DNA of 52,482 nucleotides, taken from the NCBI GenBank assembly GCA_019243195.1, contig JAFAUQ010000101.1, forward strand, positions 1-52,482, in the 5' to 3' direction. The notes under the pieces are model-generated. The model was not told the DNA's origin, searched no databases, and saw only the letters and a program-made list of their open reading frames with translations. The position numbers were made by a program, and so were the translations under genes. The stretch is from Hyphomicrobiales bacterium (GTDB taxonomy: Bacteria > Pseudomonadota > Alphaproteobacteria > Rhizobiales > Xanthobacteraceae). This document shows, piece after piece, positions 1-52,482 of this stretch (within the stretch, counting starts at the first letter, position 1; the number at the start of each line of letters is the position of its first letter).

Positions 1-117
1 GGTTCCCTTGCATTCGACCACTTTGGACTGCTCGGCGTCCCGATTCACGAACTGACTCTCACCCGGGCGGCAGGCGCCGGCCTCCTCGTCCTGGGGGTAA
101 TCATGATTGGGCTATGA
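1..117 (+). CDS. C-terminus of DMT/YdcZ-like membrane transporter (partial)
   Basis: Frame 1 is open from the window edge to a TGA at 115-117 and encodes about 38 residues ending in a hydrophobic helix. The segment DHFGLLGVP followed by a charged stretch and a final transmembrane helix resembles the last two helices of YdcZ (DUF606) drug/metabolite-type transporters. Only the tail is present, so the substrate cannot be judged and the family call is tentative. Confidence 0.45.
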   Translation, partial: GSLAFDHFGLLGVPIHELTLTRAAGAGLLVLGVIMIGL

Positions 118-217
118 GAATGGGGTCGGGAGGCTGCCAGCCTGAGCGCCTCTGGCTGGTCGCGCTACATGATCCTACGTGGGGAACAGGACGCAGGTGC
201 ACCGTGTTCCTTCCTCA

Positions 218-370
218 ATGCGGCACCTGATTGAATACTACCGCGCTCGCGCCGAGGAATGCGAGCGGCAGGCCAAGGAAACAAAGGACGAGCCCACCCG
301 TCGGCAATACGAATTGCTGGCCGAACATTGGCGCCTGCTGGCTGAAGAGTTTGAGAAGCACTCACTATAG
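218..370 (+). CDS. tiny helical protein, 50 aa
   Basis: The product starts MRHLIEYYRARAEECERQA and is almost entirely charged and helical, with an Asp-Glu-Pro turn in the middle, so it probably forms a helical hairpin. A GTG at 179 would add 13 residues, but the ATG at 218 marks where the helix begins and is preferred. It belongs to the same loose group of mini-proteins as those at 5917, 6455, 7166 and 37253. Such proteins are common and uncharacterised in Bradyrhizobium-like genomes. No function is known to me. The following 218 bases up to 588 hold nothing recognisable. Confidence 0.6.
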   Translation: MRHLIEYYRARAEECERQAKETKDEPTRRQYELLAEHWRLLAEEFEKHSL

Positions 371-588
371 GTCGTGTTGACCTGCGTGTATTCGCAAAAG
401 GGGAATGGGTCCTCTCGTCACCGCGGCCGGCGCAAACCATTGCTCGATTAAAATCGCCCAGATGGGCGCGTCCCCGGGCCGCGAGCGAATCTCCAAACTC
501 AGTCAGCGGTAACATGTGGAACTTTCCTGCCGCTCACAACGTTGTGAAGCAGACACGAGGCGGTAATGCCTGACCGGCGAGGCCAATC

Positions 589-1461
589 ATGAGCGAGCAA
601 CGGGCGGGACTGGGACTGACAGCAGAAGAAACATCCGTTTCGGCGGTGTCGTGGGCGGCGATCGCGGCCGGAGCCTCGGCAGCGGCCGCGTTGACCTTGG
701 CCCTGGTGGCATTGGGGGTGGGCTTGGGACTTTCCGCCGTGTCGCCGTGGTCGAATTCCGGACCGTCGGCGACGACGTTCCAGGTGACAACGGGCATCTA
801 TTTGTGCGTTGTCGCCATGCTCGCCTCCACTGTCGGCGGCTATCTCGCCGGCCGTTTGCGCACCAAATGGACTGGGCTGCACACCAATGAGGTCGTGTTC
901 CGCGACACCGCGCACGGCTTTCTGGCGTGGGCGTTCGCCACCGTGGTCAGCGCCGCCGTGCTCGGCTCCGCCACCACCACCATCGTCGGCGGGGCGGCAC
1001 CCGGGGCCGCGCCGGCTGCGGCCGCCGCATCGCAATCGAGCGGCGTCGACACCGGCTATTTCGTTGACGCCTTGTTCCGCGCCGACGCACCCGCGGGCCA
1101 GCCGGCCGGCGATCCCGCCGCGCAACGGGCCGAGGCGTCACGCATCTTCGCCAAGTCCATTCGCGACGGTTCGCTCAACCCAGCCGACCGCGCCTATCTC
1201 GCCAAGCTCGTCTCGGCGCGCACCGGGCTTGCGCCCGCCGACGCCGAGAAACGGGTCGACGAAGTCGACACCAACATGCGCAACGCGATCGACGCCGCGC
1301 GCCGCGCCGCCGCGCATCTTGCGCTCTGGCTCACCGCCTCGCTCTTCATCGGGGCCTTCGCGGCGAGTCTCGCCGCCCTCGAAGGCGGCCAACTGCGTGA
1401 CGACGTGTGGGACCGCTCGTTCCGCGGGCGCCGCCCGCGCGACACGGCGGTCGTGAGCTAA
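589..1461 (+). CDS. alanine-rich multi-pass membrane protein, unknown function
   Basis: The 290-residue product has hydrophobic helices near residues 20-50, 65-85 and 105-135, then a soluble Ala/Asp/Arg-rich segment of about 110 residues and a final helix near 245-270. The N-terminal half is Gly/Ala-rich and resembles membrane proteins annotated as hypothetical in many rhizobia. The soluble loop between helices three and four is probably periplasmic or cytoplasmic with short amphipathic helices. The gene is followed after 17 bases by a 24-residue membrane peptide, so the two are likely co-transcribed. I do not recognise a named family. Confidence 0.75.
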   Translation: MSEQRAGLGLTAEETSVSAVSWAAIAAGASAAAALTLALVALGVGLGLSAVSPWSNSGPSATTFQVTTGIYLCVVAMLASTVGGYLAGRLRTKWTGLHTNEVVFRDTAHGFLAWAFATVVSAAVLGSATTTIVGGAAPGAAPAAAAASQSSGVDTGYFVDALFRADAPAGQPAGDPAAQRAEASRIFAKSIRDGSLNPADRAYLAKLVSARTGLAPADAEKRVDEVDTNMRNAIDAARRAAAHLALWLTASLFIGAFAASLAALEGGQLRDDVWDRSFRGRRPRDTAVVS

Positions 1462-1478
1462 AACCACGGGAGACTGAC

Positions 1479-1553
1479 ATGGGTTACATTCTGCTCTGGC
1501 TGATCGGCATTCCGATCCCGATCCTCCTCATCATCGCGCTTTTGCATCACTGA
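1479..1553 (+). CDS. 24-residue single-helix membrane peptide
   Basis: An ATG preceded by GGGAGA opens a 24-codon frame (MGYILLWLIGIPIPILL, then a short tail ending HH). It is one hydrophobic helix with a Pro-Ile-Pro kink. Very similar peptides occur in many alphaproteobacterial genomes, in my recollection, and are usually annotated hypothetical. The strong ribosome-binding site and position just behind the 589 gene support translation. Its function is unknown; it may be a small membrane-protein subunit or regulator. Confidence 0.6.
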   Translation: MGYILLWLIGIPIPILLIIALLHH

Positions 1554-1636
1554 AACGCGCGCCGCCAAACAGGGGGCGTCATCGGTGACCGCGGCCCGCT
1601 GGCCGCGATCGCCGTGGCAGGCGAGACCGAACCTCA

Positions 1637-2467
1637 ATGTGGAGGTTGGCCAAAGACACGGTTTTCGCCTTCGTCGAGGACGATGCGTTGAGCCGGGGCG
1701 CCGCGATCTCCTTTTATACGGTCACCTCCATCGCGCCGATCCTTCTGATAGTGGTGGCCATCGCCGGCTTGGCTTTCGGCCGCGACGCGGCGCAGGGAGC
1801 CCTGACGGCGCAAATCGGCGACCTCATGGGTCGGCAAACCGCCGACGTTCTCCAGGCCGCGGTAGCAAGCGCGAGCGGCAAGTCCTCTGGGATTCTTGCG
1901 ACAATTATCGGGATCGTCACCGTGGTGGTGACTGCTTCGGGCGTTTTCGTTGAAATGCAGTCTGCCTTGAACGTGATCTGGAAGGCCGAACCGCAGGGCG
2001 TCACGGTCTCGCGGCTCGTTTGGGCGCGCGCCGAAAGCCTGGGCCTGGTTGCGGCGCTGGGATTCCTGCTCCTGGTCTCGCTGGTGGTGAGTGCCGCGTT
2101 GACCGCTTTCGGCAATTATCTCAATTCGATCTTGCCGTTCGGCAAGGTCATCGTCGAGGCATTGAACGTCCTCGTCTCTCTGGTGCTGATCTCGATCCTT
2201 TTCGCTGCCATATACAAAGTGCTGCCGGACCGGCCGATCGACTGGCGCGACGTGATCATCGGCGCGGTGGTGACCGCGGTGCTGTTCACCATCGGAAAGT
2301 CGCTGATCGGTTGGTACATCGGCAGCAGCGCGGTCGCTTCCAGCTATGGCGCCGCGGGCGCGCTGATCGTGCTGCTGCTGTGGGTGTATTATTCGGCGCA
2401 GATCTTTCTGCTCGGCGCCGAGTTCACCAAGGTGTATGCGAGTCGCAGGGTGGGGGGAATTCCGTAG
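1637..2467 (+). CDS. YihY/BrkB family inner-membrane protein
   Basis: The 276-residue product starts with the family signature (residues 1-35: a short amphipathic segment, then the SRGAAISFYTVTSIAP motif) and has six predicted transmembrane helices, including the C-terminal LIVLLLWVYYSAQIFLLGAEFT block that is diagnostic for YihY/virulence factor BrkB proteins. These are often called RNase BN-like by historical error; the real role is unclear and they are probably transporters or envelope proteins. The stop codon TAG at 2465-2467 lies inside a degenerate GTAGGGTGGGC-type repeat, so the last residues may have been altered by the repeat. Confidence 0.93.
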   Translation: MWRLAKDTVFAFVEDDALSRGAAISFYTVTSIAPILLIVVAIAGLAFGRDAAQGALTAQIGDLMGRQTADVLQAAVASASGKSSGILATIIGIVTVVVTASGVFVEMQSALNVIWKAEPQGVTVSRLVWARAESLGLVAALGFLLLVSLVVSAALTAFGNYLNSILPFGKVIVEALNVLVSLVLISILFAAIYKVLPDRPIDWRDVIIGAVVTAVLFTIGKSLIGWYIGSSAVASSYGAAGALIVLLLWVYYSAQIFLLGAEFTKVYASRRVGGIP

Positions 2468-2555
2468 GGCAGGCTAAACTAAGCGGGCGTAGCAAAGCGG
2501 AAACCGCGTGCCCACCAGGATGTTTGTTTTATTGCAGTGGTGGGTACGCCGCGAC
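2463..2555. repeat. degenerate GTAGGGTGGGC-type intergenic repeat
   Basis: The stretch begins CCGTAGGGCAGGCTAA and contains GCGTGCCCACCAGGATGTTTG followed by an inverted GTGGTGGGTACGCC segment. This is the same architecture as the repeats near 10520, 11154, 12180, 17237, 18098, 32729, 35596 and 41810, but less well kept. It supplies the stop codon of the YihY gene. Confidence 0.6.
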
Positions 2556-2591
2556 AGGGCCGCGATCGGCAAGGGAGAGATGGAGGTGTCC

Positions 2592-2669
2592 ATGTTGAAA
2601 CATTTTTATTGGGTTTGCTTGGCCCTGATGGCGGCTTTGGCGGGCGTCGGGTTATTCAATTTAATCTAG
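2592..2669 (+). CDS. possible 25-residue membrane peptide
   Basis: An ATG preceded by GATGGAGGTG opens 25 codons (MLKHFYWVCLALMAALAG and a short end). It is one hydrophobic helix with a positively charged start, so it could be a membrane or exported peptide. The stop codon TAG is part of the CTAG edge of the first palindrome, meaning the native 3' end may be lost. The strong ribosome-binding site is the main support. It could also be a chance frame. Confidence 0.35.
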   Translation: MLKHFYWVCLALMAALAGVGLFNLI

Positions 2670-2740
2670 TGCCCCGATTCCGAAGTTCGCATCATTTTGT
2701 GGCACGCTCGTTTGCGAACTTCGGAATCGAAGGGCACTAG
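2665..2740. repeat. CTAG-bounded palindrome A
   Basis: The element starts CTAGTGCCCCGATTCCGAAG and ends with the near-complement CTTCGGAATCGAAGGGCACTAG-type arm, giving two arms of about 28 bases around a short centre. A nearly full-length copy lies in opposite orientation at 41336-41410, and an exact 30-base inverted copy of its left arm lies at 4770-4799. Confidence 0.85.
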
Positions 2741-2753
2741 CAAACATATTGAT

Positions 2754-2864
2754 CTAGTACCCACTTTCACGAATAGGTGATTCAGGGGCCGTACTAAAAT
2801 GACGAGGCTTTTGAGTCACATAGCAGGTCCCCTCAGCCCACTTATTCGTGATTCCGGGTACTAG
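2754..2864. repeat. CTAG-bounded palindrome B
   Basis: The element starts CTAGTACCCACTTTCACGAA and ends ATTCGTGATTCCGGGTACTAG-like, with an internal GGGGCC/GGTCCCC region. The arms differ in sequence from A and C, but the CTAG ends and overall design are the same. It shares its right-hand CTAG (2861-2864) with element C. Confidence 0.75.
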
Positions 2865-2938
2865 TGTGGCTTTGGTTCAGAAGTCCGCATCTCGGACTCG
2901 CTGCAAGAATGATGCGGACTTCTGAACCGCCACACTAG
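2861..2938. repeat. CTAG-bounded palindrome C
   Basis: The arms CTAGTGTGGCTTTGGTTCAG and its approximate complement enclose TTCAGAAGTCCGCATC / GATGCGGACTTCTGAA, a perfect 16-base inverted pair. The core GAAGTnCGCAT is shared with element A, which suggests A and C are diverged members of one family. Confidence 0.8.
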
Positions 2939-3315
2939 CCTTGATCGTTATTTTCAGATGGGCCGACCCTCTAACGCAGTCGAAACGTTTTGAAGCCGTC
3001 TACGTTCTGGCCTCACGGGGAACCTCCAGGCGCTTGAGGAATAGAGCTTAGCCACGCTCTAAGGCTGGGGTTCCCCGCCAATCTCTCCGAACAAGGCCGA
3101 CGCAGCCCCGGCACGACCGGTTTACCCCGCCGGTATGTCAAATTACATAGGCCGCATCGTCGGGCGCGCGCCTCTTCCGCTCTCAGCTCCTGTGGCGCCC
3201 AGCGGCGATATTAGCTACATTGTTACCTCTCCTGCCGGGGGCGGAACTGCCGACCCAGCGGGGCTTGGGGGCGCAATTCCGGCAATCCGAAGTCTATCGT
3301 ATCCGTGGTATCTCG
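2939..3315. other. intergenic stretch with a long hairpin at 3016-3077
   Basis: No gene is supported here. A hairpin pairs CGGGGAACC (3016-3024) with GGTTCCCCG (3069-3077), extended by CCAG/CTGG, and its interior holds a second small hairpin AGAGC..GCTCT. It may be a terminator-like or repeat-derived structure. The remaining sequence up to the kinase start shows no motif I recognise. Confidence 0.5.
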
Positions 3316-4701
3316 ATGACTTCCCCATCAGCTGAGTTGAGCTCTTTTCAACGCGAGGTCGTGAGTCGGTTCGGCTTGGTTCCGAATTTCTTTGTCTCCG
3401 CCCCGGACGCACCTGAAATCGTCGAACGTCTGTGGTCCTTTGCCGTCTCGGCCTACTTCGACAATCCCATTCCATCGCTGTTCAAGGAGCGCCTGTTCGT
3501 CTATCTCTCGCGATTTTGCGAAGTACGTTATTGCATCATCCGCCACTGCGCGTTTTTGCTCGGCTACGGCCATTCGGCAGGCGATCCGAAGGCGCCGCTC
3601 CAAACCGTTGAACAGGTCATACGGCTGCTCGCACGGCCGACCCCCTGGGAACGCGGCCCCGACAAGGTTGCCGCCGTCCTGGAACAGTCACCGCCTTGCA
3701 CCGATTGGCCGGAACCCGAAAGCGATCTCGAGGACAAGTTATTCAGCGCCTTGGCGCTTGTATTTGTTGAGGCGCGCCGTTCCGAGCGGGCCGGCAAGGC
3801 GCTGTGCCACGTTCTCGGCGGCAGGCGCTATGAGTACCTGCTCGGGCTGCTGGCGTTCATTCGAACGGCGCACTACTGGACGGTGGTGCATCCGGGATTG
3901 CCGCTCGAAGCGGATGCGGAAGAAATGCTGAAGATCAACGAAGAATTGACGCAACGTTTGCTGCGCGATCCGGAGGCGGCGCGCTGCGACCTGGGGCAAC
4001 GCCTTTTTGCCGAGCTGGAGGAGCTGCGCGGGCTCAGCGAGCGGCGGGAGCTGGAACGCGCCAAGAACGCCCTGGAAGCGGAAGTGGCGCAAAAAGAGCT
4101 TCTGCTTAGAGAGGTCAATCACCGCATCAAGAATAGTTTGCAGATCGTCTCCAGCTTCCTCCACCTGCAACGCGCGCACGTGCAAAACGCCGAAGCAAAT
4201 GCCGCGCTGCAGAGCGCGGGCGCCCGTGTCCACGCAATCGCGGCCGTGCATGAGAGGTTGTACGGCGTAAAGGACATCCGGGTGGTTTCCCTCGGAGAAT
4301 TCCTCGCGAGCCTTTGCGAGAGTATCGGAAACGCCCTGGGACGCGGAGATTCCCTCGAACTCGATCTCGCTTCGGTCGAGGTCCCGACCGACACGGCGAT
4401 TCCCGTGGCTTTGATCGTAAACGAGCTTCTCACCAATGCCCTCAAGTACGGGCGCGCGCCATACCGAACCGTTCTAAAGGCCGCGGAAGGGCGTTTGCTT
4501 TTGACCGTAAGTGACGGTGGCTCCGGTCCGCCGGCGAATGGAACACGGACGGGCCTTGGCTCGCAAATCGTCAAAGCGCTCGCCAGGCAGCTTGGAGCGA
4601 CGCTTGAAACGAAGTGCCGGGCTGGAGGATACGTGGTGGCGCTGACTATACCGCTGAAATCGGCGCCGAACGATGAACCCGGTAATGAAACTCGTCGGTG
4701 A
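3316..4701 (+). CDS. orphan HisKA_2-type histidine kinase with AhpD-like N-terminal domain
   Basis: The 461-residue protein ends in a HisKA_2/HWE-class kinase: phospho-acceptor His269 in REVNHRIKNSLQIV, N box around Asn374 (IVNELLTNALKYG), G boxes at 400-402 and 413-419. Residues 240-265 form a coiled-coil linker. The N-terminal 200 residues resemble the AhpD/carboxymuconolactone decarboxylase fold: FGLVPNFF at 19-26, then Glu58, Cys73 and His77 at the same spacing as the AhpD catalytic Glu, second Cys and His, while the first catalytic Cys is missing (a Cys sits two residues earlier, Cys68). There is no membrane segment, so it should be a cytosolic sensor. No response regulator lies next to it. 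The ATG at 3316 is preferred; an in-frame TTG at 3220 would add an unconvincing extension. Confidence 0.85.
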   Translation: MTSPSAELSSFQREVVSRFGLVPNFFVSAPDAPEIVERLWSFAVSAYFDNPIPSLFKERLFVYLSRFCEVRYCIIRHCAFLLGYGHSAGDPKAPLQTVEQVIRLLARPTPWERGPDKVAAVLEQSPPCTDWPEPESDLEDKLFSALALVFVEARRSERAGKALCHVLGGRRYEYLLGLLAFIRTAHYWTVVHPGLPLEADAEEMLKINEELTQRLLRDPEAARCDLGQRLFAELEELRGLSERRELERAKNALEAEVAQKELLLREVNHRIKNSLQIVSSFLHLQRAHVQNAEANAALQSAGARVHAIAAVHERLYGVKDIRVVSLGEFLASLCESIGNALGRGDSLELDLASVEVPTDTAIPVALIVNELLTNALKYGRAPYRTVLKAAEGRLLLTVSDGGSGPPANGTRTGLGSQIVKALARQLGATLETKCRAGGYVVALTIPLKSAPNDEPGNETRR

Positions 4702-4849
4702 ATATTTGGACCATGGCGAGCGCATGGCCGAGGCGGGCCTTTGCTGCAGGCCGTTGAGAACATCGAGAAATGATGCGAACTTCGGAATCGGGGCACTAGA
4801 CCGCGAGATAAACCCGTTGGCAGAAACCGCCTATGCTACCCGAGCGTAA
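4685..4849 (+). pseudogene. truncated tiny helical protein (MKLVGEYL family)
   Basis: The frame opens with MKLVGEYLDHGERMAEA, which matches the start of the small protein at 7166-7345 (MRLVAEYLDRAMQFERMAE) except for an apparent short deletion. After residue 18 the similarity stops, and the frame runs through the half palindrome at 4770-4799 to a TAA. It overlaps the end of the kinase gene by 17 bases. I read it as a remnant whose 3' part was replaced when the repeat arrived. A functional short peptide is possible but unlikely. Confidence 0.45.
4770..4799. repeat. half copy of palindrome A
   Basis: These 30 bases, ending GGGGCACTAG, are the exact reverse complement of 2665-2694. Only one arm is present. 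The kinase gene is therefore flanked by 30-base inverted repeats about 2.1 kb apart. Confidence 0.85.
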
Positions 4850-5005
4850 GCTGCACCGCCTTGCAGGTCATCGCAATGCATCGCCAAGCTTAAAATTTGA
4901 CATGTTTGCGGCGTATTCCCGCACTTGACCCGTGGAGGTGCTGCGATAGCATCCCGCGGGGGCCATAGACGAAGTTTAATGTCACCTCCCGCGCGAGAAT
5001 CGCTG

Positions 5006-5758
5006 ATGCCTGCGACGTCGGAAACGCGCAGCGTGCCCTGCGCCGAGTGCCCGTTCCGATCCTTTCACGAGGTCTTCCGCGACTTCACGCCTGATGAACT
5101 GCAATTCATTTCCGGCTTCAAGGCGGGCGAACTGAAGGTCGAAAGCGGCAACACCTTCCTGCTGCAAGGCACGAACAGCGCTCATCTTTATACGGTCCTG
5201 AACGGATGGGCATTCCGCTACAAAACACTCCCCGACAACCGCCGCCAAATTCTGAATTACGCCTTGCCCGGCGATTTCGTCGGCCTGCAGGGGTCGGTTC
5301 TCAACCAGATGGAACATTCCGTCGAGGCGCTGACCGACATGGTTCTCTGCATTTTTCCGCGCGACAAATTATGGGAACTTCATCGCGGCCATCCCACCCT
5401 CGCCTTTGATCTCACCTGGCTCTCGGCTCGTGAGGAGCAGATCCTCGACGAGAATTTGCTCAGCGTGGGACGACGCACCGCGCTCGAACGCGTGGCCTAT
5501 CTGCTGCTCCACCTCTATACCCGTGCGCAGCAGCTCGGGCTCGGCAAGGGCAACATCATTACTTTCCCGCTCACCCAGCAGCATGTCGCCGATACTCTTG
5601 GAATGTCCCTCGTGCATACCAACAAGACGTTTCAGCGCCTGCGGCGATCGAATGCAGTGCGCTGGAATCGGAACCAACTGGAAGTAACCGACGGGGAGGC
5701 GCTGGCCCGGATCGCCCAACTGGCCGTGCCAGATCGGAACATCCGTCCGTTCATTTGA
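5006..5758 (+). CDS. Crp/Fnr family transcription regulator
   Basis: The protein has an N-terminal cyclic-nucleotide-binding-like beta-barrel (about residues 20-140; GDFVGLQGSVL is the typical loop) and a C-terminal winged helix with the recognition region FPLTQQHVADTLGMSLVHTNKTFQRLR. Cys12 and Cys15 (PCAECPF) near the N-terminus are typical of this Fnr-like group in Bradyrhizobium relatives; whether they bind a cluster is unknown, since the four-Cys pattern of true Fnr is not seen. ATGs at 4979 and 5006 are both possible, and I chose 5006. It stands alone, 160-300 bases from its neighbours, so its targets are not evident. Confidence 0.9.
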   Translation: MPATSETRSVPCAECPFRSFHEVFRDFTPDELQFISGFKAGELKVESGNTFLLQGTNSAHLYTVLNGWAFRYKTLPDNRRQILNYALPGDFVGLQGSVLNQMEHSVEALTDMVLCIFPRDKLWELHRGHPTLAFDLTWLSAREEQILDENLLSVGRRTALERVAYLLLHLYTRAQQLGLGKGNIITFPLTQQHVADTLGMSLVHTNKTFQRLRRSNAVRWNRNQLEVTDGEALARIAQLAVPDRNIRPFI

Positions 5759-5916
5759 ACTCGAAGGCACATTTTACGTCTCGGCGGTAATCACCTGCCC
5801 ACCTCCGGGCGAGATGGTTTCGTAATCGTCATCCCTCTCATGCGCCACGCCGGGCTCCGCAACTTTCTCCCTGCCTCTCGGTTACCAATCAGGAGCGGGA
5901 TTGAGCGGGAAGAACG

Positions 5917-6168
5917 ATGCGCCGCCCTGCATTCAAACCAAAGACCTTACCGCCTACGTACCGTGGTGCTTGGCCTTTGCCCGCGGCCGAGGAACTGCAC
6001 CGGTTTGCGCGCGAGTGCCACAACTTGGCGGGCCAAGAGAAGAACACGGCGCGACGGGCCCTGTTTCACCAAATGGAGGCAGCCTGGATAGCCCTGGCGG
6101 CGCAGGTGGAGCGTACCGACGACCTCGTTCTCAAGCTGCAAGCCATGCACTGCGAGTCGCTGAACTGA
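5917..6168 (+). CDS. tiny helical protein, 83 aa
   Basis: After a basic, proline-rich start, residues 23-75 form a charged two-helix pattern (AEELHRFARECHNLAGQ, then a turn, then HQMEAAWIALAAQVERTDD). This is the pattern seen in the other mini-proteins of the window. The ATG is preceded by GCGGGAAGAACG, an acceptable ribosome-binding site. Two overlapping frames start nearby but break the helical periodicity. Function is unknown. Confidence 0.55.
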   Translation: MRRPAFKPKTLPPTYRGAWPLPAAEELHRFARECHNLAGQEKNTARRALFHQMEAAWIALAAQVERTDDLVLKLQAMHCESLN

Positions 6169-6454
6169 GATGGCTCGCCTGAGATGCCTCCCCTCACTCG
6201 TCGGAGCTTTTCGGAGCCTTGGACCGCCCCACGTCCGCGAGGCACGCCGTGAGCGGACAGGAGTGGTCGGTAGTAGGCTGCCGTAGCCCGGCTGGCGCGG
6301 GAACCACGTAGCGGACGCTCCGGAGCGCCGGCCGGCCTTCTAACATTGGGCGTATGCGGTTTTGCGGCGCGAAATGATTCGTCGGAGCGGGTCAGCCGTG
6401 CCATAATTCGATCGGGTTGAGGGCCGTTGTGCGGGCGCGCGGCAGGAGTGCGCC

Positions 6455-6677
6455 ATGCTGCAAAAACTGGGTGGCCAGATCGCTCATGCGCTTGAAAGGG
6501 CGCACGAGACGGAGCAGCGCGCGGCGGAGACGGCCGACCCGGAATTAAAGGCGTCCTACCAGGACATTGCCTGGCGCTACCGACGTGTAGCCGAAAGCTT
6601 CCAGTTTCGTGGAAAGGCTGGAGCGCTTCCTCATGGACGCGAGACGCCGGCGAGAGGCGGAGCCGCCGGCCGGATGA
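6455..6677 (+). pseudogene. tiny helical protein gene with a frameshift
   Basis: The frame from ATG 6455 encodes MLQKLGGQIAHALERAHETE and continues as a good helical hairpin up to about residue 50 (VAESFQF). From there the sensible continuation, VERLERFLMDARRRREAE ending at a TGA at 6675-6677, lies one base off (GTG at 6609), while the original frame turns into Gly/Arg-rich nonsense up to 6727. A single extra base near 6605-6609 explains both. This is either a real mutation or an assembly or sequencing error. Intact, it would be about 73 residues. Confidence 0.6.
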
Positions 6678-6723
6678 CGCTCAGATCATCGAGCGCCTGC
6701 GATGGTCGCTGGATTTTTTGTCA

Positions 6724-6924
6724 ATGATGGCAGAAGGTCGTCGTGCCCGAGCGGAGCGCCACGTGCGAGAAGGGCGCGTCACCGTCGCGCGTCAGCGCGC
6801 GCTGGTCGCGAAGCTCAAGGCCAGCGGCCATGATACGACCGCCTCGCAATCGTTGCTCGACGCCTTCGAGTGCAGCCTTGCCGCATTCGAAGAACATCTC
6901 GCTTTGATCCTTAGGGAGGCGTGA
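6724..6924 (+). CDS. small helical protein, 66 aa
   Basis: The product begins MMAEGRRARAERHVREG and is a continuous charged helix pair ending LAAFEEHLALILREA. It resembles small proteins annotated hypothetical in rhizobia whose middle reads like VARQRALVAKLKASGHDT and SLLDAFE. It lies just behind the frameshifted 6455 gene, so the two may once have been a unit. Function is unknown. Confidence 0.6.
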   Translation: MMAEGRRARAERHVREGRVTVARQRALVAKLKASGHDTTASQSLLDAFECSLAAFEEHLALILREA

Positions 6925-7165
6925 GGCCGCCTCACCGGACATGAGAGCTACCGTAATTTCAAACCGCGTCCGCCCGGAACTGCCGATAATGCGGCACTGC
7001 GATGTAGGTCACAGCCTACATGCCACGATTTCGTAAGCAACCGGCGCATTGGTTCTTCGAGTGCCCGGCGTGCCACGCCGAGGCTGCGATCACGGAGCCT
7101 TCGTCCGACCAGCCGGACACGACGGCTGGCCCGGGGGGCGGCTGACCTTACTCTGACGCGATATT

Positions 7166-7345
7166 TCAGCCGCCGGGATCGGCTTGCGGCGGAGGCACGC
7201 CCAGCTGTGTGGCGCGTTTGGTAGCGAGCTTACGATAGGCTTCGCTCTGCTGCAGCAGTTGCTGGCGAAGCTGAGGATCCTGAGTGTATTCGGCCATGCG
7301 TTCGAATTGCATGGCGCGATCCAGATACTCGGCGACCAGTCTCAT
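7166..7345 (-). CDS. tiny helical protein (MRLVAEYL family), 59 aa
   Basis: The ATG at 7345 gives MRLVAEYLDRAMQFERMAEY, a turn at QDPQLR, and a second helix SEAYRKLATKRA, followed by a proline tail. This is the best-preserved member in the window of a family abundant in Bradyrhizobium-like genomes. A longer upstream frame exists to 7456 but adds only an unlikely Arg-rich stretch. Its truncated relative is at 4685. The role is unknown. The 269 bases between this gene and 7616 hold no gene that I can support. Confidence 0.7.
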   Translation of the reverse strand: MRLVAEYLDRAMQFERMAEYTQDPQLRQQLLQQSEAYRKLATKRATQLGVPPPQADPGG

Positions 7346-7615
7346 GGCGAACCCCCGCCGACATGATATACCGCCGCGCCGCGGACTATATCGTCTCGGC
7401 ACCTTTCTCGACAATACCGTTGTGGATCGGACCCTCAGGCCGCACCGCCCGGGCATAACAGCGGGATGCCGTGAAACTCTTTGCCACGCCGGATCAGTTC
7501 AGCGGCTTGCCGTTGGGGGTGAACGCCTGATGCCCATCGATGCGGAACGCGCCGATGCGTCTCGCTGCGATTGAGGCCGACCGCCGCGGATGTTAGCGTA
7601 TTGCGGGGGTCGCCT

Positions 7616-8080
7616 ATGTGGATCACGCTCCTTATTGCGCACGGCCTTGCAGCCTTCATGCTGCTCGGCGCGGTGACGCATCAAGCCCTCGGCGTTTGGC
7701 TGCCGGCGCGGAGCAAGTCTCCCACCTTCGTAAACCGGCTGCGTTCCGTGCCTCCGGCCTCTTACGTCAACGCTATTGTCGTATTGTTTCTGACGACGAT
7801 GATCCTCGGCGGCATCATCTATACGAACTATCGCATCGGCGCTCGCCTGACGCTGGAACGCGCCCGCTTCTGGAAGACGTTCGGCGCATTTGAGCTGAAG
7901 GAGCACATCGTCACCATCGGCTTCGGCATCCTTCCCGCCTATTGGTACTTCTGGCGAGCGGCCTCGCGCGAAGAGTCCGCCGTCACGCGCGCGATGCTGA
8001 CCACCGTATTGGCCTTTGTCGTGTGGTGGGGCTTCCTGGTCGGGCACCTCGCCAACAACGTGCGCGGGCTCGGAACATGA
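7616..8080 (+). CDS. four-helix membrane protein with intramembrane histidines
   Basis: The 154-residue product starts MWITLLIAHGLAAFMLLGAV and has four hydrophobic helices. Histidines lie in or near each of them (AHG, THQALG, LKEHIVT, FLVGHLANN), a layout that could bind b-type haem, though this is inference only. It is the first gene of a tightly packed unit of four: its stop overlaps the next start as ATGA at 8077-8080. The unit ends with a c-type cytochrome/beta-propeller protein, so an electron-carrying membrane partner is plausible. I do not recognise a named family. Confidence 0.75.
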   Translation: MWITLLIAHGLAAFMLLGAVTHQALGVWLPARSKSPTFVNRLRSVPPASYVNAIVVLFLTTMILGGIIYTNYRIGARLTLERARFWKTFGAFELKEHIVTIGFGILPAYWYFWRAASREESAVTRAMLTTVLAFVVWWGFLVGHLANNVRGLGT

Positions 8081-8415
8081 GGGTCTCCCCTTCGTACGCC
8101 GTGTTCACCGTGACCTTCGCCGCGGTATTTTCGCTCGTGTACGTGCTCGCGGTCGAAAAGAATTGGGCGCTTTTCTCCTATGCGCCGGCAACCGGCACGT
8201 TCGCGCCGCTGACGACTCCGGCCGCGGCCGGGCCGACCATGTACTGGTACGGCTGGATTGCGACCGCGGCGATTGTGGCGGGGGCCGTGGCTGCCGTTGC
8301 GAGCCTCCTGCCGGAACGCCTCGCCAAGTTCGTGTGGCCGGGCTTCGCCTGGGCGGTTCCGGTCGCGGTCCTGATCGCGTTCGGCTATCTCCTCAGCGGC
8401 TATTTCCTGCGATAG
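8077..8415 (+). CDS. small membrane protein, second gene of the unit
   Basis: The 112-residue product (MRVSPSYAVFTVTFAAVFSL) has three hydrophobic helices and a periplasm-type loop rich in Thr/Pro between the first two. It starts by ATGA overlap with the previous gene, so translation is probably coupled. The conserved-looking motif MYWYGWIATAAI at the start of helix two is reminiscent of small subunits in rhizobial operons but gives no function. It probably forms a membrane complex with the product of 7616. Confidence 0.75.
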   Translation: MRVSPSYAVFTVTFAAVFSLVYVLAVEKNWALFSYAPATGTFAPLTTPAAAGPTMYWYGWIATAAIVAGAVAAVASLLPERLAKFVWPGFAWAVPVAVLIAFGYLLSGYFLR

Positions 8416-8462
8416 AGTTATACATCCCCGGTTCCCGGTCAGCCCGACCGATGGAGCTTCCG

Positions 8463-8849
8463 ATGAATCGCACGATCACAGCCGGCCTTGCCGCGCTGCT
8501 GGCGCTTGGTCCGGGTTGCGGCTTGGCCGGCACGGCGCTCGCCGGCGGTTCAACGCTCGATGAAGACGATCACCACGCTTACTATTTCGGGTCGGTCAAG
8601 GATACGAACGGCGCCGCGGTCGAGAACGCGAAGGTGAAGGTTCAGACCAAGACGATCGCGCTCATGACACAGAGCGACATCACCGGCGCCTACAAGCTTC
8701 CCATACTCGCCTTTCAGACAAATCCCGATGACGTGACCTTCTCCTGCAGCAAGGATGGCTACCGGCAGCTCGACGTCATCCGGCGGAGCGCCCCGGGCGG
8801 CGACGCCAAAGATCCGATCGAGATCGACTGCACGCTCCAGCGCGAATGA
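8463..8849 (+). CDS. exported carboxypeptidase-regulatory-like domain protein
   Basis: The 128-residue product has a signal peptide (MNRTITAGLAALLALG..ALAGG) and one CarboxypepD_reg-type beta-sandwich: YYFGSVKDTNGAAVENAKVKV, then the strand pattern SDITGAYKLPIL. Three Cys remain after the signal (two in the signal region excluded), including CSKDGY and the final CTLQRE, which could form a disulfide. It ends in an ATGA overlap with the next gene, which itself begins with a related domain. Such domains usually mediate binding or assembly in the periplasm. Confidence 0.75.
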   Translation: MNRTITAGLAALLALGPGCGLAGTALAGGSTLDEDDHHAYYFGSVKDTNGAAVENAKVKVQTKTIALMTQSDITGAYKLPILAFQTNPDDVTFSCSKDGYRQLDVIRRSAPGGDAKDPIEIDCTLQRE

Positions 8850-10522
8850 GATCCGTGCGCGCGCAACGGCAAACGAGGGTGCGGGCGCTCCTCGCCGCGT
8901 TTGTCGTGCTTGGCGCTGCGCTGCCGTTCGTTGGCGGCACGGCGGGCGCGCAGGCGCCGACGATCGCCGGCGAGGTGGCTTCGGCGGAAGAAGGCCCGAT
9001 GGAAGGGGTGCTGGTCAGCGTTCAGAAGGCCGGCGCGCCGATCAGCATAACGGTCGTCACCGATGCGAACGGCCGCTTCCGCGTTCCCGGGGCGAAGCTC
9101 TCGCCCGGGTCGTATTCACTGCGCATCCGTGCCGTCGGTTACGATCTCGACGGCCCGCAAACAGTGACCATTCCGTCGCCGGAAGCCGACGACCTTCAGC
9201 TCGGGCTGCGCAAGACCGAGGACCTGGCGGCCCAGCTCACCAATACCGAATGGCTCATGAGCATGCCCGGCACGGCGGAGCAGAAGCGCCCGCTGATCGA
9301 GTGCATGAGCTGCCACACGCTCGAACGGATCGTGCGCTCGAAATTCGACGCCGAGGAATTCGCTGCCGTGCTCCGGCGCATGACCAATTACGCCAACAAC
9401 ACCACCATGGCGCGGGTGCAGCCGCGTATCGCCGAGCGCGAGGTGCCCGAGGAGCGTGTGCGGAAGGTGGCGGCGTATCTTGCGAGCGTCAACCTGAGCG
9501 CCGCGCCGACGTGGTCATATCCGCTCAAGACGCTCCCTCGGCCGAAGGGCCGGGCGACGCGTGTCGTGATCACCGAATACGATTTGCCGCGGCCGGCGAT
9601 CGCGCCGCACGACGTGCGCGCCGATCGTGATGGAATGATCTGGTATTCGAATTTCGTCGAGCCGTTCCTGGGTCGGCTCGATCCGCGCACGGGCGAGCAC
9701 GCCGAATATGCCGTGCCCGTGCTCAAGCCCGGCTTCCCAACCGGAAGTCTCGCCATGGAGCCGGACGAGGACGGCAACTGGTGGCTCGCCCTGATGTTCC
9801 AGGGAGGCTTGGCGAAGTTCGACGTTCGCACCAAGCGCTTCGCGATGTTTCCCGTCCCGCCGGAGATGAACGGCGATACCACGCAACAATCGATGGTCAT
9901 GCCGCGGCGCTCCCATGTCGACGGCAAGGTCTGGACTAACGAAGTAAGCAAACAGGCGATCCTACGACTCGATCTGGCCTCGGGCCGATACGAGAGCTTC
10001 GAACCGTTTGCCGGGTTGGGCGGCGGACGGACGCATTCGCCCTATGGGCTTGCCGCCGACGCGGCGAACGATCTCTATTTCATGGATTTCGGCGATGAAA
10101 GCATCGGGCGCGTTGATGCCAAAACCGGAGCGGTGACGCTCTATCCGACGCCGACGCAAGCTTCGCGGCCGCGCCGCACCATGCTCGATGCGCACGGGCA
10201 TTTATGGTTCGCCGAGTTCGCCGCCAACAAATTGGCGATGTTCGACATCAAGCAGGAGACTTTCAAAGAATGGGACGTGCCGACGCCGCACACTTATCCT
10301 TACGACGTCTTTCTCGACAAGAACAGCGAATTATGGAGCGGATCGATGTCGAACGACCGCATCCTGCGGTTCGACCCGCAGAGCGGCGCGGCGGTCGAAT
10401 ATCTGCTGCCGCGCCAAACCAACATTCGCAGGGTGTTCGTCGACGATACGACCACGCCGGTCACGTTCTGGGCCGGCAACAATCACGGCGCCGCGATCGT
10501 GAAACTGGAGCCGCTGGAGTAG
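8846..10522 (+). CDS. periplasmic CarboxypepD_reg - cytochrome c - Vgb-like beta-propeller protein
   Basis: The 558-residue protein has a signal peptide (residues 1-36, ending AGAQA), a CarboxypepD_reg domain (about 38-125), a c-type haem site CMSCH near residue 153 inside a short helical cytochrome-like segment (to about 215), and then a beta-propeller of the virginiamycin-B-lyase (Vgb/streptogramin lyase-like) family with repeats such as [17 protein letters not shown] and [17 protein letters not shown]. Vgb-like domains in such fusions probably bind a substrate or cofactor and need not act as antibiotic lyases. The haem suggests electron transfer to the coupled membrane proteins. The stop TAG at 10520-10522 comes from the repeat that follows. 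Confidence 0.88.
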
Positions 10523-10640
10523 GGTGGGCTAATCTAAGCGCGCTCCCCGCGAAAGCGGGGATCAGCGCGCGTGCCCACGCGTGGGCACGCGGTCACCCCC
10601 TCGCTTTCGCGAGGGTCCGCCCGCTTCGCCCACCCCACGC
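10520..10640. repeat. GTAGGGTGGGC-type repeat pair
   Basis: The stretch starts TAGGGTGGGCTAATCTAAGC and ends in CGCCCACCCCAC, with internal hairpins such as CCCCGCGAAAGCGGGG and GTGCCCACGCGTGGGCAC. It supplies the stop codon of the propeller gene. Confidence 0.85.
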
Positions 10641-10665
10641 GCGCAACGGTCCGAGGAAACCGCAC

Positions 10666-11130
10666 ATGAATCGTCCTCCGCTTCCTCCCTTCACCGCCGA
10701 AACCGCCGCGCAGAAGGTGCGCATGGCCGAAGATGCATGGAATACCCGTGATCCTGCGCGGGTCGTTCTCGCCTATACGGAGGACAGCCGCTGGCGCAAT
10801 CGCGCGGAATTCCTGGTAGGGCGCGCGGAGCTCACCGCATTCCTGACGCGAAAATGGAACCGCGAGCTCGATTACCGGCTGATCAAGGAAATCTGGGCGT
10901 TTCGCGACAACCGCATTGCCGTGCGCTTCGCCTATGAGTGGCACGACGACAGCGGGAACTGGTTCCGCAGCTACGGCAACGAGAACTGGGAGTTTGACGC
11001 ACACGGGCTGATGCGTCTGCGCATCGCCAGCATCAACGATCTGCGGATCGAGGCGAGCGAACGCAAATATCACTGGCCGCTCGGCCGTCGCCCCGACGAT
11101 CACTCGTCTCTCAGCGATCTCGGCTTGTGA
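10666..11130 (+). CDS. DUF1348 / NTF2-like protein
   Basis: The 154-residue product ([20 protein letters not shown]) matches the DUF1348 family over its length, with signature stretches [58 protein letters not shown] and [11 protein letters not shown]. The fold is the NTF2/SnoaL cone, which usually holds a small ligand; no enzymatic activity is established for the family to my knowledge. The ATG at 10666 follows CCGAGGAAACCGCAC, a usable ribosome-binding site. It stands alone between two repeats. Confidence 0.9.
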
Positions 11131-11153
11131 TACCGGCTACGGCTCGCGCACCA

Positions 11154-11335
11154 TGGGGTGGGCTACTGTAAGGCGGAGGCGCGCATGCGCCGACGCCGTG
11201 CCCACCATCAATCATCACGAACCATCGTTGGTGGGCATAGGCGGCCTTTGGCCGCCGTTCTTAGCGTTGAAGAACGCCGACGCGAAGCGTCGGCTAGCCG
11301 CTCACATTTGCTCGCGGCCTTAGCCCACCCTACGG
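11154..11335. repeat. GTAGGGTGGGC-type repeat pair
   Basis: GGGGTGGGCTACTGTAAGGC opens the first unit, GTTGGTGGGCATAGGCGGCC starts the second in inverted orientation, and the element ends CTTAGCCCACCCTACGG. The two units are joined by a linker containing CCATCGTTGGTGGG, also seen at 12340. Confidence 0.85.
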
Positions 11336-11348
11336 AACTCGTGATGGC

Positions 11349-11852
11349 TCACTGCTTGCTGCCGGAGTTTTGCCCGCTGCTGCCGCCGCCGCTGCTCGTT
11401 CCGCCGCCGCCAGAACCGCTGCCGGTCTGGCCACTTCTATTGCCGGTGGTGCCGCCGCGACCGCTGCTCCCGCCGCTCTTTGTCTCGCCGCCGCCGCTCT
11501 TCGTCTCGCCGCCGCCTGTCCTCGTCTCGGTGCGCTCGCGCGACCGTTCCTCCACGCGGCCACGCCGCCCTTCCCGTTCCTCCACACGCCCGCGCCGGCC
11601 TTCCCGTTCTTCCACGACGCCGCGCCGGTGAATGGTGACGCCGTAGCCGCCGTGCCCGCAGCCGTACCCCCAACCGTGGTTAAAGGAACGATGCTTGTAA
11701 GGACGGCAGTGTACGGTGGCGAGCGGGTCGACGCTTTCCGCCGCCGTGCGCGGGCCGGTGCTCGAGTTGGGCGTGAGGGCGCCCGCCGGCGCCGCAAAGG
11801 CGCTCACGGCAATGCCGGTCACGGCCGCGAGCACCAACGAAGTCGAACGCAT
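11349..11852 (-). CDS. exported low-complexity Gly/Arg/Glu-rich protein
   Basis: The 167-residue product has a signal peptide (MRSTSLVLAAVTGIAVSAFA, cleavage after APAGA), a short Cys-containing region (VHCRPYKHRSFNHGWGYGCGHGGYG), a tandem repeat EEREGRRGRV/EEREGRRGRVEER, then GGGETKS twice and a Gly/Ser tail. The ATG at 11852 follows an excellent AGGAGG. The His/Gly/Cys region resembles small rhizobial exported proteins of unknown role. The repeats make overlapping antisense frames look coding, but the signal peptide and ribosome-binding site support this strand. Confidence 0.7.
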   Translation of the reverse strand: MRSTSLVLAAVTGIAVSAFAAPAGALTPNSSTGPRTAAESVDPLATVHCRPYKHRSFNHGWGYGCGHGGYGVTIHRRGVVEEREGRRGRVEEREGRRGRVEERSRERTETRTGGGETKSGGGETKSGGSSGRGGTTGNRSGQTGSGSGGGGTSSGGGSSGQNSGSKQ

Positions 11853-11978
11853 GTGATCCTCCTGGACCTGTGTTCTCCGCCGCCTCAACTCTGTTTTTTG
11901 CTTTCCGTTCCATTTGAGGCGGTGCATGTCGGAAATTCGAGAGGCGATTAACGATCGTTAATCGCCCGCGTAGCGCCT

Positions 11979-12176
11979 CTACGCAGCGAACTGGCCGTTC
12001 GGTCTGCCGTCGTGCACCATTTTCTCGCAATAGGCATGGAGCGCGTCGTAGACGATCCACTCCGCCGCGTTGAGCGCGTGGTCGTCCTTGAAACCGAGGT
12101 GGCGGAAGCCTTCGGCGATCGCTTCGAGCCCGGCTCCTTCGGGTTGGCCCACGTGGGTGATGGTGAAGTGAGACAA
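11979..12176 (-). CDS. small conserved-looking protein, 65 aa, TTG start
   Basis: The segment from SHFTITHVGQPEGAGLEAIA to MVHDGRPNGQFAA looks coding, with a helical centre DDHALNAAEWIVYDALHAYC. No ATG fits: the first usable start is TTG at 12174-12176, directly beside the repeat that begins at 12180. Longer frames run into the repeat itself. The original start and promoter may therefore have been displaced by the repeat. Function is unknown. Confidence 0.5.
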   Translation of the reverse strand: MSHFTITHVGQPEGAGLEAIAEGFRHLGFKDDHALNAAEWIVYDALHAYCEKMVHDGRPNGQFAA

Positions 12177-12179
12177 GAT

Positions 12180-12393
12180 GTAGGGTGGGCTAAGGCGGAG
12201 CGGAGCGACGCCGTGCCCACGCGCGCACACACGACAAAGAATTCGCGATCTTATAATCACGTGGGCACGTCCGCCTTCGCTGCGCTTCGGCGGCGGTAGG
12301 GTGGGCTAAGCCGGCGAAGCCGGCGTGCCCACCGCGGATCGTCACAAACCATCGTTGGTGGGCACGCGCCTGCGGCGCTTAGCCCACCCTACG
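12180..12393. repeat. compound GTAGGGTGGGC-type repeat
   Basis: A first unit at 12180-12280 (GTAGGGTGGGCTAAGGCGGA) and a second pair at 12296-12393 (GTAGGGTGGGCTAAGCCGGC .. CTTAGCCCACCCTACGG) lie in series. The right edge supplies the TAG stop codon of the ATP-grasp gene (12389-12391). Confidence 0.85.
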
Positions 12394-13450
12394 GCCGCTT
12401 CCGCAGCCGATCGGCGACGCGACGCGCGATCTCGGCCGGCGCCTCGTCGGGCATCGGGGACACCGAACTGACGTTGATTTCGCCGAGCACATAGCTATCG
12501 GCTCCGTCGGCGCCGGGCGGACCGAGCATGAAGTCGGCGTCCCAGATCATCGGCAGGTCGCGCCGCGGGATGTCCAACAAAGAAATCAGCTGCGGCGTCC
12601 ACTCGTCTTCCATCAACCGGCGCAGGCGCTGGAAACGCGGGTCGGCCTTCGAGCTGTAGCGCCGCGGGCCGGCCTGCGCGCGCGCAGCCGGATCCTCGAC
12701 CAGCGCCTTGACCTTGTGATGGCCGAAGCCGGCGCAGCGATCGCCGGCCATGTAGCAGCGCATCACGCCTTCGCTCAGGCGCGCCTGGAACGGCTGATCG
12801 ATCACGCAGCCGTCGGCGAAATAATCCGCGCAGCGCGCGAGAAATTCATCGAGCGCCAGCTCCTCCGCTGCGTCCTCGGTCGCATCGAGCACACGCACCA
12901 TTGGCCGGTTGCGCGGAGCTGCGAGCGTCTCGACCTTCCAAACGCCCTGGCCGCCATTGCCGCGGTTGCGTTTGATCACGCGCGCGCCGGCGGCGAGCCG
13001 CGCCGGCAATTCGGCGCGCATCGCCTCGGCCGTTCGATAAAGCGCCGTGTCGCAGCCCCAGCTCATCGTGCGGGTCCGATGCAGCACTTCCTTGGTGCCC
13101 ATCTTGAGGATCACATCGGGGTGGGCGCTCACCCAGACGCCGCGCGCCGCGACCTCGCGCAGCAGCGCGTCGAGATGGGCGCGGTTGCGCCCCTCGTGAA
13201 TCGGATTGACCCAGACGAGCACGCCGTCGAGCGCAGCAAGCTTTGCGCGCACGGCGTCGCGGATATCGTCCTCATAAACAACCGGTTCGGCATCGACGCC
13301 AACATCGGCGAGCGCTGCGAACACGGCCTTGAACCGGTTGTTCTCCGGCGTGACGCCGCGGCGCGCCGCTGCGTCGCCGCGCCAAAGAAGGGCGACGCGG
13401 CCGAGGCGGGTGGTGGGATCGGAGGTGGGGAGCGGGTTTATTACGTCCAT
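12389..13450 (-). CDS. ATP-grasp protein of the Cj0069 family
   Basis: From ATG 13450 the product has 353 residues (MDVINPLPTSDPTTRLGRVA). It matches the Cj0069-type family: RVALLWRGD near the start, DGVLVWVNPIHEGRNRAHLD, GVWVSAHPDVILKMGTKEVLHRTR, the ATP-grasp loop RVIKRNRGNGGQGVWKVE, and the metal-binding end YVLGEINVSSVSPMPDEAP. These proteins should ligate a carboxylate to an amine with ATP, but the substrates are unknown. The frame extends upstream to 13624 without support. The stop codon is part of the flanking repeat. It is divergent from the gamma-glutamyltransferase gene, so both could act on peptide or glutamyl compounds; that is inference. Confidence 0.88.
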   Translation of the reverse strand: MDVINPLPTSDPTTRLGRVALLWRGDAAARRGVTPENNRFKAVFAALADVGVDAEPVVYEDDIRDAVRAKLAALDGVLVWVNPIHEGRNRAHLDALLREVAARGVWVSAHPDVILKMGTKEVLHRTRTMSWGCDTALYRTAEAMRAELPARLAAGARVIKRNRGNGGQGVWKVETLAAPRNRPMVRVLDATEDAAEELALDEFLARCADYFADGCVIDQPFQARLSEGVMRCYMAGDRCAGFGHHKVKALVEDPAARAQAGPRRYSSKADPRFQRLRRLMEDEWTPQLISLLDIPRRDLPMIWDADFMLGPPGADGADSYVLGEINVSSVSPMPDEAPAEIARRVADRLRKRP

Positions 13451-13655
13451 TGCGCACTCCTCGCATTGCGAGTGGCGCAGAGCTTGGACGCAGGCCGTCT
13501 GACGGGGTGTCTGCTTGACCCCAATGTTCCCTCCTAAATCAAATCCACGATCGTCTGTCAATCCAGCGGGCGATTGCGGCGAGGGTAGGGGGGCTTGCCG
13601 AAAAGGAAGCCCGGCGCTTTTCATTCAACGCCTGAGTTTGACCAAGGACCACCGC

Positions 13656-15239
13656 ATGACCTCCTTCGACTGGCAGTTCCCGTATCCATCGCAGCGCATG
13701 CCCGTGTTGGCGCGCAATGCCGTGGCCACTTCGCAACCGCTCGCGGCGCAGGCCGGGCTCGCCATGCTGCTCAAGGGCGGCAACGCCGTCGACGCGGCGC
13801 TCGCGGCGGCCATTACGCTCACGGTCGTCGAGCCGACCAGCAACGGCATCGGCAGCGATGCGTTCGCTATCCTGTGGGACGGCACGCAGTTGCATGGGCT
13901 CAACGCTTCCGGCCGTTCACCCGCCGCATGGGAGCCGCGGCGCTTCGCCGATCGGCGCCAGATGCCGACGACCGGATGGGATGCCGTCACGGTGCCCGGC
14001 GCGGTGTCGGCGTGGGTCATGCTTTCGCAGCGCTTCGGCAAGCTGCCTTTCGCCGATCTCTTCGCGTTCGCGATCCGTTACGCCGCCGACGGCTACATGG
14101 TCTCTCCCACCATTGCGCGCCTGTGGAGCAACCAAGTGCCGCACTTGCGCGACGTTCCGGGCTTCGCCGAGCACTTCCTGCCGCGCGGACGCGCGCCGCA
14201 AGCGGGCGAGAAGTTCGTCGCTCCGGCGCACGCCAGAACCTTGGCGCGCATCGCGGAGACCAACGGCGAGGCTTTCTACCGCGGCGATCTCGCCGAGAAG
14301 ATGGTGGCGCATTCGCGCCAGCACGGCGGCGTCCTCGCGTTCGACGATCTCGCGGCGCATGCAGCCGAGTGGGTCGAGCCGCTCGCACACGATTATCGCG
14401 GCTACACCTTGCATGAAATTCCTCCCAACGGTCAGGGGATCGCCGCGCAAATGGCGCTCGGCATCCTTGAGGAGTTCGATCTCTCCGCGTTTTCGGTGGA
14501 CTCCGCCGACAGCCTGCATCTGCAAATGGAGGCGATGAAACTCGCCTTCGCCGATATCTATGCCTACGTGTCCGATCCCGCCACCATGCCGGTGCAATGC
14601 GCGGCGCTTCTCGATAAACAATATCTGCGCAGCCGTGCGCGCCTGATCGACATGAACAAGGCGCAGAATCCCGGGCATGGCGTGCCCGGCCCCGGGGGGA
14701 CCGTCTATCTCACCGCGGCTGACGCATCCGGCATGATGGTGTCCTACATCCAGTCGAACTTTCACGGTTTCGGCTCGGGCGTCGTGGTGGATGGCATCAG
14801 CATGCAGGACCGCGGCAGCGGCTTCGTGCTGCAGCCGAGACATCCCAACGAGGTCGGCCCGCGCAAGCGTCCGTTTCACACCATCATTCCGGCCTTCATC
14901 ACGCAGAACGGCCAGCCGGTGATGAGCTTCGGCGTGATGGGCGGCTCGATGCAGGCCCAGGGTCACACGCAGGTGATGACCCGCTTTGTCGATTATCGTC
15001 AGAATCCGCAGGCGGCATCCGATGCGCCGCGCTGGCGGCTGCTCCAGGGCCTCGACGTCGACATTGAGCAGGGCATGCCCGCGGACGTGATGAACGAACT
15101 TACGCGCCGCGGCCACAACTTGCGCCCGGCGGACCGCTGGGCCACGACCTTCGGCCGCGCCCAGCTCATCTGTCGCATGGAGGACGGCTATCTGGCGGCG
15201 TCCGAACGGCGCACGGACGGACAGGCTGTCGGGTTTTAA
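13656..15239 (+). CDS. gamma-glutamyltransferase family protein
   Basis: The 527-residue product shows the N-terminal nucleophile hydrolase family pattern: LAAQAGLAMLLKGGNAVDAALAA, SDAFAILWDG, and the autoprocessing site with the likely catalytic Thr349 in PGPGGTVYLTAAD. The C-terminal part has SFGVMGGSMQAQGHTQVM. The enzyme self-cleaves into two subunits and hydrolyses or transfers gamma-glutamyl groups. No signal peptide is visible at the chosen ATG (MTSFDWQFPYPSQRMPV), so it appears cytoplasmic, as in many members of this GgtA-like branch. A longer frame to 13515 is not supported. Confidence 0.92.
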   Translation: MTSFDWQFPYPSQRMPVLARNAVATSQPLAAQAGLAMLLKGGNAVDAALAAAITLTVVEPTSNGIGSDAFAILWDGTQLHGLNASGRSPAAWEPRRFADRRQMPTTGWDAVTVPGAVSAWVMLSQRFGKLPFADLFAFAIRYAADGYMVSPTIARLWSNQVPHLRDVPGFAEHFLPRGRAPQAGEKFVAPAHARTLARIAETNGEAFYRGDLAEKMVAHSRQHGGVLAFDDLAAHAAEWVEPLAHDYRGYTLHEIPPNGQGIAAQMALGILEEFDLSAFSVDSADSLHLQMEAMKLAFADIYAYVSDPATMPVQCAALLDKQYLRSRARLIDMNKAQNPGHGVPGPGGTVYLTAADASGMMVSYIQSNFHGFGSGVVVDGISMQDRGSGFVLQPRHPNEVGPRKRPFHTIIPAFITQNGQPVMSFGVMGGSMQAQGHTQVMTRFVDYRQNPQAASDAPRWRLLQGLDVDIEQGMPADVMNELTRRGHNLRPADRWATTFGRAQLICRMEDGYLAASERRTDGQAVGF

Positions 15240-15335
15240 CGCCCGCCCACCGGAATGTTTGCTTCAACTCTCAGCTAGCGGCCGATCGCGGCTCTTGCAT
15301 AACAGACCAAGCGGCAAGGCCGCGATCGGCAACGC
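15240..15335. repeat. intergenic repeat, second copy at 35642-35735
   Basis: The segment GCCCACCGGAATGTTTGCTT, then CTAGCGGCCGATCGCGGCTC and a hairpin pairing GCCGATCGCGGC with GGCCGCGATCGGC, reappears at 35642-35735 with a few changes. It seems a variant member of the GTAGGGTGGGC group with a different interior. Confidence 0.75.
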
Positions 15336-15399
15336 AACAAAGTTGGATCGCGTTACCTTGACGTGCAGTGAGAAGGTCGTTATACCTTGAACAGCGTAT

Positions 15400-15433
15400 T
15401 TTGGAGAGTGAGACAATTTGGAGAGTGAGACAA
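15400..15433 (+). repeat. 17-base tandem duplication covering a ribosome-binding site
   Basis: TTTGGAGAGTGAGACAA occurs twice head to tail, ending on the A of the protease start codon. Each copy carries a GGAGAG Shine-Dalgarno-like core; the first is followed by an in-frame TTG (15418), the second by the ATG (15433). Confidence 0.9.
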
Positions 15434-17154
15434 TGGCTGGTCCGACATTCAGGAATATCAACGTAAGCGGAATCGGGGTGGAAACGGGAATTGGGCCAAA
15501 TCAAGGGCGGTTGCGCTCGATGCTGAGCACGAGGGCGGAGGCTCCCCAACTCGAGTCCACCCGGCGGAGTCTTGCCAGGTTGACCGATGAAGCGGCGAGC
15601 CGGCTCATTTTGCAAACCTACCTCGAGGACGAAGGCGACGGGGCTTTGCGGGAAATAACGACACCGAGTCGTGCCGAATTGGTTCCCGACATGCAGTTGC
15701 GCGGTATAGCTCCCCAGCCAAGCTTAAACGCCCAATCGCTCACATATCAGCAATCGGCCTCCAATATTCCAATTTTCGGAGGCCGCGTAGTTGTCGACAT
15801 CGATGCTCACGACAAAACGCTCGTGTCAATCAACGGCCGTGTTGCACCGATGCCCGATATTTCCTCCGTTGCCAGCGTGAGCCAACTACAGGCGTGGAAA
15901 AATCTGGTTAACTGGTCGGGTGCTAAAAACCCACCGAACGCTCCGGAAACGTCCCCCCTCTTGACCTGGTTTCTTGATGAGGGGCAAGAAAAGTGGCGGC
16001 TCGTGTATCACTTTGCCGCGGTGCCATTTGCCCCGCCGGACGCGGACTCGGATGAGGGTCATGCGTGCGTCCGGCCGTCCTTCCGTTCCAATAGGGCGTA
16101 TGATTACTTCGTGGATGCGCATAACGGTGATGTGGCGTTCTGGTTCCCTTCCGCTCCGGGTTTAGATATCCCCTCTCCAATGACCGGAATGGATTGCTTT
16201 AATGTGCAAAGACAGTTTTATGGGCTGAGCGGACAAGGAGGATTCTCGCTCGTCGATCCGCTCCGCAACATCGAAACATATGACTACACCTATCAAGATA
16301 TCGATCAGAATCCCGCGCCACCCTTCCCAGCTGGACCGATCGTCAATCCAACAAGCAATATGGCCGCAGCCTCGCCGCAGGCTGTTTCTGCGCACTATCA
16401 TGCAGGCCTTGTTTCGGATTTCTACAATAATGAAATGAAGCGCAGTGGCATCGACAATAAGGGAATGAAGCTTGTTTCTGTCGTCAATGTTTATTCCAGT
16501 GATCGCAATCCTCTGCCCTCGCCGCAATGGGGTAATGCGGTGTGGTTTCAAGGTAAGATGTGGTACGGGGAAGAGAACGGTGTAAGCTTCGCAAAATACC
16601 TCGATGTCATCGCCCACGAGCTCACCCACGGCGTGACGGAATCGTCTTCAAACCTCGTCTATCGAAATATTCCGGGCGCGCTAAACGAGTCATACAGCGA
16701 TATTTTCGGAGTGATCATTGCGAACTGGTATCCGAGCCAGCCCAATTCGATCGGCACCTGGAATTGGAAGATCGGCGCGGGCCTAGGCCAAGCTGGCGGC
16801 CCAATTCGAAACTTCGCGGACCCCGCAGCTGCTGGGCAGCCGGACCACATGAATCAATATCGCCCGATTACTCGGGATTACGGGGGCGTTCACATCTACA
16901 GTGGCATCCATAACAAGGCGATCTACAAGCTCCTGACCGCCACCGAACATGGACAGCCGGTGTTTCCGACTCGGGAACTCGCGTTATTGCTGTATCTCAC
17001 TCTCACGCGGTTGACGCAGATGTCCGACTTCAGTGACAGCCGTAGGACCCTCAAGAACGTTGCGGGGGTCTACTATGCGTCTACTACACCGGCCGATCTC
17101 AGTACAAAGCTCGGCGCGATTGACGCTGCCTTCGACTCTGTCGGGATCACATAA
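15433..17154 (+). CDS. thermolysin-family (M4) zinc metallopeptidase
   Basis: The 573-residue protein has the M4 zinc motif HELTH at residues 395-399 (VIAHELTHGVTE) and the third ligand motif NESYSDIFG about 25 residues on, plus a C-terminal domain with YGGVHIYSGIHNKAIY carrying the catalytic His. Residues 90-145 resemble the FTP-type propeptide (SNIPIFGGRVVVDIDAHDKT). No signal peptide is visible at the N-terminus, as in protealysin-like members, so secretion by another route or an intracellular role is possible. Base composition is clearly lower in GC than the neighbours, which suggests acquisition by transfer. The start lies at the end of a duplicated ribosome-binding site. Confidence 0.95.
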   Translation: MAGPTFRNINVSGIGVETGIGPNQGRLRSMLSTRAEAPQLESTRRSLARLTDEAASRLILQTYLEDEGDGALREITTPSRAELVPDMQLRGIAPQPSLNAQSLTYQQSASNIPIFGGRVVVDIDAHDKTLVSINGRVAPMPDISSVASVSQLQAWKNLVNWSGAKNPPNAPETSPLLTWFLDEGQEKWRLVYHFAAVPFAPPDADSDEGHACVRPSFRSNRAYDYFVDAHNGDVAFWFPSAPGLDIPSPMTGMDCFNVQRQFYGLSGQGGFSLVDPLRNIETYDYTYQDIDQNPAPPFPAGPIVNPTSNMAAASPQAVSAHYHAGLVSDFYNNEMKRSGIDNKGMKLVSVVNVYSSDRNPLPSPQWGNAVWFQGKMWYGEENGVSFAKYLDVIAHELTHGVTESSSNLVYRNIPGALNESYSDIFGVIIANWYPSQPNSIGTWNWKIGAGLGQAGGPIRNFADPAAAGQPDHMNQYRPITRDYGGVHIYSGIHNKAIYKLLTATEHGQPVFPTRELALLLYLTLTRLTQMSDFSDSRRTLKNVAGVYYASTTPADLSTKLGAIDAAFDSVGIT

Positions 17155-17236
17155 ACAGGTCGATAGGCCCGTCGGTCGGTGGGCACCGCCTGCGGGTTGC
17201 CGGGCATCATGTAACCGTGCAGGCACGCGCCTGCGG

Positions 17237-17435
17237 CGCGTGGAGTGGCTAAGCGCGCCGATGGGCGCGCGTGCCCACAAACGGCGATTGTTTGTTGGTA
17301 AATGCGGGTCGGCACGCCCTAAAAACGAAATGCAATGACATTATTTGTTGACATACTGTGAACAAAGTGACAACATTGACTAATGTCGCGGTGGGCACGG
17401 CATCGCGTTCGCTCCGCCTTAGCCACCCTACGGCA
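17237..17435. repeat. GTAGGGTGGGC-type repeat pair around an AT-rich palindromic core
   Basis: GAGTGGCTAAGCGCGCCGAT opens the left unit and CTTAGCCACCCTACGG closes the right one. Between them, 17337-17387 is AT-rich with nested inverted repeats (GACATTA/TAATGTC, TGTTGACA/TGACAACA). Confidence 0.75.
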
Positions 17436-17437
17436 AC

Positions 17438-18025
17438 CTACGCATTGAAGGATGCGACGAGGGCATCGACCTCCTTCTGGTCCGGCCCCTTGCACCGGGC
17501 GTTGACGCGCGGGCCCGTGGCGTAGCCGAGCCACAGCACGATCTCCTGTGGCCGCGGCGCGTCATGGATCAGCACCGGGGTCGAATCGAAGGCATCGAGA
17601 TCCCAACCGTCGTCGAGCGGACCGTAGATCAGATCGACGGCCGTGCCGGGCGGGCCGACTTTCGCGTGGCCTGGAATAATGACGCGCCCACGTTTGATCG
17701 AGCGGCGCATGGCCATGCCGAGTCTCGGATGGATCATGGCGGCGCCATGCTCGAGGTCGCCGCCGATTCCGACTACCGCCGCCTTGGTATAGGCGCGCAG
17801 TTCACCCGGGCTCGCGCCAAGCGTCGCCAGCGCCGTCTTGGTGAGCGAAGCGCCGAGTTCGAGCGAATAGTCGATCAGGGGCTTGAGGTCGGCGCCGGCC
17901 GCCTTGCCGGCGAGCGGGTTCTCGAAAACCGCGGCGATAGCGACGCGCCGCAGCGGGGGATTGGCGCGGGCGCCGTATTCGCTGTTGATCTCCTCGACGT
18001 GAGTGATGGTCTTACGGATGGTCAT
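17438..18025 (-). CDS. amino acid synthesis family protein (DUF1185)
   Basis: The 195-residue product (MTIRKTITHVEEINSEYGAR) matches the DUF1185/amino acid synthesis family over its length: VAIAAVFENPLAGKAAGADL, GELRAYTKAAVVGIGGDLEHGAAMIHPRLG and the C-terminal EIVLWLGYATGPRVNAR. The family name is historical and the reaction is not established; members often sit near amide or pyrimidine degradation genes. Here it stands alone between two repeats, so the context gives no hint. Confidence 0.88.
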   Translation of the reverse strand: MTIRKTITHVEEINSEYGARANPPLRRVAIAAVFENPLAGKAAGADLKPLIDYSLELGASLTKTALATLGASPGELRAYTKAAVVGIGGDLEHGAAMIHPRLGMAMRRSIKRGRVIIPGHAKVGPPGTAVDLIYGPLDDGWDLDAFDSTPVLIHDAPRPQEIVLWLGYATGPRVNARCKGPDQKEVDALVASFNA

Positions 18026-18097
18026 GATGTGCTCGCTCGCGATGTTCGGTCCAGGCGGGAACCTATCAGTTCGTCATCGTCCGCGAAAGCGCGGATG

Positions 18098-18172
18098 CCG
18101 TAGGGTGGGCTAAGCCGCGCCGAAGCGCAGAGGGCGGAGGCGGGCGTGCCCACCAACGATGATTGTTTGTTG
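18098..18172. repeat. single GTAGGGTGGGC-type repeat unit
   Basis: CCGTAGGGTGGGCTAAGCCG begins the unit and GCGTGCCCACCAACGATGATTGTTTG ends it. No inverted partner is seen, unlike at most other loci. The end is identical to the linker at 32770-32795. Confidence 0.8.
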
Positions 18173-18261
18173 ATAGATGGTGCGCACTGCCCTTCGCCCG
18201 AGGAAGTTTCTCGCGGCGCGGGCAGAGGAGCGCCACGCCGCTCAAGAGCGGGTTCACAATA

Positions 18262-18825
18262 TCACAAATAGCTCTTGATGCGCGCTACCATCGCGGCATC
18301 GTCCCAGGGCGCGGCGCCGATCACGCGCGCAAGTTCGCGGCCCTCGCGGTCGATCAACAGGGTCGTCGGCATGCCGGACGCTTCGAGGGCGTAAGCCGCG
18401 TCGCCCGATCGATCGACGTAAATGCCCAGCGAGCTGAGTCCGAGGTCGTGATAGAAGCGCGCAACCACGTCGCGGCCGCGATGATCGATCGAGAGCGGGA
18501 CGACCGCGAAATCGGGTCTGCCCATCTTGGCCTGCAGGCGATCGAGCATGGGCATTTCCATTCGGCACGGAGCGCACCACGTCGCCCAAATGTTGAGAAG
18601 CACGACCCGGGCGCGAAAATCGGCGAGCGTCATCGCCGCGCCGGCGCCGTCCTCGAAATGCAGAAGCGGCAGCGGCCGCGGCATTGGCTGCGCGAGGAAG
18701 GCAGGCGCCTTGGACTCTGCCGCCGCCGATCTTGGCTGCGACAACGATGCCGGCGCCGCGACGAGCCCAAGCGAAATTGCCGCCGCCGCGGCACCGCGCA
18801 AGCCTGCTGTGAGGACGCTACGCAT
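18262..18825 (-). CDS. exported TlpA/ResA-like thioredoxin
   Basis: The 187-residue product has a signal peptide (MRSVLTAGLRGAAAAAISLG) and a thioredoxin domain with the active site WATWCAPCRMEMPML and the cis-Pro loop ASGMPTTLLID. TlpA-like proteins keep cysteines of periplasmic targets reduced, for example in cytochrome c or cytochrome oxidase copper-centre assembly. A longer start at 18885 adds a non-signal-like segment, so ATG 18825 is preferred. It is divergent from the bufferin cluster and shares its 195-base upstream region, which fits a joint role in periplasmic thiol and copper chemistry. Confidence 0.9.
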   Translation of the reverse strand: MRSVLTAGLRGAAAAAISLGLVAAPASLSQPRSAAAESKAPAFLAQPMPRPLPLLHFEDGAGAAMTLADFRARVVLLNIWATWCAPCRMEMPMLDRLQAKMGRPDFAVVPLSIDHRGRDVVARFYHDLGLSSLGIYVDRSGDAAYALEASGMPTTLLIDREGRELARVIGAAPWDDAAMVARIKSYL

Positions 18826-19020
18826 GAGCAAAGACGGATAGATCGGATCGGTATCCGGCCGCCGCAGGCTCCATTCATCGGACAAAACGAAATCAGCTAG
18901 CCCGCTTCATCGTTCGTGCTATGATCCTAAGGTTGCGGGTTGCGCTGTCAAATCGAACCCGCCGAACCACCCTCCATCAATACCGCCAACTCACGCTATC
19001 CATAGTCGGGAGTTCTGCTG

Positions 19021-19344
19021 ATGAAGAGTGCATCCGGTTCGACTGCCCTCTCGGCGGCCATCGGTCTTGCCATGGCCATGCAAGGCGTCCCGGCCGGGGC
19101 GCAGGGGATGCAGGGAGAGGATCCCCAGGTAAAGCGGCAGATGATGAAGTTCATGCATGACAAGATGAAAAAACAGCATCTTGAGATGTGCTATGGCATC
19201 AATGCGGTCGGGAAAAACGACTGCGGTACCGCCAGCCATTCGTGCCACGGCCAGGCGACACAGGCGCGCGATCCGGCGTCCTTTGTGCTCGTTCCGGCTG
19301 GAGAGTGCAGCAAGATCCCCGGCGGTCTTCTCAAGCCTGGGTAA
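19021..19344 (+). CDS. bufA: bufferin-type RiPP precursor (DUF2282-like)
   Basis: The 107-residue product has a signal peptide (to about Ala27), a Met/Lys/His-rich linker (MKFMHDKMKKQHLEM) and a core with four cysteines: Cys57 (MCYGINAVGKNDC), Cys68, Cys75 (SHSCHGQAT) and Cys96 (VPAGECSKIPGG). The core pattern CYGxxxxGKNDC..SCxGQ is that of DUF2282, whose members are bufferins: exported peptides matured by a DUF692 oxygenase that modifies cysteines to bind copper. The DUF692 gene follows 14 bases later, with the DUF2063 partner after it, which strongly supports the call. The precursor looks intact. Confidence 0.88.
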   Translation: MKSASGSTALSAAIGLAMAMQGVPAGAQGMQGEDPQVKRQMMKFMHDKMKKQHLEMCYGINAVGKNDCGTASHSCHGQATQARDPASFVLVPAGECSKIPGGLLKPG

Positions 19345-19358
19345 GCGCGAGACGACGA

Positions 19359-20249
19359 ATGTCGCTTGCTTTTGCGTCAACCGCTCGCGTCCCGGAAAAA
19401 ATCTCCGCGCGTGCGGGCATTGGGCTTCGCTTTCCTCACCATCAGGCGGTGATCGCGGAGCGGCCGCAGGTCGCGTGGTTCGAGGTCCATGGCGAAAACT
19501 ACATGGGCGGCGGCGCCCCGTTGCGCGAGCTTGAAGCAATCCGGCGCGACTATCCGGTCTCGCTGCATGGCGTCGGTTTGTCGCTCGGCAGCGCCGATGG
19601 GCTCGACGCCGCTCACCTTGAGCGCTTCGCCGCTCTTGCCGCGCGCATCGAGCCCGGCCTCGTCTCCGAGCATCTCACCTGGAGCATCAGCGACGGCGAG
19701 TATCTCGGCGACCTGTTGCCGCTGCCGCTCACCAAGGAGGCGCTCGATGTCGTCTGCGAGAATGTCGATCGGTTTCAGCAGACATTGCAGCGGCAAATCC
19801 TGGTGGAGAATCCCTCCAGTTACCTCGAGTATCGCCACTCGACCATGGTGGAGAGCGAGTTTCTGGTGGCCATTGCCCGGCGCACCGGCTGCGGCATTCT
19901 TTGCGATCTCGGCAATATATTCGTCAGCGCCGCCAACCACGACCGGGATGCGGAGACCTACCTCGCGGCGTTGCCGCCGGGTGTGGTCAAGGAGTTTCAT
20001 CTCGCCGGTCACACGGTGAGGCCGCTCAGCGACGGCACCGCGCTGCGCATCGACGACCACGGCTCGCCCGTCGACCCGGCAGTATGGGCGTTGTTCGGCA
20101 AAGCGGTCGCGCGCTTCGGCGCGGTCCCGACCCTGATCGAACGCGACAGCAACATTCCGCCGCTCGACGCGCTGATCGCGGAGGCCGACTGCGCATCCGC
20201 AATTCTCTTGCAGGCGGAGGAGAGTTCAGCCGATGCCGACGCTGCGTGA
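19359..20249 (+). CDS. bufB: DUF692 multinuclear non-haem iron oxygenase (MNIO)
   Basis: The 296-residue product has the DUF692 TIM-barrel hallmarks: ERPQVAWFEVHGENYMG, SLHGVGLSLGS, LVSEHLTWS, LVENPSSYLEY, GILCDLGNIFVSAANH, EFHLAGH, DDHGSPVDPAVW and LIERDSNIP, which together supply the His/Glu/Asp metal ligands. The enzyme would modify cysteines of the peptide encoded just upstream. The ATG at 19359 gives the usual family length; the upstream extension overlaps the precursor gene and is a shadow. It overlaps the next gene by 17 bases. Confidence 0.93.
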   Translation: MSLAFASTARVPEKISARAGIGLRFPHHQAVIAERPQVAWFEVHGENYMGGGAPLRELEAIRRDYPVSLHGVGLSLGSADGLDAAHLERFAALAARIEPGLVSEHLTWSISDGEYLGDLLPLPLTKEALDVVCENVDRFQQTLQRQILVENPSSYLEYRHSTMVESEFLVAIARRTGCGILCDLGNIFVSAANHDRDAETYLAALPPGVVKEFHLAGHTVRPLSDGTALRIDDHGSPVDPAVWALFGKAVARFGAVPTLIERDSNIPPLDALIAEADCASAILLQAEESSADADAA

Positions 20250-21024
20250 GGTGCAACGCGCCCTCGCGCGCGGCATTTTCTCGGCTGATCCCGAGGAAGC
20301 GCTGGCGCATGTTGCCGGCGACGCAATCGCCGCGGCGGAGCGCTTCGCAGTGCATCGCAACAACGCGGTCACGACGTTGGTTGGCGCTCTATGCCGCGTT
20401 TATCCGGTGGTCGAAAAGCTGGTGGGAGCGGAATTCTTCGCCGCTGCGGCGCGCGCGTTCATCGACCGCCACCCACCGCGAACCGCTTATCTCAACCATT
20501 ATGGCGCCGAATTTGCCGACTTTCTCGGCGCGTTTCCGGCTGCTGCCGAGATTGTTTATCTCAGCGACGTTGCGAGATTCGAATGGGCCGTGCACGGCGT
20601 GCTCAATGCGCCCGATGCGCCCGCGCTCGCGCCGGCGATGCTCGTCGAGCTTTCCGAAAGCGCGCATGGAGAGGTGCGCTTCGTGCCGCATCCGGCGGTC
20701 AGGTTGCTCACCGTAAATTACCCGGCCGATGCCATTTGGCGCGCGGTGCAAGCAGGCGATGATGCCGCGCTCGCCGCACTCGAGCTTGATGGGGCGCCGA
20801 TGTCATTCCTCGTCGAGCGCCGGGGCGACGCCGTTGCGCTGCGCCGGTTGACGGCGGACGAGGCCCAAATGACTGCGCTGTTGTTCTCCGGCGCGGCGCT
20901 CTCGCAAGTCGCGCCCGAGCACGACCGAGTGGCCTTCGTGACGCTGCTCGCCGAGCACTTGGCGCAGGGACGCTTTGCCGGCTTTGCTGCGCCGCCACAA
21001 GGCCGCGGCGACAAAGAAAGCTGA
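20233..21024 (+). CDS. bufC: DUF2063 partner protein of the MNIO
   Basis: The 263-residue product (MPTLREVQRALARGIFSADP) is a DUF2063 protein: AERFAVHRNNAVTTLVGALCRVYPVVEKLVG is the typical N-terminal stretch. These proteins form a complex with DUF692 enzymes and recognise the precursor's leader; older annotations call them DNA-binding. The 17-base overlap with bufB indicates translational coupling. No DoxX-like bufD or ECF sigma gene follows in this window, so the cluster is a minimal three-gene type. Confidence 0.9.
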   Translation: MPTLREVQRALARGIFSADPEEALAHVAGDAIAAAERFAVHRNNAVTTLVGALCRVYPVVEKLVGAEFFAAAARAFIDRHPPRTAYLNHYGAEFADFLGAFPAAAEIVYLSDVARFEWAVHGVLNAPDAPALAPAMLVELSESAHGEVRFVPHPAVRLLTVNYPADAIWRAVQAGDDAALAALELDGAPMSFLVERRGDAVALRRLTADEAQMTALLFSGAALSQVAPEHDRVAFVTLLAEHLAQGRFAGFAAPPQGRGDKES

Positions 21025-21160
21025 AATATCACCTCGCTGCTTTTCCGGCGCGCGAAGTTTGCCTTATGCTCGGTCGGTTGCGCGGGCAGCGAGCGCAAGC
21101 GCAGGTTGGCGGCCCGGCGGCTTGACACGTGCCGGGCGACGGTAAGGGGAGCATTGCGTC

Positions 21161-22748
21161 ATGGCGAGAGAAGCGAGGGACATCAGATTCGATCGCGAAG
21201 CGCGTGAGCGCCTGCTGCGCGGTGCCGGCATCCTGACCAAGGCGGTGCGCGTGACGCTCGGCCCGAAGGGCCGCAACGTCGTGGTCGGCACCCAATTCGG
21301 CCTTGGGGCGCCCCGCATCACCAAGGACGGCGTGACGGTCGCCAAGGAGATCGAGCTGCGCGACAAGTTTGAAAACATGGGCGCGCAGATGTTGCGCGAA
21401 GTCGCAACCAGGACCAGCCAGGAGGCCGGCGACGGCACCACCACGGCAACCGTGCTCGCCCACGCCATGATGCGCGAGGGCTTGAAGGCGGTCGCCGCGG
21501 GCTTCAGTCCCATGGAATTGAAGCGCGGCATGGAGGCCGGCGCCGAGGCGGCGGTTGAAGCGATCAAACGGCGCTCGAAGCGGGTCGCCACCAAGGACGA
21601 GATCGTCCAGGTTGCCACCATTTCCGCCAACGGGGAGCGCGACATTGGCGTGCTGCTCGGGGAAGCCATGCAGAAGACCGGCAGCGACGGCGTCATCACC
21701 TTGCAGCCGGCGCGCGGCATGGAGACCGAGCTCGACTTCGTCGACGGCATGCAGTTCGACCGCGGCTACGTCTCGGCATCCTTCATCACCGATCAGCTCA
21801 GGCTGATTTGCGAGTTGGAAGACCCGTACATGCTCGTCCGCGAGGGAAAGCTCGCCGAGCTGCCGGCGCTGCTGCCGCTCATGGAAGCGGTGCTGAAAAC
21901 CGCAAAGCCGCTCTTGGTTATCGCCGACGATTTCGCCCCCGAGGTGCTGGCGACGCTGGTCCTCAACAACGGCCGTGGCGGCATGCAGGTGGCGGCGGTG
22001 AGATCGCCGCGCTTTGGCGAGCACCGCAAGGCGGCTGCTCGAAGACATTGCCGTTCTCACCGGCGGCCGGCTGTTCTCGGAAGAGGGCGGTTTCCCCCTG
22101 ACAAGCGCCAATTTGAACCTGCTCGGCCGGGCCAAGAGCGTGCGCGTGGAGAAGGAAAACACGATCATCATCGACGGCGCCGGCAAGAAGGCCGAGATCG
22201 CCGCGCGCACCGATCTGCTTCGGGCACAAATCGCCCGCGCGGACACCGATTACGATCGGCAGCGGTTGCGGGAACGGCTGGCGAAGCTGACGAGCGGCGT
22301 CGCCGTCATTCGCGTCGGCGGGGCGACCGAGCTTGAGCTGCGCGAACGCAGGGATCGGGTGCAAGATGCTCTCTGCGCCACGCGCGCCGCCATGGAAGAA
22401 GGCATCGTGCCGGGCGGCGGCGCGGCGCTCCTTCATGCCGCCAAGGCCTTGGCCAAGCTCAACCCCGAGAACGACGACCAGAGAGTCGGCATCGACATCG
22501 TCCGCCGCGCTCTCAAGGAGCCGGCATGGCAGATCGCCGACAATTCCGGGGCCGAGGCTGCAGTCGTGGTCAACAAGCTTGCGGAAAGCGGCGACGAGAA
22601 CCAAGGCTTCGATGCGCGCGCCGGCGTCTACACCGATATGTTTGAAGCCGGCATTCTCGACCCGACCCGGGTGGTGCGGCTCGCTTTGCAGCACGCTGCG
22701 TCGGTGGCAGGGCTGCTGCTCACGACCGAAGCGATGATCGCGGCTTGA
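21161..22748 (+). pseudogene. groEL: GroEL (Hsp60) paralog interrupted by a frameshift
   Basis: From ATG 21161 the sequence follows GroEL closely ([14 protein letters not shown]-type loop, [27 protein letters not shown]) up to FGEHRKA near 22030. The rest ([17 protein letters not shown] to [12 protein letters not shown]) continues in another frame to 22748, so one base was gained or lost around 22025-22040. Joined, it would be about 528 residues. It lacks the usual GGM-rich tail, and no groES lies upstream, so it is a divergent extra copy, not the housekeeping chaperonin. Whether the frameshift is real or an assembly error cannot be told. Its place between bufferin and multicopper oxidase genes is notable. 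Confidence 0.85.
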
Positions 22749-23043
22749 CGCGCCTCTAAGATGCCAAATTGCCAAACGGCAGTAGAACGCGAGGATGAGC
22801 CCAATTCACAGTATGGTTGACTTCATGGTTGACTTCTCGGCGGAAGGGCGCATACTGACAAAAATGTTATTACTACCTTGAGCGGTACCCCGCTCCGTAG
22901 ACGACGCCTCCAAGTGTGAGAAGTTGCCATAGGGGGCGCTGCGCGCCGCTAATGGCCACAACCTATGCTGGCCGGAACCACCCGTAAACCGGGCGGTGGA
23001 TCGATCATCGGGCCGAACCGGCCCATCGGGGAGGATCGCCACC

Positions 23044-25518
23044 ATGTCACGCAAAACCGAAAGCCTGTGGATTCGCGAAGATGCGGACAACGGAAAGCGC
23101 CGTGAGGCCGAGGTTGCCCGCAAAAATCGTGTCGAGATTCAAAAGGCGCTCTCGCACGGCGAAGTCTCGCGCCGCGATCTCGTCAAGTGGGGCTTGTTCA
23201 CCAGCGCCGGCCTGATCGCGCCTATCGGGGGCTTGAGCCCATTCGTGCGCAGCGCCCACGCCTTTGGCGGCGGCGGCGGCACCCGCGGCAGTGGCGTGCC
23301 GACCGGATTGCCGGCCAGTCCGACCTTCGGCCAACCGGCGTTCTCCGCGCCGCTCTACCGTTTCGACATTCTGCCGCAGTACACCTATCCGGGCACGTTC
23401 GCGGCCAGTTCGACGGTGCCGTCGATCCCGGTCAATCCCACCGCGCCCACCCCGGCGCCCACGGCGCAGGCGAACCAGACGCAGCAGCCGGTCGATCCCT
23501 TCCTGGTCAACGGCCAGACCGGTCTCACGGGACCCATCGAAGGACGTCCGCCCGGCGCTATCTGGGGGCACCAGCAGTTCGGGACCTTCCCGCCCCAGGT
23601 CGCGATCGAGGTCACGACCAAAGACTCGACCGCCAACGCCGCTTACAATCCGGGCGTCGCGTCCAATTTCAATAACAACATCGTGGCGGCGCAATCGATT
23701 CCGTTCGCCTTCAATCCGCATTTCCCGACGCAGACCAACAACTCGGCGTGGACCTTCAACGGGACGGTTCCGCCCAAGCTGATCGTCGCGCGCTATGGCG
23801 TGCCGATCATCTTCCGCCACCACAACGGCCTGCCGGCCGACGTCACGAAAAACGGCGTCAACGCGTTCGGGCGGCATACGCTCAGCACCCATGAGCACAA
23901 CGGCCATCACGGCGCGGAGAACGACGGCTTCACCGGCGCCTACTTCTTCCCCAACCAGTTCTACGACTATCACTATCCCTGGACCTTGGCGGGATGGACC
24001 ACCATGAACACCGGCGCCACCGATTCGCGCGCCGGCGCTCCCGACGGCAACGGCCACATCCACAATGTTCCCGGCGATTACCGGGAGACCATGAGCTCGC
24101 ACTGGTTCCACGACCACATGTTCACGTTCACGGACCAGAACGTGTACAAGGGCATCGCCGGAATGACGAACATCTACAGTTCGCAGGATCGCGGCAATGA
24201 GGCGATCAACGACGGCGTCAATCTGCGACTGCCCAGCGGCACGCTGCAGGACTACGCCAACCTGCAATACGACATCAATCTGATGCTGGCCGACAAGGCG
24301 TGGGACGCAAACGGCCAGCTCAACATGGACACCACCCAGTTCGACGGCTTCCTCGGCGACCAGATGACGGTCAATTTCTGCTGGAAGCCGTTCCTGCAGG
24401 TCTATGCGCGCAAGTACCGCTTCCGCATCCTCAACGCCTCGGTGTCGCGCTTCTTCGTCCTCGCGCTGAGCGACAGCTCGCAGATGGTGTATATCGCCAA
24501 CGATGGCAACTTGCTGCCGCAGAGCGTGACGACCACCCAGCTCGACCAGCTCGGCATCGCCGAGCGCTACGACATCATCATCGATTTCTCGCGCTACACC
24601 CAGGGCACGAGGCTCTACCTGGTGAATTTGCAGGAGCAGACGGACGGCAAAAATCCCGGGCAGATTCTTTCGGTCTCGTCGGCCATGCAGGGCGATGCCA
24701 ACGATCCGGCAGTCGGTCCGTTCCTGCAGTTCCAGGTGATCGGCGCGCCGCCGCAGCAGGATCAGAGCGTCATTCCGACGACCCTGATTCCCAATCCGAC
24801 CCTGCCGACCGCTAACACGACGCGCACTTTCATCTTCGACCGCCACGGCCAGATCACCACCAACGATCCGGTCACGACCTACACGGGCAACGGCCAAGGC
24901 ACGGGCGACTGGGGCATCGCCACCATCAACGGCGGCACCAACACCAGCCGCCAGGGCACCGACACCAACAACACCCGGTCCTTCAGCACGAACTTCAGCG
25001 GCAACGGCAACAGCGACGAGGGCGTGGGACTGCTGGCGGATTTCGGCCGCATCAGCGCGGCGCCCACCTACAACACGACGGAAGTGTGGACCTTGGTCAA
25101 CGAAGGCCGCGGCTGGGACCACCCGATCCATATCCATTTCGAGGAGGGCCAGATCCTCGCGCGCAACGGCAGCGCCAATAACGTTCCGGCCTGGGAGAAG
25201 GGCCGCAAGGACGTCTATCGGCTCCGCCCGGGCGGCAGCGTGACGGTCGCGATGCAGTTCCGCGATTGGGGCGGCATGTTCATGGAGCACTGCCACAACA
25301 CCATGCATGAAGATAACGCCATGCTGCTGCGTTGGGAGATCAACAACGCGGGCGGTGTCTTCCTCAACCCGTTGCCCACTCCCATCCCGGCGCCGACCGG
25401 GACGCTCTTCTCGAAGCCGGATGAAATCATCGCCGGAGCCTTCCCGCCCTACAACAGCACGACCAACGGCATCGGCGGCGGCGGCGCCAGCGGCGGCAGC
25501 CGGTGGAGTGGCCACTGA
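23044..25518 (+). CDS. Tat-exported multicopper oxidase
   Basis: The 824-residue protein has a Tat signal (SRRDLVKWG then a hydrophobic stretch ending SAHAFG, about residues 38-76) and all four copper-binding motifs in order: THEHNGHH, SHWFHDHM, HPIHIHFEEGQ and the type-1 site EHCHNTMHEDNAML. It is longer than CueO-type laccases, with a Pro/Thr-rich N-terminal insert (about 105-150) and a Gly/Ser tail. It resembles large bacterial oxidases discussed as Mn(II) or metal oxidases, but the substrate cannot be assigned. It is followed after 44 bases by a SCO-cytochrome fusion, likely in the same operon. The 295 bases upstream contain a tandem ATGGTTGACTTC but no clear promoter. Confidence 0.93.
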   Translation: MSRKTESLWIREDADNGKRREAEVARKNRVEIQKALSHGEVSRRDLVKWGLFTSAGLIAPIGGLSPFVRSAHAFGGGGGTRGSGVPTGLPASPTFGQPAFSAPLYRFDILPQYTYPGTFAASSTVPSIPVNPTAPTPAPTAQANQTQQPVDPFLVNGQTGLTGPIEGRPPGAIWGHQQFGTFPPQVAIEVTTKDSTANAAYNPGVASNFNNNIVAAQSIPFAFNPHFPTQTNNSAWTFNGTVPPKLIVARYGVPIIFRHHNGLPADVTKNGVNAFGRHTLSTHEHNGHHGAENDGFTGAYFFPNQFYDYHYPWTLAGWTTMNTGATDSRAGAPDGNGHIHNVPGDYRETMSSHWFHDHMFTFTDQNVYKGIAGMTNIYSSQDRGNEAINDGVNLRLPSGTLQDYANLQYDINLMLADKAWDANGQLNMDTTQFDGFLGDQMTVNFCWKPFLQVYARKYRFRILNASVSRFFVLALSDSSQMVYIANDGNLLPQSVTTTQLDQLGIAERYDIIIDFSRYTQGTRLYLVNLQEQTDGKNPGQILSVSSAMQGDANDPAVGPFLQFQVIGAPPQQDQSVIPTTLIPNPTLPTANTTRTFIFDRHGQITTNDPVTTYTGNGQGTGDWGIATINGGTNTSRQGTDTNNTRSFSTNFSGNGNSDEGVGLLADFGRISAAPTYNTTEVWTLVNEGRGWDHPIHIHFEEGQILARNGSANNVPAWEKGRKDVYRLRPGGSVTVAMQFRDWGGMFMEHCHNTMHEDNAMLLRWEINNAGGVFLNPLPTPIPAPTGTLFSKPDEIIAGAFPPYNSTTNGIGGGGASGGSRWSGH

Positions 25519-25561
25519 CGGACGCGTTTGCTGGGTATTGCCGGCGAGCGAAGCCAGCAAC

Positions 25562-26491
25562 ATGGCGAATGGCGTATCCAGATGCTTGGCGGTGATCGCG
25601 GCGGCAGTCTTGTCGCTCGCCGCGGTCATCGTTGGCGTCACCGTGGCGGCGGCCGGGCGGCTGGGCGAAAACGCCAATGTCCCGCTGGTAACTCAGGACG
25701 GCGAACAGGTTCGCTTCTACGACGACCTGATCAAAGGCAAGATCGTCGCCGTCAATTTCATCTACACCAGCTGTCTGTTCACCTGCCCGCTGGAGACCGC
25801 GCGGCTCGCCCAGGTGCAGAGAATTCTGGGCGACCGCGTCGGCAAGGATATCTTCTTCTACTCGATCAGCATCGACCCAGAGCATGACACGCCGGCCGTG
25901 CTGAAGGAGTACATGCAGGAGTTCGAGGTCGGACCGGGATGGACGTTCCTGACCGGAGACCGGGACGACATCGATCTGCTCGCCTTCCGGCTCGGCATGA
26001 CCGATGACCCCAGCATCACCTCCGGTCCCGGCCCCAATCTCGACGGCCACACGCCGCACCTTCTGATCGCCAACGAAAAGACCGGCCAGTGGCTGCGCAA
26101 CTCGTCGACCGATAATCCCGGCATGCTCGCCCATTTCCTCACCGATTTCGTCGGCGGCCAAACGGCCGTGCGGCCGGCCGTCAGCAGCAACGCCGGTGCG
26201 CCGCTCAAGCTCAACGCCGGGCAGTATCTGTTCGCCAAGGAATGCGCGGCGTGCCACACGCTCGGGCAGGGCGACAAGGTTGGGCCGGATCTCAAAGGGG
26301 TGGTCGCCCGGCGCGATCGCGATTGGCTGGCGCATTACATCCGCGAGCCGAATGTCATGCGCGCGGCCGGCGATCCGGTCGCCGTGACGCTCGCCGCCCG
26401 ATATAAAACCGTGATGCCCAATCTCAACGTCGGCGACCGGGACCTTAACTTCCTGCTGGATTATTTGGACGCGCAATCCTCTTCGCGATAG
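25562..26491 (+). CDS. SCO1/SenC copper chaperone fused to a c-type cytochrome domain
   Basis: The 309-residue protein has a signal anchor (residues 5-32), a SCO domain with the copper site CX3C in YTSCLFTCPLE and the distal His in DGHTPHLLIA, and a C-terminal class I cytochrome c domain with CAACH and a probable axial Met in VMPNLNV. SCO proteins deliver copper or act as thiol reductases; fused to cytochrome c they could couple copper delivery to electron transfer. Together with the multicopper oxidase upstream it probably helps load or feed that enzyme. Confidence 0.92.
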   Translation: MANGVSRCLAVIAAAVLSLAAVIVGVTVAAAGRLGENANVPLVTQDGEQVRFYDDLIKGKIVAVNFIYTSCLFTCPLETARLAQVQRILGDRVGKDIFFYSISIDPEHDTPAVLKEYMQEFEVGPGWTFLTGDRDDIDLLAFRLGMTDDPSITSGPGPNLDGHTPHLLIANEKTGQWLRNSSTDNPGMLAHFLTDFVGGQTAVRPAVSSNAGAPLKLNAGQYLFAKECAACHTLGQGDKVGPDLKGVVARRDRDWLAHYIREPNVMRAAGDPVAVTLAARYKTVMPNLNVGDRDLNFLLDYLDAQSSSR

Positions 26492-26629
26492 CGCATGATC
26501 CCGAAAAAGCCTGCCCCGCACTTGATGCGGGGTGGCTACCGGTTTCCCGCCTGCGCGAAGCCCGTGGCACGCGGCATCATTTGGCTTGATGCTTCGGCGG
26601 GCGAAGGCAGGTCGGAAAAGATCATGCGC
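26491..26629. repeat. rhizobial GCATGATC..GATCATGC element, enlarged
   Basis: GCGCATGATCCCGAAAAAGC opens and GTCGGAAAAGATCATGCGC closes the element, the ends of a repeat that I recall as widespread in Rhizobiales, usually about 50-60 bases. Here the two ends are 139 bases apart, with additional sequence containing CCCCGCACTTGATGCGGGG. A more diverged copy lies near 40100-40175. Confidence 0.6.
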
Positions 26630-26641
26630 CAGCGAGAAGCT

Positions 26642-26681
26642 AAAGCGCGATGACGATTCGAAGAAGAGTCATCGCGCTTTT
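26642..26681. terminator. perfect 13-base-pair hairpin with short T-run
   Basis: AAAGCGCGATGAC (26642-26654) pairs with GTCATCGCGCTTT (26668-26680) around a 13-base loop, followed by a T. It lies between the SCO-cytochrome gene and the fic gene and may terminate the former; the T-run is short, so this is only a candidate. Confidence 0.5.
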
Positions 26682-26717
26682 GGCGAGCGGGCGCCGGCGG
26701 TCGGGAGCGCTGTAAAA

Positions 26718-27641
26718 GTGCGTGTCGAGGACTGGGCCAGCTTCGATTTCAGCTATTCGCTCGATCTACGCAGCCTCGTGCCGCATATCCTCGCCCTCGA
26801 GCAATACAAAGCGGCGGCCTTGAGTCCGGTGCTGCCGCCGCACTGGCTGGAAGTTTCCCAGCCTCCGACCGGCGACGAGAGCGGCGCCGCCGATCCGCCG
26901 GTATGGGGAGCGCTACGATCCGCACCATCGGGAATTTCCGCTGCCGAACAGTCCGCGGACGATCAAGCCGCCGCCGGGGCGCGGCCGGTCCCGGTGCGCG
27001 ACAGCAGCAAGGCGCGCGCCTGGATCAAACACCGCTTCGTGCCGGGCAGCGCGCCGGTCGCGCTCGCCGATATCTTGGAACTGCACCGGATGGTTGCCGA
27101 AGAACAGGGCGTCGGCGGACCGACCGCGGGCGCGCCGCGGACCACCAACGTGGAAGTGGGCCGAGAGCTGGTGGGTGGGGTCCACCAGGGAGCGCCGGCG
27201 AGGCGCCTGCCGCAGCTGATGGTCGAATATGTGTCGTTCATCGACCGGGAGGACTTGCGCAGCTTGCCCCCGGTGATCCACGCACTGATCGCCCACTTCT
27301 TTCTCGATACCATTCATCCATTCGTGGACGGCAATGGCAGGACGTCGCGCTTGCTGGCGGCCGCGATCCTGTCCCGGCACGGCTATAACGTGCACGGCAC
27401 TTACGGGCTGATCAGGTGCTTTTACCGCCATGAGCTGCGCTATCACACCATGCTGCACCGGATTTGGCAGTGCTGCCCCTTCGCGGTGACGTCGTTTGTG
27501 GCGTTCGGCATCGAGGGCTTCGTTCTGGAATTGAAGAGCGTGGATACCTTCATAAAAATGAAATTGAATCGGCTGCGCGCCCCGGAGCTTCGGACGCCCG
27601 GTTTGCGGCGAAGAATTCGAGCGGGTCCGCGCGGCCTGTGA
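26718..27641 (+). CDS. Fic family protein (putative AMP transferase)
   Basis: The 307-residue product carries the Fic catalytic loop HPFVDGNGRTSR with His200, so transfer of AMP or another phosphate-containing group to a target protein is likely. The N-terminal region (about residues 1-110) is proline/alanine-rich and shows no S/TxxxE(G/N) inhibitory motif, so how it is restrained is unclear. The GTG at 26718 is chosen because the upstream frame runs into the repeat and hairpin; VEDWASFDFSYSLDL is where coding character begins. The C-terminal tail is basic. It ends five bases before the next gene, suggesting an operon. Confidence 0.85.
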   Translation: MRVEDWASFDFSYSLDLRSLVPHILALEQYKAAALSPVLPPHWLEVSQPPTGDESGAADPPVWGALRSAPSGISAAEQSADDQAAAGARPVPVRDSSKARAWIKHRFVPGSAPVALADILELHRMVAEEQGVGGPTAGAPRTTNVEVGRELVGGVHQGAPARRLPQLMVEYVSFIDREDLRSLPPVIHALIAHFFLDTIHPFVDGNGRTSRLLAAAILSRHGYNVHGTYGLIRCFYRHELRYHTMLHRIWQCCPFAVTSFVAFGIEGFVLELKSVDTFIKMKLNRLRAPELRTPGLRRRIRAGPRGL

Positions 27642-27646
27642 TCGAC

Positions 27647-28906
27647 ATGATGCGGCTTATGAAAGCATGGTCTGCGGCGCTGATGATTGCCTCGCTGCTG
27701 CCGGCGGCAGGCCGCGCCGATGGCCCGACCGTTACCCTGTCGCCGGATGACCCGGTCGTCGGCGTGACTCGGGTCGTCATCACGGGCAGAGCGAGCGCGG
27801 ACGCCAGGGTCACCGATGTTTCCACCTTTCCGGACGGCAGCATCCATGTCTTTTCCGCCACTGCGGATGCGAGCGGAGCCTTTACGGACGGCCCCTTCGT
27901 GCTGCACCAACTCGGCACCTATCACGATGTCTTCCACGACGAGGCCACGGGGCTATCGACCGCAATCGCCTATTCCGGCAAAGGCGACTTCCGCATCGCG
28001 GTCGACCCGCCGCACGCGACGATCCAGACCGGCGGTGAAACGCGCTTCAAAGTGACGTTCAGGAGCGTCGACGGCTTTGGCGGCGAGGTGGTGCCGCAGC
28101 TCCCGGCAGGTTCTGCGCCGCCGGGCGCGGCGATATCCTGGTCGACGTCGCTCCTCAAGGTGCCGCCCAAGGGCTCAGCGACCGCCATCCTCACCGTCCT
28201 GACTTTGATCAGCACGCCGCCAGGCGTCTACCCGATGGCCGCGCAGGGCACGAGCGGTTCGGTCACCCATATGGTCGAGCCGCCCATCGCGCTGACCGTG
28301 AAGGCTCCGGAGCCCGGCACTATCACGGCGACGCTGGCGCCTGCGAATCCGGTCGTCGGCGTGACCCGGGTTCGTGTCCAAGGCCGCGCGACTGCGGGCC
28401 AAATGGTCGTGAATACTTCCACCTTTCCCGACGGCAACAAGCACGAGTTCGTGGCCCGTGTCACCGGCGCGGGAACCTACAGCAATGGTCCGTTCGTGCT
28501 GCGACAGCTTGGCACCTATCATGACGTCCTGCTCGACGGCGCCACCGGGGCGACCGCCGAAATTTCATATCAGGGAACAGGCGACTTCAGCGCGGCTGTC
28601 GACCGTGCGGACCAAAGCATAGCGCGAGGCGGAGAGGCTAAATTCACGGTGACGTTCAAAAGCCTGTCCGGCTTCGCCGGAGCCGTCACGCCTGCGGTGC
28701 CCGACCTGTCGCGCATTAGGGGAGCAACTGCATCCTGGTCCTCGCCGGCGGTGACGGTGCGCTCGGGCGACACGATCGCGGCCGGGCTCACGATCAAGAC
28801 TTCACCCGAGACGCCGCCCGGCAGGTACATGATTACGATCGAGGGCCGCAATGGCTCTGTCACCCGTACGGTGCCGTGCACGGTCACGGTGACGGCAACG
28901 AAGTGA
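27647..28906 (+). CDS. secreted protein with two tandem Ig-like repeats
   Basis: The product of about 419 residues has a signal peptide (MKAWSAALMIASLLPAAGRA) followed by two homologous halves of about 195 residues. The first begins PTVTLSPDDPVVGVTRVVIT, the second TITATLAPANPVVGVTRVRV, and each continues with STFPDGxxHxF, GPFVLxQLGTYHDV and GKGDFRIAV / GTGDFSAAV. These look like beta-sandwich domains. Starts at 27647, 27650 or 27659 are possible. It lies directly behind fic. Function is unknown; surface or periplasmic binding is a reasonable guess. Confidence 0.8.
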   Translation: MMRLMKAWSAALMIASLLPAAGRADGPTVTLSPDDPVVGVTRVVITGRASADARVTDVSTFPDGSIHVFSATADASGAFTDGPFVLHQLGTYHDVFHDEATGLSTAIAYSGKGDFRIAVDPPHATIQTGGETRFKVTFRSVDGFGGEVVPQLPAGSAPPGAAISWSTSLLKVPPKGSATAILTVLTLISTPPGVYPMAAQGTSGSVTHMVEPPIALTVKAPEPGTITATLAPANPVVGVTRVRVQGRATAGQMVVNTSTFPDGNKHEFVARVTGAGTYSNGPFVLRQLGTYHDVLLDGATGATAEISYQGTGDFSAAVDRADQSIARGGEAKFTVTFKSLSGFAGAVTPAVPDLSRIRGATASWSSPAVTVRSGDTIAAGLTIKTSPETPPGRYMITIEGRNGSVTRTVPCTVTVTATK

Positions 28907-29042
28907 ATAGCGAATAGCGAATGGTGAATGGCGAATGGCGAATGGTGAATGGTTTTAGGGAGGGGCACACCACCCTTCGAGCACTCACCACTCACCACTC
29001 ACCACTCACCATTCGCCCTTCGCCCTTCGCGCTTCGCCCTGG
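28907..29042. repeat. mirrored heptamer repeats between convergent genes
   Basis: The left part repeats GAATGGY/GCGAATG units (GCGAATGGTGAATGGCGAAT) and the right part repeats CACTCAC and CATTCGCCCTTCGCC, roughly the complement. The whole can fold into a long imperfect hairpin that may terminate both convergent transcripts. It is short-unit low-complexity sequence, not a CRISPR. Confidence 0.75.
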
Positions 29043-29047
29043 CCGTC

Positions 29048-30652
29048 TCATTTGCGCAGATAGAAAAGATTGCGCTCGACCTGGAGGTCGCAATCGCGAA
29101 ACGCCTCGACTAAGGCGTCGAGCAGGTCGGTGGCCGAGATCGTGTTCTCGTGAAGCGCATCGCGGGCGATGTCTGCGGCGAGGCCATGCAGGTGCACAGC
29201 CGCGGCGACGTGCAAATCGTCGAGCAGCCGGTGATGAAGCCGTCGACCCGCCGTGCTGCGATCGCCGCAATGGCGCGCCAGCGCCGCGCCGATGATGCCG
29301 GCAAGCACCGCGTCCATGCCCGCTTTGGCGAGCGCGGCATTGCCGCTCATATTGATCCACACCTCATCGGCGGTGCCGGTAACCACCGTGCGTCCTCCTT
29401 TCAGCACGACGCAGGCGCCGGTCGCGCGAGACGCCAAGCGCACCGCTTCCAGCGTTTCGGCGGCAACGTTGGCGGCCGCAACGCCGGTTAGTCGCGCCGC
29501 CTGCTCGGGATCGAGCAGCAGAACCCGTGGCGGCGCCTCCTCGCGCGCAATCTCGTGGTCGCATCCGGCAAACGCGTAGAGGCCGTCGCCCTCGACGACC
29601 AGCGGCAGCGCGCATTCCTTCGCCAGCCGCCGTATGAACGCTTTTGTCTCCACATCGGGCGAGAGTCCCGGACCAAGAACGACGACGTCCTTGCCGGCGA
29701 CGAGGGCGTCGACGCGGTCGCCTGCCGTCGCCGCGATGGCTCCTTCAGCGGTTTCCGGCAAGCCATAAGTCGTGAGCGCGGCAGAGAAACTGCTGACGGT
29801 CGCTTCGATCGACTTCGGGCAGGCAACCGTGACCCGTCCCGCGCCGCTGCTGAGCGCCGCCAATCCCGCCAGCGCCGCAACGCCGGCGGTGCCGGATGCG
29901 CCGGCAACCACGAGCACATGCCCGAAGCGAATATCACGATCGCCGCCGGTCACGGGCGGAAAGGTCATTCCGACATCGCGGCCGGTGAGCACTTCGATCG
30001 CGCTGGCGCCGGGAACGAAAGCCGGCTGCACGCCAATTTCGTTGACGGCGATCGGCCCCTCGGTCAATCGAGCGAACACATGGGCCGGCTTCGGTGCGAT
30101 CAAAGCGATCACACCGTGGGGAAAAACCATGTTGCCGGCGGTGGCGTGAAGCGGCGTCCTGCTGTCGCCATCGATGCCCGAAGGCACATCGACCGCCACG
30201 ATCATCCCCGCTGCGTCGTTGATGGCGGCAACCGCCGCAGCGGCCAGCCCGCGCAGCGGCGGCTTAAAACCTGTTCCAACAACTGCGTCGATGACGAGAT
30301 CCGCGCCAAGCGCCTGCTGCGCGGCCGCGCCCGCCAAGTCCGCCTCCTCGGCGATCCAGATTGGCTTTACGTCGCCGCTCAAGCAGGCCGCAATGTCGGC
30401 GCTCAGTTCGTCAGCAGCGCTCGCCAGGATGATCACGGCGACTGTCTCGACGATTCTTTGCAATGCCGCGGCTGCAACCAGCCCGGTGCCGCCCTTCTTG
30501 CCTCGGCCGCAGACGACGCAGACGGAGGCGAACTTGAACTGGGACGCGCAAAATTGGGCGACCGCGTAGCCGGCCCGTTGCATCAATATCTGCGGGCTCG
30601 ACTCCGGCCCGTTTGCCGCCTCGTCGGCTTCACTGCAGGTGAGAATCCGCAT
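29048..30652 (-). CDS. NnrE/NnrD-like bifunctional NAD(P)HX repair homolog with altered active-site loops
   Basis: The 534-residue product has the layout of bifunctional Nnr proteins: an epimerase (YjeF_N) half to about residue 215 and an ADP/ATP-dependent dehydratase (ribokinase-like) half after it. The epimerase loop, normally GxGNNGGDG, reads GRGKKGGTG at 49-57, so both Asn and the Asp are lost. In the dehydratase the usual GxGDVLAG reads GMDAVLAG, so the conserved Asp is shifted or lost. Other parts (LVIDAVVGTGF, VAVDVPSGIDGD, VVLGPGLSPD) are kept. It may be a paralog with a new role. It follows a ParB/Srx-like gene by seven bases. Confidence 0.85.
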   Translation of the reverse strand: MRILTCSEADEAANGPESSPQILMQRAGYAVAQFCASQFKFASVCVVCGRGKKGGTGLVAAAALQRIVETVAVIILASAADELSADIAACLSGDVKPIWIAEEADLAGAAAQQALGADLVIDAVVGTGFKPPLRGLAAAAVAAINDAAGMIVAVDVPSGIDGDSRTPLHATAGNMVFPHGVIALIAPKPAHVFARLTEGPIAVNEIGVQPAFVPGASAIEVLTGRDVGMTFPPVTGGDRDIRFGHVLVVAGASGTAGVAALAGLAALSSGAGRVTVACPKSIEATVSSFSAALTTYGLPETAEGAIAATAGDRVDALVAGKDVVVLGPGLSPDVETKAFIRRLAKECALPLVVEGDGLYAFAGCDHEIAREEAPPRVLLLDPEQAARLTGVAAANVAAETLEAVRLASRATGACVVLKGGRTVVTGTADEVWINMSGNAALAKAGMDAVLAGIIGAALARHCGDRSTAGRRLHHRLLDDLHVAAAVHLHGLAADIARDALHENTISATDLLDALVEAFRDCDLQVERNLFYLRK

Positions 30653-30659
30653 CGATGAA

Positions 30660-31598
30660 TCAGGGGGAGGCCACGAAGTATTCGTCCGGCCGGATGCGGA
30701 TGACCCGGCGCGTTGCGCGCAACGGCACGATGAGTGCCAGTTCCGGGTCGGCGAAATCGCCAAACAGCGGCGGCCGCGGCGCCATCAGTACCGGCTCCTG
30801 GAAGAAAGTCGGACCGTACGGAGCGATATGCGCCAAGCTCGGCGCTTCCCGCACCACGCACGGCACGTGCGAGAATCCAGCCTGCATCAGCCGATAGATG
30901 CGGTGGTAACCGTTGCTGAGAAACAAACGCCCGGACCAGCGCAAAACCACCACGATATTGGGGGGCGCCGCGACCATGAAACTCACGATCAACGGTCCAT
31001 CGTTTTGCTGCTGGGTGCAGCGGAGGCTTAGCACCTCGAATGCGGGGTGGATGCCGGAGATGCTGACGGACTTCTGCGGCTGATCGAGGCTGACGTGGAA
31101 CGGCAAGCCGTGCTTATGCGCGAAGCAGAGTGGGACCGCCGAGATCGGATTCTCAGGATCGAGTCCGGCAGCGCCGATGATCTCCGCGTAGCGGACATCG
31201 ATGCTCGGCTGAACCGCAATGAGCTTGCCGATTTCGACGAACTGCGCCGTCCAACTGCCCGGCGGAAACGCCGCTTTGCATTCCGGCAATTCCATGATGC
31301 GGGCGATTTCAGCGATCGCCTGCGCATCTTGCAGCGGCAGCACCGCCTCCGCGGGAGAATACGCCGGCAGCGCTCTCATGCGCGAGCTGGTGCGCGCCCG
31401 CTCCCGCATCAGATCGTCGATCGCATCCGGAGCGGCTCCCTTCTCGAGCAAAAACGCGCGGGTTTGATCCTCATTGAGAGGACCGAGCAGCATGGCATGC
31501 GGTCGGTAGCCTGGCGGGATGTCGCGGGGCGCGCCGGGCCCGGCAACCCCAGCGGTGTGGCGTCGATCGGTGACGCGAAAAGTCGTTTGCGGCGTCAT
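30660..31598 (-). CDS. hypothetical protein with a ParB/sulfiredoxin-like motif
   Basis: The 312-residue product (MTPQTTFRVTDRRHTAGVAG) is soluble and has no signal peptide. Near residues 230-252 the sequence LFLSNGYHRIYRLMQAGFSHVPCVV resembles the ParB/sulfiredoxin-fold motif (D/N-G-x-H-R-xx-A..AG..xxPxxV), which binds nucleotides or phosphate. Earlier stretches (GPLNEDQTRAFLLEKGAAPD, ISGIHPAFEVLSLRC) are not recognised. It lies seven bases upstream of the Nnr-like gene and is surely co-transcribed with it. Confidence 0.65.
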   Translation of the reverse strand: MTPQTTFRVTDRRHTAGVAGPGAPRDIPPGYRPHAMLLGPLNEDQTRAFLLEKGAAPDAIDDLMRERARTSSRMRALPAYSPAEAVLPLQDAQAIAEIARIMELPECKAAFPPGSWTAQFVEIGKLIAVQPSIDVRYAEIIGAAGLDPENPISAVPLCFAHKHGLPFHVSLDQPQKSVSISGIHPAFEVLSLRCTQQQNDGPLIVSFMVAAPPNIVVVLRWSGRLFLSNGYHRIYRLMQAGFSHVPCVVREAPSLAHIAPYGPTFFQEPVLMAPRPPLFGDFADPELALIVPLRATRRVIRIRPDEYFVASP

Positions 31599-31649
31599 GC
31601 CGGACCTCCGCTTCGGCGAAGAGCGAGAGCTGTCATGGCAACCCCCCGG

Positions 31650-31765
31650 CAGGCTGCGAGGTCTTCAGCATTCCGTCTAGCACGGCACCGGAAATTGCCA
31701 CAGACGGCCGCTCCACGGGCGCCGGACGGCGCGGCGAGCCCGTCGTCGCGCTAGCATGGGCGAAG
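31650..31765 (+). other. conserved structured intergenic element, copy 2
   Basis: GCAGGCTGCGAGGTCTTCAG, then CCGTCTAGCACGGC and ATTGCCACAGACGGC aligns by eye over about 110 bases with the element at 36651-36760. Hairpins are less well kept here than in the other copy. Both lie upstream of a plus-strand gene. It may be a small RNA, a leader or a repeat. Confidence 0.4.
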
Positions 31766-31837
31766 CTCTGACGGATTTCTTGGGGTTCGATCTGCCGCGT
31801 GTGGGGGAGGGAGTTCGCGTGAAAGCGGCCTTGCCGA

Positions 31838-31859
31838 CATTTCAAAAATTATTGAAATG
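31838..31859. promoter_or_regulatory. candidate ArsR operator
   Basis: CATTTCAA and TTGAAATG form a perfect 8-base inverted repeat around AAATTA, 40 bases before the arsR start. A TTGACA (31864-31869) and TATTCT (31886-31891), 16 bases apart, lie just downstream, so a repressor bound here would cover the promoter region. Confidence 0.6.
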
Positions 31860-31898
31860 ATCCTTGACAGTCGCGAGCATTTCCATATTCTTCGAACT

Positions 31899-32252
31899 AT
31901 GGAAAAAACAGAAGCCGTAGCGGCCCTGGCCGCGCTCGCCCAGGAAAATCGCCTCGACGTGTTCCGGCTGCTGGTGCAGGCAGGGCCGGACGGGCTTTCG
32001 GCCGGCCACGTGGCAACCGCCCTCGGGCTCGCGCCCAACACGCTCACCTTCCACTTCGATCGCTTGCGCCACGCCGGCCTCGTCACCTGCCGGCGCGCCG
32101 GACGATCGATAATCTACGCCGCCCGCTTCGATGCCATGCGGACGCTGCTCGCCTATCTCACCGAAAACTGCTGCCAGGGCACCGAGTCCTGTGCCCCTGA
32201 TGCGTGCGTCCCGGCCAAGCCGGCGCGGCGCAAAGCCAAGGAGACCGTGTGA
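31899..32252 (+). CDS. arsR: ArsR family arsenic-responsive repressor
   Basis: The 117-residue winged-helix protein (MEKTEAVAALAALAQENRLD) has the ArsR recognition helix ALGLAPNTLTFHFDRLRHAG. Four cysteines cluster in the C-terminal part (Cys91, Cys92, Cys98, Cys103; ENCCQGTESCAPDAC), which resembles regulators sensing As(III) with C-terminal cysteines; such sites can also sense methylarsenite. It overlaps arsI by one base and so heads the resistance operon. An upstream start at 31857 would include the promoter and is rejected. Confidence 0.92.
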   Translation: MEKTEAVAALAALAQENRLDVFRLLVQAGPDGLSAGHVATALGLAPNTLTFHFDRLRHAGLVTCRRAGRSIIYAARFDAMRTLLAYLTENCCQGTESCAPDACVPAKPARRKAKETV

Positions 32253-32722
32253 TGAAACGTTTCCACGTGCACGTCGGCGTCGAGAATCTATCCCAGGCGA
32301 TTGGCTTTTATTCGACGCTGTTCGCGACCAAGCCGTCGGTCGTGAAGCCGGATTACGCCAAATGGATGCTCGATGACCCGCGCGTGAACTTTGCGATCTC
32401 GACGCGCGGCAAGCAGCCCGGCCTCGATCACCTGGGGATCCAGGTTGAGAGCAATGACGAGCTGCACGACGTGTACGATCGCCTGCATCAGGCGGGCGGC
32501 ACCGTCATCGAGCAGGGCGAAGTCACCTGTTGCTATGCCAAGGGCGAGAAAGCCTGGATCGACGACCCGTCCGGCATTGCCTGGGAAACATTCTTCACCA
32601 CGGGCGAGAGCACGGTTTACGGCGACGGCACCGGCGAAAACACCGCGCGCCTCGCCCATGCGGCGCCGACTGCGTGCTGCGAGCCGCAATCGGCGAAGGC
32701 GACCGCCTGCGGCTGCGGGTGA
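32252..32722 (+). CDS. arsI: ArsI C-As lyase (glyoxalase fold)
   Basis: The 156-residue product has the extradiol dioxygenase/glyoxalase fold with likely iron ligands His5/His7, His60 and Glu112, and the adjacent Cys93-Cys94 in VTCCYAKGEKAW that bind trivalent methylarsenite in ArsI enzymes. It would break the C-As bond of methylarsenite using oxygen. A Cys-rich tail (CCEPQSAKATACGCG) is typical of the family. It starts in the TGATG overlap behind arsR. Confidence 0.92.
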   Translation: MKRFHVHVGVENLSQAIGFYSTLFATKPSVVKPDYAKWMLDDPRVNFAISTRGKQPGLDHLGIQVESNDELHDVYDRLHQAGGTVIEQGEVTCCYAKGEKAWIDDPSGIAWETFFTTGESTVYGDGTGENTARLAHAAPTACCEPQSAKATACGCG

Positions 32723-32728
32723 AACATC

Positions 32729-32835
32729 CGTAGGGTGGGCGTAGGGTGGGCTAAGGAGCGAAGCGCCGTGCCCACCAACGATGATTGTTTGTTGGAATGG
32801 TGGGCACGGCGCTGCGCGCCTTAGCCCACCCTACA
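32729..32835. repeat. GTAGGGTGGGC-type repeat pair inside the ars operon
   Basis: CCGTAGGGTGGGCGTAGGGT opens with a partial duplication of the end, and the inverted partner ends CCTTAGCCCACCCTAC. The linker is CCACCAACGATGATTGTTTG. It sits between arsI and arsP, and could form a long hairpin in the operon transcript. Confidence 0.88.
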
Positions 32836-32856
32836 TCTTCATTTGCGACGGAGGCG

Positions 32857-33957
32857 ATGATGAGCTCGCTCGAAGCAAATTCAATCGCACCGGCCGCAGC
32901 CGTAGCGACGCGCATCCGCTCGGCAGTAACGAGCGTTCGCGCGCTTGCGCTCCGGGTCGATCGGGTGGTACTCGCGTTCTTTTTGTTGGTCGTCTTCATT
33001 AGCGCGATCGACCCGGCCGTCGGGCAGCGCACGCTCGTGTCCGTGGCCGCGGAACTCCGCGGGCTTGCACCATGGTTCCTGCTCTCGGTGCTGTTCGCGG
33101 CCGGCGCCAAGGCGACCGGCAGCGATGCGCTCATCGCGCGCGCGTTCGTCGGGCGCGAAGCGTGGGTCATCCCGATCGCGGCGATCGTCGGCGGGCTCAC
33201 CCCGTTCTGCTCATGCGGCGTAATTCCGCTGGTGGCCGGGCTGTTCGCGGCCGGTGTGCCGCTCGCGCCCGTCATGGCGTTCTGGATCGCCTCGCCGCTA
33301 ATGGACCCGACCCAGTTCTTCGTTATTGCCGGAACGCTCGGCATCGGATTCGCGGTCGCCAAGGCCCTGGCTGCGGTCGGCATGGGCCTGTTGGGCGGCT
33401 ACGGCACGATGGCGCTCACGCGCGCCGGCCTGCTCCCGCGCGAGGGCGTGCTGCGGATTGCGCCGCAAACAAAATCCTGCCGCAGCTCATCGCGCAAAAA
33501 TGCGGACGTGGCGCAGCCGGTCTGGCGGTTCTGGGAGGACGGCGAGCGGGCACAGGTGTTTCTCACCTCATCCGCGAGCACCGCCTGGTTCCTGGTCCGC
33601 TGGCTCGCGCTCGCCTTTGCGATGGAAAGCGCGATGACCGCGTGGCTGCCGACCCCATTCATCGCCCATTGGCTCGGCAACGGGCCTTTCGCGATCCCGC
33701 TCGCGGTGCTCGTCGGTGTGCCGGTTTATATGAATGGCCTCGCCGCCATACCGTTCGTCGCAGGCCTTATCCAGCTCGGCATGAGTCCCGCGGCCGCCCT
33801 CGCTTTCATGCTGGCCACGACCGCCACCGGCTTTGCCGCCATGATGGCGCTCTGGGCCGTGGTCAAGCCGAAGGTGTTCGCCCTCTACGTCGCCTTCGCG
33901 ATCGTTGGCGCGCTCATCGCCGGCTATGCCTATCAGTTGGTGCTGTCCGCGGTTTGA
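32857..33957 (+). CDS. arsP: ArsP-type organoarsenical efflux permease
   Basis: The 366-residue protein has about eight transmembrane helices and the permease motif GGLTPFCSCGVIPLVAG, whose paired Cys bind trivalent organoarsenicals in ArsP. A second motif, GVPVYMNGLAAIPFVAGL, repeats the pattern in the C-terminal half. It belongs to the DUF318/SO_0444 superfamily. The ATG at 32857 follows GGAGGCG; the upstream frame runs through the repeat. In context it should export trivalent methyl- or phenyl-arsenicals. Confidence 0.88.
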   Translation: MMSSLEANSIAPAAAVATRIRSAVTSVRALALRVDRVVLAFFLLVVFISAIDPAVGQRTLVSVAAELRGLAPWFLLSVLFAAGAKATGSDALIARAFVGREAWVIPIAAIVGGLTPFCSCGVIPLVAGLFAAGVPLAPVMAFWIASPLMDPTQFFVIAGTLGIGFAVAKALAAVGMGLLGGYGTMALTRAGLLPREGVLRIAPQTKSCRSSSRKNADVAQPVWRFWEDGERAQVFLTSSASTAWFLVRWLALAFAMESAMTAWLPTPFIAHWLGNGPFAIPLAVLVGVPVYMNGLAAIPFVAGLIQLGMSPAAALAFMLATTATGFAAMMALWAVVKPKVFALYVAFAIVGALIAGYAYQLVLSAV

Positions 33958-33971
33958 ACGCCAGCGGCGCC

Positions 33972-34652
33972 GTGACGAAGGCTCCCTCGCTCGCCCGGCG
34001 GCTTGTTGCCGAGGGGCTCGGCACCGCCATCCTCGTCGCCACCGTCGTCGGCTCGGGCATCATGGCCGAGCGCCTTGCCGGCGGAAACCAGGCGATCGCG
34101 CTGCTCGGCAACACCATCCCGACCGGCGCGATCCTCGTCGTGATCATCACGATCCTCGGGCCTGTTTCCGGAGCGCATTTCAATCCGGCGGCGACGCTGG
34201 TGTTCGCGGCGCGAAGGGAAATGCCGTGGAGCGAAGTCGCGCCCTATATCGTCGTGCAGTGCGTCGGCGGCATTGCCGGCACCGCGCTCGCGCACCTGAT
34301 GTTTGATCTCGCGCCGTTCGCGATCGGAACTACCGTGCGGAGCGGGCCCTCGCAATGGCTGGCCGAGGCGGTCGCGACTTTCACTCTGATCATCGCCATC
34401 CTGGGCGGTTTGCGTTACGCGCCGCAGTCGATCCCGTGGCTCGTCGGCCTGACCATCACGGCGGCCTATTGGTTCACGTCCTCGACGTCGTTCGCCAACC
34501 CCGCCGTGACGCTCGCGCGCGGTTTCACGACGACGTTCGCCGGAATTGCCATCAATCACGTGCCGGGCTTCGTCGCCGCGCAATTATTCGGGGCGGCCAT
34601 CGCTACCCTGGCCGCCCGGATCATGTTTCCCGCGCCCATGCCCGGAGAATAA
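33972..34652 (+). CDS. aqpS: AqpS-type aquaglyceroporin of the ars operon
   Basis: The 226-residue protein has six helices and two NPA half-helices: SGAHFNPAATLVFA and SFANPAVTLARGF. Aquaglyceroporins in rhizobial ars operons let arsenite, or in related cases methylarsenate, move down its gradient. The GTG at 33972 (VTKAPSLARRLVAEGLGTAI) is the only good start; it lies 14 bases after arsP, so translation is probably coupled. The family match is strong and the substrate is inferred from context. Confidence 0.88.
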   Translation: MTKAPSLARRLVAEGLGTAILVATVVGSGIMAERLAGGNQAIALLGNTIPTGAILVVIITILGPVSGAHFNPAATLVFAARREMPWSEVAPYIVVQCVGGIAGTALAHLMFDLAPFAIGTTVRSGPSQWLAEAVATFTLIIAILGGLRYAPQSIPWLVGLTITAAYWFTSSTSFANPAVTLARGFTTTFAGIAINHVPGFVAAQLFGAAIATLAARIMFPAPMPGE

Positions 34653-34665
34653 GATTTGGTCGTTG

Positions 34666-35163
34666 CTAACGCGGCGCGAACTTGTAACGAAACGTGCAGC
34701 TCGGCGCGCCCTTCATGATCGTCTGGGCGCGCTCCAGGCTGACCGCGCCGCCACCGACCGCCGCAACGTCGAAATCGGCCTCGCATATCAACAGCGCGCC
34801 CAGCTCGGGCTCGCCCAGCGCGCGGAAGAACTCGGCGAAGCGGCAGCGCGTCACGTCGAGTTCCAGTGCCTCTTTGTCGTGGCGAAGTGTCTCGAACGCG
34901 ACCTCCGGCGCAGTGACGTCGTTCCAGGCGCTCTGCACCGTCGCCCACTTACGCCGCGCGCTGCCTTCGATGCCGTCGCCGATGGCCGCAAACAGCTCCC
35001 GCGACCAGTCGCGTAGCGCCTGTTTGACGATCGCGTCGGCCTTGTCTTTGCCGAGCTCGGCCCGCAGCGCGCGTAGCACCGGCACGAGCACCTGTGCCTG
35101 CATGCGCACTTTGTCGAGGAGCGATATATCCGGGACTACCAGATAGTCATCGAGCACGCTCAT
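34666..35163 (-). CDS. L-2-amino-thiazoline-4-carboxylic acid hydrolase family protein
   Basis: The 165-residue product (MSVLDDYLVVPDISLLDKVR) matches the ATC hydrolase family, including GALLICEADFDVAAVGGGAVSLERAQTIMKGAPSCTFRYKF at its end. Members with this name open a thiazoline ring in cysteine-analogue metabolism, but many relatives have unknown substrates and the conserved Cys in the final motif may be catalytic. It converges on aqpS with a 13-base gap. Confidence 0.85.
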   Translation of the reverse strand: MSVLDDYLVVPDISLLDKVRMQAQVLVPVLRALRAELGKDKADAIVKQALRDWSRELFAAIGDGIEGSARRKWATVQSAWNDVTAPEVAFETLRHDKEALELDVTRCRFAEFFRALGEPELGALLICEADFDVAAVGGGAVSLERAQTIMKGAPSCTFRYKFAPR

Positions 35164-35234
35164 TGCTAACCTCAATGACGGTGCGAAGATAAAGTCATCA
35201 TGCTGTAACCGTCTGAAGCCAAGGAGTCGAGGCC

Positions 35235-35609
35235 ATGGCCGATAGCGAACAACACCGCGCCAAGCTGCAGGAGCTCAACCGCAATTATATCCGATCGGTC
35301 GACGAATCCGATGTCGCCTGGTTTGACGCCAATCTCGCACCTGACTTCTGCAACACCAATCCCGACGGTACGTTCATCGATCGCAAGACCTTCCTCGCCC
35401 AGATCGGCCGCGGCTCATCGGTAAAGAACATCCGCGTGCATGACGTAGTGATCCGCATCCTTGGCGACTTCGCCATCATCCACGCGCGCACCAGCTATCG
35501 GAAGCCGGACGGCAGCGAGGGGGCCGGCCGCTATACCGATGATTGGCAGCTGCGCGACGGACGCTGGCAATGCGTGTCCGCCATGTCACGCGGCTGTAGG
35601 GTGGGGTAA
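35235..35609 (+). CDS. NTF2/SnoaL-like (DUF4440-type) protein
   Basis: The 124-residue product (MADSEQHRAKLQELNRNYIR) has the NTF2-like cone pattern: WFDANLAPDFCNTNPDGTF, KTFLAQIGRGSS, VHDVVIRILGDFAIIHARTSYRKPDG and YTDDWQLRDGRWQCVSAM. The last residues (CRVG) and the TAA stop come from the repeat that follows, so the native end was probably replaced. The substrate is unknown. Confidence 0.85.
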   Translation: MADSEQHRAKLQELNRNYIRSVDESDVAWFDANLAPDFCNTNPDGTFIDRKTFLAQIGRGSSVKNIRVHDVVIRILGDFAIIHARTSYRKPDGSEGAGRYTDDWQLRDGRWQCVSAMSRGCRVG

Positions 35610-35803
35610 GGCCCTCCGAAGCGCGTAGCGCGAAGGAGGGACGTGCCCGCCAGAATGTTTGCTTCAAAATCTCATCTAGCGCCCGATCGCGGCTCTTGCA
35701 TTACGGACGAAGCGGCAACGCCGCGATCGGCGGCATAAAGATGGTGGGCACGGTCTCCGGCGCGATGCGCCGATCGCCCTTAGATTAGCCCAACCTACGG
35801 ACT
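35596..35803. repeat. GTAGGGTGGGC-type repeat with insert
   Basis: TGTAGGGTGGGGTAAGGCCC opens and TTAGATTAGCCCAACCTACGG closes the element. Its interior (35642-35735) matches the repeat at 15240-15335. The left end supplies the stop codon of the NTF2-like gene. Confidence 0.8.
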
Positions 35804-35861
35804 CCTGCATAGCCAGGGCGTGAGCGAACCGACGCCGACAAGACGCGGCGCTTGAGCGTTT

Positions 35862-36593
35862 TCAAATAATGAGCGCGGCGCCGGAGATGAGCAGCAGCAC
35901 CAGCACCGCCTTGCGGAACGTCGCGTCGTCGAGGCGGCCGTAAAGCTTGAATCCGAGCCAGGTGCCGAGCGCGAGCGCCGGCAGGCCGATCAGGAACAGC
36001 TTCATGATGTCGCCGGAGAGTGCGCCTTTGGCGCCGAGCCAGGCCGCGCTCATGATGAAGATAGACACGGCGACCGGTTGAAACACCGCGCGCTGCTCGT
36101 CCTTGGGCCAGCCGCGCACGGTGCACCAGATGGTAACGAGAATGCCGGCAAGGCCGGTCATGCCGCCGAGCACGCCATTGAGAAAACCAACGCCCGCGTC
36201 GGCCGCGGCCCCGCCGTGCTCGACCGGCTTGAGCGTGGGCCGCAGCAGGGCATAGAGACTGTAGACGATGAGAAAAGCGCCGGTCGCCGAGCGCACATGC
36301 GCCGGATCGGCCCAGCCGAGCACGGCGACTCCGGCCGGCACCCCGAATGCCGCGCCCAGCACGAACGGCCACAACCGGCCCCACTTGAGCGCGTGGCGCA
36401 GGCGGATCACCGCGTAGCCTGCCACGATCAGGCCGTATGCGATGACCAGGGTCGCGGTCTGCAGCGGCGTGAGAATATGCAGCCACAGCGCCGAAACGAC
36501 CAGTCCGAAGGCAAAGCCGGTGACGCCGGAGGTCAGGGCGCCGGCGAAAGTGGCGATAAGAAACAGGGTGAGATCGAGAAGCGATCCGTCCAT
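35862..36593 (-). CDS. TSUP family (TauE/SafE) membrane permease
   Basis: The 243-residue protein has seven to eight hydrophobic helices and the duplicated TSUP pattern: GALTSGVTGFAFGLVVSALWL in the first half and GFLNGVLGGMTGLAGILVTIW in the second. Members export sulfite, sulfoacetate or other small anions. The ATG at 36593 (MDGSLLDLTLFLIATF) is preferred over a TTG 15 bases upstream. No sulfur genes are nearby, so the substrate is unknown. Confidence 0.9.
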   Translation of the reverse strand: MDGSLLDLTLFLIATFAGALTSGVTGFAFGLVVSALWLHILTPLQTATLVIAYGLIVAGYAVIRLRHALKWGRLWPFVLGAAFGVPAGVAVLGWADPAHVRSATGAFLIVYSLYALLRPTLKPVEHGGAAADAGVGFLNGVLGGMTGLAGILVTIWCTVRGWPKDEQRAVFQPVAVSIFIMSAAWLGAKGALSGDIMKLFLIGLPALALGTWLGFKLYGRLDDATFRKAVLVLLLISGAALII

Positions 36594-36650
36594 GGGTGCC
36601 CGCTCCAATATAAAGCGAGCAGCGCTTGCATGGGATCGCCCACTTCATGG

Positions 36651-36760
36651 GGAGGCTGCGAGGTCCCCGGCGTCCTGTCTACCACGGACTCGGGCGTTGC
36701 CACAAACGGCAACCGCGGGCGCAGGACGCTCGGCTCATCTCCAGCGCGGGCAAAGCCCCA
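36651..36760 (+). other. conserved structured intergenic element, copy 1
   Basis: GGAGGCTGCGAGGTCCCCGG begins the element. GCGTCCTG (36670-36677) pairs with CAGGACGC (36722-36729), enclosing a hairpin GTTGCC-ACAAAC-GGCAAC (36696-36713). A similar stretch is at 31650-31765. The nested stems and two copies suggest a structured RNA or a repeat; I know no named family that it fits. Confidence 0.45.
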
Positions 36761-36870
36761 CTTTCGGCAGAATTCGCGGTTAGGAATTCAGAGTTCCAAT
36801 ATTTTGATTCGCGGACGAGGTCGGCGCCGGCATTAGGTGCCAGCACTGGCATGCATGCGAAGGGGGAGCC

Positions 36871-37077
36871 GTGGCACCCAAGCAAGGCGACGCCGTTCGA
36901 CCGGACGGCACGCTGACCCGGAAAGAGGCGGCGAGCCTGCTCGGCATGAACGACACCGAATTCGCGTTGCGGCTGATCTGGGATTCCGCCTTTCCCAAGC
37001 CGGCCCAGGGCGCGTTCCGTGACGCCGACATTCGCGCCTGGCTGAAGAAGCAACCGGCCGGCGCGGGTAAGAGATAA
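36871..37077 (+). CDS. small AlpA/excisionase-like DNA-binding protein
   Basis: The 68-residue product (GTG start) has TLTRKEAASLLGMNDTEFAL, a helix-turn-helix, then SAFPKPAQGAFRDADIRAWLKK, the layout of AlpA/excisionase winged-helix proteins found in prophages and integrative elements. Its stop codon lies at the first of three AATGTTGT boxes. No integrase is nearby. It may regulate itself or be a remnant of a mobile element. Confidence 0.6.
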   Translation: MAPKQGDAVRPDGTLTRKEAASLLGMNDTEFALRLIWDSAFPKPAQGAFRDADIRAWLKKQPAGAGKR

Positions 37078-37133
37078 TGTTGTGCAGCGATTTTTGACAA
37101 ATGTTGTAATCCAGCTCCAACACATAATGTTGT
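37076..37133. promoter_or_regulatory. three AATGTTGT boxes
   Basis: AATGTTGT occurs at 37076-37083, 37100-37107 and 37126-37133, spaced 24 and 26 bases apart in an AT-rich stretch directly behind the AlpA-like gene. They may be binding sites for that protein or a weak iteron set. Confidence 0.4.
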
Positions 37134-37252
37134 AGAGCTATTTTCAGTTCTATTTCCAATCTGATGTCCGCCTAGGTGAAGTGGTGAGCGCGCAGCGAGA
37201 TATCCGGGAGTCCCGCCTATCGCTCGTTGCGCGGGGCCATGCGGGCTACCGC

Positions 37253-37456
37253 CTAAGCGTCCTCGAGCCGGCGCGGATCTTGCTCGTGAGCCCGGCCGGC
37301 CGCGCCGTAATCCCGACGCTCGGCGACGTGCTGCGCCAAACCGAGGTAGGCGCGGGCGATCTCGAGCAGCTTCGCGCGCTCGCCGGGATCGCGCAGGCGC
37401 TCGGCCGTGTGCACGCAATGCAGCGCCTTGCGATGATACTTGTTACGTTCGGTCAC
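37253..37456 (-). CDS. tiny helical protein, 67 aa
   Basis: From the GTG at 37456 the product reads VTERNKYHRKALHCVHTAER, a DPGER turn, and LLEIARAYLGLAQHVAERRD, a two-helix pattern like the other mini-proteins. The frame is open to 37534, but the extension has no helical character. The C-terminal end is basic. Function is unknown. Confidence 0.6.
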   Translation of the reverse strand: MTERNKYHRKALHCVHTAERLRDPGERAKLLEIARAYLGLAQHVAERRDYGAAGRAHEQDPRRLEDA

Positions 37457-37562
37457 GGCGGCGATCCGGGTGTGTCGAATTTGAATCGATAAAGCCGCGA
37501 ATGCCGCGTTGGTTCCGCCAGCTGGATCGAGCACGGCTAATGCCCGGTTAATTGCACTTCAG

Positions 37563-37673
37563 CCTCGTCATTCCCCGGCGACGCGAAGCGGCGACCGGGG
37601 AATCCAGTAATCACCGCCTGGGACTACTGGATTCCCGATGTCCTCGCTTCGCTCGGCTTCGGGAATGACGAGG
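37563..37673. repeat. CATTCCC..GGGAATG intergenic palindrome
   Basis: CCTCGTCATTCCCCGGCGAC opens and CGGGAATGACGAGG closes the element, with inner arms GGGGAATCCAGTA / TACTGGATTCCC. Related palindromes are at 44330-44455 and 49648-49753. It lies upstream of the tonB region. Confidence 0.8.
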
Positions 37674-37745
37674 TCGTCGGGCAGCGGCTTGCGGCACCGA
37701 GCGCCCTTCACCCTTCGCTTCGATCTGGCTAACCTGCCGGCTCAC

Positions 37746-37874
37746 ATGATGACGGAAACTTTCGTCAAGCGGATGAGACGAACAGCGGCGCTCCCGGCCC
37801 TATGGCTCGCCGGCTGCGGGTCGGCCTATGCGCAAGCGCCCGAACCGCCGGCGCCCGATGTGCCGGCACAGTGA
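37746..37874 (+). CDS. 42-residue exported peptide or gene remnant before tonB
   Basis: The frame MMTETFVKRMRRTAALPALW runs through a signal-like segment ending AYAQ and then AP-rich residues to a stop that overlaps the tonB start (TGATG). In many rhizobia a tonB gene is preceded by exbB and exbD, and ExbB there begins with a similar signal peptide and Ala/Pro stretch. It may therefore be the surviving N-terminus of a deleted exbB. A genuine short peptide coupling tonB translation is the alternative. Confidence 0.45.
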   Translation: MMTETFVKRMRRTAALPALWLAGCGSAYAQAPEPPAPDVPAQ

Positions 37875-38653
37875 TGGCCTCGTTCGGCTCACAACCTTTT
37901 TTCACCCGGCCGGAGCTGGTGCGCTGGAGCATTTGCGCGGCGGTTGTGATCGCGGCGCACGGGCTTGTGGCGCTCGCGGTCACCGGGCGCTCGGACGAGG
38001 AGGTCGCCGATGCCGGCGCGCCGGTGGTGACGCTTGAACTCGCGCCGGTCGCAACGGCTCCGCCGGCGCCGACGCGCGACCTTGCCCCCGGGCCGCTGAT
38101 GGAAAGCGAGAGCCAGCAGCAGGTGGCCGAAGAAGCGCCGCCGGACGAGGCCAAGCAGGCGAAACAAGAAAAGGTTGTCGCGGAACCGCCGGCTCCCGAT
38201 CCCGAGGTGGCGATGGCGAAACCCGAGACCATGGCGGAGGAGGGGCCGATCGACGACAGGCCGGCGCCGGTCGCCGCCCCCGCCGCGCCGGTTCCGACCG
38301 CTCCGCAGGCCGTGCCGACGCCCGGCCCCCGTGTCGCTGCGCTCGCGGTCGGTCAGGTGCCGCGGCCGACGTCAGCCGCGGTCGCAACCTGGCAACGGCT
38401 GCTCGTCGTGCAACTCGAACGCCATAAAAGGTATCCCCCACGGGCCAAGGGCCACGTCGGTGAGGCCCGGCTCGCGTTCAGTATCGACCGCGGCGGCCAC
38501 GTGCTGACAAGCCGGATCGTGCACAGCTCCGGCTCGGAGGCGCTCGATGACGAGGCGCTCGCCATGATCAAACGCGCGGCGCCGCTGCCGCCGCCACCGG
38601 CGGGGATATCCGAGGATCAACTCTCGTTCGTGGTGCCGGTTCGCTACCACTGA
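37874..38653 (+). CDS. TonB-family energy transducer
   Basis: The 259-residue protein has an N-terminal membrane anchor (VRWSICAAVVIAAHGLVALAV), a long Ala/Pro/Glu periplasmic linker (about 55-165), and the C-terminal TonB domain: RHKRYPPRAKGHVGEARLAFSIDRGGHVLTSRIVHSSGSEALDDEALAMIKRAAPLPPPP in outline. TonB passes energy from ExbBD to outer-membrane receptors. No exbB, exbD or receptor gene lies in the window, so it must use partners encoded elsewhere, or it has lost them. Confidence 0.9.
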   Translation: MASFGSQPFFTRPELVRWSICAAVVIAAHGLVALAVTGRSDEEVADAGAPVVTLELAPVATAPPAPTRDLAPGPLMESESQQQVAEEAPPDEAKQAKQEKVVAEPPAPDPEVAMAKPETMAEEGPIDDRPAPVAAPAAPVPTAPQAVPTPGPRVAALAVGQVPRPTSAAVATWQRLLVVQLERHKRYPPRAKGHVGEARLAFSIDRGGHVLTSRIVHSSGSEALDDEALAMIKRAAPLPPPPAGISEDQLSFVVPVRYH

Positions 38654-38654
38654 C

Positions 38655-38710
38655 AGGCATCAGCAATCAGCTATCAGGAATCAGAAAGTTCTGATCCCTG
38701 ATCCCCTGAT
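38655..38710. repeat. ATCAG/CTGAT mirrored short repeats
   Basis: ATCAGCAATCAGCTATCAGG is followed by CTGATCCCTGATCCCCTGAT, so the transcript can fold back on itself. It lies between the convergent tonB and 38710 genes and probably terminates transcription, like the mirrored heptamers at 28907. Confidence 0.65.
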
Positions 38711-39033
38711 CACCATGCCGCGAACGCCACCACCACCGCCAATGGGGTGAGAAAGATGCCGAGGTAGGCCCAGGTGCGATAGGCCTGCGCGTCCTTTGGC
38801 GGCCGGAATAACTGCACCAGAATGCCGATCGCAACGACGGCACCGAGCACGAGCCGCAGGAGGTCGCCGGGAGTCTCGTAGGCGGACCAGATTGTTTCGC
38901 TTTGGGGCGCGCTCACGCGGATGGCGATGGCGATCAGGGTACAAAGGAAGATGGCGCGCAGGATCAATCCTGCGGCGCGGATAAGGAACGGCACTTGCGG
39001 CCGTTCCAGCGTGGCCTCAGCGCGCTCCTCCAT
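38710..39033 (-). CDS. three-helix membrane protein, unknown
   Basis: From ATG 39033 the 107-residue product (MEERAEATLERPQVPFLIRA) has three hydrophobic helices separated by short loops (RVSAPQSETIWSAYETPG; RPPKDAQAYRTW). ATG 39045 would add MPPR. The upstream frame to 39192 shows no coding character. The family is not recognised. The 276 bases between it and pqqA contain a 15-base tandem repeat. Confidence 0.65.
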   Translation of the reverse strand: MEERAEATLERPQVPFLIRAAGLILRAIFLCTLIAIAIRVSAPQSETIWSAYETPGDLLRLVLGAVVAIGILVQLFRPPKDAQAYRTWAYLGIFLTPLAVVVAFAAW

Positions 39034-39117
39034 CCTGGGCGGCATCCATGGGCCTCGTGCGCATCGGGAAGCCCTCGTCCTGGGTATGGTCGCAGCGGCG
39101 GGGCCGACGGCTCGGCG

Positions 39118-39147
39118 CACGATGCTAATAGTCACGATGCTAATAGT
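39118..39147. repeat. 15-base tandem duplication upstream of pqqA
   Basis: CACGATGCTAATAGT occurs twice in direct tandem, followed by ATAGTGAG. It lies about 165 bases before the pqqA start and could be a regulatory site or a slip duplication. Confidence 0.6.
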
Positions 39148-39309
39148 ATAGTGAGTCCGCGATTGAATAAAACATCCTTGTGCGCCGCACAAAGCGGCAG
39201 GGTCACAGCAGTGAGGCAGGAATGACGCCAGCGCAACACTGTCGCGACAACCTTGCGCCCGCGTTGCGGCGTGCCTAATATTTTTTCACTACGAACGGAG
39301 GAATGCGCA

Positions 39310-39387
39310 ATGGCCTGGACGACACCGAGCTTGGTCGAAATCTGCATCGGCCTCGAGATCAACGGCTATCTGCCGGCGGAGTTCTGA
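39310..39387 (+). CDS. pqqA: orphan PQQ precursor peptide PqqA
   Basis: An ATG behind CGGAGGAATGCGCA opens 25 codons: MAWTTPSLVEICIGLEIN, then GYLPAEF and a TGA. The diagnostic Glu-x3-Tyr (Glu16 and Tyr20 in LEINGY), the residues joined to make PQQ, and the LPAE ending are those of PqqA. The usual neighbours pqqB-E are absent: the next genes are a ribbon-helix-helix protein and repeats. Methylotrophs often carry extra pqqA copies, and the PQQ-dependent XoxF is encoded at the end of this window. An ATG at 39303 is out of frame and ignored. Confidence 0.9.
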   Translation: MAWTTPSLVEICIGLEINGYLPAEF

Positions 39388-39692
39388 CCACTTTCAATTT
39401 CTAGGAGTGACGGCGCGCGACGTTGTTGCGTGCCGGGCGGCCGTCGTGGCTTTTGGAACGCGATGGCTGCCATTTTTTTATTGCGCTGTCGCCGACTGCA
39501 TTGGGCGTTTTTCGCGGCGCATCCAGCTGACACGCGAACGATCGCAAATTCGGCGCCCGGCGGCGTCCTGCGCCCGAATGTCAACGTGAAAATGCCGGAA
39601 AAAACAGCGCGGATTGGTCCCAATGCGTCGGAACCCCGACACACGACTTGCGTTAGCAACCTAGGGGCCACCCAGTGACGCGGGAGAAGCCT
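39388..39692. other. intergenic stretch after pqqA
   Basis: No gene is supported. There is a small inverted feature around GACGGCGCGCGACG..CGTGCCGGGC near 39408-39440 that might end the pqqA transcript, but no T-run follows directly. The rest shows nothing I recognise. Confidence 0.4.
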
Positions 39693-39983
39693 ATGGGTTC
39701 ACCCGTATTGAAACGGTCCGTCGTGATCGGCGGCCACAAGACGAGTGTCAGCCTCGAGGACGAGTTCTGGTCGGGGCTCAAAGAAATCGCCGCCGGCCGC
39801 AACATGACGTTGTCGGACTTGGTGGCAACGATCGAGCGCGCGCGGGAGAGCGGGAACCTCTCCTCGACCCTTCGCTTGTTCGTGTTGGAGTCTTATCGAG
39901 CGCGGGCGGCGGGTCGCGCCGGCGAGGGCCAGAACGGCGCCGGCACTGGCGCCCCGACCGCAGCCGCGCAGCCACCGCGCTGA
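39693..39983 (+). CDS. ribbon-helix-helix domain protein
   Basis: The 96-residue product (MGSPVLKRSVVIGGHKTSVS) has the RHH_4-type fold: the strand KRSVVIGGHKTSVSLED, helix one EFWSGLKEIAAGRNM and helix two TLSDLVATIERARES, followed by LRLFVLESYR. Such proteins are often annotated as aryl-sulfate-related or hypothetical and probably bind DNA. A GGGAGAAG precedes the ATG. The C-terminal tail is Ala/Gly-rich. Confidence 0.85.
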   Translation: MGSPVLKRSVVIGGHKTSVSLEDEFWSGLKEIAAGRNMTLSDLVATIERARESGNLSSTLRLFVLESYRARAAGRAGEGQNGAGTGAPTAAAQPPR

Positions 39984-40345
39984 TCCCAGCGAGCAAATCT
40001 CGGCCGAGAGCGCCGTGCCCGCATCCGGCGCAGGGTGCGGCGTTGCCAGTTGATGTTCCAACAAAGACAAAAACGGAACAGGCAGAAAATTGTCGCTTTA
40101 CTGCATGATTCCGCCAAAATCTGCCGCGCCCATGCTTCGGCACGCGACAGTGGGTCGGAAAAGATCACGCTCAATGAACAAGATAGAGTAGGCTCGCGCT
40201 TTCGACGGAATACAAAGTCATCTTTATCAGGGGCACCCGGTCAGGGATTGTCATAAGTTTTCGATTGTAATAAATTAGCGATTGTCATAAACTGTCGGAA
40301 TTGTGATAAACTCTACGAGTCGCAACGAATCAGGGGAGATCGCCG
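39984..40345. other. intergenic stretch with diverged GCATGATC element
   Basis: No gene is supported. At about 40104-40175, GCATGATTCCGCCAAAATCT .. GTCGGAAAAGATCACGCTC is a diverged copy of the element at 26491. The last 100 bases contain four ATTGTnATAA boxes listed separately. Confidence 0.5.
40246..40309. promoter_or_regulatory. four ATTGTnATAA boxes
   Basis: GATTGTCATAA (40246), GATTGTAATAA (40263), GATTGTCATAA (40280) and AATTGTGATAA (40299) lie in direct repeat 17, 17 and 19 bases apart, 37 bases before the small basic protein gene. The unit is a near-palindrome. They look like an operator array. Confidence 0.6.
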
Positions 40346-40540
40346 ATGGCCAAGCGGGCCAAGAGCGCTAAGAGAGGCCGTAAGCGCGTCGCCTGGACGA
40401 AGGCGCATGAGCGGGAACTGAAAGACCATTCACGCAAGAAGACGCCCGTCACGTCCATCGCCAGGGCCATGAAGCGCACCGCGGGAGCGTTACGCCAGAA
40501 GGCTCACGCGATGGGACTCTCGCTCGGCCACCGGCGCTGA
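40346..40540 (+). CDS. small basic protein with Myb/SANT-like helices
   Basis: The 64-residue product has a Lys/Arg-rich N-terminus (MAKRAKSAKRGRKR) and a helical part VAWTKAHERELKDHSRKKTP .. IARAMKRTAGALRQKAHAMG, the pattern of Myb/SANT-like small DNA-binding proteins common in Bradyrhizobium relatives. GGGGAGATCGCC precedes the ATG. It is downstream of four repeated boxes that may control it, possibly by autoregulation. Confidence 0.75.
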   Translation: MAKRAKSAKRGRKRVAWTKAHERELKDHSRKKTPVTSIARAMKRTAGALRQKAHAMGLSLGHRR

Positions 40541-40708
40541 AACCGCCGCGGCGAAGCGGGCATCGCTTCGTCGAACGCTGAGTTTCCAAAGCATGCCTGT
40601 TCCCTAACGGGAGCGGGCATGCTTTCGGCGTCCAGCAAAGAATGCGGCTTGCGAAGGCTCGCCTCCGCTGACGGAGCGCGAGGCGGTTTTGCACGGCCGC
40701 GTAGCTGC

Positions 40709-41227
40709 TCAAATCGAGATCAACGGGAGCGCCGCCGCCGCGCCCGCGTGCGCGCCGCTTCTTTGCTGCTGTCGAGCGGCCGCTGCGGCTCTTGGTGCGC
40801 GACGCCTTGCGTGCCGCTGCCGACCGCGCCGTGGCGCTCCGACGCGCCGCCGCTCGTTCGCGTGGCGCGACAGTTCGCCGCGCGAGACCGTGCTGCGCGG
40901 CTCGCGTTCGAGCGCACGTTTGACCGCGCGGGCGACTTTCGGCCGCCGCCGGGTGCGCCGCTTGTGCTGGCCAGCCTCATAGGCGTATTCCGCCGAGCGG
41001 CGTGTGCGCGCCTTGGCCTTGCCTTTGCCTGGCGGCTTGAGCGGCACTCCCGCGCGCCGCGCCTCCGATAGCCCAATCGCGATTGCCTGCTCGGGCGAGC
41101 GCGCGCCGTGTTCGCCGCGGCGGATCTTGTCGATTTCGGCGCGCACGAACTCGCCCGCCTGCGTCGACGGCGACTTGCCTTCGCGGCGGTCCTTGCGCGC
41201 GCGCTCGATCGTTGTTTTGTCCGGCAT
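40709..41227 (-). CDS. DUF6496-like protein with histone-like basic tail
   Basis: The 172-residue product (MPDKTTIERARKDRREGKSP) begins with a DUF6496-like domain: STQAGEFVRAEIDKIRRGEHGARSPEQAIAIGLSEARRAGV. From about residue 65 it is an Arg/Ala/Lys-rich tail similar to histone-H1-like bacterial proteins. The final 40 residues are very Arg-rich and may reflect a frame change, because another frame also looks basic. Its role may be DNA binding. Confidence 0.75.
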   Translation of the reverse strand: MPDKTTIERARKDRREGKSPSTQAGEFVRAEIDKIRRGEHGARSPEQAIAIGLSEARRAGVPLKPPGKGKAKARTRRSAEYAYEAGQHKRRTRRRPKVARAVKRALEREPRSTVSRGELSRHANERRRVGAPRRGRQRHARRRAPRAAAAARQQQRSGAHAGAAAALPLISI

Positions 41228-41246
41228 CCTTTCCTCCTGTTATTTC

Positions 41247-41322
41247 TACTGCCGCGAACCCGAAGTTCGCACCACGATTGCCACGAATCCGATTGCGAAC
41301 TTCGGGTTCAAAGCGGCACTAG
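41247..41322. repeat. CTAG-type palindrome D
   Basis: CTACTGCCGCGAACCCGAAG and its complement ending GCGGCACTAG enclose CCGAAGTTCGCA / TGCGAACTTCGG. It is related to palindrome A, with one changed base in the left CTAG. Confidence 0.8.
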
Positions 41323-41335
41323 AATCATAGACTTG

Positions 41336-41410
41336 CTAGTGCCCTTCGATTCCGAAGTTCGCAAACGAACGTACCTCAAAATGATACGAACTTCGGAAGC
41401 GGGGCACTAG
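41336..41410. repeat. CTAG-bounded palindrome E, inverted copy of A
   Basis: CTAGTGCCCTTCGATTCCGA to GGGGCACTAG corresponds to the reverse complement of 2665-2740 with a handful of substitutions and the same 75-base length. It supplies the TAG stop of the monooxygenase gene at 41407-41409. Confidence 0.85.
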
Positions 41411-41724
41411 CCGACCACGCGGGCGACTTCGTAGAGGTGCGGATCGATGTCGTCCGCGAGCTCATCGAATTCGCCCCATTCCTTGCGGAACTCCGGCGAC
41501 CGGTGCGCCGCCGCCAACAGATCGCGGCTCTCCCACTGCACGTAATTGACGATGCGCCGCCCATCGAGGCTGCGGTGCAGGCTGATCGAGACAAATCCGG
41601 GCTGGCGAGCCATGAACTCCGCCCGTTGCGTCATCAGGTCGAGGGCCTGGCCCTGCTTTCCCGGCTCGGCCTCGACCACGGTGATCTGCGTCACCGGCTG
41701 CTGTTCGGTGCGAATTTGCGGCAT
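41407..41724 (-). CDS. antibiotic biosynthesis monooxygenase (ABM) domain protein
   Basis: The 105-residue product (MPQIRTEQQPVTQITVVEAE) has one dimeric alpha-beta barrel domain: GKQGQALDLMTQRAEFMARQPGFVSISLHRSLDGRRIVNYVQWES is the typical ABM stretch. Members are cofactor-free oxygenases or haem/aldehyde-handling enzymes; the substrate is unknown. The stop codon is the CTAG edge of palindrome E, so the natural end may have been trimmed. Confidence 0.9.
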   Translation of the reverse strand: MPQIRTEQQPVTQITVVEAEPGKQGQALDLMTQRAEFMARQPGFVSISLHRSLDGRRIVNYVQWESRDLLAAAHRSPEFRKEWGEFDELADDIDPHLYEVARVVG

Positions 41725-41809
41725 CGTGACCTCCTCGCGGCGGGCGCGGTTGCCCGCTGCTGGAGAAACAACGACGACGCTGTCGCAAAGTTCAGCGGCC
41801 CTGATCCGT

Positions 41810-41942
41810 AGGGTGGGCTAAGGGCGAACGGCGCGTAGCGCCGGAGGCCGTGCCCACCATTTGTTTGCGAGGCACGTCGGTTGGTGGGCACGTTCGCGCC
41901 GCTCGCTTGCGCGAGCGGGCGCGCCCTTAGCCCACCCTACGG
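41810..41942. repeat. GTAGGGTGGGC-type repeat pair, well preserved
   Basis: CGTAGGGTGGGCTAAGGGCG and CGCGCCCTTAGCCCACCCTACGG are near-perfect inverted ends, and internal GTGCCCACC / GGTGGGCAC segments flank a short linker. It is the clearest example of the family here. Confidence 0.9.
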
Positions 41943-42003
41943 CGCGTTTGCTTGCATATTGACCCCTGCCGGCCTTACGGCATAAAACTTTGTCACCCAA
42001 GAT

Positions 42004-42051
42004 GGGGATGGGGTCCCCCGATAACCGCCGATGTGGCTGATGACTCCTACC
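42004..42051 (+). promoter_or_regulatory. fluoride riboswitch (crcB motif)
   Basis: The sequence GGGGATGGGGTCCCCC then ATAACCGCC then GGCTGATGACTCCTACC matches the conserved core of the crcB RNA motif: the GG-GATGG stem, the AACCGCC pseudoknot strand and the GGCTGATGnCTCCTAC end. It begins 78 bases before crcB. A weak promoter (TTGACC at 41959, ATAAAA near 41982) lies just upstream. Confidence 0.92.
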
Positions 42052-42081
42052 AGCAGCGCTTATGGCGCAAGGTGGGAGTTT

Positions 42082-42453
42082 ATGCGCGCATATCTGCTCG
42101 TATTCGTTGGCGGAGGCCTAGGCGCTATGGTCCGCCATGGTGTGAACGTCGCATTTGGCCGTTGGTTCGCTACCTCGTTCCCGTTTCACACCCTATTTGA
42201 GAACGTCAGCGGCTCTCTGTTCATGGGATTGCTCGCCGGCTATTTCGCGTTCAAGTCGGATGCGTCACAAGCTCTGCGACTGTTCCTCACTACCGGCGTG
42301 CTTGGTGGCTACACGACATTTTCCGCTTTCTCGCTCGACACCGCGTTCCTCTGGGAGCGCCACCAGCAGGGACGGGCACTCGTATATATCGGGCTCTCAG
42401 TCTTTGGATCTCTCGCGGGGTTGGCCTTTGGCCTCCTTCTTATGCGCCGGTGA
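42082..42453 (+). CDS. crcB: fluoride exporter CrcB/Fluc
   Basis: The 123-residue protein has four helices and the Fluc motifs GGGLGAMVRHGV, FENVSGSLFMGLLAG (the Asn of the usual N-x-x-G is present) and TTGVLGGYTTFSAFSLD. It forms dimeric fluoride channels. The ATG at 42082 follows GGTGGGAG; the frame's earlier start at 42031 lies within the riboswitch and is rejected. It overlaps the convergent HAD gene by 14 bases. Confidence 0.95.
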   Translation: MRAYLLVFVGGGLGAMVRHGVNVAFGRWFATSFPFHTLFENVSGSLFMGLLAGYFAFKSDASQALRLFLTTGVLGGYTTFSAFSLDTAFLWERHQQGRALVYIGLSVFGSLAGLAFGLLLMRR

Positions 42454-43120
42454 ACTTCACCAAATGCTCCGTCAAACTTGCCATCTCCATGAACACGGTC
42501 CGGGCGCCGGCGTGGCGGAGCTTGTCCGCATGATCCGGCCCGCAATGGCATCCGCCGGCAAAACCGATCGCCGTCATGGCGGCGGCTTTGGCGGCGGTCA
42601 CCCCGGCGACGCTGTCTTCGACGATGAGGCAGTGCGCCGGGAGAACCGCCATCCGGGCTGCCGCCAGCAGGAATAGATCCGGCGCGGGCTTGCCGCGCTT
42701 GACCTCGTGCGCGCTGAAAATATTGGGTGCGAAGCGATCCCACAGGCGCGCCTGCCGGAGCATTTGTTCGAGCATGTTCGGCGAAGCCGACGAGGCGACG
42801 CAAACGGAAGCCTCCGCCAGGGCGTCGAGGCATTCATGGATGCCCGGTATCGCCAGGGCCTCGCCCTTCGCGCCGCAGTGGCTGATCTTGAGCGCGAAAG
42901 CTTCCGCCACGTGCTCGGGCGGGATCGCTACGCCCGTTTCGATCGACAAGGCCTGATACATCTCGCGATCGGGCACGCCGCTGAAGCGCTCGATCAGCGT
43001 TTTGCCGGTGATTGCGATCCCGAGATTGCCAAGGTGGCGGGCGACGACCTCCGATTTGATGCCCTCGCTGTCCACGAGGACGCCGTCGCAATCGAAAATG
43101 ATCAGCTGCGCCTGGGGCAT
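42440..43120 (-). CDS. HAD family phosphatase (beta-phosphoglucomutase-like)
   Basis: The 226-residue protein begins MPQAQLIIFDCDGVLVDSEG with the nucleophile Asp of HAD motif I, followed by a helical cap, motif II in CVASSASPN, motif III Lys in HEVKRGKPAPDLF and motif IV LIVEDSVAGVTAAKAA. It resembles subfamily IA sugar-phosphate phosphatases such as YniC or beta-phosphoglucomutase. The substrate is unknown. The frame continues upstream, but this ATG is the family start. Confidence 0.92.
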   Translation of the reverse strand: MPQAQLIIFDCDGVLVDSEGIKSEVVARHLGNLGIAITGKTLIERFSGVPDREMYQALSIETGVAIPPEHVAEAFALKISHCGAKGEALAIPGIHECLDALAEASVCVASSASPNMLEQMLRQARLWDRFAPNIFSAHEVKRGKPAPDLFLLAAARMAVLPAHCLIVEDSVAGVTAAKAAAMTAIGFAGGCHCGPDHADKLRHAGARTVFMEMASLTEHLVKFTGA

Positions 43121-43133
43121 CGCGGACCCGAAG

Positions 43134-43556
43134 CTAACACCCGCGGCAGATGTTGCGCACCATGTTGTCCAATTCGACTTCCCACGGCTGCTTGTCGTAA
43201 AGAGTTCGGCCCGTGCTCGCTCCCGATGGGCTGAGGGGAGGGGCGCCCGGTGGCTGAACCGTCGACATCTGCACGTTCGAGGTACGGACGACCGGCTCCG
43301 CGCGGGTCGCCGCGACAGCCGCCTGGGGCGCAGCCGCAGGCGACCCATTCCCCATTTTAGCCCACCGCCCCGAGAGGGCTTGGGTCTGCGCAATGGTGTC
43401 GGGATCGGATGCCGGCGCGAAGTAGTAGTCGGCCGCGAGACGCGGATCGAGTTGGACCGGCGCGCGCTCGATGCCCCCGGGGATTTGGGAGCAACCCGCC
43501 ATCGCTCCCAGGCCGGCCAGGAGCAACAGCCACCGGCACCGTAACGCCTTACCCAT
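43134..43556 (-). CDS. small lipoprotein
   Basis: The 140-residue product has a lipoprotein signal (MGKALRCRWLLLLAGLGAMA, then the lipobox Cys in AGCSQIP), a short conserved-looking part (QLDPRLAADYYFAPASDPDTIAQTQ), an Ala/Pro linker, and a C-terminal segment LYDKQPWEVELDNMVRNICRGC with two Cys. It lies 13 bases upstream of the HAD gene on the same strand, so it may be co-transcribed with it. Family and function are unknown. Confidence 0.75.
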   Translation of the reverse strand: MGKALRCRWLLLLAGLGAMAGCSQIPGGIERAPVQLDPRLAADYYFAPASDPDTIAQTQALSGRWAKMGNGSPAAAPQAAVAATRAEPVVRTSNVQMSTVQPPGAPPLSPSGASTGRTLYDKQPWEVELDNMVRNICRGC

Positions 43557-43833
43557 CGAGAGTACTCGAACCGACACTTCATAATGTTTATCGCGGGGCT
43601 GACGGCGAAGTCTGTCGCTTTTCGGCAACATACCGGGGAAATCGTTTGGGTGCCGAGCCCGTTTAGGTTTGTCTTGTAAGCCTCGCCGCGCGTCGCGGCA
43701 GCTTCTCGGCGGTCCACAGTGAAGGCATGTACCCTATTTTCAGTTCGATTCCCGGCAGTTAAGCGTGCCTGCTGCTTGACCCGAAGCTGAAAAAGCGGCT
43801 TAATACGACTGTTCGGTTGTGGAGTTGCGTTTG

Positions 43834-43947
43834 ATGACGCCGGATTATGCGGACGCGGTCCTCAGGCTCGGGACCATCGGGTCGTTCACGATTCTCACGG
43901 TCGTCGGCGGCGCCGCCGCGCTGATCGTCTGGTCGATCCTGTTTTAA
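43834..43947 (+). CDS. 37-residue single-helix membrane peptide
   Basis: MTPDYADAVLRLGTIGSFTI is followed by a hydrophobic stretch ending WSILF and TAA. The sequence has a short amphipathic start and one transmembrane helix. TGTGGAGTTGCG precedes the ATG. No family is recognised, but the composition and ribosome-binding site suggest a real small gene. The 277 bases before it hold no other gene. Confidence 0.45.
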   Translation: MTPDYADAVLRLGTIGSFTILTVVGGAAALIVWSILF

Positions 43948-44029
43948 GCAGCCCGCGCTTTTTTTCCGGGCTCAGGTCCGGGTTTGACTGCCTAAAATAA
44001 AGCCGTGACGCGCCGTTTGCTCGGGCGGT

Positions 44030-44275
44030 TCAGTCTATGCGCGCGGCGCGCGCAGGCCGGCCCCCGCCGCCGAGGCAGACTACCTTTACCCGCTCATCGG
44101 CGCGCAACTCGCGCCCGAGGACGGTAGCGGCGAGGTAGGCCTGCCCGTGCAGCATGCACATTACGGCGTTGGCGTTCTCGGGCAGCTGCAGGACGTGAAC
44201 TGCGTTGCTGCGGTTGCAGTCGCTGAGTTCAGGGGTGATGGCGGTGGAGCAAACGAGAATAATCGCAGTGAGCAT
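44030..44275 (-). CDS. small, probably exported protein, 81 aa
   Basis: From the ATG at 44275 the product starts MLTAIILVCSTAITPELSDC, a short signal-like stretch, then SNAVHVLQLPENANAVMCML and AATVLGRELRADERVKVVC. Similar small Cys-containing proteins are annotated hypothetical in rhizobia. The frame extends upstream to 44449 without support. Function is unknown. Confidence 0.55.
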   Translation of the reverse strand: MLTAIILVCSTAITPELSDCNRSNAVHVLQLPENANAVMCMLHGQAYLAATVLGRELRADERVKVVCLGGGGRPARAARID

Positions 44276-44329
44276 CCGCTTTCCTTTTCGGCGCCGGCAG
44301 GCACGTAAAGGCAAGCGACGTGCCAAAGG

Positions 44330-44455
44330 CGTCATTGCGAGCGAAGCCTTTAGCCCCGCGAAAGCGACGCGAAAGCGGGGGGAAGCAATCCAGGGCAACC
44401 GGTATCGCGCCTGTAACTCTGGATTGCTTCGTCGCTGCGCTCCTACCAATGACGA
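44330..44455. repeat. CATTGCGAG..AATGACG intergenic palindrome
   Basis: CGTCATTGCGAGCGAAGCCT opens and CTCCTACCAATGACG closes the element, with inner arms GAAGCAATCCAG / CTGGATTGCTTC. It directly touches the stop codon of the DUF447 gene (44456-44458). Confidence 0.8.
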
Positions 44456-45016
44456 TCAGCCGTAATACGCATCGATTTTTTCCGTCAGCCAGCTCCACGC
44501 TTCCTGCTCGGCGGGGCCGGCGGTCTTGGCAATAGCGATTTGCAAATAGGCGATCTCCTGCTCGATCTTCTCGCGCGGCAGCATACCGAGGCGGCTCACT
44601 AGAATGGCGGCCTCCACGACCGCCGCCTTGGCCCGGTTGAAGCCCTCGAACGGCGCGTGCGCGGCGCGATGCACCACGCGGCAGCGAAAGCGCGGCCGCT
44701 GCGCGTCTTCCGCGACCGTTTCGACGGCGAGTTCCGCGTGCGCGAGCGTCGCGGCGAGCCGCGGGACCGGTATCGCCTGCGCGTCCGTCGTCGGCCAGTC
44801 GTGCCGGCCGGTGAGGCACCCGGCAAAGACCCGCACGTCGTCGGTGTAGTTCGCGACCGCGAACGGCACGGCGCGCAAATTGTCGAGCGTGGTCGAAGGA
44901 CGAAACGGCGCGATGATCCAGTCTTCCGCTTCGGCGATGATGCCGATTGGGGCGATGTGCACCTTGCCGGCCGCGTCCGCCGTGGTGACGATCGTTTCGC
45001 GGATCATCGGCACCAT
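44456..45016 (-). CDS. DUF447 family protein of the H4MPT cluster
   Basis: From the ATG at 45016 the 186-residue product (MVPMIRETIVTTADAAGKVH) matches DUF447: a flavin-reductase-like split barrel with IAPIGIIAEAEDWIIAPFRPSTTLDNL and RCRVVHRAAHAPFEGFNRAKAAVVEAAIL. DUF447 genes accompany tetrahydromethanopterin genes in methylotrophs; the exact role is not settled. The start overlaps the stop of the upstream gene (TGATG), showing coupling. It is the last gene of the unit. Confidence 0.85.
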   Translation of the reverse strand: MVPMIRETIVTTADAAGKVHIAPIGIIAEAEDWIIAPFRPSTTLDNLRAVPFAVANYTDDVRVFAGCLTGRHDWPTTDAQAIPVPRLAATLAHAELAVETVAEDAQRPRFRCRVVHRAAHAPFEGFNRAKAAVVEAAILVSRLGMLPREKIEQEIAYLQIAIAKTAGPAEQEAWSWLTEKIDAYYG

Positions 45017-46413
45017 CACGCTCCGCCGGAGAAATTGCGCAGGGTGTGACCGACCTGGCGCAGCCGCGTGAGATCCTCCGGCGCGCGATCGACCGCACAG
45101 CCCCAATCGAGCGGCTCGTCCTGCGCGTAGCGCTTGCCCAGGCGCCACGCGATTTCCGCCTTCATCAGCTCGGCGCCGAGATAGAAGGCATGCGGCGCGT
45201 CGTTGCCGAGGTTTAGCTGCGGAAACAGCGCGAAGGCATCCTTCGCCACGAGATGCGCGTCGCGGTTATAGACATGGATGCCGTCCTCCGCCGTCTCGAT
45301 GCGGAAATTGGGGTCGGTTATTTGCGCGGCGAGGTCGGCGATTTCCTGCGGCGCGTTGGGGAACGGCTTCTTGTCATGTAGCTGCAGCAAAGCGCCGTCG
45401 TAGCCCTTGGGCGTGCTCTCGTCCTCGCGGGCGGCAAACATCAGCTTGCGCGCGGCGTCGTGCTCCTCGACCGTGCGCCGCGTATGCGGGCTCACTTGCA
45501 CAACCAACAGGTTGCGGATCAAAAGCTCCGAGCAGATGCCGAGCAGCGCCGCCGTCACCCCGCCGGAATCCGCATCGGTCAGTTCGGTCAGATTCCCGGT
45601 GCCCATCAGGATTTCCGCCTGTGGCAGCCGGCGGCGCAGCTCCGCATAGCGTTCGAGCGAAGCCATGAAGCCGAAATGGATCGGGTCGAGCACCGGATCG
45701 AACAGCGCGGCGATGCCGCGCTTCTCGGCGGCTTCGGCAGCGCGCAGCAGCGAGGCGAGATCGCCGTGGCGCGCGGGAATGAGCACCGGCGTTGCCCCGG
45801 TCTCGGCGGCAACATCGAGAGTGGTTTCGGTGAGGCTGAGCAAAAATCGCGCTCCCGCGCGGGCGCCACGCCGCAGTTCCTCGACGTCCCCGGAATCGAC
45901 GCTGACAGTGAGACCCGCCTCGGTGAGCGCGCGGACCGCCTCGTCGAGATGGGGGAAGGCCACGTCGGGCAAACAGCCGAGGTCGATCACGTCGGCGCCG
46001 GCCGCGGCTAGCGCGCGCGCACGGGCGAGCAGCGCATCGAGCGCGAGCGTCGGTGCGTCGACGATTTCGGCGAACATGCGCATGTCGTGACGCGTCTGGT
46101 CGCGCGGGCGGCCGCGTTTGCCGAAGTAAGCTGCCAGATCCTTGAGTTCGTCCGGCCCGCGCTCGAAGGGCACGCCGATTTGCGCGCGCAGGCGATCGAG
46201 GTCGGCGCGGCAGCGGCCGGGCAGCAGCACGCGGTCGGCAGTCACCGGACGCGGCAGGCGGCGTAGGATGATCGCTTCGGTCATGAGCGCGGCGACTTTC
46301 ACGCCCATGTCGATGACCGACCACTCGAATCCCGGCTGGTCCAATCCGGCGAGCACCTTCTCGAGCCGCGCGCGCGCCAGATGGCCGGTGAGAAAGGCAA
46401 TGCGCTCAGCCAT
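45016..46413 (-). CDS. dihydropteroate synthase-like protein (DUF6513)
   Basis: The 465-residue product (MAERIAFLTGHLARARLEKV) combines an N-terminal DUF6513-type part with a TIM barrel related to dihydropteroate synthase: AAGADVIDLGCLPDVAFPHLDEAVRALTEAGL, VSVDSGDVEELRRGARAG and EILMGTGNLTELTDADSGGVTAALLGICSEL in outline. Such proteins belong to tetrahydromethanopterin biosynthesis in methylotrophs and archaea, presumably in joining pterin and ribose-arylamine parts. Start and stop overlap both neighbours. Confidence 0.9.
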   Translation of the reverse strand: MAERIAFLTGHLARARLEKVLAGLDQPGFEWSVIDMGVKVAALMTEAIILRRLPRPVTADRVLLPGRCRADLDRLRAQIGVPFERGPDELKDLAAYFGKRGRPRDQTRHDMRMFAEIVDAPTLALDALLARARALAAAGADVIDLGCLPDVAFPHLDEAVRALTEAGLTVSVDSGDVEELRRGARAGARFLLSLTETTLDVAAETGATPVLIPARHGDLASLLRAAEAAEKRGIAALFDPVLDPIHFGFMASLERYAELRRRLPQAEILMGTGNLTELTDADSGGVTAALLGICSELLIRNLLVVQVSPHTRRTVEEHDAARKLMFAAREDESTPKGYDGALLQLHDKKPFPNAPQEIADLAAQITDPNFRIETAEDGIHVYNRDAHLVAKDAFALFPQLNLGNDAPHAFYLGAELMKAEIAWRLGKRYAQDEPLDWGCAVDRAPEDLTRLRQVGHTLRNFSGGA

Positions 46414-46954
46414 CGCGAAGCTCGCGCTTGCGGCGGTCGAGCGCCTCACTGAGTTCCGCAAGCGTCTCGACGACCCGTGTCGCCTCGAACGATTTGAGCC
46501 GCTCGGTATTCTCCAGATCGATGCGCCGGGGATAGACCTTCACCATGCCCTTCGGCGCCTCGGTCTCCAGTTCCGGCGCGGTATCGCAGGCAAACACAAT
46601 CGCCGCCACGCGGCATTTGCCGGCCTGCGCGAACACGTTGGTGGCGAGGGTGTCGGAGATTCCAAACACGCATTTGGCAACCGTGTTCGAGGTGGCGGGC
46701 GCCAGCACCAGCGTGTGATAGACGCCGTAATAAAAATTTCCGACCGGCGCCGCGCTCGCCGTCGTGTCGCGAAACACGCGTGCCGACTTCGGCAAGGCCA
46801 ATTCCTGCTTGTACATGCGCACCACTTCGTCAGCGGCGCGGGTCACGAACAAATCGACGTGCTCGAGGCCGCCGATCATGTCTAGGCATTCCTTGAAGAA
46901 ATGCCCGGAGCCGGTGAGCGCCCAACCCCAACGCGGCGTTTTGACTTTGGGCAT
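46406..46954 (-). CDS. flavoprotein, dihydromethanopterin reductase DmrB/AfpA-like
   Basis: The 182-residue product (MPKVKTPRWGWALTGSGHFF) has the HFCD/flavodoxin-like flavoprotein pattern: ALTGSGHFFKECLDMI, then SAAPVGNFYYGVYHTLVLAPATSNTVAKCVFGISDTLATN. It resembles archaeoflavoprotein AfpA and DmrB, which reduces dihydromethanopterin to H4MPT. In this cluster it is a good candidate for the last reductive step. It overlaps the DUF6513 gene by eight bases; a small hairpin at 46975-47004 separates it from the kinase gene. Confidence 0.85.
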   Translation of the reverse strand: MPKVKTPRWGWALTGSGHFFKECLDMIGGLEHVDLFVTRAADEVVRMYKQELALPKSARVFRDTTASAAPVGNFYYGVYHTLVLAPATSNTVAKCVFGISDTLATNVFAQAGKCRVAAIVFACDTAPELETEAPKGMVKVYPRRIDLENTERLKSFEATRVVETLAELSEALDRRKRELRDG

Positions 46955-46970
46955 AAGAACTCCGCAATTC

Positions 46971-47004
46971 GTAGCCCGGATGAGCGCGTAGCGCGAAATC
47001 CGGG
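46971..47004. repeat. GTAGCCCGGAT..ATCCGGG hairpin
   Basis: CCCGGAT (46975-46981) pairs with ATCCGGG (46998-47004), with GCGCG/CGCGC inside. This small repeat type is common between rhizobial genes. Inside the methanopterin operon it could partly attenuate or stabilise the transcript. Confidence 0.65.
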
Positions 47005-47037
47005 ATCTGTCCCCGCATATCGCTTCGGTCATGCGGG

Positions 47038-47667
47038 CTAAGACGTCCCGATCCGCACCCCCACCATCTCTCCACTCCGAACCGAGGTGGCGAACGCCGC
47101 ATGGTCCTCCGGGCCGGCAAGGTACGCCCGCGCGCCGCTCGCTGCCAGAAAGCGCGGGAAGCAGGAATCGACCACGCCACCCGCGGCGAGATCGGCGGCG
47201 CGCAGGCGAGCTTGCGGCGGCTCGCCCGATTTCACCAGCAGCAGCAGTTTCGCGCCGAGCGCACCGGCCAGCCATGCCGCCAGGCTGTCGGAGGTCACGT
47301 CCCAGCTTGCGGGCACGTCCTTCGCCTCGAGCACCATGCGGGTCGGCGCCCACACCGGGACCTCACCGAAGCGCAGAGCCGACCGAATGGCAGCAGCCGA
47401 TTCCGCCAGCCTCAATGACGGTCGCAAGCCCGCGAGCGCGCATCCGAATTGCTCCATCGCGAGCAAGCCCATGCGGTGCGCGGCGCGATCGTCGAAGCCC
47501 ATCGCGGGTTGTGCCGTCCGCACCGCATCCGCAAACGGCCCGCCGCCGGGGACGATGACCACGCGGCCGGCGGCCAGAAGGAGTGCATCGAGCCAAACGG
47601 TGAGGCGCTTCGAGAAGGCGAAGCTGCCACCAATCTTGGCGATAATCAGATTCTCCGACTCTGCCAT
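47038..47667 (-). CDS. MfnE-like amino acid kinase family protein
   Basis: The 209-residue product (MAESENLIIAKIGGSFAFSK) is a small amino acid kinase: IIAKIGGS at the start, VVIVPGGGPFADAVR and VTSDSLAAWLAGALGAKLLLLVKSGE in the C-terminal half. In methanofuran biosynthesis MfnE phosphorylates aminomethylfuran phosphate to the pyrophosphate. The adjacency to mfnB supports this role. It starts directly after the mfnB stop codon, with no gap. Confidence 0.85.
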   Translation of the reverse strand: MAESENLIIAKIGGSFAFSKRLTVWLDALLLAAGRVVIVPGGGPFADAVRTAQPAMGFDDRAAHRMGLLAMEQFGCALAGLRPSLRLAESAAAIRSALRFGEVPVWAPTRMVLEAKDVPASWDVTSDSLAAWLAGALGAKLLLLVKSGEPPQARLRAADLAAGGVVDSCFPRFLAASGARAYLAGPEDHAAFATSVRSGEMVGVRIGTS

Positions 47668-48858
47668 TCACCGGCCGGTCTTATCGGTGCCGGCCGCGGC
47701 GATCGGGTAGAGATGATGCACGTTCGCCATCTCGGTCGGCCGCTCGCGCCGGATTTCCACCCCGACCGATCCCGGCACGATGTCGAGCTTCTCGACGCGC
47801 ACGATGGCCGCGGATACCCACGGATGGGCGAGCACCAGCGCGGCAATCCGCTCGGCCAGCGTTTCGAGCAGCGCGATGTGCTCCTGCGCGACGATCATGC
47901 GGATGCCGTCGGTGATGAGGTCGTAGGAAAACACGTCGCGCATGTCCGCAGTCGGATGGGCGGGGCGCAGGACATCGACCTCGATGTTGAACCGCACGCG
48001 CTGGAGCTTGTCACGTTCGTGCGCGTAGGCGCCGACGCGGATCGGCAGCACGAAGTCGCGCACGAAAATGCGGTTGCGCGCGGCCTCGTCCTTGCGCGGG
48101 TCGAGCGAATAGCCGCGCGCCGCGAGCAGGCGGTAGTCGACCGATGTCTCGGCCGCACCGGCATCGAGCGCGGGCATCGGCGGAATGAGTTCGCGCACCA
48201 GGCGGAACGCGGCAGGATCGAGCGGCCCGGCGCGATCGCCGGCGCAGAGCGCGCCGCGAAAGCCGAGATAATCGGCCGAGAGCGGCAGCAAGCGAGGAAT
48301 GTCCGGAGGCTCGAGCGCGCCGGCCAAACCCACGAGCAAATCATCGGCGTGACAGGCATCGACGAAGCCGGCGAGCGCGGGAATGTCCAAATTATCGAGC
48401 AAGCGGCCGGCGCCCTTGCGCGCGGTGTCCAGCATGGCGCCGGCAAAGCCCGCCGCGCGCATGGCTGCAATCGAGGCGCGGCGCGTGCTCTCGTCCGGCT
48501 CGAGATCGGCGAACATCACGCCGACGACTTTGGTAGCGCGAGCGAGCGAGGCGAGGGCGCCGATGCACTCCTCGCGCCGCGCATGCGGGAACAGGCCGAC
48601 CTTGACGAATTGCACGCCGGTCTCCGCCATGGCGGCAGCCGCCGCCGCGATCGTCGCAGGCTCCATGGGAAGGTCGCCGGTCACCGCGCTCGCCGGCCGG
48701 CGGCCGGCAATGGTTTGCACCGCCGCACGCACCACGTCGGGAGCAAGCGCGCCGAGCGCCCCGCGCGCGGGGTCCTTCAGATCGACGATGTCGGCGCCGA
48801 GCGTGACCGCAGCCTCGGCCTCTTCCGGCCCGGTAACGCTCGCCAGCATCAAGGTCAT
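47668..48858 (-). CDS. fusion of MfnB (furan phosphate synthase) and dihydroneopterin aldolase
   Basis: The 396-residue protein has two domains. Residues 1-235 match MfnB, (5-formylfuran-3-yl)methyl phosphate synthase, with the catalytic Lys28 in IVDLKDPARGALGA and a second Lys in MLDTARKGAGRLLD. Residues about 270-385 match dihydroneopterin aldolase (FolB): FVRDFVLPIRVGAYAHERDK, LLETLAERIAALVLAHPWV and VRVEKLDI. One gene thus covers the first dedicated steps of methanofuran and of pterin side-chain cleavage. The first gene of the unit, it is divergent from the 49018 gene across a 159-base spacer holding an 18-base palindrome. Confidence 0.9.
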   Translation of the reverse strand: MTLMLASVTGPEEAEAAVTLGADIVDLKDPARGALGALAPDVVRAAVQTIAGRRPASAVTGDLPMEPATIAAAAAAMAETGVQFVKVGLFPHARREECIGALASLARATKVVGVMFADLEPDESTRRASIAAMRAAGFAGAMLDTARKGAGRLLDNLDIPALAGFVDACHADDLLVGLAGALEPPDIPRLLPLSADYLGFRGALCAGDRAGPLDPAAFRLVRELIPPMPALDAGAAETSVDYRLLAARGYSLDPRKDEAARNRIFVRDFVLPIRVGAYAHERDKLQRVRFNIEVDVLRPAHPTADMRDVFSYDLITDGIRMIVAQEHIALLETLAERIAALVLAHPWVSAAIVRVEKLDIVPGSVGVEIRRERPTEMANVHHLYPIAAAGTDKTGR

Positions 48859-48911
48859 GTTTACGACACGTCATTTGGCCGCACCAAACCAACACGTTCG
48901 TGCTGGTGGCG

Positions 48912-48929
48912 CATGCGCAATTGCGCATG
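48912..48929. promoter_or_regulatory. perfect 18-base palindrome between divergent genes
   Basis: CATGCGCAATTGCGCATG is a perfect dyad 54 bases from the mfnB start and 89 bases from the 49018 start. Its position suits a dimeric regulator controlling one or both transcripts. No other copy was found in the window. Confidence 0.6.
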
Positions 48930-49017
48930 ATCTGAGCATATCGCGCTCGGCAAGGCGAGGGCGGTCTTGTTCATTATCGATGTCGGCTGACATACAATAC
49001 GGTGGAGCGAGGATGAT

Positions 49018-49638
49018 ATGCGGAGTCGGGTTCTGGCGATCGTGGCGGTTGCGGCGCTGAGCGCTGGCGCGCCTTATGCCGCGTGCGCCGCGGATCCGCG
49101 CTATCCCGATTGGCCGTGCAACCAGCTCAAGGTGCCGGAAATCTCGATCGCCGCCGTGTGGGCCGGCCCGCCGATCGACGACGTGCGCGAGACTTGGCAG
49201 AACGATCCGCAGATCAGAGATCTCGTGGACCGGCTTTCCGCGCGCCGTACGGCCATGGAAGAAGCGGAGAAATCGATCGCGCAATTCATCGTCGGCGACG
49301 CCGCCGCGAAAGAAGACAGAGCGAAGCGCCTGTTCGCCGGCCTGGTCGAGACCCTCAACACGCAGCGCTCCCAGGTGATGACCGGCATCGAACGCACGAC
49401 GCGCAAGCAGAAGGCGCTCGCCGGCAAGATCCGCGCCGACGCGTTGGAACTGAGAACCCTGCAGGACGCGGCCGAGCACGACCAGGCGAAGGTCGAGGAA
49501 CTGACCAATCAGGTGGCGTGGTCGACGCGCGTGTTCGAGGACCGGCGCAAGACCATCAATTATGTGTGCGAAGTGCCCGGTCTGATCGAGCGGCGCCTGT
49601 TTGGGCTGGCGCGGGCGATTCAGCAGGCAATGGAATAA
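49018..49638 (+). CDS. exported coiled-coil protein between the xox and methanopterin genes
   Basis: The 206-residue product has a signal peptide (MRSRVLAIVAVAALSAGAPY, cleavage near ACAA), a conserved-looking start with two Cys (RYPDWPCNQLKVPEISIAAVWAGPPID), then a long helical region (80-190) with coiled-coil character, and a final Cys in YVCEVPG. No enzyme motif is visible. It lies divergently between the H4MPT and xox units, so it may have a periplasmic role linked to methanol oxidation, but this is only context. Confidence 0.75.
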   Translation: MRSRVLAIVAVAALSAGAPYAACAADPRYPDWPCNQLKVPEISIAAVWAGPPIDDVRETWQNDPQIRDLVDRLSARRTAMEEAEKSIAQFIVGDAAAKEDRAKRLFAGLVETLNTQRSQVMTGIERTTRKQKALAGKIRADALELRTLQDAAEHDQAKVEELTNQVAWSTRVFEDRRKTINYVCEVPGLIERRLFGLARAIQQAME

Positions 49639-49647
49639 TCTCCGCCT

Positions 49648-49753
49648 TCGTCATGCCCCGCGAAAGCGGGGCATCCAGTAAACACCGACACCGCAGTTTT
49701 ATTTGATAGGTCACTGATTACTGGATCGCCCGCTTTCGCGGGCGATGACGAGG
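49648..49753. repeat. CGTCATGCCCCGC..GCGATGACGAG intergenic palindrome
   Basis: CTTCGTCATGCCCCGCGAAA opens and CGCGGGCGATGACGAG closes the element, with GCATCCAGTAA / TTACTGGATCGC inside. It lies between convergent genes and probably also serves as a terminator. Confidence 0.8.
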
Positions 49754-49763
49754 GCTTCAAGTG

Positions 49764-50321
49764 TTACGGCCGGCCCGGTGCGGGCTGCGCCTCCTCCAGC
49801 GGGAGCCCCGCTTCCTCCCAACCGTCGCTGCCGTCCGGGAACCAGGCGACGTTGCGATAGCCGAGCGCAAGCGCGCGCTTGGCCGCGTTCCACGACATCC
49901 AGCAATCCCGCTGACAATAGAACACGAACAACTTTGTTTGGTCGCCGCCGCTCGCCGCCTCGAGGCCGTCCTTCAGATAAACCTCGGTCGCGGCGGCGAG
50001 CGCGCCGTATCCCGTGTCGGGCAGCCAGAGGCTGCCGGGAATATTGTGCCGCGGCTTGTCGCGCCAGATCGTGCCGGCCGGAAGTTTGGGGCGCGGCGCC
50101 TGCGGCATCACGTCGATGAACACCGCGCCGCCGGCTTTCCACAGCGCCGCCGCTTCATCGGTGGTGAGAACCCGCGCACCCTTGAGCGTCGCCGGCGCCG
50201 GCGCGCGGTAATTCTCCGTACGGTAGCCGTCGGGCTCCGGGACGGCGGCGTCCTGGCCATTCGCCGGAATAACCGCGAGCGCGAGTAGACAAATGGCCGT
50301 CCCGACCGCTCTGGGCATCAT
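49764..50321 (-). CDS. rhodanese-like PQQ-dependent-catabolism-associated CXXCW protein
   Basis: The 185-residue product has a signal peptide (MMPRAVGTAICLLALAVIPA) and a rhodanese-like domain: VLTTDEAAALWKAGGAVFID, then the diagnostic YCQRDCWMSWNAAKRA, which gives the CXXCW motif of a family found only with PQQ-dependent dehydrogenase systems. It overlaps the xoxJ stop by four bases. It may help assemble the enzyme or its cytochrome; the detailed role is not established. Confidence 0.92.
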   Translation of the reverse strand: MMPRAVGTAICLLALAVIPANGQDAAVPEPDGYRTENYRAPAPATLKGARVLTTDEAAALWKAGGAVFIDVMPQAPRPKLPAGTIWRDKPRHNIPGSLWLPDTGYGALAAATEVYLKDGLEAASGGDQTKLFVFYCQRDCWMSWNAAKRALALGYRNVAWFPDGSDGWEEAGLPLEEAQPAPGRP

Positions 50322-51196
50322 TGCCGGCGCGCCGGAGCCTCGCCGATCGGCTGGTTCTTGTCGTCGAGCAGCGGCACGCCGAAGCTTGTGAGGATTGCGT
50401 TGATCTCCGGCTGGTTCTCGGCGATGAGCCGGTTTAGCTCGCGCTTCCATTCCTGGTCGGCGCCGCGAACGCCCATGGTGATGTAATAGGCGAGCCGCGG
50501 GCCCGACCGTTCGTTGGTGAGCGGCACGACCTTCATGGGGGGAGTGGCCTTCATGGCGTAATAGCCGGCCATCGGCCCCCACAGCACGGCAACGTCGATC
50601 TCGCCCGCCGCGAGATCTTTCATCATCGCCTCGGCCGAAGAATCAACCCGCGTATCTATGACAAGAGGATATGGTTTGGCGGTGGCCATCAGGCCGTTGA
50701 CCGCGAGCAGCGTCGCCGGCGGCGTGCCGGCCACGATGCCGATGCGCTTACTCTTGAGCCGCGGGTCGGCGAGCGTGTCGATGTCGTCGAACCCGGTGCC
50801 CGGGCGCGACACCAGCGCGTAGGCCGTGCGGTAGTAGGGGTTCGTGCTCTGGACGATGTCATTTCCTTGCGGAAATCCCATGATGACATCGCATTTGTAG
50901 GCGCCAAGCGTGTTGCGCACGAAGCCGGGCGCCTGCGGGTAAAACGCGTAGCCGACGCTCTTGCCGAGCTTGCGGGCAAACAGGTCCGCGATCTTGTTCT
51001 CAAAGCCTTCAGCCTTTTCGTTCGAGAACGGCATGTTGCGCGGATCGGCGCACACGCGCAGCACCTTGGGATCGATCAGCTCGATCGAGAGGTCGCCGCT
51101 TTCGTTGACCTGGGCGCGCGACGCAGAAAAAACGAATAACGATGCGGCGACCGCCACACCCGTCATCATAATGGCGCGCAACTCACGCACGGGCAT
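50318..51196 (-). CDS. xoxJ: XoxJ, periplasmic solute-binding-like partner of methanol dehydrogenase
   Basis: The 292-residue protein has a signal peptide (MPVRELRAIMMTGVAVAASL, cleavage near SRAQ) and the bilobed solute-binding fold: LRVCADPRNMPFSNEKAEGFENKIADLFARKLG and YKCDVIMGFPQGNDIVQSTNPYYRTAYALVSRPG in outline. It belongs to the quinoprotein dehydrogenase-associated group (MoxJ/XoxJ), thought to hold the dehydrogenase in an open form for activation. It is the third gene of xoxF-G-J order. Confidence 0.92.
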   Translation of the reverse strand: MPVRELRAIMMTGVAVAASLFVFSASRAQVNESGDLSIELIDPKVLRVCADPRNMPFSNEKAEGFENKIADLFARKLGKSVGYAFYPQAPGFVRNTLGAYKCDVIMGFPQGNDIVQSTNPYYRTAYALVSRPGTGFDDIDTLADPRLKSKRIGIVAGTPPATLLAVNGLMATAKPYPLVIDTRVDSSAEAMMKDLAAGEIDVAVLWGPMAGYYAMKATPPMKVVPLTNERSGPRLAYYITMGVRGADQEWKRELNRLIAENQPEINAILTSFGVPLLDDKNQPIGEAPARRQ

Positions 51197-51210
51197 TCGA
51201 TCAGCTCGTC

Positions 51211-51759
51211 CTATTGCCCCATGCAGCTTTTTTCCGCCTTGGCGGCAGCGTCGGATTTTTCTTCGTGCTTTGCCGGCCGGCCGCGTCCGACCGCGTCGTT
51301 GGCGCGGGCCCGAATGTAGATGAAGAGGTCGTCCATGTAGCACGAGACGTTCGAATTGGTTCCGAACGCAGGCATGACGTTTTCCGCAGCGGTGCCGACG
51401 TTCTTGCGGCCGCTCGCCACCACCTCGAGGAAATCGCCGTAGCTGATCCGTTTGAGCGAATCCTTCAGCGCGGGGGCGAAGCTCGAGCCCTCCGCGTCCG
51501 GGCCGTGGCACACGTGACACTCGGAGTGATAACGGCGGAAGCCCGAGTAGGTGTACCAGTCCACCGTGCCGTCGGGTGCGACCTTGTAGGTCGGGTTGCC
51601 GTCCTTGTCGTAATACTTGCCGTCTTCGTTTTTGACCGCGGCCGGGTCGCCCGAGCCGTCCGCGGCGGCCGTCGCGGCAGACATGACAACGGCGAGGAGC
51701 ATCCCCGCCCCGAAGGCTATTCGCACGGGTGCGCCTCGCCGTTTCTCTCTGGGAGCCAT
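51211..51759 (-). CDS. xoxG: XoxG-type cytochrome c
   Basis: The 182-residue product (from ATG 51759) has a signal peptide (AFGAGMLLAVVMSAATAAA), one haem site HSECHVCHGPD, and two further Cys (NVSCYMDD and the final KSCMGQ) typical of the methanol-metabolism-related four-Cys cytochrome family. An axial Met probably lies in NVMPAFGTN. It should accept electrons from XoxF. A GTG at 51816 would add 19 residues, and ATG 51759 is preferred. Confidence 0.92.
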   Translation of the reverse strand: MAPREKRRGAPVRIAFGAGMLLAVVMSAATAAADGSGDPAAVKNEDGKYYDKDGNPTYKVAPDGTVDWYTYSGFRRYHSECHVCHGPDAEGSSFAPALKDSLKRISYGDFLEVVASGRKNVGTAAENVMPAFGTNSNVSCYMDDLFIYIRARANDAVGRGRPAKHEEKSDAAAKAEKSCMGQ

Positions 51760-51829
51760 CAACGCAGCAATCCGCGCGCGAGCATGACTGCCCGCGCGCG
51801 AGATTCCATTCGTCACGACGCCGCGCGAC

Positions 51830-52482
51830 TTATTGCGGCAGCGTGAAGACCGTGAGCTGGCCGCCGAGCGCCGTGTAGTTGCTCAGCGCGGCATAACCGC
51901 CGACCGCCCCGAGGCCGTCGGTCGGGTTGGTCAGCCCGGCCGCGAGGCCGATGCCGGCCCAGCCGCCGACGCCCGATAGCACCGCGATGTATTGCTTGCC
52001 GCCGTGCTGATAGGTCATCACGTTGCCGATGATGCCGGACGGGGTCTTGAACTTGAACAGTTCCTTGCCCGACTTGGCATCGACCGCCTTCAGATAACCT
52101 TCGAGCGTGCCGTAGAACACGATGCCGCCCGCGGTCGCCAAGGCGCCCGACCAGACCGAGAACTGCTCCGGATCGGACCACACGATCTTGCCGGTCTTGC
52201 CGTCCCAGGCGATGAAGTTGCCCATGTTGCTCTCGCCGGGAGGCGGATACATGGACAGCGTCGCGCCGACGTAGGGCTGACCCGCCGTGTAGCTGACCTT
52301 GAACGGCTCGTAGTCCATGCAGACGTGGTTGGTCGGCACGTAGAAGAGCTGCGTGTCCGGCGAATAGGCCGCCGGCTGCTCGTCCTTCGACCCCAACGCC
52401 GCCGGGCAGACGCCCTTCGTGTTGTGATCGGCGCCATTGTGCTGGGTCGAGTATTGGTCGACCACGAGCGGACGCCCGTAGG
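51830..52482 (-). CDS. xoxF: PQQ-dependent methanol dehydrogenase XoxF, 3' part
   Basis: The frame is open to the window edge and ends at 51830, so 216 C-terminal codons are present. The propeller repeats are clear: [40 protein letters not shown] and [21 protein letters not shown], then [22 protein letters not shown]. The tail ending in the GQLTVFTLP type is that of XoxF, the lanthanide-dependent form, more than MxaF. The extra Asp that binds lanthanides lies upstream of the visible part, so the metal is inferred from family and from the xoxG/xoxJ neighbours. Confidence 0.92.

Follow-up and report, generated by a model that had tools for sequence, protein, structure and literature searches.

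A predicted AhpD-fold domain without the CxxC dithiol is the likely input domain of a scattered family of bacterial histidine kinases

The question raised by this locus is what the front half of its histidine kinase does and where it came from. The window, by which we mean the whole 52,482-nucleotide stretch that was analyzed, carries a gene that starts with ATG and encodes 461 residues (Table 1). The kinase part, residues 266 to 448, was readily classified by Pfam, with HisKA_2 at residues 266 to 338 (77.4 bits against a cutoff of 22.3), HATPase_c at residues 363 to 448 (32.8 bits against 26.4), and a weaker HWE_HK match overlapping HisKA_2. The H box in the DHp region and the N and G boxes in the HATPase region agree with HisKA_2/HWE membership, and, judged by the motifs NHRIKN with His269, NELLTNALK, DGGSG, and GLG, the kinase looks intact; an earlier note made from the sequence had already recognized a HisKA_2 kinase here. 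The nearest solved relatives by sequence were blue-light-activated histidine kinases; blue-light-activated histidine kinase 2 (4r39/4r3a) is homologous over residues 261 to 449 (E value, 5e-17), but this match is to the kinase region only, whereas the input domain of the window protein has a predicted AhpD fold. NCBIfam matches also were confined to the kinase half, and the N-terminal 215 or so residues matched no Pfam or NCBIfam model.

Table 1. Features of the kinase locus, with positions in the window
Feature	Position	Strand	Evidence
Histidine kinase with N-terminal AhpD-fold input domain (predicted), 461 aa	3316..4701	+	Translation; Pfam HisKA_2 and HATPase_c
AhpD-fold input domain (predicted), about residues 8-216	3337..3963	+	AlphaFold2 pLDDT 93.9, pTM 0.91; VIA-align Z 14.1 to 6e8l; hhalign 96.8%
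Glu58 codon, on AhpD catalytic Glu	3487..3489	+	54/54 (inside search pattern); 21/23 divergent, profile-found
Cys68 codon, extra Cys at +10	3517..3519	+	45/54; 18/23 divergent
Cys73 codon, on second AhpD Cys	3532..3534	+	50/54; 10/23 divergent
His77 codon, on AhpD catalytic His	3544..3546	+	54/54; 21/23 divergent
His186-x-Trp188, C-terminal helix of domain	3871..3879	+	51 and 53 of 54; 21 and 22 of 23 divergent
Linker helix into dimerization/phosphoacceptor helix, residues 220-265 of predicted helix 220-287	3973..4110	+	Full-length model, moderate confidence
HisKA_2 domain, phosphoacceptor His269 in NHRIKN	4111..4329	+	Pfam E 9.1e-22; motif
HATPase_c domain, motifs NELLTNALK, DGGSG, GLG	4402..4659	+	Pfam E 1e-7; motifs
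Crp-type regulator (cNMP_binding and HTH_Crp_2), directly downstream of kinase	5006..5758	+	Pfam

Residues 1 to 225 were modeled with AlphaFold2 from 54 sequences, which gave an all-helical structure with a mean pLDDT of 93.9 and a pTM of 0.91. In a Foldseek search of the PDB, AhpD/CMD proteins filled ranks 1 to 18 with probabilities of 0.90 to 1.00 and E values of 0.037 to 0.7, which by themselves are not significant even at the best value of 0.037. With VIA-align, the top 21 rows were all AhpD-fold entries (Z, 7.5 to 14.1), and the next row, an unrelated protein, reached a Z of 3.3. The best match was Streptococcus pneumoniae AhpD (6e8l; Z of 14.1 over 167 residues at 3.2 Å), peroxidase-related proteins and Bmp8 scored 13 to 13.5, Mycobacterium tuberculosis AhpD scored 7.8, and Sestrin2 gave values from 10.6 to 7.5, with 8.0 also among them. 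VIA-align warns that helical bundles may score a Z of 13 by chance; the consistent AhpD rows and the fall to 3.3 argue against such a chance match here. On the strength of the model, the N-terminal domain has the AhpD fold and belongs to the AhpD-like fold superfamily. Thus, the structure prediction and the structural search against AhpD/CMD that the earlier note had proposed agreed with the AhpD-like sensor fold that it had suspected.

Sequence comparison also points to homology with members of the AhpD-like superfamily. A profile of the sensor domain (A3), searched in 398 genomes of the phylum of the window, matched the window protein and six others (E values, 2e-6 to 1e-3); all six carried a correctly placed CxxCxxxH and are canonical AhpD-like enzymes, and in two of them (genomes G793 and G675) a PF02627 match above the cutoff overlapped the A3 match. 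When the sensor alignment was compared by hhalign with twelve canonical CxxCxxxH enzymes (A5), the probability was 96.8%, and the register put Glu58, Cys73, and His77 on the catalytic Glu, the second Cys, and the His; the first Cys fell opposite residue 70. The spacing of 0, +15, and +19 described in the earlier note was therefore found as placed, and its remark that the first catalytic Cys is missing, with a Cys at +10 instead, was correct: residue 70 (+12) is Val, and Cys68 is present. Cys78 also lies at the position given in the note. A G-x-x-P-x-x-F segment near the N terminus is conserved and common to the sensor domain and the AhpD-like enzymes. Five PDB chains were matched at an E value of ≤5, and all of them were AhpD-like, each match being weak (0.22 to 1.5). 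Additionally, the first 235 residues gave weak matches in 16 genomes of the same family (L038 to L053; E values of about 0.0006 to 0.008); a CxxCxxxH protein lay at the match in all nine of these loci that were searched on both strands, and no AhpD-like protein was seen in the single frame inspected at L038, L042, L047, and L051. Membership of the Pfam CMD family by profile was rejected, since PF02627 had no match in the window protein at the curated cutoff; one of nine homologues matched at an E value of 0.036. The pattern E-x14-C-x3-H by itself is weak evidence, as it occurs once in the window protein, in 1.5% of 20,000 shuffles of that protein, and in 3 of the 141 stop-to-stop frames of at least 150 amino acids in the window; the profile and the fold lift it above chance.

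The genome of origin aside, 6 of 391 genomes from the same family held strong relatives of the first 235 residues, and one relative with 50% identity was found on a plasmid of Pseudomonas sp. HR96. A scan of a genome collection covering 84,980 species with alignment A2, made with the single pattern [LI]P[AS][LV]FKERL, yielded 57 loci (L056 to L112) in many phyla, among them Acidobacteria, Binataceae, Dyella, Methylobacterium, Bradyrhizobium, Bordetella, Noviherbaspirillum, Nitrospira, Planctomycetes, Cyanobacteria (Nostoc and others), Pelagicoccus, Enhygromyxa, Prauserella, and a Streptosporangiaceae metagenome-assembled genome (MAG). The A3 profile took 53 of the 57 loci, leaving out L099 (frameshifted) and L107, L109, and L112 (partial). 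Used without the pattern, it found divergent members in 9 of 292 genomes of the phylum of the Nostoc locus and in 10 of 297 genomes of the phylum of an acidobacterial locus, the center genome being included in both counts. Its matches in the 398 genomes of the phylum of the window were limited to the window copy and the six enzymes; the domain is thus rare, yet it is scattered widely. The genome of Noviherbaspirillum pedocola (G814, the source of L091) holds two copies of the domain, and in a Rhodospirillum MAG (L099, 6001 to 6219) the frame is broken inside it.

Conservation at the putative active site was read from 54 sensor-domain rows and from 23 divergent rows (Table 1). The search pattern itself accounts in part for the invariance of residues 52 to 60, including Glu58, in the 54 rows, while the divergent rows were found by profile and are free of this bias. 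The earlier note had made its proposal depend on conservation of Cys73 and His77 in close homologues, and both were conserved (50 and 54 of 54 rows, respectively); Arg76 was kept in 53 rows and His192 in 51. At residue 70, the slot of the first AhpD Cys, no Cys occurred in any of the 54 or the 23 rows. The other cysteines were more variable: Cys73 was absent from 4 of 54 and 13 of 23 divergent rows (one of the 13 being a gap), Cys68 was absent from 9 and 5, respectively, 7 rows had only Cys73, and 2 plus 8 had only Cys68. At least one Cys was found within residues 64 to 80 in 52 of the 54 rows, the exceptions being L096 and L110, and Cys79 was present in 21 of the 22 divergent rows that have a letter there. 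A tree was built of 76 domains, without L129, which lacks the active-site segment, and without L121 and L135, which duplicate L094 and L079, respectively. It shows at least 4 changes of Cys68 and at least 7 of Cys73; these counts are rough, with 29 of the 73 inner branches poorly supported. In these alignments, the CxxC pair of AhpD is gone everywhere and the acid-base pair is kept nearly everywhere, with a set of cysteines that differs by branch. The Glu, Cys, and His kept in the window protein would suit a domain that is still an enzyme, a one-Cys AhpD-like peroxidase fused to a kinase by happenstance. However, that explanation is very improbable, given that the first-Cys slot is never Cys, that many members do without the remaining Cys, and that a signaling output is fused nearly always. 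The domain of the window protein is, with high probability, a sensor rather than an active enzyme.

The outputs joined to the domain bear directly on its role. A kinase region was recognizable in 51 of 56 open reading frames, a count that leaves out L109, and the sensor domain was nearly always at the N terminus; the five without a kinase were L064 (at a contig end), L068 (kinase past an in-frame stop), L099 and L107 (broken), and L111. The kinases were of the HisKA, HWE/HisKA_2, and HisKA_3 types. Among 55 proteins (54 relatives and that of the window), Pfam families, which overlap, were HATPase_c in 36, HisKA in 29, HWE_HK in 18, HisKA_2 in 13, and HisKA_3 in 5, with receiver domains in 24, PAS families in up to 31, and GAF in 9. 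The 23 divergent proteins were seen in part, and their counts (PAS in 23, GAF in 15, GGDEF in 10, and HisKA in 5) are lower bounds, as the loci end about 1.5 kb past the match. On the 76-domain tree, with labels taken from H-box patterns and Pfam and 13 rows left unlabeled, the output type changed at least 8 times. The regular presence of a kinase, the several kinase types, the GGDEF fusions among the divergent proteins, and the repeated change of output make it very likely that this is an input domain. The divergent branch (L122 to L145; Cyanobacteria and Acidobacteria) carries a Cys at residue 79 and often has PAS/GAF and GGDEF fusions, and an actinobacterial protein from Prauserella (L083, 5986 to 8517) consists of kinase, receiver, and a C-terminal STAS domain. 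The Pseudomonas sp. HR96 plasmid locus (L055, 7971 to 9362) and L068 (5965 to 8631), which are mutually unrelated members, each have one in-frame TAG between sensor domain and kinase, and in both of them the frame stays open beyond the TAG at this domain junction.

In the window protein, the kinase follows directly on the sensor domain. A full-length model (pLDDT, 78.4; pTM, 0.52) showed one helix at residues 220 to 287, in which the linker runs into the phosphoacceptor helix; the linker and DHp had pLDDT values of 50 to 77 and are of moderate confidence only. The fold, the AhpD-like homology, the residue register, the conservation, and the association with signaling outputs are all computational results. 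The explanation that we consider best, and to which as a whole we give an even chance, is that the first 215 residues descend from an AhpD-like antioxidant enzyme whose CxxC dithiol was lost and that the AhpD-fold domain would now provide cytoplasmic signal input to a HisKA_2/HWE histidine kinase. The remodeled active site, around His77, Glu58, and a nearby Cys (Cys73, with Cys68), would read a chemical signal, most likely as a modification of that thiol by oxidation or by an electrophile, and the change would travel along a helix that leaves the domain and continues into the phosphoacceptor helix, which bears His269. Reading of the signal at the old active site is probable, and the route through the helix is a suggestion of the model.

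Whether the reading is thiol based is a question on which we judge the two answers to be about equally probable. Thiol chemistry is favored by the Cys found within residues 64 to 80 in nearly all of the 54 rows and by Cys79 in the divergent ones. The earlier note had proposed redox sensing through Cys68, Cys73, and Cys78, and conservation was only partly compatible with this: Cys68 and Cys73 are common in the 54 rows, but Cys78 occurred in 2 of 54 and was rejected as part of the sensor for the family, the losses were repeated and separate, and most divergent rows lack Cys73. Since the two cysteines were lost separately, a fixed Cys68-Cys73 disulfide is disfavored as the family mechanism. The observations of the earlier note were confirmed, and its interpretation held as to the AhpD fold, the missing first Cys, and the HisKA_2 connection; the thiol mechanism is plausible and unproven. 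Several nearly invariant potential ligands (His77, His186, and Glu58, with Cys68/Cys73) could alternatively hold a metal or heme, so that the domain would sense a gas or a metal, but this is improbable, for none of the AhpD relatives that the fold search named is known to be a metalloprotein. A more serious competitor, although an unlikely one, is a ligand sensor without thiol chemistry, in which a small molecule would bind in the old pocket of Glu58, His77, His186, and Trp188, leaving the cysteines as relics or as residues that only tune the pocket. These four residues are better conserved across the family than any Cys, and the fold search matched Sestrin2 (Z, 10.6 and 8.0), in which, according to PMC11429811, the AhpD-like SESN-C domain binds leucine. 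However, no ligand is known, and a Cys near His77 or at residue 79 occurs more often than relics would show. The thiol-based reading remains our preferred account of the signal.

Compared with AhpD and the peroxidase-related CMD enzymes (6e8l, 2prr, 2pfx, and 6k40), the window domain has the fold in common over about 167 residues (Z, 13.3 to 14.1), the Glu, the second Cys, and the His in register, and the G-x-x-P-x-x-F segment. In contrast to those enzymes, the family has no CxxC, so that Glu-x11-CxxCxxxH is not formed (residue 70 is Val in the window protein and Cys in none of the aligned rows), an extra Cys at +10, fusion to signaling outputs, and no PF02627 match. The debrominase Bmp8 (6ohi and 6ohj; Z, 13.2 to 13.5) is an AhpD fold with altered chemistry, and it is an enzyme that is not known to be fused to a kinase. 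Sestrin2 (Z, 10.6) is an AhpD fold put to signaling. Sestrin differs in being eukaryotic, in having two fused AhpD-like domains, where the window protein has one followed by a kinase, and in acting on GATOR2; one of its domains has Cys125 as its only catalytic Cys, together with Tyr127 and His132, and SESN-C is the leucine-binding AhpD-like domain (PMC11429811). From the Cys-to-His distance of 7 in these residue numbers, Sestrin would keep the first AhpD Cys, whereas the window family keeps the second. The passages of PMC11429811 on this subject also describe bacterial AhpD-like proteins in which cysteines of one domain were lost, and they mention no form linked to a kinase. Escherichia coli YciW, which PMC11429811 brought to our attention, was set aside as a close relative because the sequences were not alike by eye, and RprR of Ralstonia, judged from a partial source, was not related and was set aside as prior art. 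A search of the PMC literature, with passages of PMC11429811 and PMC12802281 included, turned up no account of bacterial kinases or cyclases that have an AhpD-fold input domain; subscription papers and preprints lie outside this scope. It is moderately likely that the window domain belongs to an as yet unnamed family of bacterial input domains, spread across phyla, that arose when an AhpD antioxidant enzyme was disabled and wired to histidine kinases and diguanylate cyclases, as a bacterial parallel to the change of Sestrin from redox enzyme to stress or metabolite sensor. A sensor domain that occurs in kinases of many phyla but goes unmatched in Pfam thereby gains a fold, a likely ancestry, and testable residues, the turning of an AhpD enzyme into a signal receiver is suggested for bacteria as well as for Sestrins, and one set of point mutants could make the input of many orphan kinases testable across the family.

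The genomic surroundings gave few recurring partners. None of the 60 response-regulator matches in the genome lay on the contig of the kinase (C79, the whole window), in agreement with the earlier note, which had seen no partner response regulator nearby. A single receiver protein, a common neighbor of other HWE-type relatives, adjoined the kinase in at least 11 of the 58 loci examined (receiver queries; E value, 1e-5). A Crp-related gene stood upstream of the kinase in all five Bradyrhizobium loci (phmmer of the flanks), and the Crp-type gene downstream of the window kinase may be functionally linked to it. Among the 25 largest flank clusters listed, no redox gene recurred next to the kinase at different loci, and there was no common partner beyond close relatives apart from the receivers, the Crp genes, and a 12-locus cluster of large open reading frames, which we take to be other signaling proteins. 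Elsewhere in the window, positions 8846 to 10522 encode a Virginiamycin B lyase-like propeller protein with a carboxypeptidase regulatory-like domain.

Follow-up and report, generated by a model that had tools for sequence, protein, structure and literature searches.

A putative Buf1-type bufferin locus in a Xanthobacteraceae clade with a linked tlpA-like gene and without bufD and sigma factor genes

Introduction

Bufferins are among the largest families of RiPPs modified by MNIO enzymes. Members of the Buf1 type have been defined by a DUF2282 precursor with a signal peptide and four Cys, of which the central ones are modified and the outer two form a disulphide, and by the gene order bufABC. 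In the window analysed here (the whole stretch of 52,482 nucleotides, contig C79 of a 66%-complete assembly), three closely spaced genes raise the question of whether they constitute such a cluster, what the Met/His/Lys-rich segment of the precursor is for, and whether the lack of bufD and of a sigma factor gene is peculiar to this DNA. An earlier note made from the sequence had described the genes as a minimal bufferin RiPP cluster and had suggested that the segment might add copper ligands.

Results and discussion

Gene content and family assignment

The three genes are intact, lie on the same strand and follow the order bufABC, with 14 bp between the stop codon of bufA and the ATG of bufB, and an overlap of 17 nt between bufB and bufC:

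19021..19344, + strand: bufA, Buf1/DUF2282 precursor of 107 aa with C57, C68, C75 and C96 (Pfam DUF2282 and Cys pattern)
19359..20249, + strand: bufB, MNIO maturase of 296 aa, ATG at 19359 (Pfam and NCBIfam MNIO_BufB)
20233..21024, + strand: bufC, partner protein of 263 aa with DUF2063 and RRE-type parts, PME type 1 (Pfam DUF2063 and AlphaFold2 fold match)

Pfam searches gave E-values of 2.7e-19 for DUF2282 in BufA (69.4 bits against a cut-off of 22.4), 1.9e-99 for MbnB_TglH_ChrH in BufB and 3.2e-25 for DUF2063 in BufC, and BufB scored 362 bits with the NCBIfam model MNIO_BufB, above the cut-off of 310. From the combination of a four-Cys DUF2282 precursor, a BufB-type MNIO, a DUF2063 and RRE-type partner and the order bufABC, the locus is assigned on sequence grounds to Buf1, a described RiPP family, and the compact cluster proposed earlier was thus confirmed. 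It contains the single MNIO gene and the single DUF2282 gene of the 66%-complete source assembly. No Rfam family was found between positions 17000 and 26600.

Precursor core and modifying proteins

Three regions were delineated in BufA:

19021..19107, + strand: signal-peptide region, residues about 1-29, read from the sequence by eye
19123..19176, + strand: pre-core helix, residues 35-52, helical in the AlphaFold2 model (pLDDT of the block 74-94), with the subfamily motif
19189..19308, + strand: core from C57 to C96, with C68 and C75 as presumed thiooxazole sites and C57-C96 as presumed disulphide, by homology with Buf1

The by-eye reading of the N-terminus revealed a basic start, a hydrophobic stretch and an AGAQG boundary; residues 1-29 are of low confidence in the AlphaFold2 model. 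All four Cys are invariant among 36 aligned BufA proteins, and C68 and C75 had been named correctly as the central pair. By homology with the Buf1 relatives, the formation of thiooxazoles on these two Cys, Sec export and periplasmic copper binding are presumed for BufA as well. The residue directly following the third Cys is His76. Among 175 distinct cores, His occurs at this place in five, namely in the window and in four metagenome-assembled genomes (MAGs) of the Xanthobacteraceae genus g3, while Ala is found in 159. Judged from the alignment, His76 may be a better clade-specific candidate ligand than the His of the linker.

Searching the PDB with the BufA sequence returned chance matches only, and a fold search with the BufA model gave no match. 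A scan of the genome contigs with BufA alone retrieved no relative, but loci were recovered with the BufB alignment as query.

The near-invariant positions of 112 aligned BufB proteins are all kept in the window, including H70, H105, E150, N151, D183, N186, H214, D232, H234, E261 and D263. Two positions deviate. Gly185, which replaces an Asn present in 103 of the 112 proteins, is unique to the window in this sample, and Arg262 replaces a Trp equally present in 103 of 112, Arg being also found in the solved MNIO structure 3BWW. The idea that Gly185 would inactivate BufB was set aside, as the same column holds His in TglH and Ser in MbnB in alignments to solved structures. The AlphaFold2 model of BufC (pLDDT 90.8) matched the fold of TglI (8hci, 8hi7) and of NGO1945 (3dee) with E-values of 5e-6 to 1.5e-5. 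Among the partner proteins of MNIO enzymes, type 1 has NGO1945 as its reference structure. A PDB sequence search with BufC gave no match, so that the link to TglI and NGO1945 comes from the fold search.

The Met/His/Lys-rich linker

Residues 41-56 of BufA (MMKFMHDKMKKQHLEM) are indeed rich in Met, His and Lys, as had been noticed. Within the 22 residues preceding the first Cys, five Met and two His were counted in the window, the highest sum of Met and His among 121 sampled BufA (median 1). The segment as such is nevertheless not an oddity of this locus, in that extended Met/Lys-rich linkers were found in 20 of the 121 proteins, most of the 70 BufA loci located via BufB have one too, and the distance from the start to the first Cys is at least 50 in 17% of the same sample. 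The pattern PQxVKDNM[AM]R[MA]xxx[KH]LEK stands just before the first Cys in most BufA genes adjoining 75 BufB loci, which belong to Xanthobacteraceae, Variovorax, Paraburkholderia, Rhodopila and unclassified Beta- and Gammaproteobacteria. The predicted linker helix is largely a trait of a widespread BufA1 subfamily present in Alpha-, Beta- and Gammaproteobacteria. At one locus (L209) the precursor gene occurs in tandem, and the extended linkers of the two BufA are nearly identical.

The most serious alternative for the segment is that it forms a second copper site, in which Met and His of the helix would supply Cu(I) ligands beyond those of the thiooxazole core. Besides the exceptional Met and His content of the window, this is favoured by M41, M49, H53 and M56, which are retained by all g3 orthologues, and by the distribution of long Met/Lys linkers over two separate groups of the BufB tree, suggesting that such linkers may have arisen twice. 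On the other hand, M45 and H46 are private to the window and absent from its closest orthologues. In the wider subfamily, the position four residues before the first Cys is split between His and Lys (19:20), and Met at -8 alternates with Ala. The most conserved linker columns are charged, Asn, Met and Leu positions and include K-14, D-13, N-12, R-9, L-3, E-2 and K-1 (numbered back from the first Cys), the charged positions being as conserved as the Met ones, and identity to the g3 proteins is 51% in the linker compared to 76% in the core. The proposal of copper ligands in the linker is weakened by these data, and a second copper site is considered unlikely.

Since its His positions are variable and its charged positions conserved, the linker resembles a docking or spacer helix rather than a copper site, and the alignment pattern thus favours a role in recognition or spacing over copper ligands. 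According to preliminary published data, the sequence recognised by BufBC includes the signal peptide, which makes an N-terminal recognition element plausible. The helix was also examined for amphipathicity. Its hydrophobic moment was above the shuffle mean at a non-significant level (p 0.13-0.18), and this claim was dropped.

Absence of bufD, regulators and the sigmaF-type promoter

In the BufB tree, the window groups with the four g3 MAGs (support 100/95). In agreement with the earlier note, neither a DoxX gene (bufD) nor a sigma factor gene was found near the buf locus of the window, and the same holds for the four g3 MAGs; NrsF genes were likewise not found near these loci. No NrsF gene was detected anywhere in the five assemblies (65-90% complete), while it is present in the two sister genomes tested. 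The sister-clade sigma factor has no close homologue in the 66%-complete assembly of the window, where the best candidate shows 33% identity. Published descriptions of bufferin clusters count DoxX as a core gene; it is lacking in 12 of 89 sampled buf loci, which indicates that DoxX is common in the family without being essential to it.

The promoter sequence GTAACC-N16-CGAA, known from the sigmaF regulon of Caulobacter, was present upstream of bufA as an exact match in five of six sister loci, the sixth being one mismatch off. In contrast, the best match in the window and in the g3 loci still contained two to four mismatches, and shuffled controls were almost never exact. The absence of bufD and sigma factor is thus a trait of the clade, accompanied by the loss of the promoter, and not an isolated lack. 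The two types of buf locus do not track genus: the one genome of the same genus (G001) harbours a buf cluster of another, canonical kind that includes DoxX.

A divergent tlpA-like gene

A gene that the earlier note had missed is located upstream of bufA in divergent orientation:

18262..18825, - strand: tlpA-like thiol:disulfide interchange gene with a CAPC motif (Redoxin/AhpC-TSA Pfam), start set at the ATG that agrees with the orthologue alignment
18826..19020, no strand: intergenic region between tlpA and bufA, with no sigmaF-type promoter and with a TTGACA-16-TAGGAT box on the - strand towards tlpA

With the NCBIfam TlpA equivalog model the product scored 145.5 bits against a cut-off of 230, hence it is called TlpA-like and not a TlpA orthologue. 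In the window and all four g3 MAGs alike, this gene, whose product has the CxPC motif, points away from bufA (identity 55-64%), and when the spacers of the window and g3 are aligned, the TTGACA box facing it is visible. Unlike tlpA, the other buf neighbours tested were not conserved across the five loci. The window and the four g3 MAGs are without bufD, sigma, NrsF and GTAACC-N16-CGAA, which the sister clade usually has, and share a tlpA-like neighbour and His76.

Apart from these orthologues, the closest homologues of the window protein in the family come from loci of which two are annotated. Both are copper-handling clusters that contain genes for SCO1, a multicopper oxidase and a DsbD-type protein, and CtaG/Cox11 is encoded in one of the two. 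These nearest relatives belong to other Xanthobacteraceae (L234 and L237), where TlpA-SCO1-multicopper oxidase-DsbD groups were observed, L237 having CtaG and DUF411 in addition. In Bradyrhizobium, TlpA reduces the copper chaperone ScoI and CoxB. Judged from its linkage, the divergent tlpA is probably a response to the copper or thiol stress that bufABC answers.

A thioredoxin-like gene within 5 kb was found in 23 of the 89 sampled buf loci, a sample biased towards the extended-linker subfamily. At eleven loci of this subfamily (L138, L141, L142, L160, L165, L172, L181, L183, L205, L206 and L209) such a gene lies a few kb from buf, usually accompanied by a membrane gene of the CcdA/DsbD type, so that the link to thiol redox recurs. 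Two published surveys have no form of the word 'thioredoxin' in their main text.

Downstream genes and the question of the metal

Directly 3' of bufC, a groEL-like gene (21161-22748) is split over two frames. Its ORFs (21161-22336 and 22014-22748) cover positions 1-205 and 281-488 of the Cpn60 profile, and the frameshift is either an assembly error of the MAG or the sign of a broken gene. It is followed by a multicopper oxidase gene (22996-25518, 840 aa, Tat-like N-terminus) and by an ORF encoding a fusion of SCO1-SenC and cytochrome c (25307-26491), a pair situated 2-5 kb downstream of bufABC. Right after the latter, a gene for a Fic/DOC-domain protein was observed (26532-27641). The multicopper oxidase and SCO1 genes of the window were not found beside buf in the g3 loci, where the multicopper oxidase was the one checked, so that the adjacency of the pair to bufABC in the window may be due to chance.

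It could be argued that the product mainly answers another metal or oxidative stress, such as chromate, cadmium or gold, and not copper. The DUF2282-DUF692-DUF2063 operons of Caulobacter are known to be induced by dichromate via sigmaF, buf operons have also been named gold-induced genes, and the usual regulator is missing in the window. However, the relatives of tlpA and the multicopper oxidase and SCO1 genes are linked to copper, and the Buf1 product characterised so far binds copper. A main function outside copper is thus regarded as quite improbable.

That the cluster is decaying and, having lost sigma, NrsF, DoxX and its sigmaF-type promoter, is no longer expressed or functional, is very hard to reconcile with three ORFs that the window and four related MAGs keep intact, the core 76% identical to g3, the intact active-site positions of BufB and the new conserved neighbour of the clade.

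Proposed mechanism

Taken together, it is highly likely that the locus is a Buf1 bufferin locus whose product is modified by BufBC, exported and copper-chelating, with a helix for recognition or spacing, with lost regulators and with a linked TlpA. BufA would be synthesised with a Sec signal peptide and bound in the cytoplasm by BufC, through its DUF2063 and RRE-type parts, and by the iron-dependent MNIO BufB, which would oxidise C68 and C75 to thiooxazoles. The pre-core helix most probably allows BufBC to recognise or position BufA, or spaces the core from the signal peptide. After export of the peptide the C57-C96 disulphide would form, and the mature bufferin would chelate excess copper in the periplasm; this scheme follows the Buf1 literature, in which the central Cys are modified, the outer Cys form a disulphide and both Cu(I) and Cu(II) are chelated. 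TlpA could, for example, act on BufA or on copper chaperones by reducing their mispaired Cys.

A bolder version, for which the likelihood is low, is that of a bufferin variant freed from sigmaF control and working together with a periplasmic thiol reductase of the copper type, where TlpA would keep the peptide or its copper partners reduced and the His beside Cys75 would alter the copper site.

Overall, the locus is a real, ordinary to moderately interesting member of a described family showing a coherent clade-specific rewiring. With its conserved pre-core helix, the loss of the standard regulators and the linked thiol-disulfide gene, the clade offers a natural test for the recognition of signal-peptide precursors and for the redox upkeep of bufferins.

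Comparison with known systems

The Buf2 systems likewise combine a Cys-rich precursor (BufA2) bearing a signal peptide, putative in the window, with an MNIO and a DUF2063 partner. Their precursors contain six or twelve Cys, whereas BufA of the window has four, and with the BufA2 model it scored 24.1 bits against a cut-off of 60. Captophorins (fontiphorin, oxazolin/HvfA) resemble the window by the pair of MNIO and PME1 and, by analogy, by copper-linked 5-thiooxazole peptides. Their precursors display EGKCG repeats, which are absent from BufA of the window, and the window proteins remained below the cut-offs of both the HvfB (216 bits against 360) and the HvfC model (46 bits against 142).

Closer relatives are the Xanthobacteraceae sister clade and Paraburkholderia, Variovorax and others (L137-L142, L160-L183), which have in common with the window the helical linker, an HSCxG core and a BufB of about 60-66% identity. 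Their linker reads PQxVKDNMxRM, and their core HSCAGQ differs from HSCHG in the window. Most of them possess sigma/NrsF and DoxX, often with a downstream pair of thioredoxin-like and CcdA genes, in contrast to the window, which has no sigma, NrsF or DoxX gene.

The founding member of Buf1, CC3254-CC3257 with sigF in Caulobacter vibrioides, also features a four-Cys DUF2282 precursor with a signal peptide (putative in the window), an MNIO BufB and a DUF2063 BufC in the order A-B-C. Compared to it, the window is devoid of DoxX (bufD), sigmaF/NrsF and the GTAACC-N16-CGAA promoter, and adds the divergent tlpA, the extended pre-core helix and the His after the third Cys.
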